DNA from: Gammaproteobacteria bacterium
Lineage (GTDB): Bacteria; Pseudomonadota; Gammaproteobacteria; Pseudomonadales; Pseudohongiellaceae
Direction: 5' to 3'
DNA: 64,000 nucleotides
NCBI GenBank assembly: GCA_030654835.1
Contig: JAURWS010000007.1
Location: 1 to 64,000 of the forward strand
Part shown: piece after piece, positions 1-64,000 of the stretch
Layout of the letters: every line of letters begins with the position of its first letter
How positions within the stretch are numbered: position 1 is the stretch's first letter
Program-made: the position numbers and the translations under genes
Notes under the pieces: generated by a model
The model's input: only the letters and a program-made list of their open reading frames with translations
What the model was told of the DNA's origin: nothing
Databases searched by the model: none

Positions 1-1
1 G

Positions 2-709
2 ACGGAGCAGGCAATGAGCACGATGGAGGAGGGATTGCAGCCGCTGTCGTCCGCCGACAAATATCAGGTGGTGGTTCACATCGAACTTGGCAATGAGCGT
101 AGCCATGAACAGCACTGCTCAATCGAGAGCGGCGCTCACCAAGTGCCGCTGTCACCCGCCACCGCCAAGCGCCTGTGCTGCGACGCTTCATTGCTCCCAG
201 TGCTGGAAGATGCCAGCGGCAATGTGCTGAATGTCGGCCGCAAAACCCGCGCGATTCCACCTTCAATCCGACGCGCGCTGCTGATTCGCGATCACGGTTG
301 CCGCTTTCCGGGCTGCTGCGAGGCTCGCTACGTGGACGCGCATCATGTTCAGCACTGGTGCGATGGCGGCGAGACGAGGCTTGATAATCTCGTGCTGCTC
401 TGTCGACATCACCATCGTCTGCTGCATCAGGAGGGTTACGAGATTGTGAAGCATGGTGAACAGCGGTTCGAGTTTTTGACTCCAAGCGGCGGCGCGCTGA
501 AGGCGGCGCTTGCCCCGCAATTTTCGGCGGCTGAGGACATGGCGAGTGAGGCACTGGCTATCGAGAGAGAACATGATGGGATTGGTCTGGCGATTGATTC
601 CCGCACGGCGGTGACGCGCTGGGAGGGAGAGAAGATGGATTATGATCTCGCGGTGGGGGCGATGTTGCGTGGGCGGAGCGCAGGGTTTAATGCGGGGCGG
701 TGGATGTAG
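2..709 (+). CDS. HNH endonuclease, DUF222-type (5' truncated by window edge)
   Basis: The reading frame is already open at base 2, so the true start lies outside the window; the first Met in frame is at 14. Around residues 95-140 lies a complete HNH module: Cys/His metal-type residues in RFPGC, then DAHHVQHW, then LDNLVLLCRHHHRLLHQ. This is the usual C-terminal layout of DUF222/13E12-repeat HNH proteins, where a helical DUF222 part precedes the nuclease. These are typically 400-500 residues, so roughly the C-terminal half is seen. The function in cells is unknown for the family; a mobile-DNA or selfish-nuclease role is often suspected. It stands beside two decayed genes, which fits an accessory region. 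Confidence 0.8.
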   Translation, partial: TEQAMSTMEEGLQPLSSADKYQVVVHIELGNERSHEQHCSIESGAHQVPLSPATAKRLCCDASLLPVLEDASGNVLNVGRKTRAIPPSIRRALLIRDHGCRFPGCCEARYVDAHHVQHWCDGGETRLDNLVLLCRHHHRLLHQEGYEIVKHGEQRFEFLTPSGGALKAALAPQFSAAEDMASEALAIEREHDGIGLAIDSRTAVTRWEGEKMDYDLAVGAMLRGRSAGFNAGRWM

Positions 710-763
710 GAGTTCCGTCCCCTTGAGCTTCTTACCTACGCTCTACTCGGTGAGATCTCTTAA

Positions 764-1914
764 AGCTTCCGAGTCAGATGCCGGAAGTTCTTCAACACCT
801 CGAAGATGGACCTCTCCAAACTCAATGAATCTGGCATCACGGATCTGAGCCTGGTTGCGGTGTCGAATCACGACATGGGGCTGGTGTTCGAGGAAAAGGC
901 ATTTATAGACGTTGGCGACAGCAACTACGATGTCGGCGCAGGCTCATCAAATTCCGTTCAACGAAATCCCTGAAGCTTGGCTGAGTCCGCCGGAAACCAG
1001 TTCGACCGACAAGGTTATTAAGAACCTTGAGCATGAGATAGCAATTCTGAAGTCCAAGGAACCTTCGTTCAATGTATCGTGCTTAGACCCAAATCTCCGA
1101 ACTGCTGAAAGAGCTTCAGGGGACTTTTCCTATCACCGACACTAATGAGGAAGCTCCCGCTTCCTCTCTAGTTCAGGTTCAAAGCCTTATGGGGAAGTGC
1201 TACGTTCCTCCATCCAAACATGATGTGGAAAAGTACCATCAGAAATACGACAAGTGGCTTCACGGATGCCGCGATACAATCAGCAACTTCCACATACTGT
1301 CCAGGCCATCGCACTTGTTCCCTGAATTCCGGTATGTAGTTACGAATGAAGGAAGCAGGCCTGGGAAAGACGTCTTGGTGGAGATTGAGACAAGAGGTAA
1401 ATTCAGGATAATGCCTCAGTCAGAAGATTCCGACGAACCACACATCTTCACTAAACTGCTCGGCTCTCACGAGTTATCCAAACCGCCTAGGGCACCTAAA
1501 GGGAAATGGGTCTCGTTATTTGAAATGTATGGGAGCAGCTTGGGAGGATATCTGCCCCCAATTCCAAACTACACCAACCCAGATGTTCAGTACGTACCAA
1601 GAGATCCCAACAAATTTTACTGGAAGCCAGAAAAACCCGAAGAACCTACCGCGACCTTTTCATTTGAATGCGAACAAATGAGACATGGAAGCAACCCAGA
1701 GGAATTCAGAGGCAGCATCTTTTGCGGAATGAGTGACGATGTGTCTGGCGCTATAGAGCTTAGAATTCACGCCGAAAACTTGACGAAGGCGATCAAGGTG
1801 ATTCTTCCTGTTCGATTGTCGATCGTACGAGTATCTGCCTATGATTCCGCCAAGCAAGCAGTTGAAGCCTGCTGTGGCGGGGTTAAGACAACAATCACGG
1901 GAGGCCAAATATAA
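764..1914 (+). pseudogene. Frameshifted gene remnant, possibly PIN-domain-like
   Basis: Three consecutive open segments in three different frames read like one protein. Frame 2 (764-973) contains the segment GITDLSLVAVSNHDMGLVFE. Frame 3 (about 940-1145) contains IPFNEIPEAWL and a helical DKVIKNLEHEIAILKSKEPS. Frame 1 (1087-1914) continues SELLKELQGTFPITDTNEE and runs for about 275 residues. At least two frameshifts (near 940 and 1085) and an upstream in-frame stop at 761-763 are needed to join them. The first segment resembles the end of PIN-domain-type proteins, but I cannot confirm this. The last part (from Met 1189, 241 residues) could still be translated alone, but no ribosome site is obvious. 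It is probably a dead accessory gene. Confidence 0.55.
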
Positions 1915-2231
1915 AACTGCTCGGAGATTTGGCCCTTCCTTATCTTATCTAGAGCAATATTTAGTTCTTCAACGACGGGCGAGGTCGATTGCGACCTTAA
2001 TATGACACCAGCTTATGATTCTGCTTGTTGACAGAGGACGAGAAAAGGTTGATCCCTGTCTGTGTCGCGGATGTTTCAACCGTCTATACGACGACGTCAG
2101 AGCGCAAAAGCTGAATTCTGGATAGCTTCAATGCTTGATATCCTCAGGGGTTAGTTGTAGAAGATGCTATCTTCACTATCTCGTTTACACTGCAGAAACA
2201 CTCACCACATGGTAGAGCCAAGGAGACACCG
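1915..2231. other. Intergenic region upstream of the usp gene
   Basis: I see no gene here. It contains a perfect inverted repeat GAAGAT-GCT-ATCTTC at 2160-2174 and the ribosome-binding sequence AAGGAG just before the stress-protein gene. No convincing -35/-10 pair was found. Confidence 0.5.
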
Positions 2232-2669
2232 ATGAGCACATATAAAAACATATTGGTTGCGATAGACCTGTCCAACGAATCGGACAAGGTCATCGCTCGC
2301 GCCAGACAGCTCGCTGACGGCGATGCCGCGCACCTGAGCCTGATTCATGTCGTGGAGCCGGTGTCTGCGGCCTACCCCATCGACGCCTACGCCATCAACA
2401 TCAGCAAACTGCAGGAAGAAGCCATTGAGATCGCGACCGAGCGCATGGCAGACATCGGCAGAGACTTTGACATTCCCTCTGAACGCCAGCACACCATGGT
2501 CGGCAGCGCCGCCACCGAAGTGCGCGCCAAGGCCGAGGAGCTGAGCAGCGATCTGATTGTCATCGGCAGCCACGGCCGCTCGGGCTGGAAACTGTTGCTG
2601 GGTTCGACCGCCAACAAGGTTCTGCACGGCGCGCATTGTGACATCCTCACCGTGCGAGTCGGCGACTGA
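2232..2669 (+). CDS. Universal stress protein, UspA family
   Basis: A 145-residue single-domain Usp protein, the normal size. The N-terminus (YKNILVAIDLSNESDKVI) gives the first strand and Asp of the Usp fold. The C-terminal GSHGRSGWKLLLGSTANKVL fits the family's G-2x-G-9x-G-(S/T) ATP-binding signature. The central part (LSLIHVVEPV) is also typical. The start is well supported by AAGGAG seven bases upstream. These cytoplasmic proteins accumulate under starvation or low oxygen; their biochemical role is not settled. The stop codon is followed directly by the GTG start of fadH, so the two are almost certainly one transcript and translationally coupled. Confidence 0.93.
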   Translation: MSTYKNILVAIDLSNESDKVIARARQLADGDAAHLSLIHVVEPVSAAYPIDAYAINISKLQEEAIEIATERMADIGRDFDIPSERQHTMVGSAATEVRAKAEELSSDLIVIGSHGRSGWKLLLGSTANKVLHGAHCDILTVRVGD

Positions 2670-4733
<2,064 letters not shown>

Positions 4734-4806
4734 TCGCCTGTAGGGCATTTACACCCGTTGGGCAGGCTCGTAAAGAGAACCGCAATTTTCGTCAAGGAGG
4801 ACGCCA

Positions 4807-5792
4807 ATGCTGTCAAAGCTGCCAATTAACCTCGAATCCCTTATGCGCCAACGGCAAGTGGAAGGCGATCGGATCGAATACAAAGCGGGTTGGAATCCGC
4901 GCTACGAAGATCGTAATCTGCTTGTGCTATGGGCCGCAGGCGGAACGCACCGTCCCTACAAGGTGCCAAAGTCAGTAATCGCAAAGCTTAAAGAATACCG
5001 TTACTACATAAGGCGTTACAGCAGCACTATCGAAGCCAGAGGCGAAGACGAACGTGAACTGATTGGCCTCACCGCCTCTGTACCTTTTCAGGATATATCA
5101 CGCGCGATGCTATTGCTCATATCCAGCGCAACTACCTGAAGGAAACCGTGATCAAGCACCCGCATCGTCCGGAAGCGGAGCGCTTCTGGAATTTCCCTCA
5201 GGCCGCTATTGAGGAAGCAGTGGTAAACGCGGTCTATCATCGTTCGTATGAAATACGTGAGCCTGTGGAAATACGTATTACTGGCGAGGACCTCGTAGTG
5301 CTGAGCTTTCCCGGCCCTGATCGCTCCATCAAGCTGGCAGACCTGCAAGCGGGGAAGGCGATCAGTCGTCGCTATCGCAATCGCCGGATTGGTGAGTTCC
5401 TGAAAGAGTTGGAATTAACCGAAGGTCGGTCAACGGGTTTGTCCAAAATATTCAGAGCAATGAAAGCGAATGGTTCACCGCCGCCTGAGTTCGATACGGA
5501 TGAGGACCGCAGTTACTTTTTGCTGAGACTCCCAGTGCACCCCAAAGCAGTGCATCCGAAATTCCTATTGGGAGCAACGGACGTTTCTGCGGAAACGTCG
5601 GGGAAAACGTCGGGGAAAATCTTGCAACACATGAGGGAGAACGCGCACATCACCATCCCTGAACTCGCTGCAGCACTAGGTATCACGGAGAGATCCGTGG
5701 AACGAAACATTCAGAAGCTCCAACTTGAGGGCATGATTCGACGCTTGGGCCCAGCCAAAGGCGGCCACTGGGAAGTCACGAATATTGAGTAG
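4807..5792 (+). pseudogene. AlbA_2/RecG-like transcriptional regulator, internally deleted and frameshifted
   Basis: The 5' part (4807-about 5095, frame 1) starts behind AAGGAGG and gives the AlbA_2-type opening EGDRIEYKAGWNP. It then jumps directly to LLVLWAAGGTHRPYKVP and YYIRRYSSTIEA, omitting the usual middle of that domain. After SVPFQD the frame changes: from about 5094 the other frame reads ITRDAIAHIQRNYLKETVIK, continuing to the RecG-like C-terminal part (AAIEEAVVNAVYHRSYEIREP, GPDRSI, RRYRNRRIGEFLKELELTEG). The end is a winged helix (residues TIPELAAALGITERSVERNI). Intact relatives are about 450-500 residues; here roughly 330 codons remain. At least two deletions and one frameshift are needed, so I call it a pseudogene. 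Confidence 0.8.
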
Positions 5793-5827
5793 ACTCCCTA
5801 TAATTCAAACTGCGTTGCAGTCACTCA

Positions 5828-7498
5828 CTATTTAACGGCCAAAGTAGCGACCTCAACACCCTCCTTCAAAATATCCTTGCTGCTGTCATACACAGTCGAT
5901 TCAACCTCCAGTATGCCCAGCACCGTGTTGAAGTAATTGTCGTGGGAAAAAGACGCGCCCTCGCGGGCGCGCAAACCTTCCTTATTGATCTGCGCAAAAG
6001 ACTCGCCGAACCACATGACGGAGGCGACATGCTTCTGGGAATCCGGTGCAATCATGTAGGGCAGCCCATGCAGATAGATGCCGTGCTCCCCTAGTGATTC
6101 ACCATGGTCGGCCATGTAGAACATGGCAGTGGAAAATTCGTCGTCATATGGCTTCAGAAACTCGATGACGCTCGTCAGAAAATGATCGGTGTACAGCACC
6201 GCGTTGTCATAGGCATTGATGATCTCCTGCTGCGAGCAGGCTTCCAGCTGATTGGTCTCGCATACTGGCGTGAAGACCTCATACTCTTGCGGATAGCGCT
6301 TGAAATAGGCAGGACCATGATTGCCCATCTGGTGCAGCACGATCACGATGTCGCCGTTGGGTTTCGAAACGATATAGTCGTCCAGCCCACTCAGCATTCC
6401 CACGTCGCGGCATTCGGCATCGCACACCGGATTGACGTCGGCGCTGCGAAAATCCTGAAATTCCGTGCCTGCGGCAACGCCCTTGGAATCCGAATTGTTG
6501 TCACGCCACAGCACATTCACGCCAGCATGTTGCAACACATCCAGAAGGTTTTCCTGGCGCTTTGCCTCCGTGACATCAAAGTCTTCACTGCCGTTCTGCG
6601 AAAACATGCAGGGCAGCGACAATGCCGTCGAGGTGGCGCAGGAATACACATTCGAATAACTAACGACGTCCTGGCTGGCGAGCTGCGGATTGGTATCCCG
6701 CTCATAACCGTTCAATGAGAAGTGATCGGCACGGGCCGCCTCGCCCACGACCATGATGAGCAGCTCGCGGGTATGATCCGATGCGGCAATGCGCGCGTCG
6801 CTGCCAATCACCTCGCGTGGACCGCTCGCCGCACTGGCGAGTTGCTCGTCGACATAGCGTCCAGCCGAATACATAAAACTCAGGGGGTTGGCGTAGTAGC
6901 GCAGCACCTTGTGCTCGCGGACAAAACTGGCGTAATTGCCGCCCATCAGCACCACGTTGGCAACGATCAGCACCAGCAGAACGCCGATAAACTTCATGCG
7001 CTGCAAAAGTTCGATGCGAAAAGGATGACAGCGCAGATTGAGCTTGTAGATAGCCACTGCGGGCAACACGCCAAGCAGCGCGATGTAAGCCAGCAATTCG
7101 ATACTGAAAAGGTCCGTGGTCTCCCGTGAATCGGTGGCCAGGACATTCTGGATCATCACCGAGTCGATCACGATGTTGTAGTTGTTCATGAAGTAGCTGG
7201 CACCGGCGGCGAGCGGAAAGATCAGCATCAGCACGGGCTTGAGCGTCCATTTCGTGAGGATCAGACCGAAGACCAGTGCCGTGACGCTCGTCAGCAACAC
7301 CACCAGTGACAGCAGGAACGCGGCGTTGTCGCCATTCAAGGGATATTGGTCGAGGGTGTTGCGGAAGAAGGCGAAGTTGTAAACTAGCGTGAACAGAATC
7401 GAGACCGCCGCAATCGCCAGCGCGCTGCTTCTGCCGCGCACCAAGGACGTCTCCGATTGTGCAACGTTGGCCGAGGCTGCCTGCAAATCCTTGTTCAT
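5828..7498 (-). CDS. eptA: Lipid A phosphoethanolamine transferase (EptA/MCR family)
   Basis: A 556-residue inner-membrane enzyme that transfers phosphoethanolamine from phosphatidylethanolamine to lipid A, lowering surface charge and polymyxin binding. About five N-terminal transmembrane helices occupy residues 25-215. The periplasmic sulfatase-fold domain then follows, with GEAARADHFSLNGYERDTNP (metal-binding Glu). The nucleophile Thr lies in the segment CATSTALSLPCMFS, and MADHGESLGEHG carries the Asp-His metal ligands. The Cys pairs typical of EptA are present. Length matches E. coli EptA (547). It is transcribed away from a PAP2 phosphatase gene 144 bases upstream. The paralogue (lipid A versus core) cannot be fixed from sequence alone. 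Confidence 0.92.
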   Translation of the reverse strand: MNKDLQAASANVAQSETSLVRGRSSALAIAAVSILFTLVYNFAFFRNTLDQYPLNGDNAAFLLSLVVLLTSVTALVFGLILTKWTLKPVLMLIFPLAAGASYFMNNYNIVIDSVMIQNVLATDSRETTDLFSIELLAYIALLGVLPAVAIYKLNLRCHPFRIELLQRMKFIGVLLVLIVANVVLMGGNYASFVREHKVLRYYANPLSFMYSAGRYVDEQLASAASGPREVIGSDARIAASDHTRELLIMVVGEAARADHFSLNGYERDTNPQLASQDVVSYSNVYSCATSTALSLPCMFSQNGSEDFDVTEAKRQENLLDVLQHAGVNVLWRDNNSDSKGVAAGTEFQDFRSADVNPVCDAECRDVGMLSGLDDYIVSKPNGDIVIVLHQMGNHGPAYFKRYPQEYEVFTPVCETNQLEACSQQEIINAYDNAVLYTDHFLTSVIEFLKPYDDEFSTAMFYMADHGESLGEHGIYLHGLPYMIAPDSQKHVASVMWFGESFAQINKEGLRAREGASFSHDNYFNTVLGILEVESTVYDSSKDILKEGVEVATLAVK

Positions 7499-7642
7499 AG
7501 ACGAATACCGCTCAGGTGATGTCGATCAGAGGGTGTGGAGTATTTTGAGGGTATTCTCGACGCGTGCTCTTAAGGGATGCTTAAATCTGCGTTTGCTAAA
7601 CTGCTTCCACCCCAACTCACCTCCATCAGCAAGAGACTGTGC

Positions 7643-8344
7643 ATGACCGCTCCAGAAATCAGGAATCTACTCGTCCTTCCTACCTTGGCATTTCTCGCGG
7701 CAATCGTGGCATTGGAGACAAGTGGCGCCGACCTGCAGATTGCCGACTGGCTGTATCGGTTACAGGGCGGCAGCTGGCGGCTGCAGGATGCCTGGATCAC
7801 CAATAATCTGATCCATGATCAGGGCCGCAATCTCGTCGGCATCGTACTGCTGGCCTTACTGCTGGCCATAGCGCTGGCGTTTGTCATGGCACCACTACGA
7901 GCGTATCGAGGCGATTTGATCTATGTGCTGGTGACGGCGCTGATCGCTGTCGCCATCGTGAACATCCTGAAGGAAACGACCCACGTCGATTGTCCGTGGG
8001 ACCTGACCCGCTATGGGGGCGACAAACTCTATGCATCGCTCTTCGAGGGCGTGCCAGCGAATCAGGAGCCTGGCCACTGCTTTCCCGCCGGCCATGCCAG
8101 TGGCGCTTACTGCTGGCTGGGATTGTTCTTCTTCGCGAGACGTCGCTTCCCCGCCCGCCAGTGGCAGGTGCTGACGGGAGTGATGGCGACGGGCCTGGTA
8201 TTTGGCGTGGCGCAGCAGCTGCGGGGGGCCCACTTCGTGTCCCACGACCTGTGGACGATCTATCTCTGCTGGATGATTGCCGCGCTGGGCCGCCTCGTCC
8301 TGGACAGATTTGCGCGAGACGGACTTGCGCGTGCCGGACTATAA
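7643..8344 (+). CDS. PAP2-superfamily membrane phosphatase
   Basis: A polytopic lipid-phosphatase-like protein of 233 residues. The three PAP2 motifs are visible in slightly altered form: KETTHVDCPWDL (motif 1), FPAGHASGAY (PSGH-like, with Ala for Ser), and LRGAHFVSHDLWT carrying the catalytic His and Asp of motif 3. Several hydrophobic helices alternate with these. I start at 7643 (MTAPEIRN) because AAGAGA lies at good distance; an earlier ATG at 7577 has its purine stretch directly against the codon. Next to an eptA homologue, it may act on lipid A or undecaprenyl phosphates (LpxE/LpxT-type chemistry), but the substrate is inference. Divergent from eptA. Confidence 0.85.
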   Translation: MTAPEIRNLLVLPTLAFLAAIVALETSGADLQIADWLYRLQGGSWRLQDAWITNNLIHDQGRNLVGIVLLALLLAIALAFVMAPLRAYRGDLIYVLVTALIAVAIVNILKETTHVDCPWDLTRYGGDKLYASLFEGVPANQEPGHCFPAGHASGAYCWLGLFFFARRRFPARQWQVLTGVMATGLVFGVAQQLRGAHFVSHDLWTIYLCWMIAALGRLVLDRFARDGLARAGL

Positions 8345-8397
8345 TGCCCGCACACCTTCACGCACTGTGATAACTCCGACACCGCAGGACCGCGACC

Positions 8398-9084
8398 ATG
8401 GCAAAACCCACCAGCCCGGGCATCCAATTCCCGACCAGAGGCCTGCTCAAAGGATTGACTGTCACGTGCGTCATTCTGCTGCTTATTCACATCGCCCTGA
8501 CGATCTGCCATTACCGCTGGATCGAACTGCCATGGATGCTGCGTGAACTATTCGATGTCGATGAAGAGGAAAGCATTCCGACCTGGTTCTCGTCCGGCGT
8601 GCTGTTGCTGGTCGCCGTTGTCCTGTTCTTCATCTATCGTCTGAAGCGGCTTGCCGGAGATTCTTACGCGCCATACTGGGCCGGGCTGGGTGCCGGTTTC
8701 ACGTTCATGTCCGTCGATGAGATTGCAGGCTTTCACGAGACGCTCAACAGCGTCATCGAGATGTCGTGGGCCGTGCCGGGATTGGTGGTTGCAGTGGTAG
8801 TGGGATTGCTGTATCTGAAGTTTCTTTCCAGCCTTCCCGCTGCGACCGCCGTGCAATTCATGATGGCGGGGGCGATCTTTGTCGGCGGGGCGATAGGCGT
8901 GGAGCTGGCCACGGAGCCGTTCCTGTACAACGACGAACTGGACACCCTGGCCTACAATCTGTGGACGCCAGTCGAAGAAGGAATGGAGATGGGTGGCGTG
9001 ATTTTCTTCCTGTCCGCACTCTTCGATTATCTGAAGAACAGCTTCCAGATGGAATTCAACGTCGCCCCCAGGGCCACGAAATAG
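8398..9084 (+). CDS. Polytopic membrane protein of unknown function
   Basis: A 228-residue protein with about five or six predicted membrane helices (near residues 20-40, 65-80, 95-110, 125-145, 155-175 and 190-210). A polar motif, FMSVDEIAGFHE (about residues 101-112), lies between hydrophobic segments and looks like a buried acidic/His site. A second acidic stretch (TPVEEGMEMGG) precedes the last helix. I do not recognise a named family. It starts 53 bases after the PAP2 gene on the same strand, so the two are likely co-transcribed and may share an envelope-lipid role. It ends three bases before the convergent aminopropyltransferase-like gene. Confidence 0.75.
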   Translation: MAKPTSPGIQFPTRGLLKGLTVTCVILLLIHIALTICHYRWIELPWMLRELFDVDEEESIPTWFSSGVLLLVAVVLFFIYRLKRLAGDSYAPYWAGLGAGFTFMSVDEIAGFHETLNSVIEMSWAVPGLVVAVVVGLLYLKFLSSLPAATAVQFMMAGAIFVGGAIGVELATEPFLYNDELDTLAYNLWTPVEEGMEMGGVIFFLSALFDYLKNSFQMEFNVAPRATK

Positions 9085-9086
9085 TG

Positions 9087-10016
9087 CTATTGCCCCAGCA
9101 GGTTCGCGGGGGAAAATTGGTCAGTCAGGATTCGCAGGCTCTCATCCCAGTCCGGCTTTGTGCTCAGCCGTACGGGAAATTCCAGAATATCCACGCCATA
9201 CACCTTCAGAGGTTCGTAGAGCGCCTGCGCTGTCTGGCTCAGCTGCCCCTGATCCGGCAACGGCTTCTGCTGCGCGATGATCACGCGATTGCCCGAGCCC
9301 GACATCTTGAAGTTGAAAAACTCACCGAAGACGCTGGTATAGGTGACCGACTCGTGGGAGTACAGATTACTGGTGGAGAAGGTATTGGCCACCAGCACGC
9401 CGTCGGGCGTGAGAATCTGCTTCACTTCCTGCAGAAACTCCTGAGTCAGGAGATGCTCGGGAATGTACTCGCCGGTAAAGGCGTCAAGCATGATGAAATC
9501 GTACTTCGCACCCTGCAGTCCCGCACGCTTGATGAAGACGCGGGCATCGACAACATGCGCCTTGAGATTGTCGTCCTCGGTAAAATTGAAGTAATCGCGT
9601 GCCACGTTCAGCACCGCCTGATCGATCTCCAGCACGTCGATCTTGGCCTGGGGATAGAGCTGATGCAGTGCCGTCGGCACTGTGCCACCGCCAAGCCCGG
9701 CGATGAGGATATTCTGCGGATTGGGATTCACCAGCAGCCCCGCCATGGTCATGCGGGTGTAGTGAAAAATCATCTCCTGCGGGTCGCGCATGTTCATGCA
9801 GGTCTGGTTACGCTCGCCGCGCACCGCGTTGAAAATCAGACAACGGCGGTCATCGACCTCGGTGACGATGATGTTGCGGTACACAGAACGCTCCTCGTGG
9901 AGCACCTCGGCGCTGGCAACGCCGCCCAGCAGGCTGGCCAGCAGCGGCAGGCTCAGGGCGCACTGGCGGGCGACGCGGGCGAGCCCGCAGCGAGTCATAA
10001 ATGTGTCAGCTCTCAT
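9087..10016 (-). CDS. Spermidine synthase-like protein with signal peptide
   Basis: A 309-residue protein. The N-terminus (residues 1-36) is a basic stretch, a hydrophobic core and GVASAEV, resembling a signal peptide. The Rossmann methyltransferase/aminopropyltransferase core follows: ILIAGLGGGTVPTAL (nucleoside-binding Gly loop), KIDVLEIDQAVLNVA (acidic residue at the second strand), and DFIMLDAFTGEYIPEHLL. A true cytosolic SpeE would not carry a leader, so this is better described as a spermidine-synthase-like domain of the 'fused MFS/spermidine synthase' kind made as a separate exported or membrane-facing polypeptide. Start supported by AAGGAG. It is the last gene of a four-gene minus-strand operon whose first gene supplies the membrane half. 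Confidence 0.8.
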   Translation of the reverse strand: MRADTFMTRCGLARVARQCALSLPLLASLLGGVASAEVLHEERSVYRNIIVTEVDDRRCLIFNAVRGERNQTCMNMRDPQEMIFHYTRMTMAGLLVNPNPQNILIAGLGGGTVPTALHQLYPQAKIDVLEIDQAVLNVARDYFNFTEDDNLKAHVVDARVFIKRAGLQGAKYDFIMLDAFTGEYIPEHLLTQEFLQEVKQILTPDGVLVANTFSTSNLYSHESVTYTSVFGEFFNFKMSGSGNRVIIAQQKPLPDQGQLSQTAQALYEPLKVYGVDILEFPVRLSTKPDWDESLRILTDQFSPANLLGQ

Positions 10017-10051
10017 GTTTGATGTACTCCTTGTTTCACTGCATTGGCATG

Positions 10052-10492
10052 TTATGCGGCGTTGTTAATGACAGATTCGTTAAGCTCTTTCAGCATCGCT
10101 TCATCGATACCGCCCAGCTTAGGCGTGTCATTGATTGGTACCCAGTATAGTTCAAACTCGACAGGCTCTGTCCCTTCGGACGGATGTGATTCAAAGTGAC
10201 GCCACGATGTGGGAGTCGGTTCATCTGTGCATAGATGAAAGAACCATGCAGTGATAATTTCATCTCGCCCGAAATCAGATAAATCTCTTTCGAACGAACC
10301 GAGAAAGCTCACAAGCTTGAGAGAATTCAATCCAGTCTCTTCTTGAGCCTCTCTCAATGCTGCATTTTCTGGAGTCTCTCCCGGCTCAATTGTCCCGCCA
10401 GGAATCTGCGGTTGAACATAGCTGCGGTCCTGGTGATTAAAGACCAGGAGCTGATCATTCCTGGTAATGTATGTGAATACCCGGTGATGCAT
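10052..10492 (-). CDS. NUDIX hydrolase
   Basis: A 146-residue single-domain protein. The Nudix box is complete at about residues 34-56: GGTIEPGETPENAALREAQ followed by EETGL, with the Gly, Glu, Arg-Glu and Glu-Glu metal ligands. The family hydrolyses nucleoside diphosphates linked to another moiety; the substrate cannot be told here. It lies inside the spermidine-synthase-like operon, 22 bases after the preceding small gene and 35 bases before the next. The two middle genes look less G+C-rich than their neighbours, which may mean they were inserted later. Confidence 0.88.
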   Translation of the reverse strand: MHHRVFTYITRNDQLLVFNHQDRSYVQPQIPGGTIEPGETPENAALREAQEETGLNSLKLVSFLGSFERDLSDFGRDEIITAWFFHLCTDEPTPTSWRHFESHPSEGTEPVEFELYWVPINDTPKLGGIDEAMLKELNESVINNAA

Positions 10493-10514
10493 CGGCGTCT
10501 ACTCAGTCCACTTA

Positions 10515-10754
10515 TCAAGATGCTGACTCTGGCTTTATTATCAATAAGTCAGCGGGATCACCATGATGCAACACCACTCTCGCGTCCGAGTTGCCTGCGG
10601 AAAATTCCAACATCTGGCCAGGTGCTAACTCCATATCTACTCGACAGCCATTACTACATATCATACTGATTGACAGCTTTTCAGAGCCGGTATTTTCAAT
10701 GTTTGCCGATTCCCCTGCGCCTATCTTTTCATCGATATCCAGGAAGTCTTTCAT
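10515..10754 (-). CDS. Small protein of unknown function, translationally coupled
   Basis: A 79-residue acidic protein that I do not recognise. Its ATG overlaps the TGA of the upstream membrane-protein gene (ATGA at 10751-10754), strong evidence that it is translated. It seems to be all-beta (IENTGSEKLSISMIC, VDMELAPGQMLEFSAG), reminiscent of a small jelly-roll or Ig-like fold. No signal peptide and no membrane helix are seen. It might be a soluble partner of the membrane protein; that is inference. Confidence 0.65.
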   Translation of the reverse strand: MKDFLDIDEKIGAGESANIENTGSEKLSISMICSNGCRVDMELAPGQMLEFSAGNSDARVVLHHGDPADLLIIKPESAS

Positions 10755-11407
10755 GCTTTTTGATTACCTAGGTTATGAGCGCTCTGCTCTATGACAGGAA
10801 TCTTGTGAATCACCACCACGGCTGCCGCCAGGAACAGCAGTGAACCGATGACTCCCCACATGATGTGATCGATCTCGAACCAGAGCACGAAATAGAACGA
10901 CGTCATCAGCGTTCCCAGGGCACTGCCAAGCGTAGAGACGAAGTACAGGAGACCGGCCATGCGGCCGCTATGTTCCTGAGAGCTCACCATCAGGCGAATC
11001 GAGTAGGGCGACACCATGCCCATGAAGCAGATCGGCAGAAAATACAGCAGCGTCGCCGCCACCAGCGAGCCATAACGGGGATCCTCGATACTGAGGAACA
11101 CTTTGGTCATGGTCCATTCGCCGAGGAAAATGATTGGCAGCGAGAGAATGGCGGCCAGCAGAAAGAACATGGCGAAGGTATAGGGGTTGGGATTGCGGGA
11201 AGACATCCTGCCGCCCCACAGATAACCGAGTGAGAGCGACAGCATAAAGATGGTGATGATGCTGCCCCAGACATAGACGCTGGTGCCGAAATAGGGAGAG
11301 AGCACGCGGCCACCGAGCAGTTCGATAGCCATGATGGCAAAGCCGTTGATGAAGGCGGCGCAGACGATGACTTTACTCATCAGGGAGTTCTTGGCGGATT
11401 CGGTCAC
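10751..11407 (-). CDS. Membrane half of a split 'fused MFS/spermidine synthase' system
   Basis: A 218-residue integral membrane protein with about seven hydrophobic helices. The N-terminal region, FAIMAIELLGGRVLSPYFGT, followed by VYVWGSIITIFMLSLSLGYL, is characteristic of the transmembrane part of spermidine-synthase-like membrane proteins, where it is normally followed in the same chain by the aminopropyltransferase fold. Here the catalytic-like part is a separate gene (9087-10016) two genes downstream. The transported or bound ligand of this family is not known. It is the first gene of the operon. Confidence 0.8.
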   Translation of the reverse strand: MTESAKNSLMSKVIVCAAFINGFAIMAIELLGGRVLSPYFGTSVYVWGSIITIFMLSLSLGYLWGGRMSSRNPNPYTFAMFFLLAAILSLPIIFLGEWTMTKVFLSIEDPRYGSLVAATLLYFLPICFMGMVSPYSIRLMVSSQEHSGRMAGLLYFVSTLGSALGTLMTSFYFVLWFEIDHIMWGVIGSLLFLAAAVVVIHKIPVIEQSAHNLGNQKA

Positions 11408-11659
11408 TGTGTTGTTTCTTCTTGTGTGATGTCGGTGAGGGTTCGGTCGGGAGCCTGAAAATACGTTATCTCCCCGGGGCGGTCAAGGAGCCCACTGCGC
11501 GCGGCAGGCAGCAATTGCCAGCCACCACAGCACAGGCGTATCCTTGCCGCGCAGCGCGAGTCGCCTCTTCAGCCGCGCCAGAACCACGTCAGAACTTCAA
11601 ACAACTCAATCCGGCAAAACGCATTCCTCCAATGATCCGCTGGGATCGGGCCCGCTCCC

Positions 11660-13030
11660 ATGTCGTCTCAAAACGCACCCACTGACAGCCCTGGTTCGGG
11701 CGAGGCCGCGCCATTGCGCCTGAGCCTGCTCAAGCTGGCAGGCCCCACAATTCTCGGCAACCTGCTGCTCTCGCTGGTGCATCTGGCCGCGATCAAGATT
11801 GTGGCCAGCCTGGGTGACGAGGCGGTGGCCGCTGTGCTTGCCGCTGACCGGATCTACATGGCGATGCAATTGATCATCTTCTCTATCACCACCGGTACCA
11901 CGGCTTTGGTCGCCTATGCGTGGGGAGCGCGCAATCCAGACGAGGCCGACCGGGTGCTCAAGCTGTCCATGAGCATTGCCTTGGTCGCATCACTGGCGCT
12001 GTGCGTGCTGATCCAGTTCGTCGCGCAGCCACTGGTGGGAATCTTCGGGCTGCAGGGAGCGCTCCTCGTCGAGGCTGGCGAATACCTGAAGGTGCTCGTC
12101 TACTTCAACGTCTGCTTCGCGTTTCTGGCCGTAATCAGCGCCGGACTGCGGGCGGCGGGTGACGCACTGACTCCCGTGTATGTGGTCGCCGTTGGCAACA
12201 TCGTCAACATCATTCTCGCCTACGTGTTGGTGTACGGGGCTTATGGTTCACCGCAGTTTGGCGTCATGGGGGCAGCCTACGCGGCAGGCATCTCCTACCT
12301 GCTGGTCTCCGTGGTGTTCATGGCGCTGTGGTGCAGCCAGCGGCTGATATTGAAACCAACGCCGCAGCCCTTCTATAGCCGTGAACGGATCAGACATCTG
12401 GTGCGCATTGCCGTGCCAGCGGGCATCGAGCAGGCCTTCTTCAACATCTCGATCATCGGCTTCATGTGGGTGGTGTCGCTGTACGGCACCGAGGCCTTCA
12501 CCGCTTATGGCATCGGCGTGAATATCCTCTCGCTCTCCATCGTCATCGGCATGGGCTTCTCCATCGCCACGGCGACCATGGTCGGCCAGCAGCTCGGTGC
12601 CAAACACCCGGAGGAAGCAGAGCGGGCCGCCTGGCGCAACCTGCGCATCGCGTTTGGCATCATGCTGGTAATCGCCGTGTTGCTGGGCAGCAATGCCCGC
12701 ACCATCGGCGGTTTCTTCATCGACAGTCCTGCAATCCTCGATTATCTGGTGGCGCTGACCATCATGGTCGCCATCGTGCAACCGATGATGTCGATCGAAT
12801 TTACCTTGGGCGGCGCGCTGCGGGGCGCGGGCGACACGCGCTCACCGGCGCGGATCATGGCCATGGGGATATTGTTCGGCCGCGTCGTGCTGACCGCGAT
12901 CTTCTACTTTGCCGACCTGAGTGTGTACTGGATCTATGCGGCGCTGATTGCGGACTACGTGATCAAGTCGCTGATGTATCTGTATATCTTCAGACAGGGA
13001 TACTGGAAGACGGCGTTCGACCGCACCTGA
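11660..13030 (+). CDS. MATE family multidrug/Na+ antiporter
   Basis: A 456-residue, twelve-helix exporter of the NorM/DinF superfamily. MATE features include LAGPTILGNLLLSLVHLA in helix 1, a repeat of this topology starting near residue 245 (RIAVPAGIEQAFFNISIIGF), and GGALRGAGDTRSPA near the end of the second half. It expels cationic compounds using Na+ or H+ gradients; the substrate is not predictable. The upstream frame is closed at 11633, so 11660 is the only ATG start available, yet no ribosome-binding sequence precedes it and the ATG lies in a stretch resembling a REP half-site. It is followed at once by a long REP palindrome. Confidence 0.92.
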   Translation: MSSQNAPTDSPGSGEAAPLRLSLLKLAGPTILGNLLLSLVHLAAIKIVASLGDEAVAAVLAADRIYMAMQLIIFSITTGTTALVAYAWGARNPDEADRVLKLSMSIALVASLALCVLIQFVAQPLVGIFGLQGALLVEAGEYLKVLVYFNVCFAFLAVISAGLRAAGDALTPVYVVAVGNIVNIILAYVLVYGAYGSPQFGVMGAAYAAGISYLLVSVVFMALWCSQRLILKPTPQPFYSRERIRHLVRIAVPAGIEQAFFNISIIGFMWVVSLYGTEAFTAYGIGVNILSLSIVIGMGFSIATATMVGQQLGAKHPEEAERAAWRNLRIAFGIMLVIAVLLGSNARTIGGFFIDSPAILDYLVALTIMVAIVQPMMSIEFTLGGALRGAGDTRSPARIMAMGILFGRVVLTAIFYFADLSVYWIYAALIADYVIKSLMYLYIFRQGYWKTAFDRT

Positions 13031-13164
13031 TGTGGGAGCGTACCCAGAGGGCATAAAGGCCTGCCCGCGATTGGGCCCTGTGTGGGAGCGGGCCCGCCCG
13101 CGATTGGGGTTCGCAGTGGGTTCATCGCGGGCGGGCCTTTATGCCCTCTGGGTACGCTCCCACA
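13031..13164. repeat. Large REP-like inverted repeat between convergent genes
   Basis: Arms of 40 bases (13031-13070 and 13125-13164) starting TGTGGGAGCGTACCC are inverted copies with one mismatch. A second shorter element of the same family (TGTGGGAGCGGGCCCGCCCG, from 13081) sits in the loop. It fills the space between the convergent MATE and kinase genes, where it could act as a bidirectional terminator or mRNA stabiliser. Confidence 0.9.
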
Positions 13165-13177
13165 GTACTGGGCGTAA

Positions 13178-14293
13178 TTAAAGATCAGAGCGGGCAATGA
13201 CCCGCTCGCACATGCTGTGCAGGCTGTGAACCTTGGCGATCATGGTGGCGAAGCGTTGGTCTCGGGTGAGTCCGTGGTGGTAGCGGTAGTAAATCTGCTG
13301 ACCGATGGCGGCGAGGCGGAACATGCCAAAGCAGAAGTAGAAATCGAAACGCTCCACAGCGAGCCCCGTGCGCTCACTGAAGCGGGCCACAATCTCGGCG
13401 CGGGTCGGTGCGCCCGGCGCGTCACTGGGCATGGCGCGGAAGCTTCTGTACTCAGCCGGGTCCGTCGCCTCCACCCAGTAGCCAAGCGTACAACCCAGAT
13501 CCATCAGCGGATCGCCCACCGTGGCCATTTCCCAGTCCAGCACGCCGACAATCTGCAGCTGATCGTTCGCCGACCAGATGACATTGTCGAGCTTGTAGTC
13601 GTTGTGGATGATGCGTGCCAGCCCACTTTCGGCAGGCACGCGGTCATGCAGCCACTGCATGATCGGGCCGAAGTCCGGCGCATCCGGCGTGCGCGCATCG
13701 TTGTAGCGCTTGCTCCAGCCCTCCACCTGCCTGCGCACGTAACCCTCGGGCTTGCCGAAACTCTCCAGCCCGGCCTTCTTGAGATCGATGGAGTGCAGCT
13801 CGCCCAGCACATCGAAGAGCGTGAGGAACTGCTGGCGGGTCTGCGCTGGCGTCAGCCCCATGAGCGGCGGGTAGTCCTTGCGGATCACGATGCCATCGAT
13901 GCAGGACATCAGGTAGAAGTCACAGCCGAGGACCTCCTGATCGGTGCAGAAATGGATGGGTCTGGGAGCATACGGGAAGATATTTTCGAGGGCCGAGAGA
14001 ATGCGAAATTCACGCCCCATGTCGTGGGCCGATTTAACCTTGCTGCCAAATGGCGGGCGGCGCAGCACAAACTTTTCCGGGCCGATTGTCAGGAGGTAGG
14101 TGAGGTTGGAGAAGCCGCCAGGGAACTGGCTGACCTTCCATGACGACAGGGGCCATGATGACAACGGCTCGGAAGACTGCGCGAGCACCGGCGCCAGATA
14201 CTCGCGCAGGCGCTCGATGTCGAGCTCCTCACCGGGCCGGACGGCCGTCGGCCGATCCCGCAGGTCGTCTTGAGTATCGTCCTCCGTTACCAT
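13178..14293 (-). CDS. Phosphotransferase family protein (APH/ACAD10-11 N-terminal type)
   Basis: A 371-residue kinase-fold protein. It shows the Gly-rich PGGFSNLTYLL, the ATP-binding Lys region KFVLRRPP, the Brenner motif IIHNDYKLDNVIW (catalytic Asp and Asn), and DWEMATVGDPLMDLG (metal Asp). This subgroup is typically found with acyl-CoA dehydrogenases, as in mammalian ACAD10/11 where the kinase domain phosphorylates 4-hydroxyacyl-CoAs on the way to 3-hydroxyacyl-CoAs. As last gene of an operon with two acyl-CoA dehydrogenases, it probably handles hydroxy fatty acids rather than antibiotics. Its end touches the REP palindrome region. Confidence 0.9.
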   Translation of the reverse strand: MVTEDDTQDDLRDRPTAVRPGEELDIERLREYLAPVLAQSSEPLSSWPLSSWKVSQFPGGFSNLTYLLTIGPEKFVLRRPPFGSKVKSAHDMGREFRILSALENIFPYAPRPIHFCTDQEVLGCDFYLMSCIDGIVIRKDYPPLMGLTPAQTRQQFLTLFDVLGELHSIDLKKAGLESFGKPEGYVRRQVEGWSKRYNDARTPDAPDFGPIMQWLHDRVPAESGLARIIHNDYKLDNVIWSANDQLQIVGVLDWEMATVGDPLMDLGCTLGYWVEATDPAEYRSFRAMPSDAPGAPTRAEIVARFSERTGLAVERFDFYFCFGMFRLAAIGQQIYYRYHHGLTRDQRFATMIAKVHSLHSMCERVIARSDL

Positions 14294-14330
14294 GTTGTTC
14301 GCACGTCCCCCTCGTCTCTCATATCTCGTG

Positions 14331-15050
14331 TCAGCGATATGTGATCAGCTCGCGCAGCTGCGGTTTTTCCAGATGCGGAAGCCCGTTGAACAGTGTGAGG
14401 GACACCCGCCCTCCGCCATAGCGCAACCTCGTGATCGAACTGTTGTTGACCATCCAGTTCGCAGCGATCACCTGCGCATCGGGCAGCCCGAGCACACGCT
14501 GCAACGCCAGCGCGATCACACCGCCCGAGGTCGAGACCAGCACACGGCTGCCGTCGGTATGCCGCGCCATCAGGTCGTCGATCGCGCCGTGCACGCGCCT
14601 CTGGAATGTCGGCCAGGCCTCGAACTTGAGATCATCGGCACCTGGCACCAGCTCGTCGTTGATCCATTTCGCAGTGGTCGCCTCGAACACCTGCTGAAAC
14701 AGTTTGCGATCCAGAATCGGCAGCGACAACGCCTCTTGTGTCGGGCCTGCGAAGTCCTCTGAATAGTGATCGCGCAGATAAATGTCGATCAGCGGCGCGC
14801 CATCATATTCATTGAGACCGGGATGCACGGCAATCTGTGCGGAAGAAGAGTCAATCAGCGGCAGCAACTCGGTGGCAGTCTCGCGCTGCCGCAGCAGCTC
14901 ACCGGCATAGAGATGGTCGAAGCGTTCGCCGTTATCCTGCCAGTGCTGCGCCAGCAGACGTACCTGCTGCACGCCCAGAGGGCTTAATTTGTCGTAAGAC
15001 TCTGCGCCAAAGGAAGCCTGCCCATGGCGCACAAAAATCAATTCACTCAA
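14331..15050 (-). CDS. Histidine phosphatase family protein
   Basis: A 239-residue phosphoglycerate-mutase-fold enzyme. The catalytic LIFVRHGQAS is at the N-terminus (residues 4-13), and the second catalytic-type His region lies in VLVSTSGGVIALAL, where the usual GH is replaced by SG. Substrate unknown. In this operon, between the acyl-CoA dehydrogenases and the APH-like kinase, it could remove the phosphate placed on a hydroxyacyl-CoA by the kinase, although beta-elimination would normally do that; this is inference. Confidence 0.85.
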   Translation of the reverse strand: MSELIFVRHGQASFGAESYDKLSPLGVQQVRLLAQHWQDNGERFDHLYAGELLRQRETATELLPLIDSSSAQIAVHPGLNEYDGAPLIDIYLRDHYSEDFAGPTQEALSLPILDRKLFQQVFEATTAKWINDELVPGADDLKFEAWPTFQRRVHGAIDDLMARHTDGSRVLVSTSGGVIALALQRVLGLPDAQVIAANWMVNNSSITRLRYGGGRVSLTLFNGLPHLEKPQLRELITYR

Positions 15051-15074
15051 ATAATGTTACTCACAGATGACTCG

Positions 15075-16208
15075 CTACGAGCGGGCAAAGCGCGCCGTGT
15101 GGAAGTCGGTGTTGCCGTACAGGGTCTCGATGGCCGTCACGCGCTTGAACAGATGCCCGACATCCAGCTCATCGGTAATGCCGATGCCGCCATGCAACTG
15201 CACTGCTTCCTGGCCGACCTTGCGGATGGCTTTGCCTACGCGGCTCTTCGCTGCCGAGACGGCGCGCATTTTATCCGCGTCGGGGGCATCGCTGTCCAGT
15301 CGCATTGCCGCCATCATCACGATCGAGCGGGCCAGCTGACACTCGATGAACATGTCAGCCATACGATGTTGCAGGGCCTGGAAGCTGCCAATCGCGGTGC
15401 CGAACTGCTTGCGGGTCTTGCTGTATTCCACGGTCTTGGCGAGCAGGCTGTCCAGCGCACCAACCGCTTCCGCGCAAACGGCAAGTGTGGCGCGGTCAAC
15501 TACCCTCTCCAGCCCGGCATATGCCTCATCGACAGCGCCCAGCAGTCGCGTTGCCGGTACTTTGACTCTGGTGAAGGTGATCTCAGCGGCGCGATGACCG
15601 TCGACATTGGTGTAGCTGTGTTTGCGGATGCCAGGGCTATTCGCGTCGATGAGCAACACGGAGATGCCATGGACATCCCGATCGGCACCCGCGGTCCGCA
15701 CAGACACCAGCAACTGGTCGGCGTCGGGACCATTGAGCACGAGTATCTTGCTGCCATCGACGATGAAGCTGTCACCCTGCACGACGGCTGTCGTGGTGAC
15801 GCTGGCGAGGTTGTAGCGGCTGTCCGGCTCGGCCACAGCACAGGCCAGTTGCAAAGTGCCACTCATGAGCTGAGGCAACCACGCGGACTTCTGCTGCGCA
15901 CTGCCCAGCTCGCTGATCAGACCGCCGCCGAGCACCGCCGTGGCGACATACGGCTCAACCAGCATGACCTTGCCGAATTCTTCCATAATCACCATGAGGT
16001 CAGTGGCGAATCCACCGAAACCATCGTCCTCAATCTTGAACGGCACGGTCAGCCAACCCAGCTCCGCAAACAGCCTCCAGTTCTCTGTGCTGAAGCCTCT
16101 GGGGCTCGCCAGAATCTCCTTGCGGGTATCGAACCCATAGTGGCGCTGCACGAACTTGCTCACGCTGTCCTGCAACATCTGCTGCTCTTCACTGTATGAA
16201 AAATCCAC
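15075..16208 (-). CDS. Acyl-CoA dehydrogenase (second of a pair)
   Basis: A 377-residue FAD enzyme. N-terminal helices begin SYSEEQQMLQDSVSKFV. The middle beta domain holds LACAVAEPDSRYNL. The C-terminal helical domain contains KTRKQFGTAIGSFQALQHRM and QLHGGIGITDELDVGHLFKR. At the position of the usual catalytic Glu (YEGT) it reads LYGNTD, so the standard base is missing. Paired dehydrogenase genes of this kind in actinobacterial and proteobacterial steroid degradation form alpha2beta2 heterotetramers in which only one subunit has the base. It likely works with the product of 16260-17459 on an unusual acyl chain. Confidence 0.92.
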   Translation of the reverse strand: MDFSYSEEQQMLQDSVSKFVQRHYGFDTRKEILASPRGFSTENWRLFAELGWLTVPFKIEDDGFGGFATDLMVIMEEFGKVMLVEPYVATAVLGGGLISELGSAQQKSAWLPQLMSGTLQLACAVAEPDSRYNLASVTTTAVVQGDSFIVDGSKILVLNGPDADQLLVSVRTAGADRDVHGISVLLIDANSPGIRKHSYTNVDGHRAAEITFTRVKVPATRLLGAVDEAYAGLERVVDRATLAVCAEAVGALDSLLAKTVEYSKTRKQFGTAIGSFQALQHRMADMFIECQLARSIVMMAAMRLDSDAPDADKMRAVSAAKSRVGKAIRKVGQEAVQLHGGIGITDELDVGHLFKRVTAIETLYGNTDFHTARFARS

Positions 16209-16259
16209 TGTCTGCTCCGTTACAGGCCATCTGCTGGCCCGCCGCTGGCTGCCTTGGCT

Positions 16260-17459
16260 CTAGAGCCCGAGCACCGCCTTGCTGATGATGTTGCGCTGAA
16301 TTTCGTTGGAACCACCGAAGATCGACAGCTTGCGATTATTGAAGTAATGCAGCGCCGTGGCAGCGGCACCATCGCTGCCAACGACCTCGCCTGCGAAACC
16401 GCTTTCGAACTGCTCCGGCACGAACGGCAGGCTGTGCCACGCGGCCAGCTCCATGGTGAGCTCATCGAGATACTGCGCCGTCTCGGTACCCACGATCTTG
16501 AGAATGGAAGACTCCGGCCCCGGCGCCTTGCCGACACTCACAGCCGCCAGCGTCCTGAGTTCGGCGTATTCAAGGGCCAGAATCTGGATCTCCGCCTCGG
16601 CGATCTTCTTCGCGAACACAGGATCATTCAGCATCACGCTGCCCTGCCCGTCCGGGGTGTTGTCGGCGATAGTCTTGAGCTTCTCAAGGCGAATCTTCGA
16701 GCGGGGGACGCCCGCGATGTTGGTCCGCTCATGAGTCAGGAGCACCTTGGCATAGGTCCAGCCTTGATTCTCTTCTCCGATGCGGTTCTCCACCGGCACG
16801 TGCACGTTGTCGAAGTGAACCTCATTGACCTCGGGGTGACCATCGATCAGATAGATCGGGGAGAGTTTGATGCCGGGGGTCTTCATGTCGATCAGCAGGA
16901 AGGTAATGCCCTCCTGTTTCTTGGCCGTGTTATCCGTGCGCACCAGACAGAATATCCAGTCGGCGTACTGCCCGAGGGTGTTCCAGGTCTTGGTGCCGTT
17001 GACAACGTAGTGGTCGCCGTCCAGCACAGCACTGCTTTTCAGCGAAGCGAGGTCCGAGCCGGCATTGGATTCCGAGTAGCCCTGACACCACCAGACGTTG
17101 CTGGCGAGAATATCAGGCAGAAAGCGCTGACGCTGCACTTCACTGCCATAGGTAAAGATGACCGGCGCCACCATCTTTATGCCAAAGGCGACCGGCTCGG
17201 GTGCGCCGATGCGGGCCATTTCCTCGGCAAAAATGTATTTCTGGATGGCTGTCCAGCCAGTGCCACCGTATTCCACCGGCCAGTTGGGCGCAGCCCAGCC
17301 CTTGCGATAGAGAATCTTCTGCCAGCGCACGTAGTCTTCCTTGTCGAGGCGAACGCGGCCATCGATCTTGGCACGAATATCGGCAGGAAACTCGGCCTCC
17401 AGAAATACGCGCACGGCGTTCTTGAAATTCAGCTCTTCGGCAGTGAATGCAACGTTCAC
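16260..17459 (-). CDS. Acyl-CoA dehydrogenase (first of a pair)
   Basis: A 399-residue acyl-CoA dehydrogenase, first gene of the operon. It shows WCQGYSESNAGSDLASL (flavin/substrate-binding loop), VNGTKTWNTLGQYADWIFCL, LLTHERTNIAGVPRSKI, and a C-terminal LSIFGGSNEIQRNIISKAVL. The usual C-terminal catalytic Glu (YEGTSEIQ) is Gly here (FGGSNEIQ). The Glu in HERTNIAG occupies the alternative position used in isovaleryl-CoA- and ChsE-type enzymes, so this subunit may carry the base for both. The 51-base gap to the next gene fits a shared transcript. A palindrome about 100 bases upstream may be the operator. Confidence 0.92.
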   Translation of the reverse strand: MNVAFTAEELNFKNAVRVFLEAEFPADIRAKIDGRVRLDKEDYVRWQKILYRKGWAAPNWPVEYGGTGWTAIQKYIFAEEMARIGAPEPVAFGIKMVAPVIFTYGSEVQRQRFLPDILASNVWWCQGYSESNAGSDLASLKSSAVLDGDHYVVNGTKTWNTLGQYADWIFCLVRTDNTAKKQEGITFLLIDMKTPGIKLSPIYLIDGHPEVNEVHFDNVHVPVENRIGEENQGWTYAKVLLTHERTNIAGVPRSKIRLEKLKTIADNTPDGQGSVMLNDPVFAKKIAEAEIQILALEYAELRTLAAVSVGKAPGPESSILKIVGTETAQYLDELTMELAAWHSLPFVPEQFESGFAGEVVGSDGAAATALHYFNNRKLSIFGGSNEIQRNIISKAVLGL

Positions 17460-17559
17460 ACGACTCTCCTGAAAACGTGATAAAAATCAGTGTCTCTGTC
17501 AACTCGGACAGAAAGGCTGGCGCGACTTTATCACCTTTCGGGGATGATGAAAATGAAAA

Positions 17560-17577
17560 ACCGAGCATTCGTTCGGT
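17560..17577. promoter_or_regulatory. Candidate operator for the acyl-CoA dehydrogenase operon
   Basis: ACCGAGCATTCGTTCGGT is an imperfect 18-base palindrome (outer five pairs exact) about 100 bases upstream of the first dehydrogenase. Its form resembles operators of TetR-type regulators of lipid catabolism. The regulator is not next to it; the only TetR gene in the window is 25 kb away. Confidence 0.4.
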
Positions 17578-17639
17578 ATTTTCCGCATACATGTTCGCGC
17601 TCTCACACACACGACAGTCGGCCGTGAAAGCAGGCGATT

Positions 17640-17957
17640 TCAGTGCTGCAGAGGCTCCTTCTCGTTCCATAGATAGCGGAATACAGGATCATCATAGAAG
17701 TCCTCGATACCCTCATACCGTATCGCGGTCAGCCCTGTCGTCAGCGCCTCGGCCGAGCTGGAAAAGAACTCTGTCCACTGCGATACCTGTCCACGCCGAC
17801 CGATCACACGCAACACCCAGGCGCCTGCTCCTGCCAGTTCGGCCTCCACCCGGACTGTCATGCCGTCCTGTGTGACCTCTTTGCTGATGAGATTGTCTTC
17901 CGTCGCTCCCGCCCTCGCCCGCAGTCCCACGCTCGTCTTCTCTTTAGCAGTTGCCAT
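17640..17957 (-). CDS. Hypothetical small soluble protein
   Basis: About 105 residues with no recognised domain. I start at 17957 (MATAKEKTSV) because GGAGG lies five bases upstream; an earlier ATG at 17969 lies just upstream of this ribosome site. The middle reads as beta strands (MTVRVEAELAGAGAWVLRVI, residues about 30-50), then a helix-forming FFSSSAEALTTGLTAI and an aromatic, acidic tail (EDFYDDPVFRYLWNE). No leader or membrane segment. It lies upstream of the acyl-CoA dehydrogenase operon but has its own stop 180 bases before it; a functional link is not shown. Confidence 0.65.
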   Translation of the reverse strand: MATAKEKTSVGLRARAGATEDNLISKEVTQDGMTVRVEAELAGAGAWVLRVIGRRGQVSQWTEFFSSSAEALTTGLTAIRYEGIEDFYDDPVFRYLWNEKEPLQH

Positions 17958-18068
17958 GCTCGCCTCCATGCGAAATGGATCTTGTTCCTCACATCAACAG
18001 ATAGACAAAGAAAGTGATTCTGTCCAGCTAACTTAGCCAGGAAGAAGGGGAAGTACTTTGGAAGAACC

Positions 18069-19511
18069 TTAGAAGAAGCGGATTTTGCGCACTGCACTGA
18101 ACCCGGCATTCCAGACCAGCAGCGCCAGGCCCAGTAAGGCAGGCACGACGTAGAGCAGCAGAGAATCGACTTCCTGAGCGGCGAGCCCGGTCAAGGCGAC
18201 AACGACATAGCCCAGCAGCGCGAGCAAGTGACACAGAAGGTAGACGATGATGACGTTGTGATGAGCCTTGCTCACCGCACAGCCCTTGCCGAACAACAGC
18301 CAACGCAGCGCGTAGACAAAACCGATGAAATCGGTGGGCCAGAACAGCAGCAGATTGAGATTGTAGTGCAGATCCAGATGCCCGGATTGCAGCCACGCCA
18401 CTGTCATGATGAGACCAAACAGACCACTGCAAAGCGCAACCAATCCCCCCACCAGCCCCAACAGTCGATACGACAGCGCAGGGGAGCGCAGAGTGAATCC
18501 TGTTTGACTTGAGAATGAAGCCAGCGGAATTCTTTTCAGACGGAAGAACAGCAAAGCGACGGGGAGCAAGAGCAGAAGAGCAGCGACGTGGTAGGGATTG
18601 GGACCGGCGTCCGGTGGCTGAAACTCCATGACCACGGTGCCGTCGGTCAGCATCGGCTGACGCTGTCCGCTCAGATTCACATCCGACGGAAAGCTGAGCA
18701 ACTCCTGACGCAGCCCCGAAGGCAGGAACATCTCCTCCCACTGTGTCATGCGCCGATCGATGCGATCATTCATCAGCACATCCAGTCCAAAAGCCACATA
18801 AGGCACGGACGCGTAGTGGGCCATGACTTCATCGCGGAAAGTGCGCTGCACGAGGGCGCGGTTCTGGCTCTCCAGACGTCCGCCCAGAGCCTCGTTCAGG
18901 TAGTCCCTGACGCGAGTGGTGCAGTTGTCGAAGAAGTACTGATAAGAATAGACGATGTTCTCTTCACGCAGATTCCACGCCAGACGGCGATACAGCGTTG
19001 CCTTTTGCTCATTGGTCAGATTGAGTCGGTCCTGCCACACCGTGCGCTGCTCACGCTCGTAGCGTCCCAGTTCCCAGCCCGGTGGCGATACTCCCAGCTG
19101 GTAGTTGAGGATGCCGCGCAGGAAGTTGCTGGCGAAGGTTACATTGCCCACGCTGATATCGAACAAACCCCAGTTGAAGACGAGATCCGAATTACTCTCA
19201 CTGTCCACCACACGTAGAGCAGTGTGGCCGAAGTTGTCCCACACGTGATTGCCAACATCGACAGTGATCAGATAGAAATCCACCTTGCTCATATCTGCTG
19301 GCATGCGGATGCTCGCAGCATCGGTGATCTCGGGGAGGGCTTCCTGTTCCGGATTTGAACTCTGCGCCAGCACCGGTGTCTGCACCAACACCAGCAGCAG
19401 CAGCAGCCAGCTGAAAACGACCCACGCAAAACCCGCAGTCAGCGCCTTCGAGAGGCTTCGCTGACCGTGCACACAGGCAGACGGGCTCGTATTAGTGGTG
19501 ATGGAAATCAA
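18069..19511 (-). CDS. DUF4105 domain exported/membrane protein
   Basis: A 480-residue protein. An N-terminal hydrophobic stretch (residues about 28-49, ending VLAQSS) looks like a signal peptide. The DUF4105 domain covers about 75-290: VDVGNHVWDNFGHTALRVVD, FNWGLFDI, and FFDNCTTRVRDYLNEAL, where His and Cys may form a papain/NlpC-like active pair (inference from the H...NC arrangement). The last 170 residues hold about five membrane helices. A DUF4105 periplasmic domain with C-terminal membrane segments is a common arrangement of unknown function. The first codon is TTG at 19511; a GTG about 14 codons inside is an alternative. Confidence 0.85.
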   Translation of the reverse strand: MISITTNTSPSACVHGQRSLSKALTAGFAWVVFSWLLLLLVLVQTPVLAQSSNPEQEALPEITDAASIRMPADMSKVDFYLITVDVGNHVWDNFGHTALRVVDSESNSDLVFNWGLFDISVGNVTFASNFLRGILNYQLGVSPPGWELGRYEREQRTVWQDRLNLTNEQKATLYRRLAWNLREENIVYSYQYFFDNCTTRVRDYLNEALGGRLESQNRALVQRTFRDEVMAHYASVPYVAFGLDVLMNDRIDRRMTQWEEMFLPSGLRQELLSFPSDVNLSGQRQPMLTDGTVVMEFQPPDAGPNPYHVAALLLLLPVALLFFRLKRIPLASFSSQTGFTLRSPALSYRLLGLVGGLVALCSGLFGLIMTVAWLQSGHLDLHYNLNLLLFWPTDFIGFVYALRWLLFGKGCAVSKAHHNVIIVYLLCHLLALLGYVVVALTGLAAQEVDSLLLYVVPALLGLALLVWNAGFSAVRKIRFF

Positions 19512-19679
19512 TGCTCAGGGGCTGCTTTAAAGGAACGGGTTAAAAGGACTAACTGAAAGGTGGTGCTAAAATCACCAACTGCTCGCAATCATATCAAAGA
19601 AACCAATTCGATCAAGGGGCAGGCTTGAATAGCCACATGAAGAAATCCATGTAACTCAAGGATTCATCTGAAATTAATT

Positions 19680-19952
19680 TCAGTGAATCTGATCCCACGG
19701 CATGGGCTGGCCGCGAAACGCCCGCAGCTTGCACACTTTCAGCCAGTAATTCATGACGAAGCGCTGATCGCTGGCGAGGCTGAGCAGCTTCTGGCGGATG
19801 TCGTGGACGGTCGTGTGCGGCAGCAATGCGGCAATCTGCCAGATCTCCTGTTCCTGCACGGCGGCATCGAGCACGCCGTTGTACACGTTTGGCAACTCTC
19901 TGGACAATTCTCTGGACAGCTCACTAGCGTGGGCAATACTTTTCATAATCAT
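19680..19952 (-). CDS. Small protein of unknown function behind an SOS-like promoter
   Basis: A 90-residue protein I do not recognise. It is mostly helical, with SRELSREL as a short internal duplication at residues 12-19, then EQEIWQIAALLPH, VHDIRQKLLSLASDQRFVM and YWLKVCKLRAF, ending GQPMPWDQIH. There is no leader or membrane helix. The purine-rich AAGAGCGAG precedes the ATG. What makes it notable is the promoter: -35/-10 boxes at the right spacing lie within two adjoining LexA-like boxes and a perfect inverted repeat (20018-20064), so the gene is probably stress- or damage-induced. A small cell-cycle or DNA-repair accessory protein is possible but not shown. Confidence 0.7.
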   Translation of the reverse strand: MIMKSIAHASELSRELSRELPNVYNGVLDAAVQEQEIWQIAALLPHTTVHDIRQKLLSLASDQRFVMNYWLKVCKLRAFRGQPMPWDQIH

Positions 19953-20017
19953 GACTCGCTCTTTAGGTCATCTGGTCGTCGGACCCTGCACGTTGGCGCG
20001 GGGTTTTACGTTAACTG

Positions 20018-20064
20018 CTGTACATTTATACACTATCTATTTATACAGTACAACACTGTATAAA
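20018..20064 (-). promoter_or_regulatory. Promoter with LexA-like boxes and a perfect inverted repeat
   Basis: Read on the minus strand: -35 TTGTAC (20053-20048), a 17-base spacer, then -10 TATAAA (20030-20025). Two 16-base LexA-like boxes, CTGTATAAATAGATAG (20048-20033) and GTGTATAAATGTACAG (20033-20018), adjoin with a one-base overlap and each match CTGTATATATATACAG at 13 of 16 positions. A perfect 10-base inverted repeat, TTTATACAGT and ACTGTATAAA around five bases (20040-20064), is centred on the -35 box. It would control the gene at 19680-19952, leaving a leader of about 65 bases. Confidence 0.6.
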
Positions 20065-20112
20065 CCGCCTCGACCGATAACCTCAAACCATGGTTTCAAA
20101 GCGGTGTGCTAA

Positions 20113-20346
20113 ACTCCGGGCAGCATTGTTGCCACCTGCGTGGCGAGCCTGCGCCGCCAGCAGACCGATGTCATCGACCTTTATTACTTGCATAGACGGG
20201 ATATGGACGTACCGATCGAAGAGAGTGTTGACGCACTGAATGATCTGGTCCGAGCAGGCAGGATTCGCCACGTCGGCCTCTCCGAAGTATCGTCAGTGAC
20301 CTTGCATCGAGCCCATCGCGAACACCCTCAAGCACCGATGACTTAA
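20113..20346 (+). pseudogene. Aldo/keto reductase fragment
   Basis: The frame reads CVASLRRQQTDVIDLYYLHR, then VPIEESVDALNDLVRAG and IRHVGLSEVSSVTLHRAH. This is unmistakably the central segment of an aldo/keto reductase of the AKR13/YajO type (IDLYYLHR; the GLSE strand), about residues 95-160 of a 330-residue protein. Both the N-terminal catalytic Tyr region and the C-terminal NADP-binding part are missing. A stop codon lies just upstream and another ends it at 20346. It is a relic, not a working gene. Confidence 0.8.
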
Positions 20347-20376
20347 CAGACGAACGAACAAATGGAGTAACCGAAC

Positions 20377-21930
20377 ATGAATGGAGCAAGAGCCCTGATC
20401 GAAACCCTCGCCAACTGCGGCGTGGAACTCTGTATCACCAATCCGGGCACCTCGGAGATGCATCTGGTGCAGGCATTGGATCAGGTGCCGCGCATGCGCT
20501 CCGTCCTGACATTGTTTGAGGGAGTGTGCACTGGTGCCGCCGACGGCTACGCCCGCATGGCGGGCAAGCCCGCCGCCACCTTGCTGCACCTCGGACCAGG
20601 CCTCGCCAATGGCATCGCCAACCTCCATAACGCTCGCAAAGCCGGTACACCGCTGATCAACATCGTCGGCAATCACCCGCAGTTTCACATCGGCTTCGAT
20701 GCCCCGCTGACCTCGGACATCGACACACTGGCGCGCAATTTTTCGTCGTGGATCAAGTCCTGCAGTACCGCCGAGACCCTGGCGCAGGATGGCGCGGACG
20801 CCTTCACCGCCACATTACGGGCAATGCCCGGCTCGCAGGGGCAAATCGCCACCCTCATCATGGGTGCAGATGCGGCCTGGAGTGAGTCTCCCGGCCCCGT
20901 CGCACCGAACCCTCTGCCCAGACGCGCATGCATCGGCAGCGAACACGCCGCCGCCATCGCCAAGGTCATGGCGTCGAGTACAAAGACCATCCTGTTACTG
21001 GAACACGATGCGCTGACGGCACCGGCGCTGGAGGCGGCGGGACGGCTGGCAGGCAAGACCGGTTGCCGCCTGATCACAGGGACTTTCCCGGCACGCACCG
21101 ATGGCGGACCGGGCACCGTGCACCTCGAACGCATGCCGTATTTCCCCGAACAAATCCTGTTGACCCTCAACGGCACCGAGCATCTGATTCTGGTGGGTGC
21201 CCAGACGCCAGCCAGCTTCTTCGCCTATCAGGGACAATCCGGACGCCCCATTCCCGAGGATTGCACCGTCCACACGCTGGCCCGCATCGAGGAGGATGCT
21301 GCAGATGCTCTGGAGCAACTCGTTGTACTGCTCAAAGCGGAGAAGAGCGAAATCAAACGCTTCGCCAAGGTCGACACGCCGAGACCACAGGGTGCGCTGA
21401 ATACCCGCTCCATCTCGCAGGCAGTGGCGGCCACGCTCCCGGAGAACGCCATCGTGACTACGGATTCCGGTGGAGGCAATGCCGCCCACCCACTCTGCCA
21501 AGTCACCGCCCCACACTCGTGGCTCAGCCTCACTGGCGGTTCTATTGGGCAGGGCGGTCCTGCAGCGACGGGCGCCGCACTGGCGTGCCCGGACCGTCGC
21601 GTCCTGGCGCTGCTTGGCGACGGTGGTGCCGGCTACACGATTCAATGCCTGTGGACTCAGGCTCGCGAGCGACTCAACGTCACGACAGTGATCTACGCCA
21701 ACCGCAGCTACAATATTCTCAATGTCGAATATGCCCGCCTGGGCGTGACCGACGTGGGCGCAGTCGCCGCCAGCCTGTTCGACATTGGCAATCCGGAGAT
21801 CAACTGGGTGGGTCTGGCCAACGGTTACGGTGTCCCCGCCGCCGTCGCCAACACCGCCGAGGAGCTGTGTGCGCTGCTCGAACAAAGCTATCACCAACCG
21901 GGGCCTTTCCTCATTCAAGCGAATTGTTGA
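20377..21930 (+). CDS. Thiamine diphosphate enzyme, acetolactate synthase large subunit-like
   Basis: A 517-residue ThDP enzyme of the benzoylformate decarboxylase/acetolactate synthase group. The N-terminal Pyr domain has LCITNPGTSEMHL and the cofactor-activating Glu in LTLFEGVCTGAADGYARM (near residue 49). The C-terminal PP domain has GDGGAGYTIQCLWTQARE and NRSYNIL, the GDG-N metal/ThDP motif. It lacks the length and small-subunit partner of IlvB, so true branched-chain amino acid synthesis is unlikely; similar proteins are annotated as putative acetolactate synthases of unknown substrate. Start supported by GGAG. An amidohydrolase follows after one small gene; a catabolic pathway for an aromatic or keto acid is possible. 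Confidence 0.88.
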   Translation: MNGARALIETLANCGVELCITNPGTSEMHLVQALDQVPRMRSVLTLFEGVCTGAADGYARMAGKPAATLLHLGPGLANGIANLHNARKAGTPLINIVGNHPQFHIGFDAPLTSDIDTLARNFSSWIKSCSTAETLAQDGADAFTATLRAMPGSQGQIATLIMGADAAWSESPGPVAPNPLPRRACIGSEHAAAIAKVMASSTKTILLLEHDALTAPALEAAGRLAGKTGCRLITGTFPARTDGGPGTVHLERMPYFPEQILLTLNGTEHLILVGAQTPASFFAYQGQSGRPIPEDCTVHTLARIEEDAADALEQLVVLLKAEKSEIKRFAKVDTPRPQGALNTRSISQAVAATLPENAIVTTDSGGGNAAHPLCQVTAPHSWLSLTGGSIGQGGPAATGAALACPDRRVLALLGDGGAGYTIQCLWTQARERLNVTTVIYANRSYNILNVEYARLGVTDVGAVAASLFDIGNPEINWVGLANGYGVPAAVANTAEELCALLEQSYHQPGPFLIQANC

Positions 21931-22106
21931 TGCGGGCCAACATTGGCAAGGTCAACTGGGGGTTTTCGCCACAAAGTGGTTGAAAACTCAGGTTGCGCCC
22001 ATATTGAATATCCAACCGACTGAAAGAAAAGGAAAAATCTTCTGGCACGAATATCGCTTCAACAGCTCCAGTGACCCATTAACCCAAAGGAGATGTGAGT
22101 ACCGCA

Positions 22107-22382
22107 ATGAAAATTCTATCTGCCCTGCTGACTTTTGCTGTTGTTACTGCCCTGATACTGCTGGCTATCCCGGTGCTCACCGCTGGCCTGGCGCTGGTGG
22201 TGGTCTTCGGCTGTTTCTTCGTCTGGTTCCTGCCAATCCTGCTGATCCTCGGCTCTGACGTGACCAGCGGCGGAGAGAAGGCCGCCTGGATTCTGGCAAT
22301 CATCTTCCTGTCCTGGTTTGCCTGGATTTTTTACTTCCTGCTCGCGCCAATCAAACCGCGCAATCGAGACTACCGATATTGA
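22107..22382 (+). CDS. Small membrane protein of unknown function
   Basis: About 91 residues with two or three hydrophobic segments (residues about 2-30, 28-50 and 60-80), ending in a basic tail (KPRNRDYRY). AAAGGAGA lies at 22086-22093; the ATG at 22107 is somewhat far from it and the GTG at 22095 too near, so the start is uncertain by four codons. The last base of its TGA is the first base of the ATG of the next gene, which suggests translational coupling. The overall form resembles small superinfection-immunity-like membrane proteins, but I do not assign it. Confidence 0.65.
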   Translation: MKILSALLTFAVVTALILLAIPVLTAGLALVVVFGCFFVWFLPILLILGSDVTSGGEKAAWILAIIFLSWFAWIFYFLLAPIKPRNRDYRY

Positions 22383-23407
22383 TGAAAGGCGAACCCATTC
22401 CCGGCAGCAACGCCTGGCTCGCGCAAATTCAGGAAGACATTGTCGACCCGCTCAGGCCTATCATCGACCCGCACCATCATCTGTGGACCAATACTTTTGG
22501 GCATGACTATCTGCTGGAAGACTTGTGGGCGGACACCAACTCCGGGCACAACATTCTGAAGACGGTGTATGTCGAGTGTCGCGCCTTCTATCGGCAGCAA
22601 GGCCCCGAGCATCTGCAGCCAGTCGGCGAGACGGAAGCGGTGCGGGATTTTGCAGAGCGCAGCCGGAATGGTCGACCGAGACAGGCCACGATCGCGGGCA
22701 TCGTGGCACATGCCGATCTGCGTCTGGGCGCCACACCGGAAATTCTCGATGACCTGTTGCGCGAGCATCAGGAGGCCAGCGGCGGTCTGCTGCGCGGCAT
22801 CCGCCATTCCGGCGCACACGACAAGCAGCCCGAGCAACTACTGATCACCGGACGTGCGCCCAGCTATCTTTATGGAAAGGAAGAGTTCCGCGCTGGACTG
22901 CGATTGCTGCCGCACTATGGGCTCACCTACGACGCCTGGCACTTCCATCATCAGAATGAAGACTTTTGCGAGCTGGCGCGCGCCGTGCCGGAGACCACGA
23001 TGGTTCTCGATCACTTCGGCACTCCGCTTGGCGTGGGAATCTACAGCGGCCGTCAGGACGACATCTTCCAGCATTGGAAGAAAGACATCATCGAGCTGGC
23101 AAAGTGTGAGAACGTGGTCATGAAGCTCGGGGGACTGGCGATGCCGGACAACGGCTTCGGCTGGGACAAGGCAGCTCGACCACCCGGATCGGACGAATTT
23201 GTCACAGCACAGCGTCACTACTATGAGCACGTGCTGGAACACTTCGGCGCCCAGCGCTGCATGTTCGAGAGCAACTTCCCTGTCGACCGGCTGTCGCTGT
23301 CGTACCACGTGCTCTGGAACGGCTTCAAGAAGATGGTGGCAGGCTGCAGTGAGAGCGAAAAGCAGGCGCTGTTCCATGACACTGCAGCGAGAATCTACAG
23401 ACTTTAA
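22382..23407 (+). CDS. Amidohydrolase family protein (amidohydrolase 2, PDC-hydrolase-like)
   Basis: A 341-residue TIM-barrel metal hydrolase. The metal-binding HxH is in IIDPHHHLW near residue 27, as in 2-pyrone-4,6-dicarboxylate lactonases and related amidohydrolase-2 proteins. A second His region reads YDAWHFHHQ, then MVLDHFGTPLG, and the Asp near the end in FESNFPVDRLS fits the last metal/catalytic position. These enzymes hydrolyse or decarboxylate cyclic or aromatic-derived acids. The ATG overlaps the stop of the small membrane protein. The nearby ThDP enzyme may belong to the same pathway (inference). Confidence 0.88.
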   Translation: MKGEPIPGSNAWLAQIQEDIVDPLRPIIDPHHHLWTNTFGHDYLLEDLWADTNSGHNILKTVYVECRAFYRQQGPEHLQPVGETEAVRDFAERSRNGRPRQATIAGIVAHADLRLGATPEILDDLLREHQEASGGLLRGIRHSGAHDKQPEQLLITGRAPSYLYGKEEFRAGLRLLPHYGLTYDAWHFHHQNEDFCELARAVPETTMVLDHFGTPLGVGIYSGRQDDIFQHWKKDIIELAKCENVVMKLGGLAMPDNGFGWDKAARPPGSDEFVTAQRHYYEHVLEHFGAQRCMFESNFPVDRLSLSYHVLWNGFKKMVAGCSESEKQALFHDTAARIYRL

Positions 23408-23423
23408 ACCAGACTCCGACGTT

Positions 23424-23606
23424 TCAGTCCTCGTCTTCGTCATCATCCTCAGGCATTGCGACATCGACGACCGCGCCCGCCACCTTGAACGGCACCTTGG
23501 CGACTTCCAGCGTGACATCCACTGCCGTTCCCACCACCGTGCCAAGGCAAGCCGTCAACCCCAGGCTCACCAGCACGACAGACAATAATTTCAGTCGTTT
23601 GTTCAT
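23424..23606 (-). CDS. Small lipoprotein
   Basis: A 60-residue predicted lipoprotein. The leader MNKRLKLLSVVLVSLGLTAC ends in a good lipobox (LTAC), so the mature chain would be about 41 residues, anchored by its N-terminal Cys. The mature part is Val/Ala-rich and ends in a run of Asp/Glu (MPEDDDEDED). I start at the Met at 23606 because the five extra residues upstream would spoil the leader. It follows the patatin gene on the same strand, and that gene's stop lies just upstream of this start. Function unknown. Confidence 0.7.
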   Translation of the reverse strand: MNKRLKLLSVVLVSLGLTACLGTVVGTAVDVTLEVAKVPFKVAGAVVDVAMPEDDDEDED

Positions 23607-23617
23607 GACAACAACTC

Positions 23618-24694
23618 TCAACGGTTCATGATTTCAGTAAAAGGTTTGATGCGCTCCAGCCCCGCGCCGGTCTCCACCATGTGCGCAAACTCCTCTGCCA
23701 GCCGCACACTCTCGGCCAGTACGGTCTGCCAATAAGCGAAACGCGTCGTTGCATCCATGGTCTCGAAGTCCTTCCGATCGGGTATCTTGCCATAGGGCAG
23801 CCGACTGACAAACTCCGATGATGGGGCAACCAACAAGACATTATGGTAATTGGCCGGATCTACCCGCCGCCAGCGCAGCGCCTTGTCGAACCAGCCTGGC
23901 GTCAGGTGCGGATAGAAATGGGGATACAGCACCAGGGCGTCTTCATCCAGAAAGGGCATGTCGAAGTGGTAATCGACGATGCCGCCATCCCGATACACCC
24001 CGGGCGGAGCGCCGGGAATATTTCGCACCCCTTCCATCACCAGCGGGATCGAACCACTCGCCAGCAATGCCTCGCGGACGTTGTCCTCAGTCAGAGGTAC
24101 ACAGCGGGTCGGCATATCGTGCAACCGGGTCAGAGAAGAGAGCGGCTCGCCTGCATGAAACAGGACACGTTCGAAGCTCAGGCGCAAACTGCGGCGGCTC
24201 AGTGTGTTGGCAGCCGCGCACAAAGCCAGCCCGCCTAGCAGCAGTGGCTTGCGATCCGAGCGCAGCAGCCCGCGCGCGCGATCCGCGACGATGTGGACGC
24301 CGACCCGGCTGTTCGTTGCGATCTCGACAGCGCCTTTGGCTCCGAGCACGATGTCCACCAGCTTGCGCGCCTCGCTGCTGATTTCGTGCATCGAGGGTTG
24401 TGCGGAATACGTCTGCCGGGAGTAATGCCACGCCAGCCGGTCAATCCCGGCCAGCGGATCGGCCAGCCCCAGACAGGCGAGGCGCCAGGCACCGGCCGAA
24501 GAACCCAGGGTCGCCAGTGATTGTCGGCTGTTGGCAAAAAAGTCCCCAAACAGATAGCGATCCAGTCCGTACAGCACGAACCACTTCGGCCCGCCCGAGG
24601 CACCGACCATCATGCGGAACTGTTCGGCCTGCAGACCGTCACGCTGGAGAGTGCGCAAGGCCGTCGGCCCGGCATAGAGCTGTAATGCAGACAT
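23618..24694 (-). CDS. Patatin-like phospholipase/acylhydrolase
   Basis: A 358-residue patatin-fold protein with a Ser-Asp dyad. The oxyanion-hole motif is MMVGASGGPKW (residues about 28-38), the nucleophile elbow ATLGSSAGAWR (GxSxG), and the Asp motif YRDGGIVDYHFD. No signal peptide. Family members cleave acyl chains from membrane phospholipids; bacterial cytosolic members often take part in lipid turnover or virulence. The short gene for a lipoprotein follows directly. The LysR gene upstream ends two bases before its start codon, so both may be one transcript. Confidence 0.88.
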   Translation of the reverse strand: MSALQLYAGPTALRTLQRDGLQAEQFRMMVGASGGPKWFVLYGLDRYLFGDFFANSRQSLATLGSSAGAWRLACLGLADPLAGIDRLAWHYSRQTYSAQPSMHEISSEARKLVDIVLGAKGAVEIATNSRVGVHIVADRARGLLRSDRKPLLLGGLALCAAANTLSRRSLRLSFERVLFHAGEPLSSLTRLHDMPTRCVPLTEDNVREALLASGSIPLVMEGVRNIPGAPPGVYRDGGIVDYHFDMPFLDEDALVLYPHFYPHLTPGWFDKALRWRRVDPANYHNVLLVAPSSEFVSRLPYGKIPDRKDFETMDATTRFAYWQTVLAESVRLAEEFAHMVETGAGLERIKPFTEIMNR

Positions 24695-24696
24695 GA

Positions 24697-25635
24697 TCAG
24701 GCTCGCCGCTCCTTGTCCCCAACAGGACGTTTGCTATCGAAGGAGAAGGACTGGCAGATGTCGATGAACTGTCGAGCCCCGGTGGAGAGCGCACGACGCT
24801 TGCGGTAGTAAAGCCCGAAAGTGAGTTCGACGTCCGAGAACGCCAGCCCGGGCAGCTGCACAAAGTCCGCACACACGGCGTTGGCACGCAGCACGCGCTC
24901 GTCGACGTAACACATGCCGATGTTTTTCGAGACCATGTTCAGGCGCATCGACAGATTACTGATCTCCCAGATGGTGCCGAACTCATTGCGGAGTTTCTCG
25001 ATCGCGGGGCGCACATCGGGGTCCTCCAGGTGGGAGACCATCAGCGGGATCTCCTGCAGACACTTCTCGGTATCTTCCAGCAGGCGCTCCAGTTTCGGAT
25101 GACTGCGGTTGATCACCAGCTTGCGTGACTCCCGAAACAGCGGCACTGTCTCCAGCAAGTTGGGCATCTGATGCTGAAAGGGGCCGAACCCCAGCTCCAG
25201 CGCGTCTGCCAGAACGCCCTGAATAATCTTGCGGCTGGGCATCACGTCCACCTTCAGGCGGGTCAGCGGATTGCTGTCGCAATAATCTTCCAGCAACTCA
25301 TTGCCGAACAGCTGACTGACACTACCGCTCATGGCGATCTGCAGCGTCGAGGCCACGCCCTGACGAATGTTGGCGATGTCCGTCAGCACATCCTGTTCTT
25401 CCTGCAGCACACGCTCCGCATATTCCCGCAGGCGCTGCCCCGGCTCGGTCAGGGTAATGGGTTTGCCACGCTCGATCAGCAGCGTGCCGAGCTTGCGCTC
25501 CAGATTGGCAATCACCTGACTGACGGCGGACTGAGTAACATAAAGGCGATCGGCGGCCGATTTGAAACCATTGGTGTCGCAGACTGTCTTGAACACCCGG
25601 ACCTCATGGGTCTCCAGGTGGGTCGAAATCATCAT
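24697..25635 (-). CDS. LysR-type transcriptional regulator
   Basis: A 312-residue LTTR. The winged helix-turn-helix is at residues 10-70, with FKSAADRLYVTQSAVSQVIA as the recognition part and LLIERGKPITLTEPGQRL as the wing. The effector domain follows. It is divergent from the citrate synthase gene, with 226 bases between. This gap contains a T-N11-A palindrome (25709-25721) just upstream of a good promoter for citrate synthase. By the usual LTTR arrangement it would regulate that gene and itself. The effector is unknown. Confidence 0.92.
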   Translation of the reverse strand: MMISTHLETHEVRVFKTVCDTNGFKSAADRLYVTQSAVSQVIANLERKLGTLLIERGKPITLTEPGQRLREYAERVLQEEQDVLTDIANIRQGVASTLQIAMSGSVSQLFGNELLEDYCDSNPLTRLKVDVMPSRKIIQGVLADALELGFGPFQHQMPNLLETVPLFRESRKLVINRSHPKLERLLEDTEKCLQEIPLMVSHLEDPDVRPAIEKLRNEFGTIWEISNLSMRLNMVSKNIGMCYVDERVLRANAVCADFVQLPGLAFSDVELTFGLYYRKRRALSTGARQFIDICQSFSFDSKRPVGDKERRA

Positions 25636-25706
25636 GGGCTTTCCCGTTCTTGTTGTCGCAGACCGCAGTCGATCGCGGTCTCAGGCATTAGCATACCTTA
25701 ACCAAC

Positions 25707-25751
25707 AATTAGCCGCGCTAATTTTACCCTCAAAATTGCGATTTCTATAAT
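25707..25751 (+). promoter_or_regulatory. LysR-type box and citrate synthase promoter
   Basis: AATTAGC-CGC-GCTAATT (25707-25723) is a perfect palindrome containing T-N11-A, the LysR-box form. It is followed by TTTACC (25723-25728), 17 bases, then a consensus TATAAT (25746-25751). The position overlapping -35 suits activation or repression of the downstream citrate synthase gene by the divergent LysR protein. Confidence 0.6.
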
Positions 25752-25861
25752 ACGACCCACATCAGTTTACCTGCGCGCCGCATTTACTTGCGCGGCAAGG
25801 CAGATTGCCAGAATAATTCAAAAGCAAATCCCAGGAACAAATCCAAGGCAAGGTACACATC

Positions 25862-26983
25862 ATGTCAGTGCAATTCTCCAAGGGCCTCGAAGACGTCATC
25901 GCAGATCAGACCAGTATCAGTAATGTTGAAGGCGATCTGGGCCGTCTCAGTTATCGTGGCTATACCATCGAACAACTCGTCACTCTCAGCTTCACCCGCG
26001 TCGTATGGCTGGTACTGTTCGGAGAGCTGGCAACTTCGGAACAAGAACAGCAACTGGAAAAATTCCTGCAGGCCAATGGCGAACTGAGTGGCAGTGAACT
26101 GAACATTCTCGCCGCCCTGCCACGCCAGTTGCACACCATGCGCATGCTGCAGTCCATGATTCCGGTGCTCGATACCACGCCGAAGGGCCCACAGGAACTG
26201 CCCTTCGCCAACAAAGAAGGGTACCGAGGGCTGGCTGTTGTGGCCAAAATCCCAACCCTGCTGGCCTCTTTCCGTCGTCTGCAACTGAACGACAAGCTGC
26301 CGGTGTTCAACGCCAGCAAGCCATACCTGAATAACTTCCTGTCCATGTTCCACTCCAAGGACGCCTCTGCTGAGCACGTCCGCTGTCTGGAAATGCTGCA
26401 GATTCTGCAGCTGGAGCACAGCTTCAACGCCGGTACGTTCACCCTGCGCGTCGCGGCCAGCACACTGTCACCCGTGGAATCCGCGCTCTCCTCTGCCGTC
26501 GGTTCCCTGTATGGCACGCTGCATGGCGGTGCCGATGAAGCCGCACTGAACGAAGCCATCAAGGTCGGCACCCCGGCCAATGCCAGAGCGTATGTGGTGG
26601 ACCTGCTGGCCAACAAGGGCCGTCTGATGGGCATGGGCCATCGTGAATATACCAAGCTGGATCCCCGCGCCGCGATCCTCAAGCCGATGGCAGAGAAGCT
26701 CTGCAAAGGCACCGACTTCGAGAATGTATTCCTGACACTCAAGGAGATCGAGAAGGAGTTCAACGCCGAGATGCAGAAGAAGGGCAAGGAAGTCTGGGCC
26801 AATCTCGAGTTCTACAAGGGCCCCGTGAATCTCGCTATCGGCATCCCCGCGACCTACTTCACGGCGGGTTTCGCCATGGCTCGCAGCGTGGGCTGGCTGG
26901 CACACTTCCTCGAATCCCGTCTGGACAACAAGATCATGCGTCCAAGCGCGCTCTACATCGGCCCCGCCATCCGCTCACTCTGA
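25862..26983 (+). CDS. Citrate/2-methylcitrate synthase homologue with Asp-to-Glu active site
   Basis: A 373-residue type I citrate-synthase-fold protein, the size of the short bacterial and archaeal forms. It keeps LSYRGYTIEQL, the His region LEHSFNAGTFTLRVAAST, the catalytic His of GTLHGGADEAALNE, and GMGHREYTKLDPRA. The conserved catalytic Asp region, NVDFYS in E. coli-type enzymes and NLDFYS in PrpC, is NLEFYKG here, so Asp is Glu. The C-terminal GWLAHFLESR and RPSALYIGP are normal. Activity may be retained at a different rate or the substrate may differ. There are no prp genes nearby. A divergent LysR gene and a LysR-type box suggest conditional expression rather than housekeeping. Confidence 0.9.
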   Translation: MSVQFSKGLEDVIADQTSISNVEGDLGRLSYRGYTIEQLVTLSFTRVVWLVLFGELATSEQEQQLEKFLQANGELSGSELNILAALPRQLHTMRMLQSMIPVLDTTPKGPQELPFANKEGYRGLAVVAKIPTLLASFRRLQLNDKLPVFNASKPYLNNFLSMFHSKDASAEHVRCLEMLQILQLEHSFNAGTFTLRVAASTLSPVESALSSAVGSLYGTLHGGADEAALNEAIKVGTPANARAYVVDLLANKGRLMGMGHREYTKLDPRAAILKPMAEKLCKGTDFENVFLTLKEIEKEFNAEMQKKGKEVWANLEFYKGPVNLAIGIPATYFTAGFAMARSVGWLAHFLESRLDNKIMRPSALYIGPAIRSL

Positions 26984-26990
26984 ACCACTT

Positions 26991-27024
26991 CCGGGGCGCT
27001 CGTGGTCAACCCACCGCGCCCCGG
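26991..27024 (+). terminator. Stem-loop after citrate synthase
   Basis: CCGGGGCGC and GCGCCCCGG form nine exact pairs, with an inner GTGG/CCAC pairing. It begins seven bases after the citrate synthase stop codon. There is no T-run behind it, so it may stabilise the mRNA or slow polymerase rather than be a full intrinsic terminator. Confidence 0.55.
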
Positions 27025-27119
27025 CCAGTGTTCCCAACCGCAGACCGTCTGGCTATACTCGCGCCCATCCTTTCCGCATTGCCTGTATAGCGGGAACCCA
27101 ATCAGGAAGCGCGCACACC

Positions 27120-27488
27120 ATGGCCAATATCTTCATCGCCGACGATGACCAGCTGGTGATCGACCTGATCAGCTTTCGTCTGCAGCGCCGTGGTCACACC
27201 GTCAGCGGGGCCACCGACGGCGAGCTGGCACTGGAGGCCATTCTCCACCAGCCCCCCGATCTCATCATCCTCGACTACGTGATGCCCGTCCTCAATGGCC
27301 CCGACATCATTGCCGCACTCAAGGCCGAGTCCGCTACTGCAAACATCCCCGTGCTGATCCTGGCGGCACAGTGGCGCGAGCGGGACGTCATGGAGGCTCT
27401 CGATCTCGGCGTTACCGATTACATGACCAAACCGTTCTCCCCCGAAGAACTCATATTCCGCGTCGAACGAGCCTTGAAAATCCGATGA
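27120..27488 (+). CDS. Single-domain response regulator receiver
   Basis: A 122-residue receiver domain with no output domain. It has the acidic pocket IADDDQ at residues 6-9, the phospho-acceptor Asp in LIILDYVMPVLNG, and Lys in DYMTKPFSPEEL. The Thr/Ser that normally ends strand four (as in LTA) is Ala here (LILAAQW), so the standard switch after phosphorylation is altered. The last codons overlap the start of the next gene (ATGA at 27485-27488). It is the first gene of the polysaccharide locus, so it probably regulates synthesis or export by protein contact. The kinase is not in the window. Confidence 0.9.
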   Translation: MANIFIADDDQLVIDLISFRLQRRGHTVSGATDGELALEAILHQPPDLIILDYVMPVLNGPDIIAALKAESATANIPVLILAAQWRERDVMEALDLGVTDYMTKPFSPEELIFRVERALKIR

Positions 27489-28849
27489 ATACAGTGCGTC
27501 GCAATGCCCTGTCCTGCCGTCCCTTCCTGCTGTGCGTCGTCATCAGTGGCGCTCTGGCTCTGGGATGCAGCACTGCCATGGCCCAGAGCGTCGATTATGA
27601 CTCCCTGCTGCAAACGGCAATCGGCCAGCGCAATGCCGGCAACATGCCAGCGGCGGAGCAGACCTTTCGACAAGCCTGGGAAATTGCCGACAACAAAAGC
27701 GAGGCCGCCTATCTTCTGGCGCTGGTGATTGCGTTTCAGGACCGCTATGAGGAAGCCATTACTCTGCTGGATGCCACGCTGATCGACTATCCGCAGGACA
27801 CCAACCTGCTGCTGGCCAAAGCTCGGGTGCGCTCCTATCAAGGCCTCCTGCAGGAGGCTGGTGATCTAGCAGAGAGAATTCTCGCGGCGCAGCCGCAGAA
27901 CCAGGAGGCTCGCAATCTGACAGCACGGATCGCGCTCTATCAGCGTCGACCCGCCTACGCCAAGATGCTGCTTGAAGACGTCCTCGCCAGCTCACCGAAT
28001 GATCTGGAAGCCCTCACCGGGCTTTACGATGCCGAATTGGCACTGGGCAACAATGAACAGGCGAGCACCGTGCTGGCGCGTGCCGCCAGCGTTTCACCCA
28101 CGCACATCGATGTCCTCAGCCGCCAAGGTGCCGCCGCTCAACCCGGCATCCCCATGCATGCCTGGATCACCGGCTTTGAACGCAGCCGCACCGACGGTTT
28201 CAGCTCGCACTGGAACGATCGCTTCCTTGAATACCGGCATCGTTACAACCTGCGCACCGAGCAGTCTCTGCGCATCAGCCACAACCACCGTTTCGGAGAA
28301 CACGACACTTCCATCGAGTCCAGCCTGTTGCTGTGGCAACAGAGTTCCACACCGCTGGAACTGACTCTGGGCGCGACCCCGGATGCCGATTTTTCCGCTA
28401 CCCGCAGCGCACGCGCCGCCATCAGCACGCGACTGAGTGAGGGCAACGACCGGATCGGCAGCACCGTGATGAGTGCCAGCGCGCAGGGAGCCCGCTACCG
28501 CACCGGCAACATCGCGCGGCTGGGCTTCGATCTGGAACATTACCTGCGCAACACCGACGCCTGGTTCACGCTGGGCGCAGGCATGGTGCGCGATGAAAAC
28601 AAGACCAACATCGGTGGCTGGCGCCTGGGAGCCAACTGGCAATCCACTGCCAATCTGCGCGTCGGCATAGGCTACAGCGAGGGTGCGGAGACGGAGAATG
28701 GGATCACCAGCGACACCAGCAGCACCAGTGGTTACATCACCTATCGCCTCGGCACCAGCTGGCAGATGCAACTGAACCTGAGTCAGAGTCGGCGCGAGAA
28801 TTCCTATACGCGGGATAGCACCGCCCTCACACTGCAATACCGATACTAG
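27485..28849 (+). CDS. TPR plus YaiO-family outer-membrane beta-barrel protein
   Basis: A 454-residue exported protein. The leader MNTVRRNALSC to CSTAMAQS (cleavage after about residue 34) is clear. Residues about 38-220 form TPR-like helical pairs (YEEAITLLDATLIDYPQDT, KMLLEDVLASSPNDLEAL, NEQASTVLARAASVSPT). The last 220 residues are alternating amphipathic strands ending in an aromatic residue (TALTLQYRY), as expected for a C-terminal beta-barrel of the YaiO/PgaA-like type. This TPR-plus-barrel layout is that of export porins for synthase-dependent polysaccharides. The start at 27485 overlaps the receiver gene by four bases. Confidence 0.85.
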   Translation: MNTVRRNALSCRPFLLCVVISGALALGCSTAMAQSVDYDSLLQTAIGQRNAGNMPAAEQTFRQAWEIADNKSEAAYLLALVIAFQDRYEEAITLLDATLIDYPQDTNLLLAKARVRSYQGLLQEAGDLAERILAAQPQNQEARNLTARIALYQRRPAYAKMLLEDVLASSPNDLEALTGLYDAELALGNNEQASTVLARAASVSPTHIDVLSRQGAAAQPGIPMHAWITGFERSRTDGFSSHWNDRFLEYRHRYNLRTEQSLRISHNHRFGEHDTSIESSLLLWQQSSTPLELTLGATPDADFSATRSARAAISTRLSEGNDRIGSTVMSASAQGARYRTGNIARLGFDLEHYLRNTDAWFTLGAGMVRDENKTNIGGWRLGANWQSTANLRVGIGYSEGAETENGITSDTSSTSGYITYRLGTSWQMQLNLSQSRRENSYTRDSTALTLQYRY

Positions 28850-28883
28850 CGGCCGCGACCGGACGAATAGAGAGAGCAGGTAC

Positions 28884-30020
28884 ATGAATCTACTGCAGTT
28901 CATCTGGTGGACGAGCCTCGTGCTGGCCCTGTCCTCCCTGATGGTCATGGTGGTGTTGGTGCTCAGGCGCATGCGCGATGAGCGACGCGCCCGCCAGGAG
29001 CAGCATGTCCGCAGCGTCATCCAGAAGATTCTATTCAACTATATGGATTCCGACTGGATGAGTGGCCAGAAGGATCTGAACAACCTGATGAACATGAATC
29101 GAGCGGCACAACACGTCCTGCGTAAACTGACCATCGATCTGTGTCACCTCATCCAGGGCCAGGAACGCCAGCAGCTGACCTCGTTGCTCACCCGCTCCGG
29201 CTTCCGCAACGAGTGTGTGCGAGATCTGCGCAGCAGGATCGTCGAGGACCGCCGCTCCGCCGCCAGTGCGTTGCAGCTGTTCAGCGATACCACCACCGAG
29301 CAGGCCCTGCTGGCGGCATTGGACGACGACGATGGACACGTCCGGCTCGCGGCGGCCAGCTCTTTGAAGATGATCAATGCCCTGCCCGATCTGCGGATAC
29401 TGATCAGCAAACTGGAAGAGAAAGATGTACTCGCCTCACGAGACGTCAGAACGCTGTTCCGGGACATGGCGCGCCGCAAACCGCTTGCCCTCAGGCAATT
29501 GGCGGCTGACTCCGGCAACGACACACAGCTGAAGATTGTGCTCGCCGATGCGATGTCGGAAACGAGCGATTTCCGCGTGCTGGAAGATCTGTATCGCTTC
29601 GCCAGCGACGACGATCTGGACGTTCGCACTACGGCACTGCGCTCGCTGGGCGCCCTGCAGCATCCGGACGCTTCAGCGGTGGTGGAGCACTCGCTGAGCG
29701 ATGCGCAGTGGCAGGTCCGGGCGGTCGCGGCCGGTGCCGCCGGACAGATAGGACTGGAGTATCTCGTCCCGCAGCTGACCAGACTGCTCGATGACGACAG
29801 CTGGTGGGTGCGCTTTCGCAGCGCCGAGGCGCTCTCGGATCTCGGGGCGACCGGCCAGCAGGCGCTACGGGAGCGCGCCGCGACCATCAACAGCGTCAAT
29901 GACAACGCGGGAGGACGCATGGCCGCCCTGGTGCTCGACGAACATGGTCTCCACGAACTGGTGCCTTTCGCCGATGCGGATCAGGCTGCGTCTGTCAGCC
30001 AGGGGCCCATTCATGCTTGA
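28884..30020 (+). CDS. Membrane-anchored HEAT-repeat protein
   Basis: A 378-residue protein. A single N-terminal membrane helix (residues 8-27, VLALSSLMVMVVLVL) is followed by a basic stretch and a cytoplasmic or periplasmic helical domain. HEAT/PBS-type repeats run from about residue 125: EQALLAALDDDDGHVRLAAA, FASDDDLDVRTTALRSLGAL, HSLSDAQWQVRAVAAGAAGQ, RLLDDDSWWVRFRSAEALSD. Such repeats make protein-contact scaffolds. It sits between the beta-barrel and glycosyltransferase genes, and its stop overlaps the glycosyltransferase start by eight bases. I infer that it is the link of the inner-membrane synthase to regulators or to the outer-membrane porin. Confidence 0.85.
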   Translation: MNLLQFIWWTSLVLALSSLMVMVVLVLRRMRDERRARQEQHVRSVIQKILFNYMDSDWMSGQKDLNNLMNMNRAAQHVLRKLTIDLCHLIQGQERQQLTSLLTRSGFRNECVRDLRSRIVEDRRSAASALQLFSDTTTEQALLAALDDDDGHVRLAAASSLKMINALPDLRILISKLEEKDVLASRDVRTLFRDMARRKPLALRQLAADSGNDTQLKIVLADAMSETSDFRVLEDLYRFASDDDLDVRTTALRSLGALQHPDASAVVEHSLSDAQWQVRAVAAGAAGQIGLEYLVPQLTRLLDDDSWWVRFRSAEALSDLGATGQQALRERAATINSVNDNAGGRMAALVLDEHGLHELVPFADADQAASVSQGPIHA

Positions 30021-31449
30021 GCAACTCGCTGTGAGGATCGTACAGTGGCTCGACACCAGCGCCGAGTGGGTCGTGGGTCTCGTCATCGTAGTCGGCGTCA
30101 CGCAGAACGTCATCTCCTTGATCCAACTGCTGGTGGCAACCCATGCCATGCGCCGCAGGAGCGAGACCGAGAACAGCGAAACCCTCTGGCAACAGCGCGC
30201 CCCCAGCGCGCCACCCATCTCCATGATCGCACCGGCATACAACGAATCTGCCAGTATCGTGGAGAGCACCCGCTCCATGCTCAGCATCCGCTATCCGCAT
30301 TGCGAAGTGCTGATCGTCAACGATGGTTCCAAGGATGACACGCTGCAGAAGCTGATCGACAACTTCGCCCTGCGCCCGAGCGCCAGAGACTTCGAGATCA
30401 TCACGCCCCACAAGCCGATCCGGCAGATCTACCAGTCGCGCAAGTATCCCAGCCTGATCGTCATCGACAAGGAGAACGGCGGCAAGGCGGACGCTCTCAA
30501 CGCTGGCATCAACATCTGTCGTTCGCCGCTGTTCTGTTCGGTGGACGCGGATTCGATGCTGGAAGCCGACGCCCTGCTGCATGCGGTACAACCTTTTCTG
30601 AGCAAGCCCGACACGGTGATCGCGGTCGGGGGCACCATCCGCGTGGCCAACGGCTGTCGCGTGCGCGGTGGCAAGGTCGTCAGCGTCGGGCTGCCGCGCG
30701 ATCTGCTGCCGATGCTGCAGACCGTGGAGTACACCCGCGCCTTCCTGATCGCCCGCGTCGCCATGAGTGAGCTGGGGGTGCTGACGATGATCTCCGGCGC
30801 CTTCGGCATCTTCAGCCGCCCGGCGGCAATCGCAGTGGGCGGCTACGACACCAACACGGTAGGCGAGGACTACGAGCTGGTGATGCGCATGCATCGCTAT
30901 CATCAGGAACAGCGCATTCCCTATGAGATCGTCACGGTGGCCGAACCGGTGTGCTGGACCGAGGCACCCAATACCCTGCGGGTGTTGTCGCGTCAGCGCA
31001 AACGCTGGCAGCGCGGTTCTCTGGAGACTTTCTTCCGGCATATACGCATGCTTGGCAATCCACGCTATGGTCGGATCGGCATGATCGCCATGCCGTTTTC
31101 CCTGCTGGTGGATGTGCTGGGCCCACCTGTGGAAGTGCTCGGCTGTATGCTGGTGCCGGTGTTGTGGATATCCGGACTACTTAACCCGGATTTCGCGCTG
31201 GCCTTCCTCGCGCTCACCTTCGTGTTCGGCGTCTTCATCAGTGCGGGATCGCTGGCACTGGAAGAAATTTCCTTGCATCGCATTCCCAAGGCCAAAGATC
31301 TGCTGCGGCTCATTTTCGGCATCTTCATCGAGAATTTCGGTTACCGACAATTGAACAATATCTGGCGCATCCAGGGTTGGTGGGAATTTCTGCGCAAGAA
31401 GAAGAGCTGGGGCGAGATGACTCGCACCGGTTTCCAATCCTCGCGCTGA
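30013..31449 (+). CDS. Processive family 2 glycosyltransferase (polysaccharide synthase-like)
   Basis: A 478-residue inner-membrane GT2. One helix (residues about 17-42) precedes the catalytic domain. Motifs: SMIAPAYNESASIV (nucleotide binding), LIVNDGSKDDTL, the DxD-like SVDADSMLEADAL, VGEDYELVMRMH (catalytic base Asp), and QRKRWQRG (QxxRW), together the signature of BcsA/PgaC-type synthases. Three or four helices follow from about residue 345. There is no PilZ or other c-di-GMP domain. Start at 30013, overlapping the HEAT gene. With the upstream TPR/beta-barrel protein it resembles the NfrA/NfrB, PgaA/PgaC and YaiO/YaiP pairs. The sugar is unknown. Confidence 0.9.
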   Translation: MLEQLAVRIVQWLDTSAEWVVGLVIVVGVTQNVISLIQLLVATHAMRRRSETENSETLWQQRAPSAPPISMIAPAYNESASIVESTRSMLSIRYPHCEVLIVNDGSKDDTLQKLIDNFALRPSARDFEIITPHKPIRQIYQSRKYPSLIVIDKENGGKADALNAGINICRSPLFCSVDADSMLEADALLHAVQPFLSKPDTVIAVGGTIRVANGCRVRGGKVVSVGLPRDLLPMLQTVEYTRAFLIARVAMSELGVLTMISGAFGIFSRPAAIAVGGYDTNTVGEDYELVMRMHRYHQEQRIPYEIVTVAEPVCWTEAPNTLRVLSRQRKRWQRGSLETFFRHIRMLGNPRYGRIGMIAMPFSLLVDVLGPPVEVLGCMLVPVLWISGLLNPDFALAFLALTFVFGVFISAGSLALEEISLHRIPKAKDLLRLIFGIFIENFGYRQLNNIWRIQGWWEFLRKKKSWGEMTRTGFQSSR

Positions 31450-31466
31450 TAATTAACCGGAACTCC

Positions 31467-33806
31467 ATGATCATGCACAAATCTTCCCCAACGCTTGCAA
31501 CCAAGAGCCTCGTTTTGCTCGGCGGTGGCCACAGTCATCTGTCCGTGCTGATGGAACTGGCGAAAAAGCCTGTGCCCGGGCTCGAGGTGACCCTGGTCAC
31601 CCGTGACGTCGATACGCCTTATTCCGGCGCCCTGCCCGCTTACATCATGGGAACCTGCGGTGAGGATGACCTCTACATCGATCTACGGCCGCTGGCACAG
31701 ATGGCCGGCGCAAGGCTGATTCACGCCAGCGTCGAGCGCATCGATCTGGAGACGCGACAGCTGCACTGCGCGGGCAGGCCTGCACTTGGCTTCGACATGC
31801 TGTCGATCAACATTGGTTCGCGTCCGGCAACAGGCACGCTGCCCGGTGCCGAAGAGTTCGCCGTTGCGGTAAAGCCCATTCCAGAATTTCTGCAGCAGTG
31901 GGGAGACATGCAGCATCAGGCGATGACAGCGCTGAGAGAGGGTCGCCCCTACACGCTCGCCGTTGTCGGCGGAGGCCCGGCGAGTGTGGAGCTGGCTTGC
32001 GCGATGCAGACTCGTCTGCTGGACAATGCACGAGCCTCTTCAGAAACTCCTGCAGGAAAACCTCTTGATGCCACCACACTGATCCGCGTCGTGCTGCTGA
32101 CCAGCAGTGCCTCCCTGGTCACGAGTCACAATGCCGCGACGCAGACGCGGGCCATGCAGACACTGCGAAGCAAGAGCATCAAGGTGCATCTGCAGCACAG
32201 CGTCAAGGCCATCGAGCGCGACACACTACTCTGGGAGGCAACGGGCGACGCCGCGCAAACCAATACTGAAACCTCCGGCCGCCTGCACGCCGATAGCATC
32301 GTCATTGCCACCGGCGCCACTGCACCGGCATGGCTGCAGCAGACCGGCCTCGCGCTCGACGTCGGCGGCTTCATCCGGGTCAACCAATCCCTGCAGTCGG
32401 TCAGCCATCCCGAAGTCTTCGCAGCGGGAGATATCGCCAGCATCGACGGTTTCCCACGCCCGCGCTCCGGTGTCTACGCCGTGCGCCACGGCATGCCACT
32501 GGCTGACAATCTGCGTCGTTACGCGCAGTGCAAGACGCTGCGCAAGTACACGCCGCAGCAGGACGCCCTCGCCTTGCTCAACACTGGCGACGGCGCCGCC
32601 ATCGCCACGCGTGGACAATGGTCCTGGCAGGGGCGCTGGGTCGGCGTTTGGAAAGACTGGATTGATCGGCGGTTTGTGGCGAAGTATCGGGATTTGCCGG
32701 GGCCGGTGGAGGGAGAGTCCGGGAAACGGACGTGGATGAAGAAAGGCATCGCGAGCGAGGCTCGCTCCCACAGGGGGGTGCGCTGTGCTGGGTGCGGAGG
32801 CAAGGTCGGCAGCGCGATGCTTCAGCAGGTGCTGCAGCAGGTGCATCCCTGCACCCATACCGATGTCATTTCGACCCATCTGAGCACCGAAGACTGCGCG
32901 ATGATCCACATCGACGAGACTCGTGTTCTGCTGCAGACCGTCGACCACTTTCGCGCCTTCATCAATGACCCTTACCTGTTCGCGCGCATCGCTACCGTTC
33001 ACTGTCTGAGTGACATTCACGCCATGGGCGCGACCGCGCATTCCGCTCTGGCCATCGTCAGCGTTCCGTACGCGGCGCCGCACCTCATGCAGGCCCGCCT
33101 GCTGGAAATCATGACGGGCTGCACCGAGGTGCTGAACGCTCACGACACGGCGCTGATCGGCGGCCACACCAGCGAGGCAGAGGAGCTGAGTTTCGGCCTC
33201 AGCGTCAATGGTTTCGTCCCGGCGGACCGGCTGCTGCGCAAGACCGGCGTGCGCGAAGGCGATGTGCTGATTCTCTGCAAACCGTTGGGCACCGGCACGC
33301 TGTTCGCCGCGGACATGCGCTGGCAGGCGCGGCAGCGCTGGATCAGCAATGCGCTTGAGCACATGCAGCAGTCCAATCAGCTGGCGGCGCAGGCGCTGGT
33401 TCGACATGGCGCTACCGCCTGTACGGACATCACCGGTTTCGGACTGCTCGGACATCTGCGGGAAATGATCGACCCAGAGGGCGCGCGCGTGTCGCTGTCG
33501 TTGTCTGCATTGCCGGTGCTGGATGGGGCGTTGACCTGTATTGAGCGCGGTTTGCTGAGCTCACTACACCCGGAGAACGCGCAGCACGGCAACCTTCTCG
33601 TTGACACGGCACGCTTCGTCACTTCGCCGCGCCTGCAGCTGCTCTATGACCCACAGACAGCCGGAGGGCTGCTCGCCAGCGTCCCCGCGACGCATGCCGA
33701 GGCCTGTCTCGTGGAACTGCAGGGCGCTGGCTATCGGGATGCCGTTGCGATCGGCACGGTCCTGACAACGAGTTCTTCCGCCGCTGCCGTGCAGCTGGTT
33801 GATTGA
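31467..33806 (+). CDS. selD: NADH dehydrogenase-like/selenide, water dikinase fusion (SelD)
   Basis: A 779-residue fusion. Residues about 14-400 are a pyridine nucleotide-disulfide oxidoreductase-like domain: VLLGGGHSHLSVL (FAD), AVVGGGPASVELA (NAD), and FAAGDIASIDGFPRPRSGVY. Residues about 436-779 are SelD: CAGCGGKVGSAML, STEDCAMI, SDIHAMGATAHSAL, IGGHTSEAEELSFGL, TDITGFGLLGHLREM, and DPQTAGGLL. The E. coli GAGCGCK site keeps the catalytic Cys and Lys, but the second Cys is Gly. SelD makes selenophosphate from selenide and ATP; the oxidoreductase part may supply reduced selenium. The linker is partly encoded by a REP palindrome (32748-32773). I begin at Met 31467; 31473 is an alternative. 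selA and selB are not in the window. Confidence 0.93.
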   Translation: MIMHKSSPTLATKSLVLLGGGHSHLSVLMELAKKPVPGLEVTLVTRDVDTPYSGALPAYIMGTCGEDDLYIDLRPLAQMAGARLIHASVERIDLETRQLHCAGRPALGFDMLSINIGSRPATGTLPGAEEFAVAVKPIPEFLQQWGDMQHQAMTALREGRPYTLAVVGGGPASVELACAMQTRLLDNARASSETPAGKPLDATTLIRVVLLTSSASLVTSHNAATQTRAMQTLRSKSIKVHLQHSVKAIERDTLLWEATGDAAQTNTETSGRLHADSIVIATGATAPAWLQQTGLALDVGGFIRVNQSLQSVSHPEVFAAGDIASIDGFPRPRSGVYAVRHGMPLADNLRRYAQCKTLRKYTPQQDALALLNTGDGAAIATRGQWSWQGRWVGVWKDWIDRRFVAKYRDLPGPVEGESGKRTWMKKGIASEARSHRGVRCAGCGGKVGSAMLQQVLQQVHPCTHTDVISTHLSTEDCAMIHIDETRVLLQTVDHFRAFINDPYLFARIATVHCLSDIHAMGATAHSALAIVSVPYAAPHLMQARLLEIMTGCTEVLNAHDTALIGGHTSEAEELSFGLSVNGFVPADRLLRKTGVREGDVLILCKPLGTGTLFAADMRWQARQRWISNALEHMQQSNQLAAQALVRHGATACTDITGFGLLGHLREMIDPEGARVSLSLSALPVLDGALTCIERGLLSSLHPENAQHGNLLVDTARFVTSPRLQLLYDPQTAGGLLASVPATHAEACLVELQGAGYRDAVAIGTVLTTSSSAAAVQLVD
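32748..32773. repeat. REP-like palindrome inside the selD fusion coding sequence
   Basis: The core GCGAGCGAGGCTCGCTCCCACAG... reads on the other strand as TGTGGGAGCGAGCCTCGCTC, the same family as the intergenic REP copies. It encodes the linker residues around IASEARSHR, between the oxidoreductase and SelD domains, and keeps the reading frame. Confidence 0.85.
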
Positions 33807-33939
33807 GGAGCGCTGGCACAGCCCTGTCGTCTGGATGTTGGGAGGACCGTCGGGTATAGTCGCGCGCGTTCGTTGCTGTACGGACAAAAGGTACAGACAG
33901 AAAATTCAGACTGGCAGCCGAGTCAGACGGGAGTTGGAG

Positions 33940-34701
33940 ATGGGATCAATGCACACGCTCAACAGAACATCAGGGTGGCTGGCTGTCGCACTCGGGATGA
34001 TTCTTGGTGGTCTGGGCGGAGTGGAAAGCGCCGTCGCACAAAGCGCCAGTTCCGCAGCCGCAGACAGCATCAGCCGTTACGGTAATCTCAATGTCGAGCG
34101 CAGCAGTGGCGTTATTGACCCCGAGCTGGGTCAAAAGCACTACAGACGCGGCAATACCTACAACAACCTGAAGCGCTTCGACGAAGCCATTGCCGAGTAT
34201 CAACTCGCCATTACGGCCGACCCCACCTTCGCCGACTCTTACCGTCAGCTGGCCAACATCTTCTATTTTCAGGAGCGGTTCGACGACGCCATTCCCATGC
34301 TGGCACGCTTCATCGATCATCAAAGGGAGGTAACGGCAGGATTGATCGCGTCGCTGAACACCCTGGGGCAGTTGCTGCGGGATGCCCAGCGCTTCGATGA
34401 GGCCATCGAGATAGACCTGCGCGCCATCGAGAATGACGCGGGGAATGCTTCTCAGATCTACGTGATGGGCAACACCTACGCCAATGCTGGACGCACTGCC
34501 GAGGCCATTCGTGTGTACGAGAAGGCACTGACCGTGGCGCCACCCGATGCCTTCGTGCACAGAACGCTGGGCAGACTGTTGGAGCAGGAGCAGCGCCTCG
34601 AAGAGGCGCTCGCCCAGTATCGCGCAGCGGCCGCCATCGACCCCGCCTCCCAGTTCTACAAGGACCTCATCACAGGACTTGAGGCCCGATTGGCCCGCTA
34701 A
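33940..34701 (+). CDS. Exported TPR-repeat protein
   Basis: About 253 residues. A leader (LNRTSGWLAVALGMILGGLG to AVAQSAS) suggests export to the periplasm. After a polar stretch, TPR units run from about residue 65 to the end: HYRRGNTYNNLKRFDEAIAE, DSYRQLANIFYFQERFDDAI, LNTLGQLLRDAQRFDEAIEI, VMGNTYANAGRTAEAIRVYE and VHRTLGRLLEQEQRLEEALA. Starts at 33940 and 33949 are both possible; GGAGA at 33936-33940 fits the second well. TPRs bind partner proteins; the partner here is unknown. A REP element directly follows. Confidence 0.82.
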   Translation: MGSMHTLNRTSGWLAVALGMILGGLGGVESAVAQSASSAAADSISRYGNLNVERSSGVIDPELGQKHYRRGNTYNNLKRFDEAIAEYQLAITADPTFADSYRQLANIFYFQERFDDAIPMLARFIDHQREVTAGLIASLNTLGQLLRDAQRFDEAIEIDLRAIENDAGNASQIYVMGNTYANAGRTAEAIRVYEKALTVAPPDAFVHRTLGRLLEQEQRLEEALAQYRAAAAIDPASQFYKDLITGLEARLAR

Positions 34702-34710
34702 CACTCCCCC

Positions 34711-34786
34711 CTGTGGGAGCGAGCCTGCTCGCGACAGGATTTATGTGCCATCTCGAAAAAGTCGCTTGCAGGCAAGCTCCCACAGG
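34711..34786. repeat. REP pair between convergent genes
   Basis: CTGTGGGAGCGAGCCTGCTC at the left and the inverted CTTGCAGGCAAGCTCCCACA at the right, arms similar but not identical, separated by about 30 bases. It lies between the TPR gene and the convergent peptidase gene. Confidence 0.85.
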
Positions 34787-34819
34787 TGCGCTAGTCAGGC
34801 ACAGGCAGTAAAACAGTTA

Positions 34820-35872
34820 TTAGAGACGCTCCAGCATCTGTCGCCGCTCTTGCTCTGGCAGCGCCGCAAGCTCGGTGACCCGCTCATAAAAGCGCTGCAG
34901 ATCGCCGCCGACCTCCTCCAGCAAGGCGGCGAACGTCGGCACCAGATCGTTGTACGACGCCACGGTGGACAGCTGGGCATTGTTGAGCGGCCCCGCGAAC
35001 CAGCGGTCATAACCTGTATATCCCCACTGCTCCCGCAGCACGGCATATTCATCGCGTAGCTCCTGCCGGATCGCATCCTTGCGTTCCCGCATCTGTGACG
35101 TTTCCAGAGGTTCAGCATAAAGCGCAGTCAAACGGTCGCGGTAGCCGGTCACCAGCGCCACAAACTGGGCCTGAATCGCGTCCTCGTCCACAATCTGCTG
35201 CGCGACTCCCTGCTGCGGATTGGCCAGCAGCCAGCGCCGCAGCCCCTCCTGCTCGACAAAGGTCGCGAAGCTTTCGTTGAAAGTGGTGTCGCCTGGCAGG
35301 TAGATCCGTCGATGCGCGAGTTCATGAAACAGCAGTGCCACCAGCCCCTGCTCCGAACGGCGCAGCACACTGCTGGTAAGCGGATCGGCGAACCAGCCGA
35401 GCGTCGAGTAGGCATCCACGCCGCCGCTGTAGACATCGAACCCTTCGGCGACGAGTCGGTCGGCAGCGCGCTGGGCCGAGGCTTCGGCAAAGTAGCCTCG
35501 ATAAGCAACGCAGCCGGCGATGGGGTAGCACCAGCTCACCGGTGTCGTGGAAAATTCGGGGGCGGCGAACACGTTCCACAACACGAAGTTGCGGTCGAGT
35601 TCGACGTAGGAGAGATAGCTGTCACCGGCGTCCAGCAACAGGGTTTTTTCAGCGAAGGCGCGCGCGTCGAGCACCAGTTGCAGCTTGCGTCGCTCGGCGT
35701 CTGGCAGAGTCGGTTGTGTCAGTCGCTCGGCAATGGATTCACGGCCCAGCAGCAGTGACATCTGGCCCTGCGCCGCCTGTCCGTAGTAAGCGACGCTCTC
35801 GCAGCCGCTGATCAGGCCCAGCACCAGAAAGGAAAAACCAAGGGTCAGAAGTGGTCGGCGCAGGGATCGCAT
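34820..35872 (-). CDS. Putative zinc aminopeptidase lipoprotein (COG4324-like)
   Basis: About 350 residues. The leader RPLLTLGFSFLVLGLISGCE ends in a lipobox (ISGC), so this is probably an outer-membrane lipoprotein facing the periplasm. Near residue 188 is the zinc-binding LLFHELAHRRIY (HExxH), and Glu residues follow in TTFNESFATFVEQEG, suitable as the third ligand. I start at 35872 because AGGAG lies six bases upstream and the leader begins there; a longer reading adds 52 residues without sense. Family members are called predicted aminopeptidases. Two further exported proteins that may act on peptides follow upstream on the same strand. Confidence 0.87.
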   Translation of the reverse strand: MRSLRRPLLTLGFSFLVLGLISGCESVAYYGQAAQGQMSLLLGRESIAERLTQPTLPDAERRKLQLVLDARAFAEKTLLLDAGDSYLSYVELDRNFVLWNVFAAPEFSTTPVSWCYPIAGCVAYRGYFAEASAQRAADRLVAEGFDVYSGGVDAYSTLGWFADPLTSSVLRRSEQGLVALLFHELAHRRIYLPGDTTFNESFATFVEQEGLRRWLLANPQQGVAQQIVDEDAIQAQFVALVTGYRDRLTALYAEPLETSQMRERKDAIRQELRDEYAVLREQWGYTGYDRWFAGPLNNAQLSTVASYNDLVPTFAALLEEVGGDLQRFYERVTELAALPEQERRQMLERL

Positions 35873-35888
35873 ACACACTCCTGCCATA

Positions 35889-36680
35889 TCACTGGCGAGG
35901 CACCAGTTCGATCTCGAACAGATTGCCCCACAGCTTGCCGGTGACGAAGAGACGCCCAGAGCCTGATGTTGCAGTGGACTCTGCATTGGGCACCCAGGCG
36001 ATGCCATTGAGCACAGCCCCATCGCCACCCGTGCGGGTCTGCTCGACCAGACCGGCCAGATCCACGATGCCGGTCACCGCGCCGCTCTGTGGATCGATGC
36101 GCACGATCTCATTGGTCTGCCAGACGTTGGCCCACACCTCGCCGTTGATGTATTCGAGTTCGTTCAGCGAGTTGACCGGCTGCCCCTCAAGCTGCACCTC
36201 GACCTTGCGTGCGACCTGAAAAGTCTCCGGGTCGATGAACTGCAACGACGCACTGCCATCACTGAGAATCAGCTGGCTGCCGTCATAGGTCAGGCCCCAG
36301 CCTTCAGTCGGATGGTAGTGGGAAGTCACCGAATTGAAAGTCGCCAGATCGTAGACAAAGACGATGTTGGATTGCCAGGTGAGCTGAAATATCTTGTCGC
36401 CGACGATGCTGATGCCCTCGCCGAAATACTGCTGGGCGAGCCGCTTGCTTTTGAGCACCTTGCCATCGGCGAGGTTGATCTGGCTGAGCGAGGAACGCCC
36501 TTCCAGCCCGGTACCCTCGTAGAGGTAACCGTCGTGAATCTGCAATCCCTGCGTAAAGGAGCTGATGTTGTGCGGATAGGTTTGGACGACTGTGTAATCG
36601 TAGACAGGGATATCGGCCTGCACCTGCGCGGCACATAGCCACGCCACCACACCAAAGCCCGTCGTTCTCATGAAATTCAT
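35889..36680 (-). CDS. Glutaminyl-peptide cyclotransferase (glutamine cyclotransferase)
   Basis: About 263 residues with a signal peptide (MNFMRTTGFGVVAWLCAAQV, cleaved near AAQVQA). It is a five-bladed propeller of the plant/bacterial QC type: HNISSFTQGLQIHDGYLYEG, GLEGRSSLSQINLADGK, YFGEGISIVG, PTEGWGLTYDGSQLILSDGS, NELEYINGEVWANVWQT, and LNGIAW near the end. The enzyme turns N-terminal Gln into pyroglutamate, protecting the N-terminus from aminopeptidases. Start at 36680, behind AGAAGG; an upstream ATG would place ten extra residues ahead of the leader. Confidence 0.93.
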   Translation of the reverse strand: MNFMRTTGFGVVAWLCAAQVQADIPVYDYTVVQTYPHNISSFTQGLQIHDGYLYEGTGLEGRSSLSQINLADGKVLKSKRLAQQYFGEGISIVGDKIFQLTWQSNIVFVYDLATFNSVTSHYHPTEGWGLTYDGSQLILSDGSASLQFIDPETFQVARKVEVQLEGQPVNSLNELEYINGEVWANVWQTNEIVRIDPQSGAVTGIVDLAGLVEQTRTGGDGAVLNGIAWVPNAESTATSGSGRLFVTGKLWGNLFEIELVPRQ

Positions 36681-36722
36681 AACACCTTCTTTCCTGCTCT
36701 GTCTGATCATGCCCCTTCACAC

Positions 36723-37790
36723 TCAGGGCCTGACGCGAATGTATTTAACCAGACGCTGACGCCCGACTTCGCCAGAGTATATGTTGCCCTCCAGATCCAC
36801 ACCAAGGAATTCCACACCGGTGCCCACTGCCACTTCGCGGTCGGGAATGAAGGCCGTCACCCAGCCGGAGGACGCCGGGGTGATGCGGATGCCGCGCTCC
36901 CAGCCGGGGTTCCAGTTCTCGTCGGACATGCCGTCGCCGGCATAAAGTATGTCGTTGTGATCGACGAACACGGCGCTCGGTCTGCCCAGCTGGGTCCAGA
37001 CTTTCAGCAGCTTGCCGTCCTGATCGAAGATCTGGGTGCGGTTATTACCGCGATCAGCCACGATGATGCGGCCCTGCTTGTCGATGGTGATGCCGTGGGG
37101 ATCATTGAAACGGCCCGGATCGCCACTGCGGGACTCCGACCCACCGCCTATCTGCAGCAGAAAGGTGCCGTCGGCAGCAAATTTTACGACACGGTTATTG
37201 CCACCGCGATGCCCGTCCGCAATCCAGATGTCGCCGTTCGGCGTCACCACGACATCGGCCGGACCGTTGAAGTGACTCTCGTCCGCGCCCGCCACACCGG
37301 CCTCGCCGAGCGTCATCACCACTTCTCCCGATTGATTGAGTTTGAAGACCTGATGGCCGAGGCCGCGCTTCGTTCCCTCGACCAGGCGCTCATCGCCCAC
37401 CGGCGCGCCTTCTGTCACCCACAGGAAGCCCTCGTGATCCAGAAAGAAACCGTGCGGCCAGGAGAACAGCCCCGCGCCGAAGCTGTCGACGACATTGCCA
37501 TCGAGATCGAATTTCAGAATGGGGTCCACTTCGGGGTGCAGCGCACAATGATTCTCACCACAGCGCGACAACACCCAGATGTGCTTGCGATCCGGGTCAG
37601 GAAACACGCCACTGGGCACGCCGATTTCCTGTCCTGCGGGCATCTTCACCCAGTCGTACTGGGCGTGAAAGGGATTGTCGGCGACGTTCTGGGCGTGCGC
37701 TGCGGCCGCGAACACCACTGGGGCAATGATTAACAAGGCGGCGGTCAGCCCGCTGTGCAAGCCTGAGGCGAGTCGCGTGAAAGGGGACAT
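36723..37790 (-). CDS. NHL-repeat protein, peptidyl-alpha-hydroxyglycine amidating lyase-like
   Basis: About 355 residues. The leader runs to AAAAHAQN. NHL beta-propeller blades follow: FSWPHGFFLDHEGFLWVTE, HFNGPADVVVTPNGDIWIAD, RFNDPHGITIDKQGRIIVAD and LGRPSAVFVDHNDILYAGDG. His and Asp residues at blade starts match the zinc/calcium positions of peptidyl-alpha-hydroxyglycine alpha-amidating lyases, which free the amide end of peptides from a hydroxyglycine precursor. The true activity is unproven, and a monooxygenase partner is absent. Start at 37790 behind GGAG. On the same strand as the QC gene with about 40 bases between. Confidence 0.85.
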   Translation of the reverse strand: MSPFTRLASGLHSGLTAALLIIAPVVFAAAAHAQNVADNPFHAQYDWVKMPAGQEIGVPSGVFPDPDRKHIWVLSRCGENHCALHPEVDPILKFDLDGNVVDSFGAGLFSWPHGFFLDHEGFLWVTEGAPVGDERLVEGTKRGLGHQVFKLNQSGEVVMTLGEAGVAGADESHFNGPADVVVTPNGDIWIADGHRGGNNRVVKFAADGTFLLQIGGGSESRSGDPGRFNDPHGITIDKQGRIIVADRGNNRTQIFDQDGKLLKVWTQLGRPSAVFVDHNDILYAGDGMSDENWNPGWERGIRITPASSGWVTAFIPDREVAVGTGVEFLGVDLEGNIYSGEVGRQRLVKYIRVRP

Positions 37791-37925
37791 GGCGGACTCC
37801 TGAAAATTGTTCTTGTTGTTGTCGTCGGCCGTGCGATTGTCACACGGCAGGACGTCCTTTAAACTCCAGATCAGTTCATCGGGCCAGTTCATCGGCGCGC
37901 TTCATCGTGAGAGAAAAGAGAAAAA

Positions 37926-38273
37926 ATGGCAAGCCACTGTCTGTTCTGCAAGATCGCCGCTGGCGAGATACCCTCCAACCGCGTCTATAGCGACGACGAG
38001 CTCTATGCATTCCGCGACATCAACCCCGTCGCGCCACAGCACATCCTGCTGATTCCGCGCAAACACATTCTCAGTGTGGCCGCACTGGAGGAAGGCGACA
38101 GCGCGTTGATGGGCCGACTGGTCCTACGTGCACGCAAGATTGCCGAACAGGAAGGATTTGCAGAGGATGGCTTTCGCTGCGTCTTCAACACCGGCGTCGA
38201 TGGCGGGCAGACGGTTCACCACATCCATCTGCACATCCTGGCCGGGCGACATTTGAGCTGGCCGCCGGGCTGA
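37926..38273 (+). CDS. hinT: HIT family hydrolase (HinT-like)
   Basis: A 115-residue purine nucleoside phosphoramidase-like protein. N-terminal CLFCKIAAGEIPSNRVY carries the two Cys of the zinc-type N-terminus, ILLIPRKHI forms the central strand, and the HIT triad TVHHIHLHILAGR provides the catalytic His. The length matches HinT. It hydrolyses AMP-lysine and aminoacyl-adenylates in vitro; the cellular role is broad. It is divergent from the NHL gene. A REP pair follows its stop. Confidence 0.92.
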   Translation: MASHCLFCKIAAGEIPSNRVYSDDELYAFRDINPVAPQHILLIPRKHILSVAALEEGDSALMGRLVLRARKIAEQEGFAEDGFRCVFNTGVDGGQTVHHIHLHILAGRHLSWPPG

Positions 38274-38284
38274 TGTGACTTCTG

Positions 38285-38351
38285 CTGTGGGAGCGGGCCT
38301 GCCCGCGATAGCTCCAAGCAGAACCAATCGCGGGCAGGCCCGCTCCCACAG
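38285..38351. repeat. REP palindrome with perfect 25-base arms
   Basis: Left arm 38285-38309 begins CTGTGGGAGCGGGCCTGCCC; right arm 38327-38351 is its exact inverse. Loop of 17 bases. It lies between the convergent HIT and mtnA genes. Confidence 0.93.
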
Positions 38352-38367
38352 GGTACAAGGTTAGCAG

Positions 38368-39456
38368 CTACAGCAAGGATTTCAGGCTCTCGCGGGTGGG
38401 CGCAAACACGCCCTTCTCCGTAATCAGCGCCGTCACCAGCCGTGCCGGGGTCACATCGAATCCAAAGTTGTTGATCGCACTGTGACTGGTCATCACCTGC
38501 ACACGACTTAGCTGTCCCGTCTCATCCAGCCCTTGCATGTGTGACACCTCACTGGCATGGCGCTGCTCGATGGGAATCTCGCGCACACCATCGCTCAAAC
38601 CGAAGTCTATTGTCGACACCGGCAGCGCCACATAGAACGGCACACCGTTATCAAACGCCGCCAGCGCCTTGAGATAGGTGCCAATCTTGTTGCAGACATC
38701 GCCAGTGGCCGTTGTCCTGTCGCTGCCTACCAGACAAAGATCGACCTCGCCGTGCTGCATCAGATGGCCACCCGCATTGTCGACGATCACCGTGTGCGGA
38801 ATACCCTGCTGCTGCAACTCCCAGGCGGTGAGGAACGCGCCCTGATTGCGCGGACGAGTCTCGTCCACCCAGACATGCACAGGGATGCCCTTGAAGTGCG
38901 CCTTGTAAATCGGCGCCAGCGCCGTGCCCCAATCGACCGTCGCCAGCCAGCCGGCATTGCAGTGAGTGAGGACGTTGAGGCATTCGGCAGCAGGATTGCG
39001 GCGGCGTTTCTCTACCCACGCCAGCTCCAGCAGTGGCAGTCCATGGTCCCCGATGGCGCTGCAGGCAGCCGCGTCTTCATCTGCCATCAAACGCGCAAGA
39101 CCCAGGGCGGCAGTGGGGCGCCTCTCGGCCTCAAGCGACAGCAGCTCGGCCTGCACACGATCCAGTGCCCAGCGCAGATTGACGGCAGTGGGACGAGTCT
39201 TCAGCAGGCGCTCGCAGACGCCCGCCAGATCGGTGTTCCCTTCGCGCAGAGCAAGGTAAACACCGAAGGCGGCCGTGACGCCGATCAACGGCGCGCCGCG
39301 CACCTGCATGCTGATGATGGCGTGGCAGGCCGAGTCCAGCGTGTGCAGACTGAGAATGTTGAAATGATGGGGCAGCAGGGTCTGATCGATGATCCTGACG
39401 CAGTGCTGCGCCTCGTCGAACCAGATCGTGCGCTGAGGCTGTCCGTTGACCTGCAT
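38368..39456 (-). CDS. mtnA: S-methyl-5-thioribose-1-phosphate isomerase
   Basis: A 362-residue isomerase that turns methylthioribose-1-phosphate into methylthioribulose-1-phosphate in methionine salvage. It shows IISMQVRGAPLIGVTAAFGV, the catalytic Cys in LTHCNAGWLAT, the catalytic Asp in LVGSDRTTATGDVCNKIGTY, and a C-terminal NNFGFDVTPA (plus TEKGVFAP). The A of its ATG is the last base of the TGA of the upstream aldolase/SDR gene, so the two are translationally coupled. MtnB, C, D and K are not nearby. The neighbour suggests use in a shorter DHAP-type shunt that splits the sugar phosphate. Confidence 0.95.
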   Translation of the reverse strand: MQVNGQPQRTIWFDEAQHCVRIIDQTLLPHHFNILSLHTLDSACHAIISMQVRGAPLIGVTAAFGVYLALREGNTDLAGVCERLLKTRPTAVNLRWALDRVQAELLSLEAERRPTAALGLARLMADEDAAACSAIGDHGLPLLELAWVEKRRRNPAAECLNVLTHCNAGWLATVDWGTALAPIYKAHFKGIPVHVWVDETRPRNQGAFLTAWELQQQGIPHTVIVDNAGGHLMQHGEVDLCLVGSDRTTATGDVCNKIGTYLKALAAFDNGVPFYVALPVSTIDFGLSDGVREIPIEQRHASEVSHMQGLDETGQLSRVQVMTSHSAINNFGFDVTPARLVTALITEKGVFAPTRESLKSLL

Positions 39457-41438
39457 CAGATCACCCTGTCGTTGCCGCCATCGACCGGCACCTGCGCGCC
39501 AGTGGTGCAGGCAAAGCCTTCCCCGGCCATCAGAACCGCCAGCCGGGCGACATCCTTGGAACCGACGCTGCGGCCCAGCACATTGTTCTTCTTGTATTCG
39601 TCGACGCTGAGCTGATAGCTGCTGGCACGCTGCGCCAACACCTCATCTGTCCACAGCCCGGTATCGAAGACCGCGTTCGGGTGAATGGTGTTGACACGAA
39701 TGCCTTTGCTGCCCAGTTCCAGCGCTGCCACACGAGCCAGTTGCGCAAGCCCGGCCTTGGCAACCGAGTAGGCGCCAACCCCCGGCCCGGGCGCTGGCAC
39801 GTTCTTGGAGCCGATGAACACCACGGAGGAATCCAGACCCTGCTCCAGAAACGGGATGCAGGCGCGCAGCATCTTCATATGGGAGCCAAGGTTCAGGCTC
39901 ATGGACTGTTCCCAGGTCCGCTCGTCCATGTTCTGCAACTGTCGGCTCGGAGGAAAATTGCCCGCATTGCTGACCAGCGCGTCGATACCACCAAAAGCTG
40001 CAACGGCTTGCTGCAAGACCTCGGTGATCTGTTGCGCGTCGGTCACGTCGCAGACCAGCCCCAACACCTGAGCGGATTTCCAGGCACTGCTGATCTGTGG
40101 ATTGATATCCAGCGCCACCACGGCAGCACCCTTGGCGAGGAATGATTCGACACAGGCCTTGCCGATTCCGGACACGGCGCCGGTCACTACCACCACGCGC
40201 CCTTCGAATTCGCCGCGCGCCTGTCCACGTTTGAGTTTGGCCTGCTCCAATTCCCAATACTCGATGTCGAACAGGTCCTGATGTGGCAACGCCGTCCAGC
40301 CGCCCAACGCTTCGCCCCACTGAATAGCCTTCATGGTGTGGGCAGAGATGTCGGCGACGACTCCCAGACGCTTGGCATCGGGCGCGATGTAGAGCATGCC
40401 CTTGTCCTTCCAGACGCCGAAGCGCGGCACGGTGTCGAGACAGGTGTGATGAGCGGAAGAGTGGCGCTGGAAATAGGCCTGGTAATCAGACTGAAACCGC
40501 TGGAGCCCTGCCTGTGGGTTCTCGTCAAAAATCGCGGCGAAGACCTTGGTGTGGATGCTGTGGTCGGGCGTCAGCGGACCGCGCGCCGCAATCTCGGCGA
40601 TGTTTGGCAGCGCCGAATACCCCACGGCCTCAGCGGAACGATCCCAACGCAACTGCACGGGTGAGCCCATCATTGCACTGGCGGCGCGCCGCAGCGTGGC
40701 AAGCTGAGCGAAATCGCTGGCCGTTGCCGAATAGGGGGCCTGCGCCAGGATCGCCATGGCACCCTGCTGTTGCAGATAATCTTCGGCCTGACTGACCAGC
40801 TCGATCATGCGCTCATAACTGGCGCGGCAATCGTCGTCGAAGGTAATGATGCCGTGATGCAGCAGCACGATCCCACGAAGCCTGCTCCAATCCGCACTGC
40901 GGGTCGCCTCATACACCTGACGGGCGAGGATGAAGCCGGGCATGACATACGGCAGGATCAGCACCGTATCCCCATACAGTTGCCGAAGTTTGGCCTCCCC
41001 GCCGGGGGTGTTGCTGATGGCCACTACCGCATCAGCGTGCGTGTGGTCGACGTAGCGCCTGGGAATCAGGGCGTGCAGGATAGCTTCCACGGAGGGCGTG
41101 GGGGCTGCGGGATCAAGTAACGCAAGCCGCAGCTCGCGCATCATCTCGGTATCCGTGAGAGAAGGCAGATCTGCCAGGCGTTGCAGATAACTCAGGCGCA
41201 CCGGCGCAAAGCCACCAGCAGCGATTGTCTGCAGGTCCCATCCAGAGCCTTTGACATAAAGGACCTCCTCTGGCTCACCGAAGACATTAGTGACAGTACT
41301 CTTGACTGAGGTATTGCCGCCACCGTGCAGCACCAAGTCAGCATTCCGTCCCAGCAAACGAGAGCTATAGACGCGCAACCCCAACTGCGCATCGGCTGCA
41401 AAACCGGTGGCCTCGCTTTCATTCCAGAGACTCTGCAT
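39456..41438 (-). CDS. Bifunctional class II aldolase/short-chain dehydrogenase
   Basis: About 660 residues. The N-terminal class II aldolase (about 1-390) has ADLVLHGGGNTSVKS, the metal-binding His pair in RYVDHTHADAVVAIS, and LLHHGIITF. The C-terminal SDR (about 410-660) has VVVTGAVSGIGKACVESF, an NAG motif (LVSNAGNFPPS), and the catalytic YSVAKAG. Related fusions are annotated as rhamnulose-1-phosphate aldolase/lactaldehyde dehydrogenase. Here the coupling to mtnA suggests that the substrate is methylthioribulose- or 5-deoxyribulose-1-phosphate, giving DHAP and an aldehyde that the SDR then reduces. I start at 41438 behind GAGGTG; the longer reading runs into the terminator. Confidence 0.9.
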   Translation of the reverse strand: MQSLWNESEATGFAADAQLGLRVYSSRLLGRNADLVLHGGGNTSVKSTVTNVFGEPEEVLYVKGSGWDLQTIAAGGFAPVRLSYLQRLADLPSLTDTEMMRELRLALLDPAAPTPSVEAILHALIPRRYVDHTHADAVVAISNTPGGEAKLRQLYGDTVLILPYVMPGFILARQVYEATRSADWSRLRGIVLLHHGIITFDDDCRASYERMIELVSQAEDYLQQQGAMAILAQAPYSATASDFAQLATLRRAASAMMGSPVQLRWDRSAEAVGYSALPNIAEIAARGPLTPDHSIHTKVFAAIFDENPQAGLQRFQSDYQAYFQRHSSAHHTCLDTVPRFGVWKDKGMLYIAPDAKRLGVVADISAHTMKAIQWGEALGGWTALPHQDLFDIEYWELEQAKLKRGQARGEFEGRVVVVTGAVSGIGKACVESFLAKGAAVVALDINPQISSAWKSAQVLGLVCDVTDAQQITEVLQQAVAAFGGIDALVSNAGNFPPSRQLQNMDERTWEQSMSLNLGSHMKMLRACIPFLEQGLDSSVVFIGSKNVPAPGPGVGAYSVAKAGLAQLARVAALELGSKGIRVNTIHPNAVFDTGLWTDEVLAQRASSYQLSVDEYKKNNVLGRSVGSKDVARLAVLMAGEGFACTTGAQVPVDGGNDRVI

Positions 41439-41474
41439 AGGGGCACCTCGTGAAGTTGTCCATACCGAAAACGA

Positions 41475-41500
41475 AAAACGCACCTCGAGAGGTGCGTTTT
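41475..41500 (-). terminator. Intrinsic terminator of exbD
   Basis: AAAACGCACCTC and GAGGTGCGTTTT are perfect inverse arms with T-runs on both sides, about 30 bases after the exbD stop. It is a bidirectional-looking terminator. It also separates exbD from the aldolase gene, which must have a promoter within or just after it. Confidence 0.85.
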
Positions 41501-41532
41501 GGGGTCAAGAAAACTGACTAAAGTTTTTTATA

Positions 41533-41952
41533 TCAGGGTTCTACTATCGAAATACTGGCGATACCGGCCTGTCTTGCTGCATCCATCACCGCCACCAGCG
41601 TTTGCACGTTGGAACGATTGTGCGGCTTGACGATCAGGGTAGCGGCGGGGTTTTCCGCCTTGAGACGGTCAATGTTGGAACGCATCTGGCTGAGCAGAAT
41701 CGGACGCGCTTCGCCATTCAGGATGATATCGTTGTTGGCGCCCAGTTCCACCAGAATATTCTTCTTCTCGTCCTGTTGCTGATCGGGAGGAGGAGCGTCG
41801 TTATTCGGAGTGCTCGCTGCATCAATGGCAGTCTCGGAAAGGAATGTCGCGGTGACCACGAAGAAGATCAGAAGGATGAACACCACGTCAAGCATGGGGG
41901 TCAGGTCTACGTTACTTTCGTCCATCTTTTTTGTGCTAGCAAGCTTTCTCAT
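41533..41952 (-). CDS. exbD: ExbD/TolR family biopolymer transport protein
   Basis: A 139-residue inner-membrane protein: an N-terminal single helix with the essential Asp in DLTPMLDVVFILLIFFVV (residues 17-34) and a periplasmic domain with VELGANNDIILNGEA and LIVKPHNRSNVQTLVAVMDA. It is the proton-motive part that, with ExbB, powers TonB. No exbB or tonB is near, so it may be an orphan of a second ExbD. Between the two conserved regions it holds a Pro/Asp/Gln-rich stretch. A triple 12-base direct repeat lies upstream. Confidence 0.92.
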   Translation of the reverse strand: MRKLASTKKMDESNVDLTPMLDVVFILLIFFVVTATFLSETAIDAASTPNNDAPPPDQQQDEKKNILVELGANNDIILNGEARPILLSQMRSNIDRLKAENPAATLIVKPHNRSNVQTLVAVMDAARQAGIASISIVEP

Positions 41953-42008
41953 TATTCTCTACCTACCTTGAAACCCATGGATCAGAACTGCTGATCACTA
42001 CTTATTTT

Positions 42009-42045
42009 TGATGTGCCAACTGATGTACCAACTTAATGTACCAAC
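42009..42045 (-). repeat. Three direct repeats upstream of exbD
   Basis: TGATGTGCCAAC, TGATGTACCAAC and TTAATGTACCAAC follow each other without gaps, about 60 bases upstream of the exbD ATG. They could be binding sites of a regulator. An inverted repeat GATCAG-AACTG-CTGATC (41980-41996) lies between them and the gene. Confidence 0.6.
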
Positions 42046-42118
42046 CGAAACTCAGGCGCAAGTATACCCGATATCGATCTCTCTACAATAGCCAGAACGA
42101 CACTCCTGAAAGACGACC

Positions 42119-42703
42119 TTATTTCAGTGAGCCGACAATAAACTTAACGATTTCAGCAAGTTGCTTGACAGGCTTGGCATCGCGGGAATTGACACGCAGG
42201 CCATACAAAGTATTCAAAAGCAAATCGGCTGCGAATTCGACAGAAGCACCACTCTTCATTTTGCCGTCCTTTTCTGCATCCTTCAGACGCTTGACCAGCG
42301 CCTTGCGGACCACCGCAAAGGAGTTGCGCACGATCTTCTGAATCTCTTTGTCGTAATTGATGCTTTCGCACAGAGAGTTGACCAGCAGACAGCCCATGCT
42401 GCGCTGCTTGTTGCTGACGGCCAGCACGGCCAGATCGAAATATTTTTCGATCGCAGCCCAGGGTGCCAGGTCTGCATTATTCAGAGAGGCATCCAGGTCC
42501 TTTGCGATCAGCTTGTTGTAGTGATCCAGACAGGCCTTGAAGAAGGTGTCCTTGTCGCCGAAGGAATTGTACAAAGTGCCACGGTTGATGCCGGTAACAT
42601 CCAACAACTTCTGCACAGAGCTGGCCTCGAAACCTTCACGCCAGAATTGCTCCATCGCATTCGTCAATACATCGTTGTACTCAAACTCAACTGGTCTTGC
42701 CAT
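42119..42703 (-). CDS. TetR/AcrR family transcriptional regulator
   Basis: A 194-residue regulator. The DNA-binding domain covers about residues 8-55: EFEYNDVLTNAMEQFWREGF, then VQKLLDVTGINRGTLYNSFG, the classic TetR helix-turn-helix. The C-terminal part (SMGCLLVNSLCES, VRKALVKRLKDAEKDGKM, ADLLLNTLYGLRV) resembles the C-terminal domain of the group with a ligand pocket seen in AcrR/QacR-like members. The target is not evident. It is on the same strand as exbD, 166 bases ahead, and could regulate itself from the A+T-rich region upstream. Confidence 0.9.
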   Translation of the reverse strand: MARPVEFEYNDVLTNAMEQFWREGFEASSVQKLLDVTGINRGTLYNSFGDKDTFFKACLDHYNKLIAKDLDASLNNADLAPWAAIEKYFDLAVLAVSNKQRSMGCLLVNSLCESINYDKEIQKIVRNSFAVVRKALVKRLKDAEKDGKMKSGASVEFAADLLLNTLYGLRVNSRDAKPVKQLAEIVKFIVGSLK

Positions 42704-43065
42704 AGTAGATTACTCAGTCCTATCTCGAAATTGGTTTCAAAAACAATCAGCTATCTTGAACGCTGATCTACGGGATCGTTTTCAACGGCGGCGATTGTAT
42801 TACAGGAAAAGGGTTTTTACATCTATTGATACAAAATAACACAAATTTGTCAGCGCATTGTCATTATTCTGAGAAGCCCCTTTATGGGACGTCAGCCCTT
42901 GATACAGGAAAATTAATTAACCAATTGAAATTATATAAGAATTTTAGTAATTTTTGATTAAAAATACACTGAGCCTGTCTTTCGTTCTGGATAGAAGAAA
43001 GCACAGTCACTAACAACAAACAAGATAGAACACGCGTTCTATTTTTGTGACGAAGGCCACAGAAA
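42704..43065. other. A+T-rich intergenic region between DUF445 and tetR genes
   Basis: No gene found. It is much richer in A+T than the surroundings. It contains a perfect 10-base palindrome ACAAATTTGT (42841-42850), an imperfect one around 42976-43010, and a terminator-like hairpin at 43025-43042. It must hold the promoter of the TetR gene, but no pair of boxes stands out. Confidence 0.5.
43025..43046. terminator. Hairpin downstream of the DUF445 gene
   Basis: ATAGAAC-ACGC-GTTCTAT has seven exact pairs and a T-run on the plus-strand side, 20 bases after the DUF445 stop (minus strand). On the minus strand the following bases are CTTGTTTGTT, a weaker U-tract. Confidence 0.5.
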
Positions 43066-43797
43066 CTACCAACCCACAGCCTTGGCGACAATACCAATCA
43101 GGCCTCCAAGCACCCCACCCCAGACGACCAGCCAGCCCAGATGCTTCTTGATCATCGCCTGTACTATTTCCTTCACCAGCTGTGGCGTCAGCTCATCGAG
43201 ACGCCGGTCGACAATATGCTCGACACGGGTGTAGAGCGATTCCTTTCCCGCTCCCGCCTTGGCAATACCTTCGGCAACACTTTCACGAAACGCATCGGTA
43301 TCGACAACATCCTGAAAGTAGTCACGCATCTTGCGCACAAACGGCTCGCGCAGGGGGTTGAGCGCATCACGCCCGCCAAACATGCCGAGCATGGTCCCGA
43401 ACGAGGACCCCATGATCACGTCCAGGAGAGACTCGAACGCCTTGTTCAGATCAAGCTTGTCGATCAACTTGAGTATCTCTGCATCCAGGCTGCTCGACAG
43501 ACTGCCGGTCTCATGCATGAATTTGGCGATGTTCTCCTCACTGAAGAACTGCTGCATGATCATTTTGCGGATGCCGCGCTTGAATTCTTCGAAGTGCAGA
43601 GGAACGACTCCTGAGCCATAGAAGCCCGGCACCCGCTCGAACAGCATGTGGATCGCCAGCCAGTTGGTGATACTGCCGGAGAGCGCGAAGGCGCCAACAC
43701 TGGTGACCCAGGGGGCGATGGGTTCGGGTAGCACCAGACCCAGCAGTACCAGACCCAGGGCCACCAGATTCGTCAACAGACTCATGTCAATTTTCAC
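43066..43797 (-). CDS. DUF445 family membrane protein
   Basis: A 243-residue protein with an N-terminal membrane region (residues 5-50, two helices, including SITNWLAIHMLFERVPGFYG) and a C-terminal one (LGWLVVWGGVLGGLIGIVAK). The central part is helical: RGIRKMIMQQFFSEENIAKF, ELTPQLVKEIVQAMIKKHLG. The NWLAxxMLF motif and the PGFYG turn are typical of DUF445 proteins (YjiN/YheB group). Function unknown; a role at the membrane is supposed. It lies downstream of the shape operon genes on the same strand but separated by about 100 bases. Confidence 0.87.
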   Translation of the reverse strand: MKIDMSLLTNLVALGLVLLGLVLPEPIAPWVTSVGAFALSGSITNWLAIHMLFERVPGFYGSGVVPLHFEEFKRGIRKMIMQQFFSEENIAKFMHETGSLSSSLDAEILKLIDKLDLNKAFESLLDVIMGSSFGTMLGMFGGRDALNPLREPFVRKMRDYFQDVVDTDAFRESVAEGIAKAGAGKESLYTRVEHIVDRRLDELTPQLVKEIVQAMIKKHLGWLVVWGGVLGGLIGIVAKAVGW

Positions 43798-43900
43798 AGT
43801 TCAACAACTCCATCGTGTAGCAACCCACTGAAAGGCCGCGAATAATACGGGAAAGGCGGTCAAGGGTTCAACCGATAGGGAACATCCTCGACAGGCAGCG

Positions 43901-44764
43901 CTACAGCCTACGGTGCGCCTGCACTGGCATCTTGCGCCGCAGCTCGTGCAACCCGGCAATGTCGATCGAGGCTATGGCAACGCCCTCGCCTTTCTCCACA
44001 CGCGCCAGCACACGGCCCCAGGGATCGACAATCATCGAGTGTCCATAGGTCTCCCGGGTGGCGTTATGCACACCGCCCTGGTTGGCAGCCAGCACATAGC
44101 ACTGATTCTCGATCGCGCGTGCACGCAATAGGACTTCCCAGTGCGCCTCGCCCGTGACACGGGTGAAAGCAGACGGCACGGTCAAGAGCTCCGCACCACT
44201 TTCCAGCAGGCGACGATACAGCTCGGGAAAGCGCAGGTCATAGCAGATACTCAACCCCACGCGCCCCAGTGGCGTCGGCACACACACCACGGTATCGCCG
44301 GGTTCAAAACTACGCGACTCCATATAACGGGCCTGCGGATCATCGACCTCGACATCAAACAGATGCATCTTGTCGTAGCGTGCAACCAGCTCTCCCCGGG
44401 GATCATAGACCAGGCTGGCGGGGCGCACGCGACCATCGGCGATGAGGTCTGGAGCAGGAACGCTCAATCCAGACGCTGTGGTGGTCAGAGGCCTCGACTT
44501 CATTGGCATCGTGCCCGCGATCAGATGAATTCCGTGCTCCCGAGCCTTTCCAGAAAGAAACTTCTGCAGCAAAGCGCTGGAGTCCCCCTCGATCTCGGCA
44601 AACTGGCCGAGCGGCCCGCCATCCAGCACCGCGAAATTTTCCGGCAACAGCACGAGGCTGGCTCCCGCATCTGCTGCCTGATCGATCAGGCGACCAGCAG
44701 CCTTGAGATTGGCTTCCACGCTGGCGGTGCTGACCATTTGTACCACTGCTGCCTTGTGATTCAT
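43901..44764 (-). CDS. Carbon-nitrogen hydrolase (Nit1/Nit2-like)
   Basis: A 287-residue nitrilase-superfamily enzyme with the Glu-Lys-Cys triad visible: Glu in LVLLPENFAVL, Lys in ARYDKMHLFDVEVD, Cys in SICYDLRFPELYRR. The group hydrolyses omega-amides of keto acids or deaminated glutathione. It is in the conserved position directly behind yhdP, 15 bases after its stop, as in Pseudomonas and relatives, and is probably on the mre-rng-yhdP transcript. Confidence 0.92.
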   Translation of the reverse strand: MNHKAAVVQMVSTASVEANLKAAGRLIDQAADAGASLVLLPENFAVLDGGPLGQFAEIEGDSSALLQKFLSGKAREHGIHLIAGTMPMKSRPLTTTASGLSVPAPDLIADGRVRPASLVYDPRGELVARYDKMHLFDVEVDDPQARYMESRSFEPGDTVVCVPTPLGRVGLSICYDLRFPELYRRLLESGAELLTVPSAFTRVTGEAHWEVLLRARAIENQCYVLAANQGGVHNATRETYGHSMIVDPWGRVLARVEKGEGVAIASIDIAGLHELRRKMPVQAHRRL

Positions 44765-44779
44765 TGCGTCGTTCTGTTC

Positions 44780-47700
44780 CTATTGTGAAACGGTTGGATT
44801 CTGGGGAACGGTCGGCGTCGCTCCCTGAACTGGCTGAGTGGCCGCACCCTGTGCAGCCTCCGAAGGCGTCCCGAAAACCTGATTCAAGCGGGGCTCCAAG
44901 CCCTCCCACGGCCCCTGCAATGTGTACTGGGCACTGGTCAGGCTGTCCACCTGATCGCCAAAGATCTGATCAAACAGGAAAACGCCGACCGCGACTTGCC
45001 AGTTGATCAGATTGTTGAGCACGGCAATTCCGCTCATCCACGGAATATTGTCACTGACCGGCAACGTGATATACAGGCTGCCGTCGATGGTCTGCTGGAC
45101 CAGATCGAGCTGCCCGCTAACCTGGAACAGACTGGCCGGACCGATGATCTGCAGACGGTCCTGGATATTGACGATCCCGTTGTTCAGCGTCATGACCCCA
45201 TTGATTTCCTCGTAAGAAAGACCGCTGCTGAACAAATCATCGCTGAACCGCAGGCGCCGGACCAAGGCGTCGAAATTGATGATGCTGATCAGTTTGAGCG
45301 CGCTGTTGGCCGCTCCTGCCCCGCCCTGTTGAAAGCGCCCGTCCTGAATCTTCATGTCCATGTCACCGCTCAGTCCGGTGACTGCGAAGAATACGGGGCT
45401 GCCCGGCCAGTCGAGATTGGCATGAAACTCCGCGCTCCTGCTCTCCAGGGTGGGGGCGTAGCCGAAACCACTCAAAACCCCGGCGACATCGCCCGCCTGC
45501 AGCACTGTGCTCAGATGGCTGTGATGATTTATCCCATCGAAGCTCCAGAGGAAGCGCGCCTCTTCGCCCTCTCTGCCCGCCTGCAACCCCCGGGCATTCA
45601 CAATCAGGTCGGTGAACTCGGCGCCACTTTCGGTGGGCTCCAGCGTAAATTGCCAGCTTCCGAAATCCGCCTCTCCACGGCGCACCTCATCCGCCACCAA
45701 ACGCAACCGAGGCAGGCGCCGTGGATCAAAGGCCTGCAAGGAATCAACTCTTTCCACCGGCCCCGGGGCCAGGAACAGCAGTCTCGACTTTGCAGATTCC
45801 TGGCTGTCCGGGCGCTGCACTGCGGTCTGGGCAGACTCCTTCAACAGGCGCTTCAGGTCAATGACGACGCGCGAAGGGTCCGGTGCGGGCAGGCGCAGAT
45901 GCGTCAGATGAACATCCAGCGGCACACCAAAACGGTAGGGTATGCGCATCTCCCCTGCGACCGTCTCGCTCGCCAGCGACAACAGCCAATCACGCTCTTC
46001 ACTCGCAATCTGCACGTTGACGTTATCGACGCTCTGACCAAACACCACCGCCTTCCCCAGAGTCACATCAACGGCGTTGATGGCATCACGCAGGCCGGAG
46101 AAATTCGCTGCGGCATCCGACGCGGGGCTGGCACCCATGACAGTCGGTGGACGCAGAGCCGCGATCCACTCATCGTAATTGAATCGGGACAGTTGGCCAA
46201 CCACGTCGATACCCGGCGCATCGGCATCCAGACGACGAATCGTGACGCCCTCGTCGCGCTGCCCGAGAAACACCAGACCATTGCGCATCTGCCCCTGAGC
46301 AAGACCGACACTCATTGAACCCAAGGTGCCGAGAGAGACGCCCAGATCCTGACGATCCTCATGAAAATCAATGCTCAGGCTGAGCGGCAACGCGGAATTC
46401 GCCGCCTTGCCCAGTGGCTCGGGGTAATCCAGCGTCACACCCCGCAGATCCGAGGAAATTGCCAGGCGTTGCTGCGGCAGCGGAGCGGTGCCGCCGTCGC
46501 CCGCAGGCGGCTGAATCACGTCCAACCGAGCCAGGTAGTCAATTTCACCCTCGGCACGGCGCAACAGCCCCTTCACGAACCCACTTTGCCTTGGCCAGTC
46601 GCGCAGCGCCTGCATGCCAGTCTTCCCGGTAAGTTCGACGACAGTCGCGGTACCCCGCACCGCATCGGCCTCACTCCTCAGCGCGACAGACACCGGACGC
46701 TCAAAGAGGGTCGCACTCAATGCCTCACCCTGCAGGCCAGTCTGGGTATTGAAGCGCAGTTGCCCTTCCAGCTGTGAAAAATTCAGATCGAATTCCGGCA
46801 TGAACAGGGAATTGTCGAGCAGCTCCAGACTGACATCGACCTGAGGGATGATATCCGTCTGGCCCAGCGGGATCCGCAGCTCCAGATTCAGCCCGACCTC
46901 CCCCTTGGCCTGCCAGCTGGCGAGATAACTTCCAAAACCACGCGTCACCGGCGTCTCCTGCAGGTAGCGAAGCCCCTGTTGCGCCAGCCCTCTGCCCCGC
47001 CCACTCACGCTGAGCCAGTTGCCGACATCATCGGGCCCGGGCCGGATGGAGGCCGTGGTCGCATCAAAACCGATATCCAGGGATTCACCGGACTGTATCT
47101 GGATATCGACATTGCGATCACTGATCACCACATGCCCAAGCAGATTTTCCAGTGCTGGCCACTGCGAATCGAAAAGCAACGTGCCACCGTCGACGTTGTA
47201 ATACATCTGCAGAGTCTTCTCCTCGGGGGTCGAACCCGGCAGGACCGAACCCCGGTAGATCACCCCGCTCTGCGTGGCGTTGCCGCCCAGGATTGCACCG
47301 TCCAGCCAATTCATCACGTTGCGCAAATTGTCCTGCACGGCCGGCCCTCGGGGCAGGTACAGCGACTTCTTGCTGACATCCGCTTGCAGAGCACCGACCA
47401 TCAACTCCAAAGTGGAAGTCAGCTCGTCGGCAGCTGTCCTGCGAAATTCAGTGGCGAACTGCGCGCGGCCATCAATCATGTCGGACCGCGCCACGATGGT
47501 GCTGCTGGCCAGCCGCAGGTGCTGCCCGTCTGACATATCCAAAGAGAAATTCACGCGACCGTTCACATAGTCGTAAGCCCAGGTGTCATTGAACAACTGA
47601 GGCAGCTGGATCATGAAGCGCGACGAATCCACCTCTACCATGCCGGCGAGCTTGCGAGCAGCCGCATCGAAGGTGAGCTGCGCATAGCCATCGACACCCC

Positions 47701-49018
47701 ACAGCGCGGGGGCAGCTCCTCGATCACTGAAACTGACGTCATCAAGATTGGCGGACATGGTCAACTTTCCGCCCGTTTCCTGCGCAGTCATTTCTGGAAC
47801 TTGCGGTTGCACCGACCACAACAAATCCAGATTGCGTAGTTCGCCACGGGGATTGTGCTCGGAAAGCGGAGTGTCGGTCGCAGGATCGAGCACATCGAGC
47901 TGGCTGATAAGCCCCGTCGCAATGCCCAGATTGAAGGAGTCAGCCAACAATTGCATAGAGTCTTCCGGGGAGTAGGAGACATACAAATCGCTCTCGCGCC
48001 AACGCAGCGAGTCCCACTGAAAACTCAGATCGTTCAGCCATAGTTCCCACGAGTGGGTTGACTGATCGGAAGAGTTCGTCCCAGAGTTGCGGCGCACGAA
48101 AAATTGCGTCTCGACGCTGGTGAGGGCGACAGTGTTGGGTTCGACGCCCGTCGGTCGCTGTATCGGGCTCAGCACCACCCGTCCCAGACGGGCATCACCC
48201 TGCACCGTGTCTAGTACCCCATCGTTGAATTGCAGCCACAACTCGGCGCCACCGTCGAGCGTCTGCAGATCGAGCGCGTCGGCATAGCGCCCGGCAACCA
48301 GGTCCGAATAATCATCTTGCGGAACTCGCACGTAGACTTCACCAGACAGCGTCTTGACACTGTTGCCCGACAATTCGGCGGCAATGCTCAGCGTGGAGTC
48401 AGACGTCCCTTGCAGAATGTCCAGGTAGAGAAAATGCTGAGCGCCACGATTGCGCATCTGCAGATGGCTGCGCTCGAACACCGCCCTGCGTCCATCACAG
48501 CGCTGTACGGTGAACGTCACATTGCTGAGGCTCAACTCTTGAAAGCGGGAAACCATCTCCAACAGCTGGTCCGGCGTCGGCCCGGGAGCTGCCGACATGG
48601 CAAAGCCCTGCAACTGCCAGCGCCCATCGTCCAGTTCGACGACGGTAAACTCAGGCCCCTGCAGATCCACGTTATGCAATACCACTTGTCTGGCGAACAC
48701 GCTGGCCAGTACATCCACTTCAAGGGAGAGTGTATCAATCAGCAGCGCGTGGCCGGAATCAAGGCGTGACAAAGGGGAGATGAGGACTTGTTGCAGAGAG
48801 AGTAGCGGGTTGAGGCCATTCCAGCTGCCACTCAACGACCCGATGCGGACCTGCTGGCCGATTGCCGCTTCGAGCCGGGATTCAACGTCGGCGCGATAAT
48901 TGACTGCGTAGGGCAGCAGTTGCCGCCCCAGACTGACATAGACAGCCAGCAGCAACAGCATCACCACGCAAGTGGTCAGCAGCGACGAAAGCGTCTTTTT
49001 CAGCAGGTTGGCTATCAT
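44780..49018 (-). CDS. yhdP: YhdP family AsmA-like envelope protein
   Basis: A 1412-residue protein with an N-terminal membrane anchor (LLTTCVVMLLLLAVYVSLG, residues 14-32) and a giant periplasmic body of beta-rich, repeating-beta-groove type. Opening features include RADVESRLEAAIGQQVRIGS and SGSWNGLNPLLSLQQVLIS; the C-terminal region has IVNIQDRLQIIGPASLFQVS, typical of AsmA-like proteins. YhdP moves phospholipids between inner and outer membrane with TamB and YdbH. Size fits the family (about 1270-1400). It follows rng in the usual order. Confidence 0.94.
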   Translation of the reverse strand: MIANLLKKTLSSLLTTCVVMLLLLAVYVSLGRQLLPYAVNYRADVESRLEAAIGQQVRIGSLSGSWNGLNPLLSLQQVLISPLSRLDSGHALLIDTLSLEVDVLASVFARQVVLHNVDLQGPEFTVVELDDGRWQLQGFAMSAAPGPTPDQLLEMVSRFQELSLSNVTFTVQRCDGRRAVFERSHLQMRNRGAQHFLYLDILQGTSDSTLSIAAELSGNSVKTLSGEVYVRVPQDDYSDLVAGRYADALDLQTLDGGAELWLQFNDGVLDTVQGDARLGRVVLSPIQRPTGVEPNTVALTSVETQFFVRRNSGTNSSDQSTHSWELWLNDLSFQWDSLRWRESDLYVSYSPEDSMQLLADSFNLGIATGLISQLDVLDPATDTPLSEHNPRGELRNLDLLWSVQPQVPEMTAQETGGKLTMSANLDDVSFSDRGAAPALWGVDGYAQLTFDAAARKLAGMVEVDSSRFMIQLPQLFNDTWAYDYVNGRVNFSLDMSDGQHLRLASSTIVARSDMIDGRAQFATEFRRTAADELTSTLELMVGALQADVSKKSLYLPRGPAVQDNLRNVMNWLDGAILGGNATQSGVIYRGSVLPGSTPEEKTLQMYYNVDGGTLLFDSQWPALENLLGHVVISDRNVDIQIQSGESLDIGFDATTASIRPGPDDVGNWLSVSGRGRGLAQQGLRYLQETPVTRGFGSYLASWQAKGEVGLNLELRIPLGQTDIIPQVDVSLELLDNSLFMPEFDLNFSQLEGQLRFNTQTGLQGEALSATLFERPVSVALRSEADAVRGTATVVELTGKTGMQALRDWPRQSGFVKGLLRRAEGEIDYLARLDVIQPPAGDGGTAPLPQQRLAISSDLRGVTLDYPEPLGKAANSALPLSLSIDFHEDRQDLGVSLGTLGSMSVGLAQGQMRNGLVFLGQRDEGVTIRRLDADAPGIDVVGQLSRFNYDEWIAALRPPTVMGASPASDAAANFSGLRDAINAVDVTLGKAVVFGQSVDNVNVQIASEERDWLLSLASETVAGEMRIPYRFGVPLDVHLTHLRLPAPDPSRVVIDLKRLLKESAQTAVQRPDSQESAKSRLLFLAPGPVERVDSLQAFDPRRLPRLRLVADEVRRGEADFGSWQFTLEPTESGAEFTDLIVNARGLQAGREGEEARFLWSFDGINHHSHLSTVLQAGDVAGVLSGFGYAPTLESRSAEFHANLDWPGSPVFFAVTGLSGDMDMKIQDGRFQQGGAGAANSALKLISIINFDALVRRLRFSDDLFSSGLSYEEINGVMTLNNGIVNIQDRLQIIGPASLFQVSGQLDLVQQTIDGSLYITLPVSDNIPWMSGIAVLNNLINWQVAVGVFLFDQIFGDQVDSLTSAQYTLQGPWEGLEPRLNQVFGTPSEAAQGAATQPVQGATPTVPQNPTVSQ

Positions 49019-49063
49019 TGTGGCTTAAGGTGCTAACTTTCACGGGCGATTCACGGGTTGGCG

Positions 49064-50542
49064 TTAAAATAACACCACGTCGAACTGCTCCTGAGTATAC
49101 ATGGGTTCCACCTCAAACCTGATCGTCTTGCCGATTAATTCTTCCAGATCGGCAAGGGTGCTGGACTCTTCATCCAGCAATCTGTCGACGACATCCTGCG
49201 ATGCCATGACAAGAATGACATCGTTCTCATAGACTCTCGCAACCCGCAGGATTTCTCGGAAAATTTCGTAACAAATGGTCTCCGCCGTTTTCTGTCGACC
49301 GCGCCCCTTGCAAACAACACATTCGCTGCACAGCGACTGTTCGAGACTCTCGCGCGTACGCTTGCGCGTCATTTCCACCAGGCCGAGTTCGGACATGCCG
49401 GTAATCATGGTGCGCGCATGATCCTTCTCCAGCGCCTTGGCGAGCGTCCGCAGCACCTGTCGCTGATGTTCCGGATCCACCATGTCGATGAAATCCAGAA
49501 TTATGATTCCACCAAGATTGCGCACCCGCAATTGCCTCGCGATGGAAGTGGCCGCCTCGAGATTGGTCTTGAGCACCGTCTCCGCGTGATTCTTGCTGCC
49601 GAGATAAGCGCCAGTATTGACATCTACTGTGGTCATAGCCTCAGTCTGATCGATAACGAGATCACCGCCGGACTTGAGCTTGACCTGACGTCCCAGCGCC
49701 TTGTTGATCTCGTCGTCGATGCCGTAGAGGTCGAACACTGGACGCTCGCCGGTATACAACTCCAGTTTGTTGCTGAAATCGGGAATGAAATCCTCAATGA
49801 AGCGCGCAATTTCCTCATACGCGGATTGCGTATCGACACGGATTTTCTCGATGTGCGGCGTAATCAGGTCGCGCATCGCGCGCATGTACAAAGGCACATC
49901 CCGGTGCAGGACTCGCACCTCGCGATTTTCGCCAATGCGACGTTCCACGGCACTCCAGAGTTTCTTCAGGAAACGGATGTCTTCAATGAAATCCTCGGCG
50001 CTGCAACCTTCGGCGGCGGTGCGGATAATGAAGCCTCCCTGCCCCTGCATGTCCTCCTGCGCAATGCACTCGTCGAGAGCCGTCAGCAGACGCGCACGCT
50101 CCTCCTCATCTTCGAGACGCTGAGAGATGCCCATGTGCGGACTGCGCGGGAGATACACCAGATGTCTGGAGGGCAGTGTCAGGTGAGTGGTCAATCTGGC
50201 ACCCTTGGTGCTGATGGGATCCTTGGCTACCTGCACCACAATCATCTGACCTTCGCGAACCAGATTCTGGATCGGGGGCGGCGGGTCCTCCCGTACCTCG
50301 AAGCCATTCGGACCAACCGGGGCGATATCGGCATTGTGAATGAATGCCGCGCGCTCCAGTCCGATGTCGACAAACGCGGCCTCCATGCCGGGCATCACCC
50401 TGACGATCTTGCCCAGATAGATATCACCAACATGCCCCTTGCTGTGAGGACGCTCGATGAATATTTCCTGCAGCAGCCCGTTTTCTATCAGCGCCACCCG
50501 CGTCTCCATGGGTGTCACGTTGATGAGGATTTCTTCACTCAT
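49064..50542 (-). CDS. rng: Ribonuclease G
   Basis: A 492-residue endoribonuclease. The S1-like RNA-binding domain is at the N-terminus (SKGHVGDIYLGKIVRVMPGM, AFVDIGLERAAFIH). The catalytic DNase I-like part has VDVNTGAYLGSKN and IIILDFIDMVDPEHQ with the two metal-binding Asp. The Zn-link is CSECVVCKGRG. The enzyme matures the 16S rRNA 5' end and turns over mRNAs. I start at 50542 (MSEEILINVTP) with AGGAG upstream; it overlaps the end of maf by eight bases. Length is as in E. coli (489). Confidence 0.97.
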   Translation of the reverse strand: MSEEILINVTPMETRVALIENGLLQEIFIERPHSKGHVGDIYLGKIVRVMPGMEAAFVDIGLERAAFIHNADIAPVGPNGFEVREDPPPPIQNLVREGQMIVVQVAKDPISTKGARLTTHLTLPSRHLVYLPRSPHMGISQRLEDEEERARLLTALDECIAQEDMQGQGGFIIRTAAEGCSAEDFIEDIRFLKKLWSAVERRIGENREVRVLHRDVPLYMRAMRDLITPHIEKIRVDTQSAYEEIARFIEDFIPDFSNKLELYTGERPVFDLYGIDDEINKALGRQVKLKSGGDLVIDQTEAMTTVDVNTGAYLGSKNHAETVLKTNLEAATSIARQLRVRNLGGIIILDFIDMVDPEHQRQVLRTLAKALEKDHARTMITGMSELGLVEMTRKRTRESLEQSLCSECVVCKGRGRQKTAETICYEIFREILRVARVYENDVILVMASQDVVDRLLDEESSTLADLEELIGKTIRFEVEPMYTQEQFDVVLF

Positions 50543-51176
50543 TGACGAGCGCTCCTTCTGCTGCAGCGGACAGGCCAGTGCGTACCCCGAAAATCGCCAG
50601 CAGTTCGGCTGTTTCATAGAGTGGCAAGCCCACCACCCCGGTGTAACTGCCAGTCATCGCACTGATAAACAACGCCCCCAGCCCTTGAATGGCGTAGGCG
50701 CCGGCCTTGCCTTGCGGTTCGCCGCCGGACCAGTAGCGCTCGCAGTCCTGAGCAGACAACTGCCTGAAGGTGACGGTGGTGGTGGACATGCGCACTTCCT
50801 GACGCTGTAAATCGCACAGCGCCACGGCCGAATAGACGCGGTGTTCGCGACCGCTGAGCAACTGCCACATCCTGAACGCATCCGCCTTGTCGAGCGGTTT
50901 GCCCAGGATGTGGTCATCACAGACCACGATGGTGTCGGCGCCCAATACCGGCCAGAGTTGGTGTTGCGCGTTTGACTGACGGGAATGGGAATTGACAACA
51001 GACAGGGCCTTTTCGAGCGCCAGCCGCTGCACGAGGGCAGTGGCAGGTTCATGCGGGTGAGCTTCCTCACTCACGGTGTGATCGGCGATTTCGTAGCGCA
51101 CGCCGATCTGTTCCAGCAATTCCCTGCGGCGCGGTGAGGCCGAGGCCAAAACGACCCCTGTAAATCGGTCTGACAT
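50535..51176 (-). CDS. maf: Maf family nucleoside triphosphate pyrophosphatase
   Basis: A 213-residue protein. N-terminal VVLASASPRRRELLEQIGV, then PVLGADTIVVCDDHILGKP, ADAFRMWQLLSGREHRVYSA and GAYAIQGLGALFIS are the conserved Maf motifs. It hydrolyses dTTP, UTP or modified NTPs to remove abnormal nucleotides; the position in the mre-rng cluster fits YhdE-type. Overlaps rng start. The ATG lies 45 bases downstream of mreD. Confidence 0.96.
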   Translation of the reverse strand: MSDRFTGVVLASASPRRRELLEQIGVRYEIADHTVSEEAHPHEPATALVQRLALEKALSVVNSHSRQSNAQHQLWPVLGADTIVVCDDHILGKPLDKADAFRMWQLLSGREHRVYSAVALCDLQRQEVRMSTTTVTFRQLSAQDCERYWSGGEPQGKAGAYAIQGLGALFISAMTGSYTGVVGLPLYETAELLAIFGVRTGLSAAAEGALVNE

Positions 51177-51221
51177 AACATACCTTCTGCAAGCGGAAAC
51201 TGTCCTTACTGACGCGCTGGC

Positions 51222-51710
51222 TTATTTGACACTGAAACCGCGCCGCATCTGCCTCAGCAACAGGAAGAGCCATGGCCAGATGAAAGCGCTGGACAACGCC
51301 CCCAGCAGAAACAGCAGATTGGTGTTCACCGCCTGCTCGGCGGCGATTTTCATCCAGTGCGTCATCATCAGATGCAAGCCGATCAGAGCCAGTACCACGC
51401 CGCTCTGCTGCACCGATGAAAACATCCTCAGGCGCTGATGCAGACTCAGTGTGATGTAAGCGATGATGGCAAATGCGAGAGCGTTCAAGCCAAGCAGCGA
51501 GCCATCCATAATATCCATCAGCAGACCGGCGACCCAGGCAAAGCCAATACCGACGCGGTAAGGAAGAGCCATTCCCCAATAGATGAGCACCATGACCACC
51601 CATTGCGGTCGGTAATTCATGGCCCATTCCGGGAACGGCACGATAGCGAGCAGATAGGCTACCAGAAAAGTCAGGATCACCACCCAGAAGGCATTGGCGC
51701 GTGGTTCCAT
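51222..51710 (-). CDS. mreD: Rod shape-determining protein MreD
   Basis: A 162-residue membrane protein with five hydrophobic segments. Characteristic parts are RANAFWVVILTFLVAYLLAI, VVMVLIYWGMALPYRVGIGF and VAGLLMDIMDGSLLGLNALA. It is part of the elongasome linking MreB and MreC to peptidoglycan synthesis. It starts two bases after the mreC stop, so the genes are coupled. Confidence 0.95.
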   Translation of the reverse strand: MEPRANAFWVVILTFLVAYLLAIVPFPEWAMNYRPQWVVMVLIYWGMALPYRVGIGFAWVAGLLMDIMDGSLLGLNALAFAIIAYITLSLHQRLRMFSSVQQSGVVLALIGLHLMMTHWMKIAAEQAVNTNLLFLLGALSSAFIWPWLFLLLRQMRRGFSVK

Positions 51711-51712
51711 TT

Positions 51713-52633
51713 CTATTCCTGTCCTGTGGCTGCGGGAGGGGGGCCAACAAACTGGTCCGTTGCCACCCAGGCGGGCGCAGCGCTGTTCTGCAACTGGGCA
51801 TCTATATCGTTCTGGGCCAGATCCAGGAGCATGACATGGCGGGTTCGATCCATCTGCGCGAGGGGTCTGGCTTTGATCGTGGCGAAGGGTTGCCCGCGGT
51901 CATGCACCACGCTCGTCACCTGAGCGACCGGGTAATCCTTGGGGAAACGCTGCCCAAGGCCGGAGCTGACCAGCAGGTCGCCCACCACGATATCCGAGGT
52001 ATCGGGCACGTATTCGAGCTCCAGTTCGGGAATTTCGCTGCGACTGCCACGAGCAATCACACGTTCACCGCTGCGGTTGACCTGAACGGGCGTGCCATGC
52101 CGGGAATCGGTGATCAACATGACCCAGCTGGTGAAGGGCAGCACTTCAACTACCTGCCCCATCAACCCGTGGGCATCCAGCAGCGCTTGTCCGAGTTCGA
52201 CGCCATGCTGCTCGCCGCGATTGATGAGCACGCGCCGAGACCCGGGGTCAGAGGAAATGTTGATGATTTCGGCGGTCAGAATGTTGCCACTGACAGCGGC
52301 CGAGGCTTCCTGTAATGCGCGCAGACGGCTGTTTTCCGTGGCCAGACCGGCTACCAGCTGCAATTCCCGCTGTGCGAACAGCAGCTCTTCACGCAGGCGG
52401 GCGTTCTCCTCGATGAGATCACCGTGGGAGACAAACACATCGTCGATCCAGTAAGAGACGCGAGTGGGAATATCGGCAACCCAGTAGACCGGGGCCGTCA
52501 GGAAGCCAAGGCTGTAGCGAACTCTGTCAAGATAGTCGAAGCGGCTATCAACGAACATGACAGCCACCGAAAGGACGACGAACGCAGCGACGCGGTATTC
52601 CAGCGATACGCCTTTGATGAATAGAGTCTTGAT
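51713..52633 (-). CDS. mreC: Rod shape-determining protein MreC (unusual start)
   Basis: A periplasmic scaffold of the elongasome: one membrane helix, a coiled coil (LIEENARLREELLFAQRELQ), and a beta-domain (ARGSRSEIPELELEYVPDTS). The nearest ordinary start is GTG at 52567, but this would cut off the membrane helix. The frame is open up to the mreB stop codon and encodes IKTLFIKGVSLEYRVAAFVV, matching the N-terminus of other MreC proteins. No ATG, GTG or TTG exists in that stretch. An ATC at 52633 behind AGAGGT is my choice; read-through or re-initiation after the mreB stop is the alternative. Sequence error is also possible. Confidence 0.9.
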   Translation of the reverse strand: MKTLFIKGVSLEYRVAAFVVLSVAVMFVDSRFDYLDRVRYSLGFLTAPVYWVADIPTRVSYWIDDVFVSHGDLIEENARLREELLFAQRELQLVAGLATENSRLRALQEASAAVSGNILTAEIINISSDPGSRRVLINRGEQHGVELGQALLDAHGLMGQVVEVLPFTSWVMLITDSRHGTPVQVNRSGERVIARGSRSEIPELELEYVPDTSDIVVGDLLVSSGLGQRFPKDYPVAQVTSVVHDRGQPFATIKARPLAQMDRTRHVMLLDLAQNDIDAQLQNSAAPAWVATDQFVGPPPAATGQE

Positions 52634-52651
52634 GTTGAAACCTCTAACGGG

Positions 52652-54053
<1,402 letters not shown>

Positions 54054-54341
54054 ATGGCTTTAGAGAAATCAGACGTCGAAAAAATAGCCCATCTGGCACG
54101 TCTGCATATTGACGCTACCGAAGCGCAGGAAGTGGCCAACCGCATTTCCTCCATCCTCGACCTGATCAACCAGATGCAGAGTGTTGAGACCCGCAATGTC
54201 GCCCCCCTTGCACACCCATTCGATGCAGTGCAAAGACTGCGCCCGGATGTCGTCACGGAAAAAAATGAGCGCGAGTATCTGCAAAAAATTGCGCCCTCTG
54301 TTCAGAACGGTCTCTACCTGGTGCCTAAAGTCATTGAGTAA
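54054..54341 (+). CDS. gatC: Asp-tRNA(Asn)/Glu-tRNA(Gln) amidotransferase subunit C
   Basis: A 95-residue belt subunit holding GatA and GatB together. [20 protein letters not shown] and [20 protein letters not shown], ending in [10 protein letters not shown] and [10 protein letters not shown], match the family. First gene of gatCAB. The presence of the set means that Gln-tRNA and/or Asn-tRNA are made indirectly by transamidation in this organism. Confidence 0.96.
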
Positions 54342-54436
54342 AGCTCATTGAATAACAGCCCCGGCACCTGACCGTATTTCGGATCAACAAGCACCACTAC
54401 CAAGAATCACTACATCCAGATCAAGGACACACAAGC

Positions 54437-55897
54437 ATGTCTCGCAGAACAGTCGCCGAACTCTCGCGCTCGCTGGCCCGAGGAGAATTTTCCAGCACGG
54501 AACTGACCCGTGACTATCTCAGCCGCATCAAGCAGTTCAATGGCGTCTACAACGCTTACATCACAGTCACCGAAGAGCTGGCACTGGCGCAGGCTACGGC
54601 GGCAGATCAGCGCAGGGCGCGCGGCGAACACGGCCCGCTCACCGGCATCCCCATCGCCCACAAGGACATCTTCTGCGTGCAGGATGTGCGCACCACATGC
54701 GCTTCGAAGATGCTGTCGAATTTCATCTCTCCGTATAACGCCACCGTCGTCGAACGTCTGAATGCTGCGGGCACGGTGACGCTTGGTAAAACCAATATGG
54801 ACGAGTTCGCCATGGGCTCCTCCAATGAGACCAGTTTCTTCGGCCCGGTCCGCAACCCGTGGGACCCCGAGCGAGTTCCCGGCGGTTCTTCAGGTGGCTC
54901 TGCCGCCGCAGTCGCTGCAGATTTGTGCGCCATCGCCACAGGTACTGATACGGGCGGCTCCATCCGTCAGCCAGCGGCATTCTGCGGCATCACCGGATTC
55001 AAGCCGAGTTATGGCCGCATCTCCCGCTGGGGCATGATCGCCTTCGCATCGAGCCTCGACCAGGCCGGCCCCATCAGCAAAAGTGCAGAAGATGCCGCGC
55101 TGATGATGAACGCAATTGCTGGACCGGACAGCAAGGACTCCACCTGCGTGGAGGTCGCCGCACCGGACTACATGGCAACGCTGAACGATTCTCTGCAGGG
55201 ACTGCGCATCGGCGTGCCGCGTCAGCATCTGGCAGAAGGTCTCGGCGCCGAGGTGGAATCCGCGCTGCAAGCAGCACTGAAAGTTTTCGAGAGCCTCGGT
55301 GCTACCATCAAGGAAGTCGATCTGCCGAACAGCCATCTGTCAGTTTCCGCTTACTACGTCATCGCCCCTGCCGAGGCCTCCGCGAATCTGTCGCGCTTCG
55401 ACGGCGTCCGTTATGGCTATCGCTGTGCCGAGCCGGTCAATCTGGAGGACATGTACAAACGCAGCCGCAGCGAAGGTTTCGGCAGCGAGGTCAAACGCCG
55501 CATCATGATCGGCACCTATGCGCTGTCAGCTGGGTTCTACGACGCCTACTACATCAAGGCGCAGCAGATCCGCCGCCTGATCAAGCAGGATTTCGACAAT
55601 GCCTTCAAGGACGTGGATGTCATCATCGGGCCTACCACACCCCATACGGCCTTCAAGCTGGGCGAAAAGAACAGCGATCCGGTGACCATGTATCTGGAAG
55701 ACATTTACACCATCGCGGTCAATCTGGCCGGACTGCCGGGCATGTCCATCCCGGCGGGCCTGCACACTCACTTGAACAAGCGCCTGCCCATCGGCATTCA
55801 ACTGGTCGGCAAGGACTTCGACGAAGCGCGCCTGCTCAACGTCGCTCATCAGTATCAGCAAAACACGGACTGGCATCTGCAAAGGCCGGAGGTATAA
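54437..55897 (+). CDS. gatA: Asp-tRNA(Asn)/Glu-tRNA(Gln) amidotransferase subunit A
   Basis: A 486-residue amidase that frees ammonia from glutamine. The Ser-cisSer-Lys triad is seen: Lys in [11 protein letters not shown], the cis-Ser in [20 protein letters not shown], and the nucleophile Ser in [20 protein letters not shown]. The C-terminal segment has [15 protein letters not shown] and [12 protein letters not shown]. The gene is 95 bases after gatC and three bases before gatB. Full length. Confidence 0.98.
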
Positions 55898-55900
55898 GTC

Positions 55901-57334
55901 ATGGTCTGGGAAACAGTCATCGGTCTCGAAGTACACGTCCAGCTGGACACCAAGAGCAAACTCTTCTCCGGCAGCAGCACCACGTTCGGTGCCGAGCCCA
56001 ACACGCAAGCCGGCATCTATGATCTCGCCATGCCGGGCACACTGCCGGTCTTCAACGAAGCGGTGCTGCGCATGGCGGTGAAATTTGGTCTGGCCATCGA
56101 CGCCGAGATCGGCCGCCGTTCGGTCTTCGACCGCAAGAACTATTTCTATCCGGACCTGCCGAAGGGCTATCAGGTCACTCAGCTCGCCTTCCCCACCGTG
56201 GGCAAAGGCAGCCTGCAGATCACACTTGAAGACGGCAGCGAGAAAGTCATCGGCATCACGCGTGCGCACATCGAGGAAGATGCGGGCAAGTCGCTGCACG
56301 AAGACTTCCAGGGCCTGACTGGTATCGACCTGAACCGTGCGGGCACCGCCTTGCTGGAGATCGTCTCCGAGCCGGAGCTGCGCAATGCGAAAGAGGCTGT
56401 GGCGTATCTGAAGAAACTGCACGCCATCATCCTTTACCTCGGCATCTCTGACGGCAACATGGCGCAGGGCTCCATGCGCTGCGACGCCAACGTCTCCGTA
56501 CGCCAGCTGGGCGCGAAAGAGTTCGGCACCCGCACCGAGATAAAGAACATCAACTCCTTCCGTTTCGTGGAAAGAGCCATCAATCATGAAGTGCAACGCC
56601 AGATCGAGATCATTGAAGATGGCGGCCGCATCATTCAGGAAACCCGCCTGTACGATGCGGACAAGGACGAGACCCGCTCCATGCGCAGCAAGGAAGTGGC
56701 GAACGACTACCGCTATTTCCCGGAGCCAGACCTGCTGCCAGTGGTCATCGATGAAGCCTACATCGAGTCCGTGCGCGCCGAGCTGCCGGAGTTGCCGAAC
56801 GCCAAGCGCGCCCGCTTCGTGAGCCAGTATGGGCTCAGCGACTATGACGCGGGCGTGCTCGCCAGCAGCCGCGAGATGGCCAATTTCTACGAGGAAGTGG
56901 TGAAGATCTGTGGCGACGCCAAACTCTCCGCCAATTGGGTGACTGTCGACCTGCAGGGGCTGCTGAACAAGAGCGATCTGGATATCAGCCAGTCCCCCGT
57001 GAGTGCGGCCCGCCTCGGCGCCCTCATCGGCCGCATCAAGGACCAGACCATTTCCAGCAAGATAGCCAAGACCGTGTTCGAGGCGATGCTCGGCAACGAG
57101 CAGTCCGTCGACGAGATCATCGAGAGTCAGGGACTGAAGCAGGTCACCGACTCTGGTGCCATCGAAAAGCTGGTGGATGAGGTAATCGCCGCGAATCCCG
57201 AGCAGGTCGCCCAGTATCGTGCCGGCAAGGAGAAAGTATTCGCGTTCTTTATCGGTCAGGCGATGAAGGTGTCGAAAGGCAAAGCCAACCCCGACCAACT
57301 CAATGCCCTGTTGCTGCAGAAGCTCAAAGGCTGA
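55901..57334 (+). CDS. gatB: Asp-tRNA(Asn)/Glu-tRNA(Gln) amidotransferase subunit B
   Basis: A 477-residue kinase/transamidase subunit that phosphorylates the misacylated Glu or Asp and transfers ammonia to it. It shows [37 protein letters not shown], and [15 protein letters not shown]. The C-terminal tail (YqeY-like, [20 protein letters not shown]) that binds the tRNA elbow is present. One Cys remains in the middle ([11 protein letters not shown]). Coupled to gatA by a gap of three bases. Confidence 0.98.
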
Positions 57335-57374
57335 ACCCACCGAATTGCTATAAATACTGTCGAGTCAAACTCTC

Positions 57375-57704
57375 ATGATTCAAGAAAAGAAAACCGGCGC
57401 GGCACGTACGCAGCCCGCCGTCACGGACGAATTCTGGACAGATGAACGCGTGCAGAGTTTCCTGGAGATGCAGCCGCCCGAGGGAATGCCGACAGACTAC
57501 AACGTCTTGTTGAAAGCTTATCGTGGCATGCTGCCCGATACTTTCGAGCGCTTCATCAATTACTTCATCGATGCTGGCCGCGACATCAATGTGCGCCTTG
57601 AAGATGGCAGCACCTTTCTCGATCACGTCTCACGACACAGAAAGTCTGTGGAATATGCGCGCCTGCTGGAAGAAGCGGGAGCAACGAGATCCCGTCCCGC
57701 ATAA
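57375..57704 (+). CDS. PA4642 family small protein
   Basis: A 109-residue soluble protein. The parts VLLKAYRGMLPDTFERFINY, FIDAGRDINVRLEDGSTFLD, and SVEYARLLEEAGA match the helical PA4642-type family of Pseudomonas and relatives, whose function is unknown; the end resembles an ankyrin-like unit. It starts 40 bases after gatB and may be on the same transcript. A REP pair lies directly after its stop. Confidence 0.8.
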   Translation: MIQEKKTGAARTQPAVTDEFWTDERVQSFLEMQPPEGMPTDYNVLLKAYRGMLPDTFERFINYFIDAGRDINVRLEDGSTFLDHVSRHRKSVEYARLLEEAGATRSRPA

Positions 57705-57707
57705 CCC

Positions 57708-57788
57708 TGTGGGAGCTTGCCTGCAAGCGATTGCGTGTTAACGGCGATATTCACCCCAGAATCAATCGCTTGCAGGCAAGCTCCCACA
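57708..57788. repeat. REP palindrome with perfect 26-base arms
   Basis: Left arm 57708-57733 begins TGTGGGAGCTTGCCTGCAAG; right arm 57763-57788 is its exact inverse. It lies between the convergent PA4642-type and rhlB genes, and overlaps neither; the arm ends eight bases from the rhlB stop. Confidence 0.93.
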
Positions 57789-57795
57789 AAAATCA

Positions 57796-59085
57796 TCAGC
57801 GGCGCGGGCGACCACGACCGCTGTCTGATCGACCACGGTCTCCACCCCTGCTGTCTCCAGTCTTCGGCGGCGCCGTGAAACGCGTCGGCCTTGTGAACGG
57901 AGGTGGAGGCGTCAGCAGCATGTCATCGGGGCGGATGCAGGCCAGTTTGTGACCCAGCTTCTCCTCGATGTTGGGTAGTAGGAACGAGTCTTCCTCGCAC
58001 GCGAAACTGATCGAGGTTCCTACATTGCCAGCACGGCCAGTGCGGCCAATGCGATGCACATAGTCTTCCGCCTCTTCGGGAAGACTGTAATTGATCACAT
58101 GCGTCACGTCGTCGATGTGCAGGCCACGTCCCGCCACATCTGTCGCCACCAGCACCTGCAGCTTGCCTTCCCGGAAGGCTTCCAGAGTCTGCACCCGTTT
58201 GTTCTGTGCTACCTCACCTGAGAGCAGCCCGCAATTGATGCCGTTGCGATAGAGGTTATCGGCCAGTTTGCGCACCTGATCGCGACGGTTGTTGAAGACG
58301 ATGATCTTGTCCGCACCGGCCGAATTGATGATGTTGTACAGCAGCTTGTACTTGTCCTCGCTGGTCACCAGATAGACGATCTGATCGATCGTGTCCGTGG
58401 CCACCTGCGTGGGCTCGATCTCGATCATGATCGGGTCCATCGCCCAGCGCTTGGTCAGTTCCAGAATTTCCGGCGTGAAGGTAGCGCTGAACAGCAGCGT
58501 CTGACGACACTCTTTCGCTGGCGTACGGGCAACCACAGCACGCACCTGAGGAATGAAGCCCATGTCGAGCATGCGGTCTGCCTCGTCGATCACCATCAGC
58601 TCGACCAGCCCGAGATACAGCTGATCATTCTGCACGAAGTCGATCAGGCGGCCGGGCGTTGCCACGACAATGTCCACCGGGCGGCGGTCAACCGCACGCA
58701 GTTGCTTCTGATAATCCTCACCACCTACCAGCGTCACGATGTGCAGATCAGAGTATTTGCAGAGATTCTGCGCGTCGTTGGCGATCTGAATCACCAGTTC
58801 GCGGGTCGGCGCAATGATGAGCGCGCGCGGCTCACCGATATAACGCTGTTCTTGCACGGGATTAGTGAGCAGGTCATTGATGATCGTGATCAGGAAGGCG
58901 GCCGTCTTGCCTGTGCCTGTCTGTGCCCTTCCGGTGACGTCGTGTCCCTGGAGGGTAAATTTCAGGCTCTCTGCCTGGATGGGGGTGCAATACTGGAATC
59001 CGAGATCTGCTATCGCCTTTCTGAGTGGGTCAACCAGATCAAAGGCTGCAAATTTCAGCCTCTGGTCGCTTATTTCATTATCCAT
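57796..59085 (-). CDS. rhlB: DEAD-box ATP-dependent RNA helicase RhlB-like
   Basis: A 429-residue helicase. The Q motif GFQYCTPIQAES, motif I GRAQTGTGKTAAF, PTRELVIQIA, motif II MVIDEADRMLDMGF, motif III LLFSATFTPEIL, and VATDVAGRGLHIDDVTHVIN and motif VI HRIGRTGRAG are all intact. The C-terminal tail is Pro-, Gly- and Arg-rich (GGDRGRSDSGRGRPRR), as in RhlB, for RNA and degradosome contact. The E/RhlE alternative cannot be fully excluded, but the N-terminal style FAAFDLVDPLRKAIADLGFQ favours RhlB. Confidence 0.93.
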   Translation of the reverse strand: MDNEISDQRLKFAAFDLVDPLRKAIADLGFQYCTPIQAESLKFTLQGHDVTGRAQTGTGKTAAFLITIINDLLTNPVQEQRYIGEPRALIIAPTRELVIQIANDAQNLCKYSDLHIVTLVGGEDYQKQLRAVDRRPVDIVVATPGRLIDFVQNDQLYLGLVELMVIDEADRMLDMGFIPQVRAVVARTPAKECRQTLLFSATFTPEILELTKRWAMDPIMIEIEPTQVATDTIDQIVYLVTSEDKYKLLYNIINSAGADKIIVFNNRRDQVRKLADNLYRNGINCGLLSGEVAQNKRVQTLEAFREGKLQVLVATDVAGRGLHIDDVTHVINYSLPEEAEDYVHRIGRTGRAGNVGTSISFACEEDSFLLPNIEEKLGHKLACIRPDDMLLTPPPPFTRPTRFTAPPKTGDSRGGDRGRSDSGRGRPRR

Positions 59086-59281
59086 AGGGAACTACGCCGC
59101 TGGCCTTGGGCCTGTTGAAAATACCCTCGCAAGGGTTCCTGTCAGTTCTGAATTTACTTATAAATCTGTCACTTATATGTCGTTGCGCTGAACGCGCAGG
59201 AATCATAGCTGCCAAGCGCCGGAACATCAATAGTGGCCACTCACCTGATCAGCCTTCGCCGGGCCTGCAATCGACTCTCCT

Positions 59282-60190
59282 TCAAACCTCGGATAACCCA
59301 CCAAACGCAGCTAGAAGTGACTTCATGAGACGCGACACCTCCAGGCTCATGATCGCGAAATCCTGATCGAACTGCTGCGCCTCGCTCTCCGCATCCGCGT
59401 CCTGTGCCCGCTCCAGAATCATGTCTTCGAACTTCAGGCGCGTGACCGTCAGGTCTGCGGAAATCACACAGCTCAGCGTGTCATTCCAGAGCACTCCCAG
59501 CTTCTTCACCTGTTTGCCCGCCAGCAGATGCGCCTTGATCTCGTCGCTGCCCAGATCCTGCCCCTTGCAGCGGATCACATTGCTGTCTTCCAGCGGATTG
59601 AACAGCTCGCAGTCCTGATTGATGACGAACTGCTCGGTGGCCTTCTGCTTCTCCAGCCAGCGGGTCATGATATCGCACGGCGCATGCTGCACATCGGGCA
59701 ATGCGATGGGCAGAGAACCGATACTGTCCCGTAGCAACGTGGCCAGGTCTTCTGCCACACTGGCGCTACTGGTGTTGATGATCAGGAGATTGTCCTGCAG
59801 CGCCAGATACGCATGAATTCTGCGCGTGCGGGAAAACGCTCTGGGCAACAGAGCAGCGATGACATCATCCTTGAGCTGAGCCTTCTCTTTACGGCTGATC
59901 TTGCGGGCCTGCTTCTGCTCGATCTCGGCAACCTTTTCGGCCAGCGCATCGTTGACGACCGAGGCCGGCAGCAGCTTCTCGTCCTTGCGCGCGCAAAACA
60001 TGATGCAATCGCCAACAGCATGTGTGAGCGCTTCATGGTCGCCCCCGATGGGGCTCACCCAACCCGTGCGCGTGCGGTCAAAAGTGGTGCCGGAGCGAAA
60101 GGCGTGCTCCGCGAGCTTTTCTTCGAGAGCCTCAGCGCTCAGATCAAAAGGGGCAGTGAAGCGATAGAAGCGGATATTCTTGAACCACAT
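59282..60190 (-). CDS. rdgC: Recombination-associated protein RdgC
   Basis: A 302-residue DNA-binding ring protein. It opens MWFKNIRFYRFTAPFDLSAE and has RKISRKEKAQLKDDVIAALL, RRIHAYLALQDNLLIINTSS, DCELFNPLEDSNVIRCKGQD and a C-terminal LEVSRLMKSLLAAFGG. RdgC inhibits RecA-driven strand exchange by coating dsDNA. Full length (E. coli: 303). It is alone, 196 bases behind the start of rhlB. Confidence 0.97.
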   Translation of the reverse strand: MWFKNIRFYRFTAPFDLSAEALEEKLAEHAFRSGTTFDRTRTGWVSPIGGDHEALTHAVGDCIMFCARKDEKLLPASVVNDALAEKVAEIEQKQARKISRKEKAQLKDDVIAALLPRAFSRTRRIHAYLALQDNLLIINTSSASVAEDLATLLRDSIGSLPIALPDVQHAPCDIMTRWLEKQKATEQFVINQDCELFNPLEDSNVIRCKGQDLGSDEIKAHLLAGKQVKKLGVLWNDTLSCVISADLTVTRLKFEDMILERAQDADAESEAQQFDQDFAIMSLEVSRLMKSLLAAFGGLSEV

Positions 60191-60500
60191 GGGGAGTTTC
60201 CAGAAATTGTCAGTGTCGGCGCGGCCATCAAAGCTGATGGCGCAAAGTCAGGGGCGCGATTCTAGACCAACGTCGTCATCACTCCTAGCTCTGCCTTGCG
60301 TGAATTGCCCCCCCAGGTGGATCAGATTACGTCTTAAACTCAGACCAAGCGATTCTGAATACGAAGCCTTTGGAATCCAGCCATATTTTGTACGCTATAC
60401 GGTAGACATCCTCTCGCCTTGAAACTCTAATACTCCGCACAATCCTGGCAGCGTCGGCCAGGCAGAAACGTCATATAAATAAAAATAAGCGAGCACGCCC
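60191..60500. other. Intergenic region rdgC/TonB receptor
   Basis: No gene found. It is the divergent promoter space of rdgC and the TonB receptor gene. The stretch TTTTGTACGCTATACGGTAGAC (60388 onward) may contain a -10-like box for the receptor, but no Fur box or other known operator is seen. Confidence 0.45.
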
Positions 60501-62666
60501 TTGTTGAGAACCACCCCTGTCTTGATAGCCAGCATCCTTTTATCACTCTCATCATCAATCAGCCATTCCCAAAACACCTCTGAAGAAAATGCTTCAGTCA
60601 CCTATCCGGCCAGCTATTTTGCAGAGTTCGGTGCTGTCTCCGTCAACGACATGTTGAATCGTATCCCCGGAATCGCATTGGCGCTCGACGGCAACCAGAT
60701 TCCCAGCACCGGAAACAACAACAATCGCGGGCTGGGCGGGGAAAGCCAGATCCTCATCAATGGCAAACGCATGGCAGGCAAGGCCAACGAAACCCGCACG
60801 CAGCTTGATCGCATCCCCGCCAGCCAGGTGAGCCACATCGAAATCATTCGCGGCACGTCGGGTGATCTCGACGTCCGCAACAGTGGCCAGCTCGTCAATA
60901 TCGTCCTGCTGGAAACCCAGTCCACGTCGAGTGTCTCCGTCGAGGGCGGAGCGGCCTACTATCACGATGGCACTACCGACCCCATCGGGTCATTGTCCTA
61001 CAGCGGCCAAACCGGTCAGTTGCAGTATCTCATTGGTGGCACCGTCAGTTCGGCATATGAATGGCAGGAGAGTTCAGAACTCAGCGTGCTCGCCAACGGG
61101 ACTCTCAATGAGACCCGAGCCTTCGATCGCCAGAGAGAACAAACCAACTACTCCTTGAACTCGAACCTGGTCTACCAATTGTCAGCCTCCGACCGGGTGT
61201 CTTTGAATGCACTGTACGGCGAGAATAATCCACCCGCCACTTTGCTGCGAACAATCACCGATCTGAAAACGTCGCCCCAGAAGGTTCTGATCGAACGCGA
61301 GGACCTGCCGGCCACCGCAGACAATTGGGAGGTGGGAGGAGACTACGAACACACTTTCGATGACGGCGCCAAGTACAAGGTGCTGTTGATCGTCAATGAA
61401 AAGAACAACGATAGCGTTCGCGAACGCTATGTGTCTGCAGGAATCGGCCAACCCGAGACGAAAAATCTGTTCCTCGCCACTGACAGTCGCTATAGAGAGC
61501 GCATTACCCGGACTTCCTATTCCTGGAGTCTGTCTGAGGGGCAAGCACTGGAACTTGGCTTCGAGGGCGCACAAACCATTCAGAACTCCGCACTGAGACT
61601 GGGCTCCAGAACCTCTACTGCCCCCTCCGCCGACCACGGGGGCCTGTCACCCGTGCTTGTTCCCAATGCCATTTCTCAGGTGGAGGAGATTCGCTATGAA
61701 GGTTTTGCTGTCCATAACTGGCAGCTCAATCCCCGCATGTCACTCGAAAGCAGCCTGCTGTATGAAGTGTCGGAAATTGCGCAGACTGGCGACATCAACA
61801 AGAAACGAGACTTTGATTTTCTAAAGCCGAAACTGGATTTCCGCTTTGATATCAGCCGCAGTTTTCAATTACGTATGTCTGCAGAAAAGGATGTGTCGCA
61901 GCTGAGTTTTGCTGACTTTTCAGCCAGCGTGAATGCACAGGATGAAGACCAGGACACCATGACTGGCAACCCATCGCTGGAGCAGGAACAAACCTGGCGC
62001 TACAACCTCAATCTCGACTACCGACTCCCCAATGACAGCGGCGTGCTCAACTCCCGCTTGTTCTACTACGACGTTCGCAATTCCATCGGCCGGATCGACA
62101 TCTCTCCAAACAGCAAAACGCTGCTAAGCACCAACGGCAATGTCGGCGATGGCAAGATATTCGGACTGTATCTGAATGCCAGTATTCGGCTGGGGTTTCT
62201 GAACCTTCCCGGTGCAGTGCTCACAGCAGGACTGAATCTGGAGGATGCGTATATCTATGACCCTCTGATCGCGAAGAAGCGCACGATTATTCCCATCGAC
62301 CGAGGCAGTTTCCGCATTGGCTTCCGCCACGACGTGTCAGCGTTGAATCTCAGCTACGGCATGAGTTATCAGGATGGCATTGGCGAGGTGGGTGGCACTG
62401 GTGGCAATCGTGTGCGCTATGACATTGATAACGTGCTGTTCTACGGCATCGGCAAGGTCCGCACGGACCTGGTGGCTTTTGTCGAAAAAGTCGGTTACCG
62501 CAATATCACTTTCAGACTCGAAGTGAACAATGCCCTGGACTCGGAAAGATGCTTTGAAAGGAAGCGCTACAACGGGCACATACGCAACCGTGATCTGCGG
62601 GAAATCGAGTACAGCTGCACAACCACCGGGCCGCAGGTTCTGCTGAAGGTCAAATCGACATTCTAG
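60501..62666 (+). CDS. TonB-dependent outer-membrane receptor
   Basis: About 721 residues. A leader (PVLIASILLSLSSSISHSQN) precedes a plug domain: VSVNDMLNRIPGIALALDGN, NRGLGGESQILINGKRMAGK, and VSHIEIIRGTSGDLDVRNSG, followed by about 22 barrel strands. The C-terminus ends in Phe (VLLKVKSTF), the outer-membrane insertion signal. Starts are TTG at 60501 or 60504; a stop at 60486 closes the frame upstream. No clear TonB box, and no ligand can be read from the sequence. The last four bases overlap the convergent moeB gene. Confidence 0.9.
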   Translation: MLRTTPVLIASILLSLSSSISHSQNTSEENASVTYPASYFAEFGAVSVNDMLNRIPGIALALDGNQIPSTGNNNNRGLGGESQILINGKRMAGKANETRTQLDRIPASQVSHIEIIRGTSGDLDVRNSGQLVNIVLLETQSTSSVSVEGGAAYYHDGTTDPIGSLSYSGQTGQLQYLIGGTVSSAYEWQESSELSVLANGTLNETRAFDRQREQTNYSLNSNLVYQLSASDRVSLNALYGENNPPATLLRTITDLKTSPQKVLIEREDLPATADNWEVGGDYEHTFDDGAKYKVLLIVNEKNNDSVRERYVSAGIGQPETKNLFLATDSRYRERITRTSYSWSLSEGQALELGFEGAQTIQNSALRLGSRTSTAPSADHGGLSPVLVPNAISQVEEIRYEGFAVHNWQLNPRMSLESSLLYEVSEIAQTGDINKKRDFDFLKPKLDFRFDISRSFQLRMSAEKDVSQLSFADFSASVNAQDEDQDTMTGNPSLEQEQTWRYNLNLDYRLPNDSGVLNSRLFYYDVRNSIGRIDISPNSKTLLSTNGNVGDGKIFGLYLNASIRLGFLNLPGAVLTAGLNLEDAYIYDPLIAKKRTIIPIDRGSFRIGFRHDVSALNLSYGMSYQDGIGEVGGTGGNRVRYDIDNVLFYGIGKVRTDLVAFVEKVGYRNITFRLEVNNALDSERCFERKRYNGHIRNRDLREIEYSCTTTGPQVLLKVKSTF

Positions 62667-63415
62667 CGCGCACTCATGGAGCAAACCGCGCACTCAGGGT
62701 CACGCGGCAGCCGCATTTCCCGCCATTGCATGGTCCGGGCATCCAGCAGCAACAGGCGGCCAGTCAACGACTTGCCAACACCGGAGATCATCTTGATAGC
62801 CTCCATCGCCTGCACCGAGCCGATGATGCCGACGACTGGTGCCATGACACCATTGCGGGAGCAGGTTGCCTGCTCATCATCGCCGAAACGATACAGACAC
62901 TGATAACAGGGGCTGCTCTCTTCCCTGCTGTCGAAAACCGCCACCTGCCCCTCCATGCGGATGGCCGCGCCGGAGACCAGAGGCACACGGTGCCGCACGC
63001 AGGCCTTGTTCAGAGCGAAGCGCGTCGTGAAGTTGTCACAGGCATCGACCACCAGCGTGGCCGTCGGCACCAGTGCATCGAGGTCCTCGTCCGTGAGTCG
63101 TTTCTGCAGGGGAGTGATGCGTACATCAGGGTTGAGATTGCGCAGTGTCTCCTGCGCCGACAGAACTTTGGCCTGCCCCAGGGATTGTTGCCCGTGGGCA
63201 ATCTGGCGCTGCAGATTGGTGATTTCCACCGTGTCGTCATCGGCGATAATGAGATGCCCGACGCCCGCAGCCGCGAGATACATCGCCGCAGGGCACCCAA
63301 GGCCGCCCATGCCAACTATCAGCACTGTGGCATCCAGCAACTTCTGCTGCCCGGCAACATCCATTTCCGGCAGCATGATCTGGCGGCTGTAGCGAAGCAG
63401 TTCCTCGTCCCGCAT
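62663..63415 (-). CDS. moeB: Molybdopterin-synthase adenylyltransferase MoeB
   Basis: About 250 residues of the ThiF/MoeB/HesA E1-like family. ATP site VLIVGMGGLGCPAAMYLAAA, the Asp in LIIADDDTVEITNLQRQ, the Arg finger RQIAHG, and VVDACDNFTTRFALNKAC. Zinc pairs CYQC and CAVC. It activates the C-terminus of MoaD (or ThiS in thiamin synthesis). A GTG at 63472 would add 19 residues; I start at 63415 because AGGAT precedes it and the sequence then fits the usual RDEELLRYSRQIMLPE opening. Confidence 0.95.
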   Translation of the reverse strand: MRDEELLRYSRQIMLPEMDVAGQQKLLDATVLIVGMGGLGCPAAMYLAAAGVGHLIIADDDTVEITNLQRQIAHGQQSLGQAKVLSAQETLRNLNPDVRITPLQKRLTDEDLDALVPTATLVVDACDNFTTRFALNKACVRHRVPLVSGAAIRMEGQVAVFDSREESSPCYQCLYRFGDDEQATCSRNGVMAPVVGIIGSVQAMEAIKMISGVGKSLTGRLLLLDARTMQWREMRLPRDPECAVCSMSAR

Positions 63416-63472
63416 ATCATCATCCTGTCTGTCATGAACCTGGCTGTCATCGTTCGGGTGGTTGCGCCGCAC

Positions 63473-63964
63473 TCAGCTATTCTGGGCGGGATTCCACTTC
63501 AGCCACTCTTCAGTGAAATAACCCACGCACTGATTGGCAACCAGCTCTTCGTCGAATTGATCCTGTGACACAGTGGCAATCTTGCCATTTTCCCAGAGCA
63601 GCGCGTGTACGCCGACTGGCGTGTTCCCCCAGTATTCCACTCGCGACGTGTAAGCCACCATATCTCCGGCGACGGTTGCCTGCACTCTGCAGATCAATGA
63701 GTCGCGAGCGGCCACGCGGCGGTACACGCCTGCCGACTCCAGGCCTGCCTCGAAAAGCTTCTGCATGTTCAGTCGAAACTCCTTGGGGTCGCCTGCCAAT
63801 CCTACCCAATCGGTGACCTCGGCATAGACATCAAACTGCGTGATGCCATCCAGCGCCAGGCCATTCCCACGCGGATATACCTGTGCCTGGGAATGCCCGG
63901 ACACAACAACAGACAACAACAAGCTAAAAAGCACGGCGCAGCGGTGGGTATTCAAAATCGTCAC
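63473..63964 (-). CDS. Exported protein of unknown function
   Basis: About 163 residues. I choose GTG 63964 because AGGAG lies seven bases upstream; the ATG at 63988 has none. The leader (VLFSLLLSVVVSGHSQAQ) ends near residue 31. The mature protein is mixed beta and alpha (LDGITQFDVYAEVTDWVG, FRLNMQKLFEAGLESAGV, VQATVAGDMVAYTSRVEYWG) and resembles small periplasmic proteins of unknown role. One Cys each in LICRVQ and NQCVGY may make a disulfide. It ends directly before the MoeB gene; no functional link is known. Confidence 0.75.
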   Translation of the reverse strand: MTILNTHRCAVLFSLLLSVVVSGHSQAQVYPRGNGLALDGITQFDVYAEVTDWVGLAGDPKEFRLNMQKLFEAGLESAGVYRRVAARDSLICRVQATVAGDMVAYTSRVEYWGNTPVGVHALLWENGKIATVSQDQFDEELVANQCVGYFTEEWLKWNPAQNS

Positions 63965-64000
63965 TTCAGGTCTCCTGGATGTGAACACTGTACTGGCAAA

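Follow-up and report, generated by a model that had tools for sequence, protein, structure and literature searches.

Whether a handful of adjacent genes form one machine, and what such a machine might make, is the question raised by positions 27120-31449 of the 64,000-nucleotide stretch of DNA analysed here (the window). Four genes lie there, encoding a receiver (REC), a TPR protein with a YaiO-type barrel, a HEAT protein with a membrane anchor and a GT2 synthase (Table 1). A reading made from the sequence alone had placed them at this position with overlapping ends, and the open reading frames and domain matches agree: REC and TPR-barrel genes overlap by 4 nt, HEAT and GT2 genes by 8 nt, and a 34-nt gap separates TPR-barrel from HEAT. 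A promoter scan of the region returned one match against a shuffle mean of 1.3, which is chance level, as was the outcome of a terminator scan. Neither a modifying enzyme nor a kinase adjoins the four genes in the window. We consider it probable that the locus is a phosphorelay-gated, synthase-dependent polysaccharide secretion machine, in which a HEAT scaffold couples the receiver to the synthase.

Table 1. Features of the locus, in window coordinates.
Feature	Position	Strand	Evidence
REC, single-domain response-regulator receiver, 122 aa	27120..27488	+	PF00072 1.2e-24
Exported TPR + YaiO-type outer-membrane beta-barrel protein, 454 aa	27485..28849	+	TPR_19; TIGR04390; AF2 model
Membrane-anchored HEAT-repeat protein, 378 aa	28884..30020	+	HEAT_2 2.7e-23
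Processive-type membrane GT2 synthase, 478 aa	30013..31449	+	PF00535 8.7e-19; AF2 model
GT2 QRKRW (QxxRW) motif, residues 328-332	30994..31008	+	Alignment of 47 members
GT2 C-terminal WGEMTR, residues 466-471, like hyaluronan synthase gating-loop WGTR(G)	31408..31425	+	
Weak sigma-70-like promoter match TTCCCA-17-TATACT, 5' of REC	27031..27059	+	No better than chance

A recurring core

Conservation of the neighbourhood had been set beforehand as a refuting test, and gene order in relatives proved not to be scattered. Of 68 loci from many phyla with at least 3.5 kb of upstream flank, 67 have HEAT as the gene immediately upstream of GT2, and 64 have REC no more than 3.4 kb away from GT2 on its strand (upstream in 62). 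HEAT is missing near one locus and REC is not near GT2 in four; at L075, REC and HEAT together lie about 6 kb from GT2. REC also stands beside HEAT-GT2 in annotated archaeal plasmids, and the haloarchaeal REC is a stand-alone protein. Of seven plasmid loci, two (L127, L131) have no REC. HEAT was found at 30/30 loci from Halobacteria, 27/30 from Clostridia, 30/30 from Bacilli and 30/30 from Bacteroidia, these being the best-scoring of each survey, and at 16 of the 17 loci from the window's class. It is missing at L173, where the contig ends in the gene, and at the lower-scoring GT2 relatives L124, L183 and L184 (GT2 scores 274-297).

Twenty-two PgaC-like control GT2 loci of the same order had neither HEAT nor REC beside them (0/22 each) within a flank of only about 1-1.5 kb; at two controls (L139, L152) no distinct gene upstream can be seen, owing to a contig end or to the GT2 frame itself. 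Scores also fall into the interval separating family from controls: the best control, L152, stands at 229 bits on the GT2 family model. HEAT-bearing members mostly reach at least 480 bits. Set against the controls, the frequencies of HEAT and REC identify a REC-HEAT-GT2 core as the real unit. No same-strand barrel lies near this core in 33 of the 68 loci, which rules out the four-gene system as the natural unit. Of the four-gene machine proposed in the sequence-only reading, the core therefore stands, but the TPR-barrel, not found in loci of Bacilli, Clostridia or Halobacteria, is an exchangeable outer-membrane add-on in diderms.

Family-level GT2 matches occurred in 85/299 sampled genomes of Bacilli, 31/194 of Halobacteria, 31/247 of Bacteroidia and 30/291 of Clostridia, counts which include a few low-scoring matches without HEAT, as well as in 18/369 of the window's class. 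Harmless cultured carriers include Mesorhizobium ciceri WSM1271, Priestia koreensis and Exiguobacterium antarcticum. REC-HEAT-GT2 is a widespread family of bacteria and haloarchaea rather than a local curiosity, and no description of such a cassette was found in searches of an open-access library.

These frequencies should be read with their sampling in mind. Firstly, the loci counted are those that had supplied the REC, HEAT, GT2 and barrel models, window-class loci included; the loci from Halobacteria, Clostridia, Bacilli and Bacteroidia were added after model building, and in each of these later surveys at least one locus (L192, L159, L221, L246) comes from a genome that had contributed before. 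Secondly, at most 30 loci were taken per survey, the best-scoring ones, and the relatives are the best 80 of at least 466. Gene calls at the loci are plain ORFs, and the counts of REC near GT2, the REC residue counts and the GT2-REC correlation below rest on a receiver model of 123 positions.

The synthase and its likely product

The GT2 protein carries the D, DxD, ED and QxxRW signature of membrane GT2 enzymes, invariant in all 47 aligned members. The residues concerned, together with those of a C-terminal motif, are D104, D178, D180, E285, D286, Q328, R331, W332, W466 and R471 (47/47 each), and G467 is kept in 46/47. Its AF2 model (pLDDT 91.2, pTM 0.90) aligns with hyaluronan synthase 8snc at a VIA Z of 28.8 over 390 residues and with BcsA 9fmz at 24.9 over 366, both alignments running from model residue 9-19 to 478, membrane helices included. 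The gating loop of hyaluronan synthase carries a WGTR(G)-type motif (PMC11750622); the window chain ends 12 residues past W466. The window GT2 belongs to a subfamily of its own, in which the residues of processive synthases do not vary.

Assigning a reaction to this fold is less straightforward. The highest VIA Z of the model (31.7 over 335 residues) belongs to PcManGT, an archaeal mannosyltransferase, so the fold alone is no proof of polymerisation. Minimal cellulose-synthase-fold mannosyltransferases add single sugars to lipid-linked acceptors, and protein glycosylation is common in haloarchaea, where REC-HEAT-GT2 is also present. The GT2 might likewise transfer sugars one at a time to a glycan on polyprenol or to some other lipid acceptor; REC-HEAT would then control surface glycosylation or a glycolipid, and the barrel would have no part in exporting that product. 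We regard this as unlikely, given the invariance of QxxRW and of the C-terminal W and R of WG..R, the inclusion of the membrane part in the hyaluronan synthase and BcsA alignments, and the genes that accompany the system: BcsC/PelB-like TPR-barrel exporters, a polysaccharide deacetylase gene in the gene run behind the barrel of a congener, and a sulfatase domain (PF00884) fused to GT2 at one locus (L095). For a partner protein at another locus (L093), a PDB sequence search and Pfam on its family were uninformative. A role like that of hyaluronan or cellulose synthase is supported by fold and motifs, and polymer synthesis by the GT2 is likely; no product or mutant is known, and the secretion of a polymer is inferred.

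The predicted exporter and its exchange

Scoring 57.3 bits where the cut-off is 32, the TPR-barrel protein meets the family criterion of the YaiO barrel, TIGR04390. It begins with a signal peptide, recognised by eye, followed by TPR helices at about residues 38-218 and 14 strands at 225-453. The lack of a barrel in its C-terminal half would, by the criterion of the sequence-only reading, have refuted the proposal; the AF2 model (whole-model mean pLDDT 90.6) places all 14 strands there and aligns with TodX/OmpG/FadL-type barrels at a VIA Z of about 18-21. Foldseek with this model ranked BcsC (9b8h) first and PelB (9h80) fourth, with low TM-scores, and a PDB sequence search with the protein matched TPR stretches only. 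On the evidence of family match and predicted structure rather than of experiment, this diderm has a TPR plus outer-membrane barrel exporter. With a confident barrel model and a conserved neighbourhood, the idea that these genes share a machine is upheld.

In the window's family, cores of three lineages adjoin a single family-specific barrel lineage. The six barrels form one clade (support 99.8), and one-clade topologies are rejected for GT2 (p 2.2e-6) and for HEAT (p 4e-9); in the trees tested, the L023 HEAT row is a fragment and G007 a long branch. On these trees, the core was swapped while the barrel stayed.

Genomes of the genus either carry the block or lack it at a single site, flanked by citrate synthase and selD. 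Its absence from a sister species cannot be taken as proof of recent insertion, because the site in G010 retains a GT2 remnant, comprising a 52-nt match to the gene (window 31077-31128) and a match to its 3' end (from window 31386); the G010 species has thus lost the block.

Receiver, scaffold and proposed control

A hydrophobic stretch occurs in 76 of 78 HEAT proteins, the window's included, with K/R richer after it in 70 and before it in 4. One N-terminal TM followed by a solenoid facing the cytoplasm is predicted. HEAT and GT2 are fused into a single chain in two clostridial genomes, which backs attachment of HEAT to the synthase; no REC-HEAT fusion was seen among the loci, only HEAT-GT2. 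Over 35 loci, tree distances correlate at 0.917 for GT2-HEAT against 0.694 for GT2-barrel, and the GT2-REC value (0.638, about 0.64) also lies below that of GT2-HEAT. The earlier suggestion that HEAT links synthase and regulator is borne out by the fusions on the synthase side; the step from REC to HEAT is still inference.

The window REC keeps the phosphoacceptor D52 and K104, has A82 in place of the switch Thr/Ser (as do two congeners) and lacks an output domain, which fits a single-domain response regulator. Of 69 adjacent REC domains, counting the window's, 60 retain D52, 68 retain K104 and 66 have T/S. Asp is missing in nine, with Glu instead in six. With these losses, and with A82 in the window REC, phosphorylation cannot be the signal in every case. 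Forty-five of the 69 are at most 150 aa long, too short for an output domain, and a scan of 19 longer proteins found GGDEF in nine and Hpt in two.

These data must also be weighed against a purely structural role, in which HEAT, as a scaffold or chaperone, helps GT2 to assemble or keeps it stable but transmits no signal, and REC controls something else, e.g. transcription via another protein. HEAT does track GT2 more tightly than REC does, REC is the component more often missing (four loci against one), and the fusions seen join HEAT and GT2 only. A receiver nevertheless adjoins HEAT-GT2 in nearly all loci, annotated archaeal plasmids among them, and most of these receivers could not carry an output domain; we find this account unlikely.

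In well-studied synthase-dependent systems, those for cellulose and PGA among them, activation is commonly by c-di-GMP (PMC8669469). Control of the PgaCD/NfrB kind, with HEAT or a partner binding c-di-GMP and REC merely tuning a cyclase, would accord with the GGDEF domains in nearly half of the long REC proteins scanned. Among the domain matches listed for the four window proteins, however, none is to a c-di-GMP domain such as PilZ or MshEN, and the 45 short receivers are single-domain. The system also occurs, with a stand-alone REC, in haloarchaea, which are not known for c-di-GMP. We consider such control very improbable.

Proposed mechanism

In the phosphorelay-gated machine that we favour, a sensor kinase encoded at another genomic site would phosphorylate REC, which would dock on the inner-membrane-anchored, cytoplasm-facing HEAT solenoid; kinase and docking are inferred, and the topology is predicted. 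HEAT, sitting on GT2, would turn its activity on or off, a switch that is itself inferred, though HEAT-synthase coupling is supported by fusions, linkage and co-divergence. GT2 would extend the polymer from a nucleotide sugar and thread it across the membrane through a channel of its own. Export from this diderm would then fall to the periplasmic TPR domain and the YaiO-type barrel, a step supported by the barrel model, its relatives and the absence of the barrel from monoderm loci. That the parts cooperate is well supported; the REC-to-HEAT switch and the nature of the product are inferred. The broader proposition, that this is a general and ancient form of phosphorelay gating at the enzyme, in which a HEAT protein permanently bound to the synthase docks a CheY-like receiver, the cassette serves diderms, monoderms and archaea alike, and diderms add any outer-membrane exporter at hand, seems to us evenly balanced between true and false.

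If REC gates GT2 via HEAT, polymer synthesis is placed under post-translational two-component control. The GT2 subfamily, large and so far without a name, is accompanied by a receiver and a HEAT scaffold and, being common in the sampled genomes, could explain surface polymer in many organisms, archaea included. The natural swaps of core and exporter make directly testable which parts set product and control.

Comparison with known systems

The PgaABCD/IcaA systems share a GT2 with QxxRW, a TPR-barrel exporter and a deacetylase gene, here in the congener's gene run. The window GT2, however, scores 138.6 bits on TIGR03937 against a cut-off of 422.3, which rules out PgaC/IcaA membership; in the reverse comparison, the window-type family model gives E. 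coli PgaC 139.8 bits. The window lacks PgaD and PgaB, and the E. coli pga stretch lacks HEAT and, by the 123-position model, REC.

NfrB-NfrA-YbcH of E. coli likewise pairs a GT2 synthase with a TPR outer-membrane pore, and NfrB is described as a c-di-GMP-controlled EPS synthase using an MshEN domain (PMC8669469 for both). NfrB differs in that the family GT2 model gives it 15.8 bits; the nfr stretch has no HEAT, and its sole REC match lies in CusR. An NfrB-type synthase is ruled out by the absence of an MshEN match on the window GT2. E. coli YaiO belongs to the same barrel family, TIGR04390, but gave no match at E up to 10 to the barrel model built from our loci; YaiP reaches 64.6 bits against the GT2 model, and neither HEAT nor REC is found in the yaiO/yaiP stretch.

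Membership of BcsA is ruled out by the lack of a C-terminal PilZ match on the window GT2, and no HEAT or REC partner is known for hyaluronan synthases or BcsA. Identity to these enzymes in structural alignments is only 14-16 percent; CvHAS/XlHAS1 and BcsA nevertheless share with the window GT2 the whole-chain fold, QxxRW and a C-terminal WG..R like the gating loop.

Organization of the locus

The sequence-only reading had claimed a four-gene locus, and all four genes are present as described. The longer open reading frames starting at 27371 and 29791 are a mechanical product of ORF listing, and the ATG at 30013 aligns with residue 1 of the GT2 proteins of congeners (L002-L004). The TPR-repeat gene downstream of selD adjoins selD in all 14 genomes of the genus, whether the polysaccharide block is present or absent.

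Coordinates of the block, its flanks and features of related loci
Feature	Position	Remarks
Citrate synthase	25862-26983	PF00285; flanks block on one side
REC	27120-27488 (+)	122 aa; 4-nt overlap with TPR-barrel gene
TPR-barrel (P0002)	27485-28849 (+)	34-nt gap to HEAT
HEAT	28884-30020 (+)	8-nt overlap with GT2
GT2 (P0001)	30013-31449 (+)	
selD/NADH-dehydrogenase-like gene		other flank of block; name given by eye
TPR-repeat protein gene	33943-34698	downstream of selD
Scar in related genome G010	L277, about 1408-1580	between citrate synthase and selD; 52-nt GT2 gene match
Barrel gene of congener G011	L021, 1692-3058	two open frames; frameshift or assembly error
Planococcus maritimus plasmid locus	L131, 783-8218	polyphosphate polymerase domain, DUF4956, CotH kinase, hypothetical genes, then HEAT-GT2

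Conservation and spread of the core

The neighbouring genes are not scattered in relatives. From at least 466 relatives, 80 loci were picked by GT2 similarity alone; counting the window, 68 of 81 offered at least 3.5 kb of upstream sequence. HEAT lies directly upstream of GT2 in 67 of these 68, and REC occurs on the same strand, within 3.4 kb of GT2, in 64. The linkage of these parts is well supported. The orders found were REC-HEAT-GT2 (33 loci), REC-barrel-HEAT-GT2 (23), REC-HEAT-GT2-barrel, HEAT-GT2-REC and HEAT-GT2 (three each), barrel-REC-HEAT-GT2 (two) and GT2 alone (one, L075, where REC and HEAT lie together ~6 kb upstream).

Further surveys found HEAT in 27/30 clostridial loci, in 30/30 each from Halobacteria, Bacilli and Bacteroidia, and in 16/17 from the window's class. 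A clean receiver model applied to short flanks detected REC in 30/30 Bacilli and 21/30 Halobacteria loci; neither HEAT nor, by that model, REC was found in any of 22 PgaC-like control loci. The surveyed loci of Bacilli, Clostridia and Halobacteria yielded no barrel. RefSeq annotation of Haloarcula and Salinirubellus lists a response regulator, a HEAT repeat protein and a GT2, overlapping or nearly abutting. Genomes with a GT2 match numbered 18 of 369 in the window's class (1e-40) and, at 1e-80, 30 of 291 in Clostridia, 31 of 194 in Halobacteria, 85 of 299 in Bacilli and 31 of 247 in Bacteroidia.

Plasmid loci carried HEAT in seven of seven cases and REC in five. The protein preceding HEAT is annotated as TPR in the Deinococcus locus and is hypothetical, adjoining a CotH-kinase gene, in the Planococcus locus; REC is therefore not universal. 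No REC was detected in L131, whose partner set differs.

Separate histories of core and exporter

Trees place three different cores within the window's family: the GT2s of the window, G011 and G005 group with alphaproteobacteria, those of G020 and G025 with Gemmatimonadota and Neomarinimicrobiota, and that of G007 with beta/gammaproteobacteria. Constraining the six family members to one clade was rejected for GT2 (p 2.2e-6) and for HEAT (p 4e-9), albeit with the group chosen after the first tree had been seen, a long branch for G007 and a fragmentary HEAT in G025. The six barrels, by contrast, form one clade (support 99.8), and we thus conclude that the core genes travel together and that the exporter is family-bound. 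In the window and in G020 the receiver tracks its core; none was found beside the core of G007. Across 35 loci with all four genes, distance correlations, which partly reflect shared ancestry, were 0.917 for GT2-HEAT, 0.694 for GT2-barrel and 0.638 for GT2-REC (0.623 with another receiver model).

Among the 14 genus genomes, two of which are cut by contig ends at the block site, GT2 adjoins selD in four and citrate synthase directly adjoins selD in eight. One of the four, G012, has a contig ending within HEAT, leaving REC and barrel out of view. As G010 retains a GT2 scar, the block was lost there. Elsewhere in the GT2 tree, a contig labelled as a Klebsiella pneumoniae MAG (L055) pairs with Opitutaceae (Verrucomicrobiota; support 94) and is perhaps a mislabelled bin.

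HEAT protein and receiver

HEAT and GT2 share one open frame in two clostridial genomes (L102, 980 aa; L161, 962 aa), and their physical linkage in these two natural fusions is well supported. By eye, hydrophobic segments precede HEAT and separate it from GT2 in both, an arrangement consistent, as far as sequence can tell, with HEAT and the catalytic domain lying on the same side of the membrane. An N-terminal hydrophobic stretch occurs in 76 of 78 HEAT proteins; since K/R residues are more numerous after it than before in 70 (the reverse in four), the solenoid is predicted, with good support, to be cytoplasmic.

Of 69 adjacent receiver domains, 60 retain the phosphoacceptor D52 (six have Glu instead), 68 retain K104 and 66 retain Thr/Ser 82. 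Position 82 is Ala in the receivers of the window and two congeners, which in the window could alter or weaken switching. Receivers of at most 150 aa account for 45 of the 69; scanning 19 of the 24 longer ones revealed GGDEF in nine and Hpt in two. In Mesorhizobium ciceri, the genes run ATP-binding protein, REC, REC, YaiO, HEAT, GT2, and an Hpt gene lies on the other strand, an arrangement that suggests a phosphorelay. That the receiver docks on HEAT, and that phosphorylation controls the synthase, are inferences.

Hints of the product

The product is inferred to be a polymer, of unknown identity. In G007, two further same-strand genes follow the barrel, the second matching the PF01522 polysaccharide deacetylase (32.7 bits; cut-off 23.1). 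Deacetylase matches above (L039) and just below (L075) the cut-off are found 4-5 kb away from GT2, on the opposite strand, and sugar-nucleotide epimerase-type genes occur next to or close to GT2 in L121, L123 and L096. The GT2 frame reaches ~1140 aa in L095, L096, L082 and L086 (Chryseobacterium, Kaistella, Sphingobacterium); in the Chryseobacterium protein (L095), a fused C-terminal sulfatase-fold domain suggests a decorated polymer. In Emticicia, the third gene downstream of GT2 is annotated as an LTA synthase.

Proteins of one partner family (283-1089 aa) are encoded in the flanking sequence retrieved for 16 loci (L045, L046, L054, L061, L062, L067, L070, L072, L074, L080, L083, L084, L085, L092, L093, L097), directly adjoining the core in several. 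Some members have, by eye, a glycosidase-like C-terminal half. Eight members searched against Pfam gave nothing above the curated cut-off except TPRs in one; those of L083 and L084 gave sub-threshold glycosidase matches, and that of L093 had no PDB sequence match.

Comparison with known systems

The AF2 model of the exporter P0002 (pLDDT 90.6, pTM 0.67) has TPR helices followed by 14 strands, and its pTM would fit two domains with a flexible joint. In Foldseek the top match was BcsC, which exports cellulose, and the fourth was PelB, the Pel exporter; TM-scores by query were low (0.37 and 0.36). VIA Z was ~18-21 for the barrel half against TodX, OmpG and FadL, and at most 20.5 for the TPR half against TPR proteins; the predicted folds of the system are well supported.

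Judged from sequence, the GT2 subfamily that includes P0001 is separate from PgaC: P0001 scores 138.6 bits against TIGR03937 (cut-off 422.3). On the family GT2 model, seven plasmid-borne members score 483-675 bits, three survey matches without HEAT an intermediate 274-297, and the 22 PgaC-like controls 63-229; E. coli PgaC, YaiP and NfrB score 139.8, 64.6 and 15.8. The NDGS-NGGK spacing is ~52 residues (51-54) in 81 of 86 members (the other five gave no motif match), versus 29 in E. coli PgaC and 28 and 31 in two of six controls, those with both motifs found.

We found no description of a REC-HEAT-GT2 system in the literature searched, which excluded subscription journals; in PMC10434189, the relevant terms stand only on separate gene-table lines. 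The NfrB/NfrA comparison was drawn from PMC8669469.

An alignment of 47 members shows no variation in the acid residues, in the QxxRW motif or in the C-terminal W and R of WG..R. In hyaluronan synthases, according to PMC11750622, a gating-loop WGTR(G) enters the active site and is required for activity; we infer that the WG..R is its counterpart. Hyaluronan synthases are also the best Foldseek matches of the P0001 model (AF2 pLDDT 91.2, pTM 0.90), for which VIA-align gave Z 31.7 with PcManGT, an archaeal mannosyltransferase (335 residues), 28.8 with hyaluronan synthase 8snc (390 residues) and 24.9 with BcsA.
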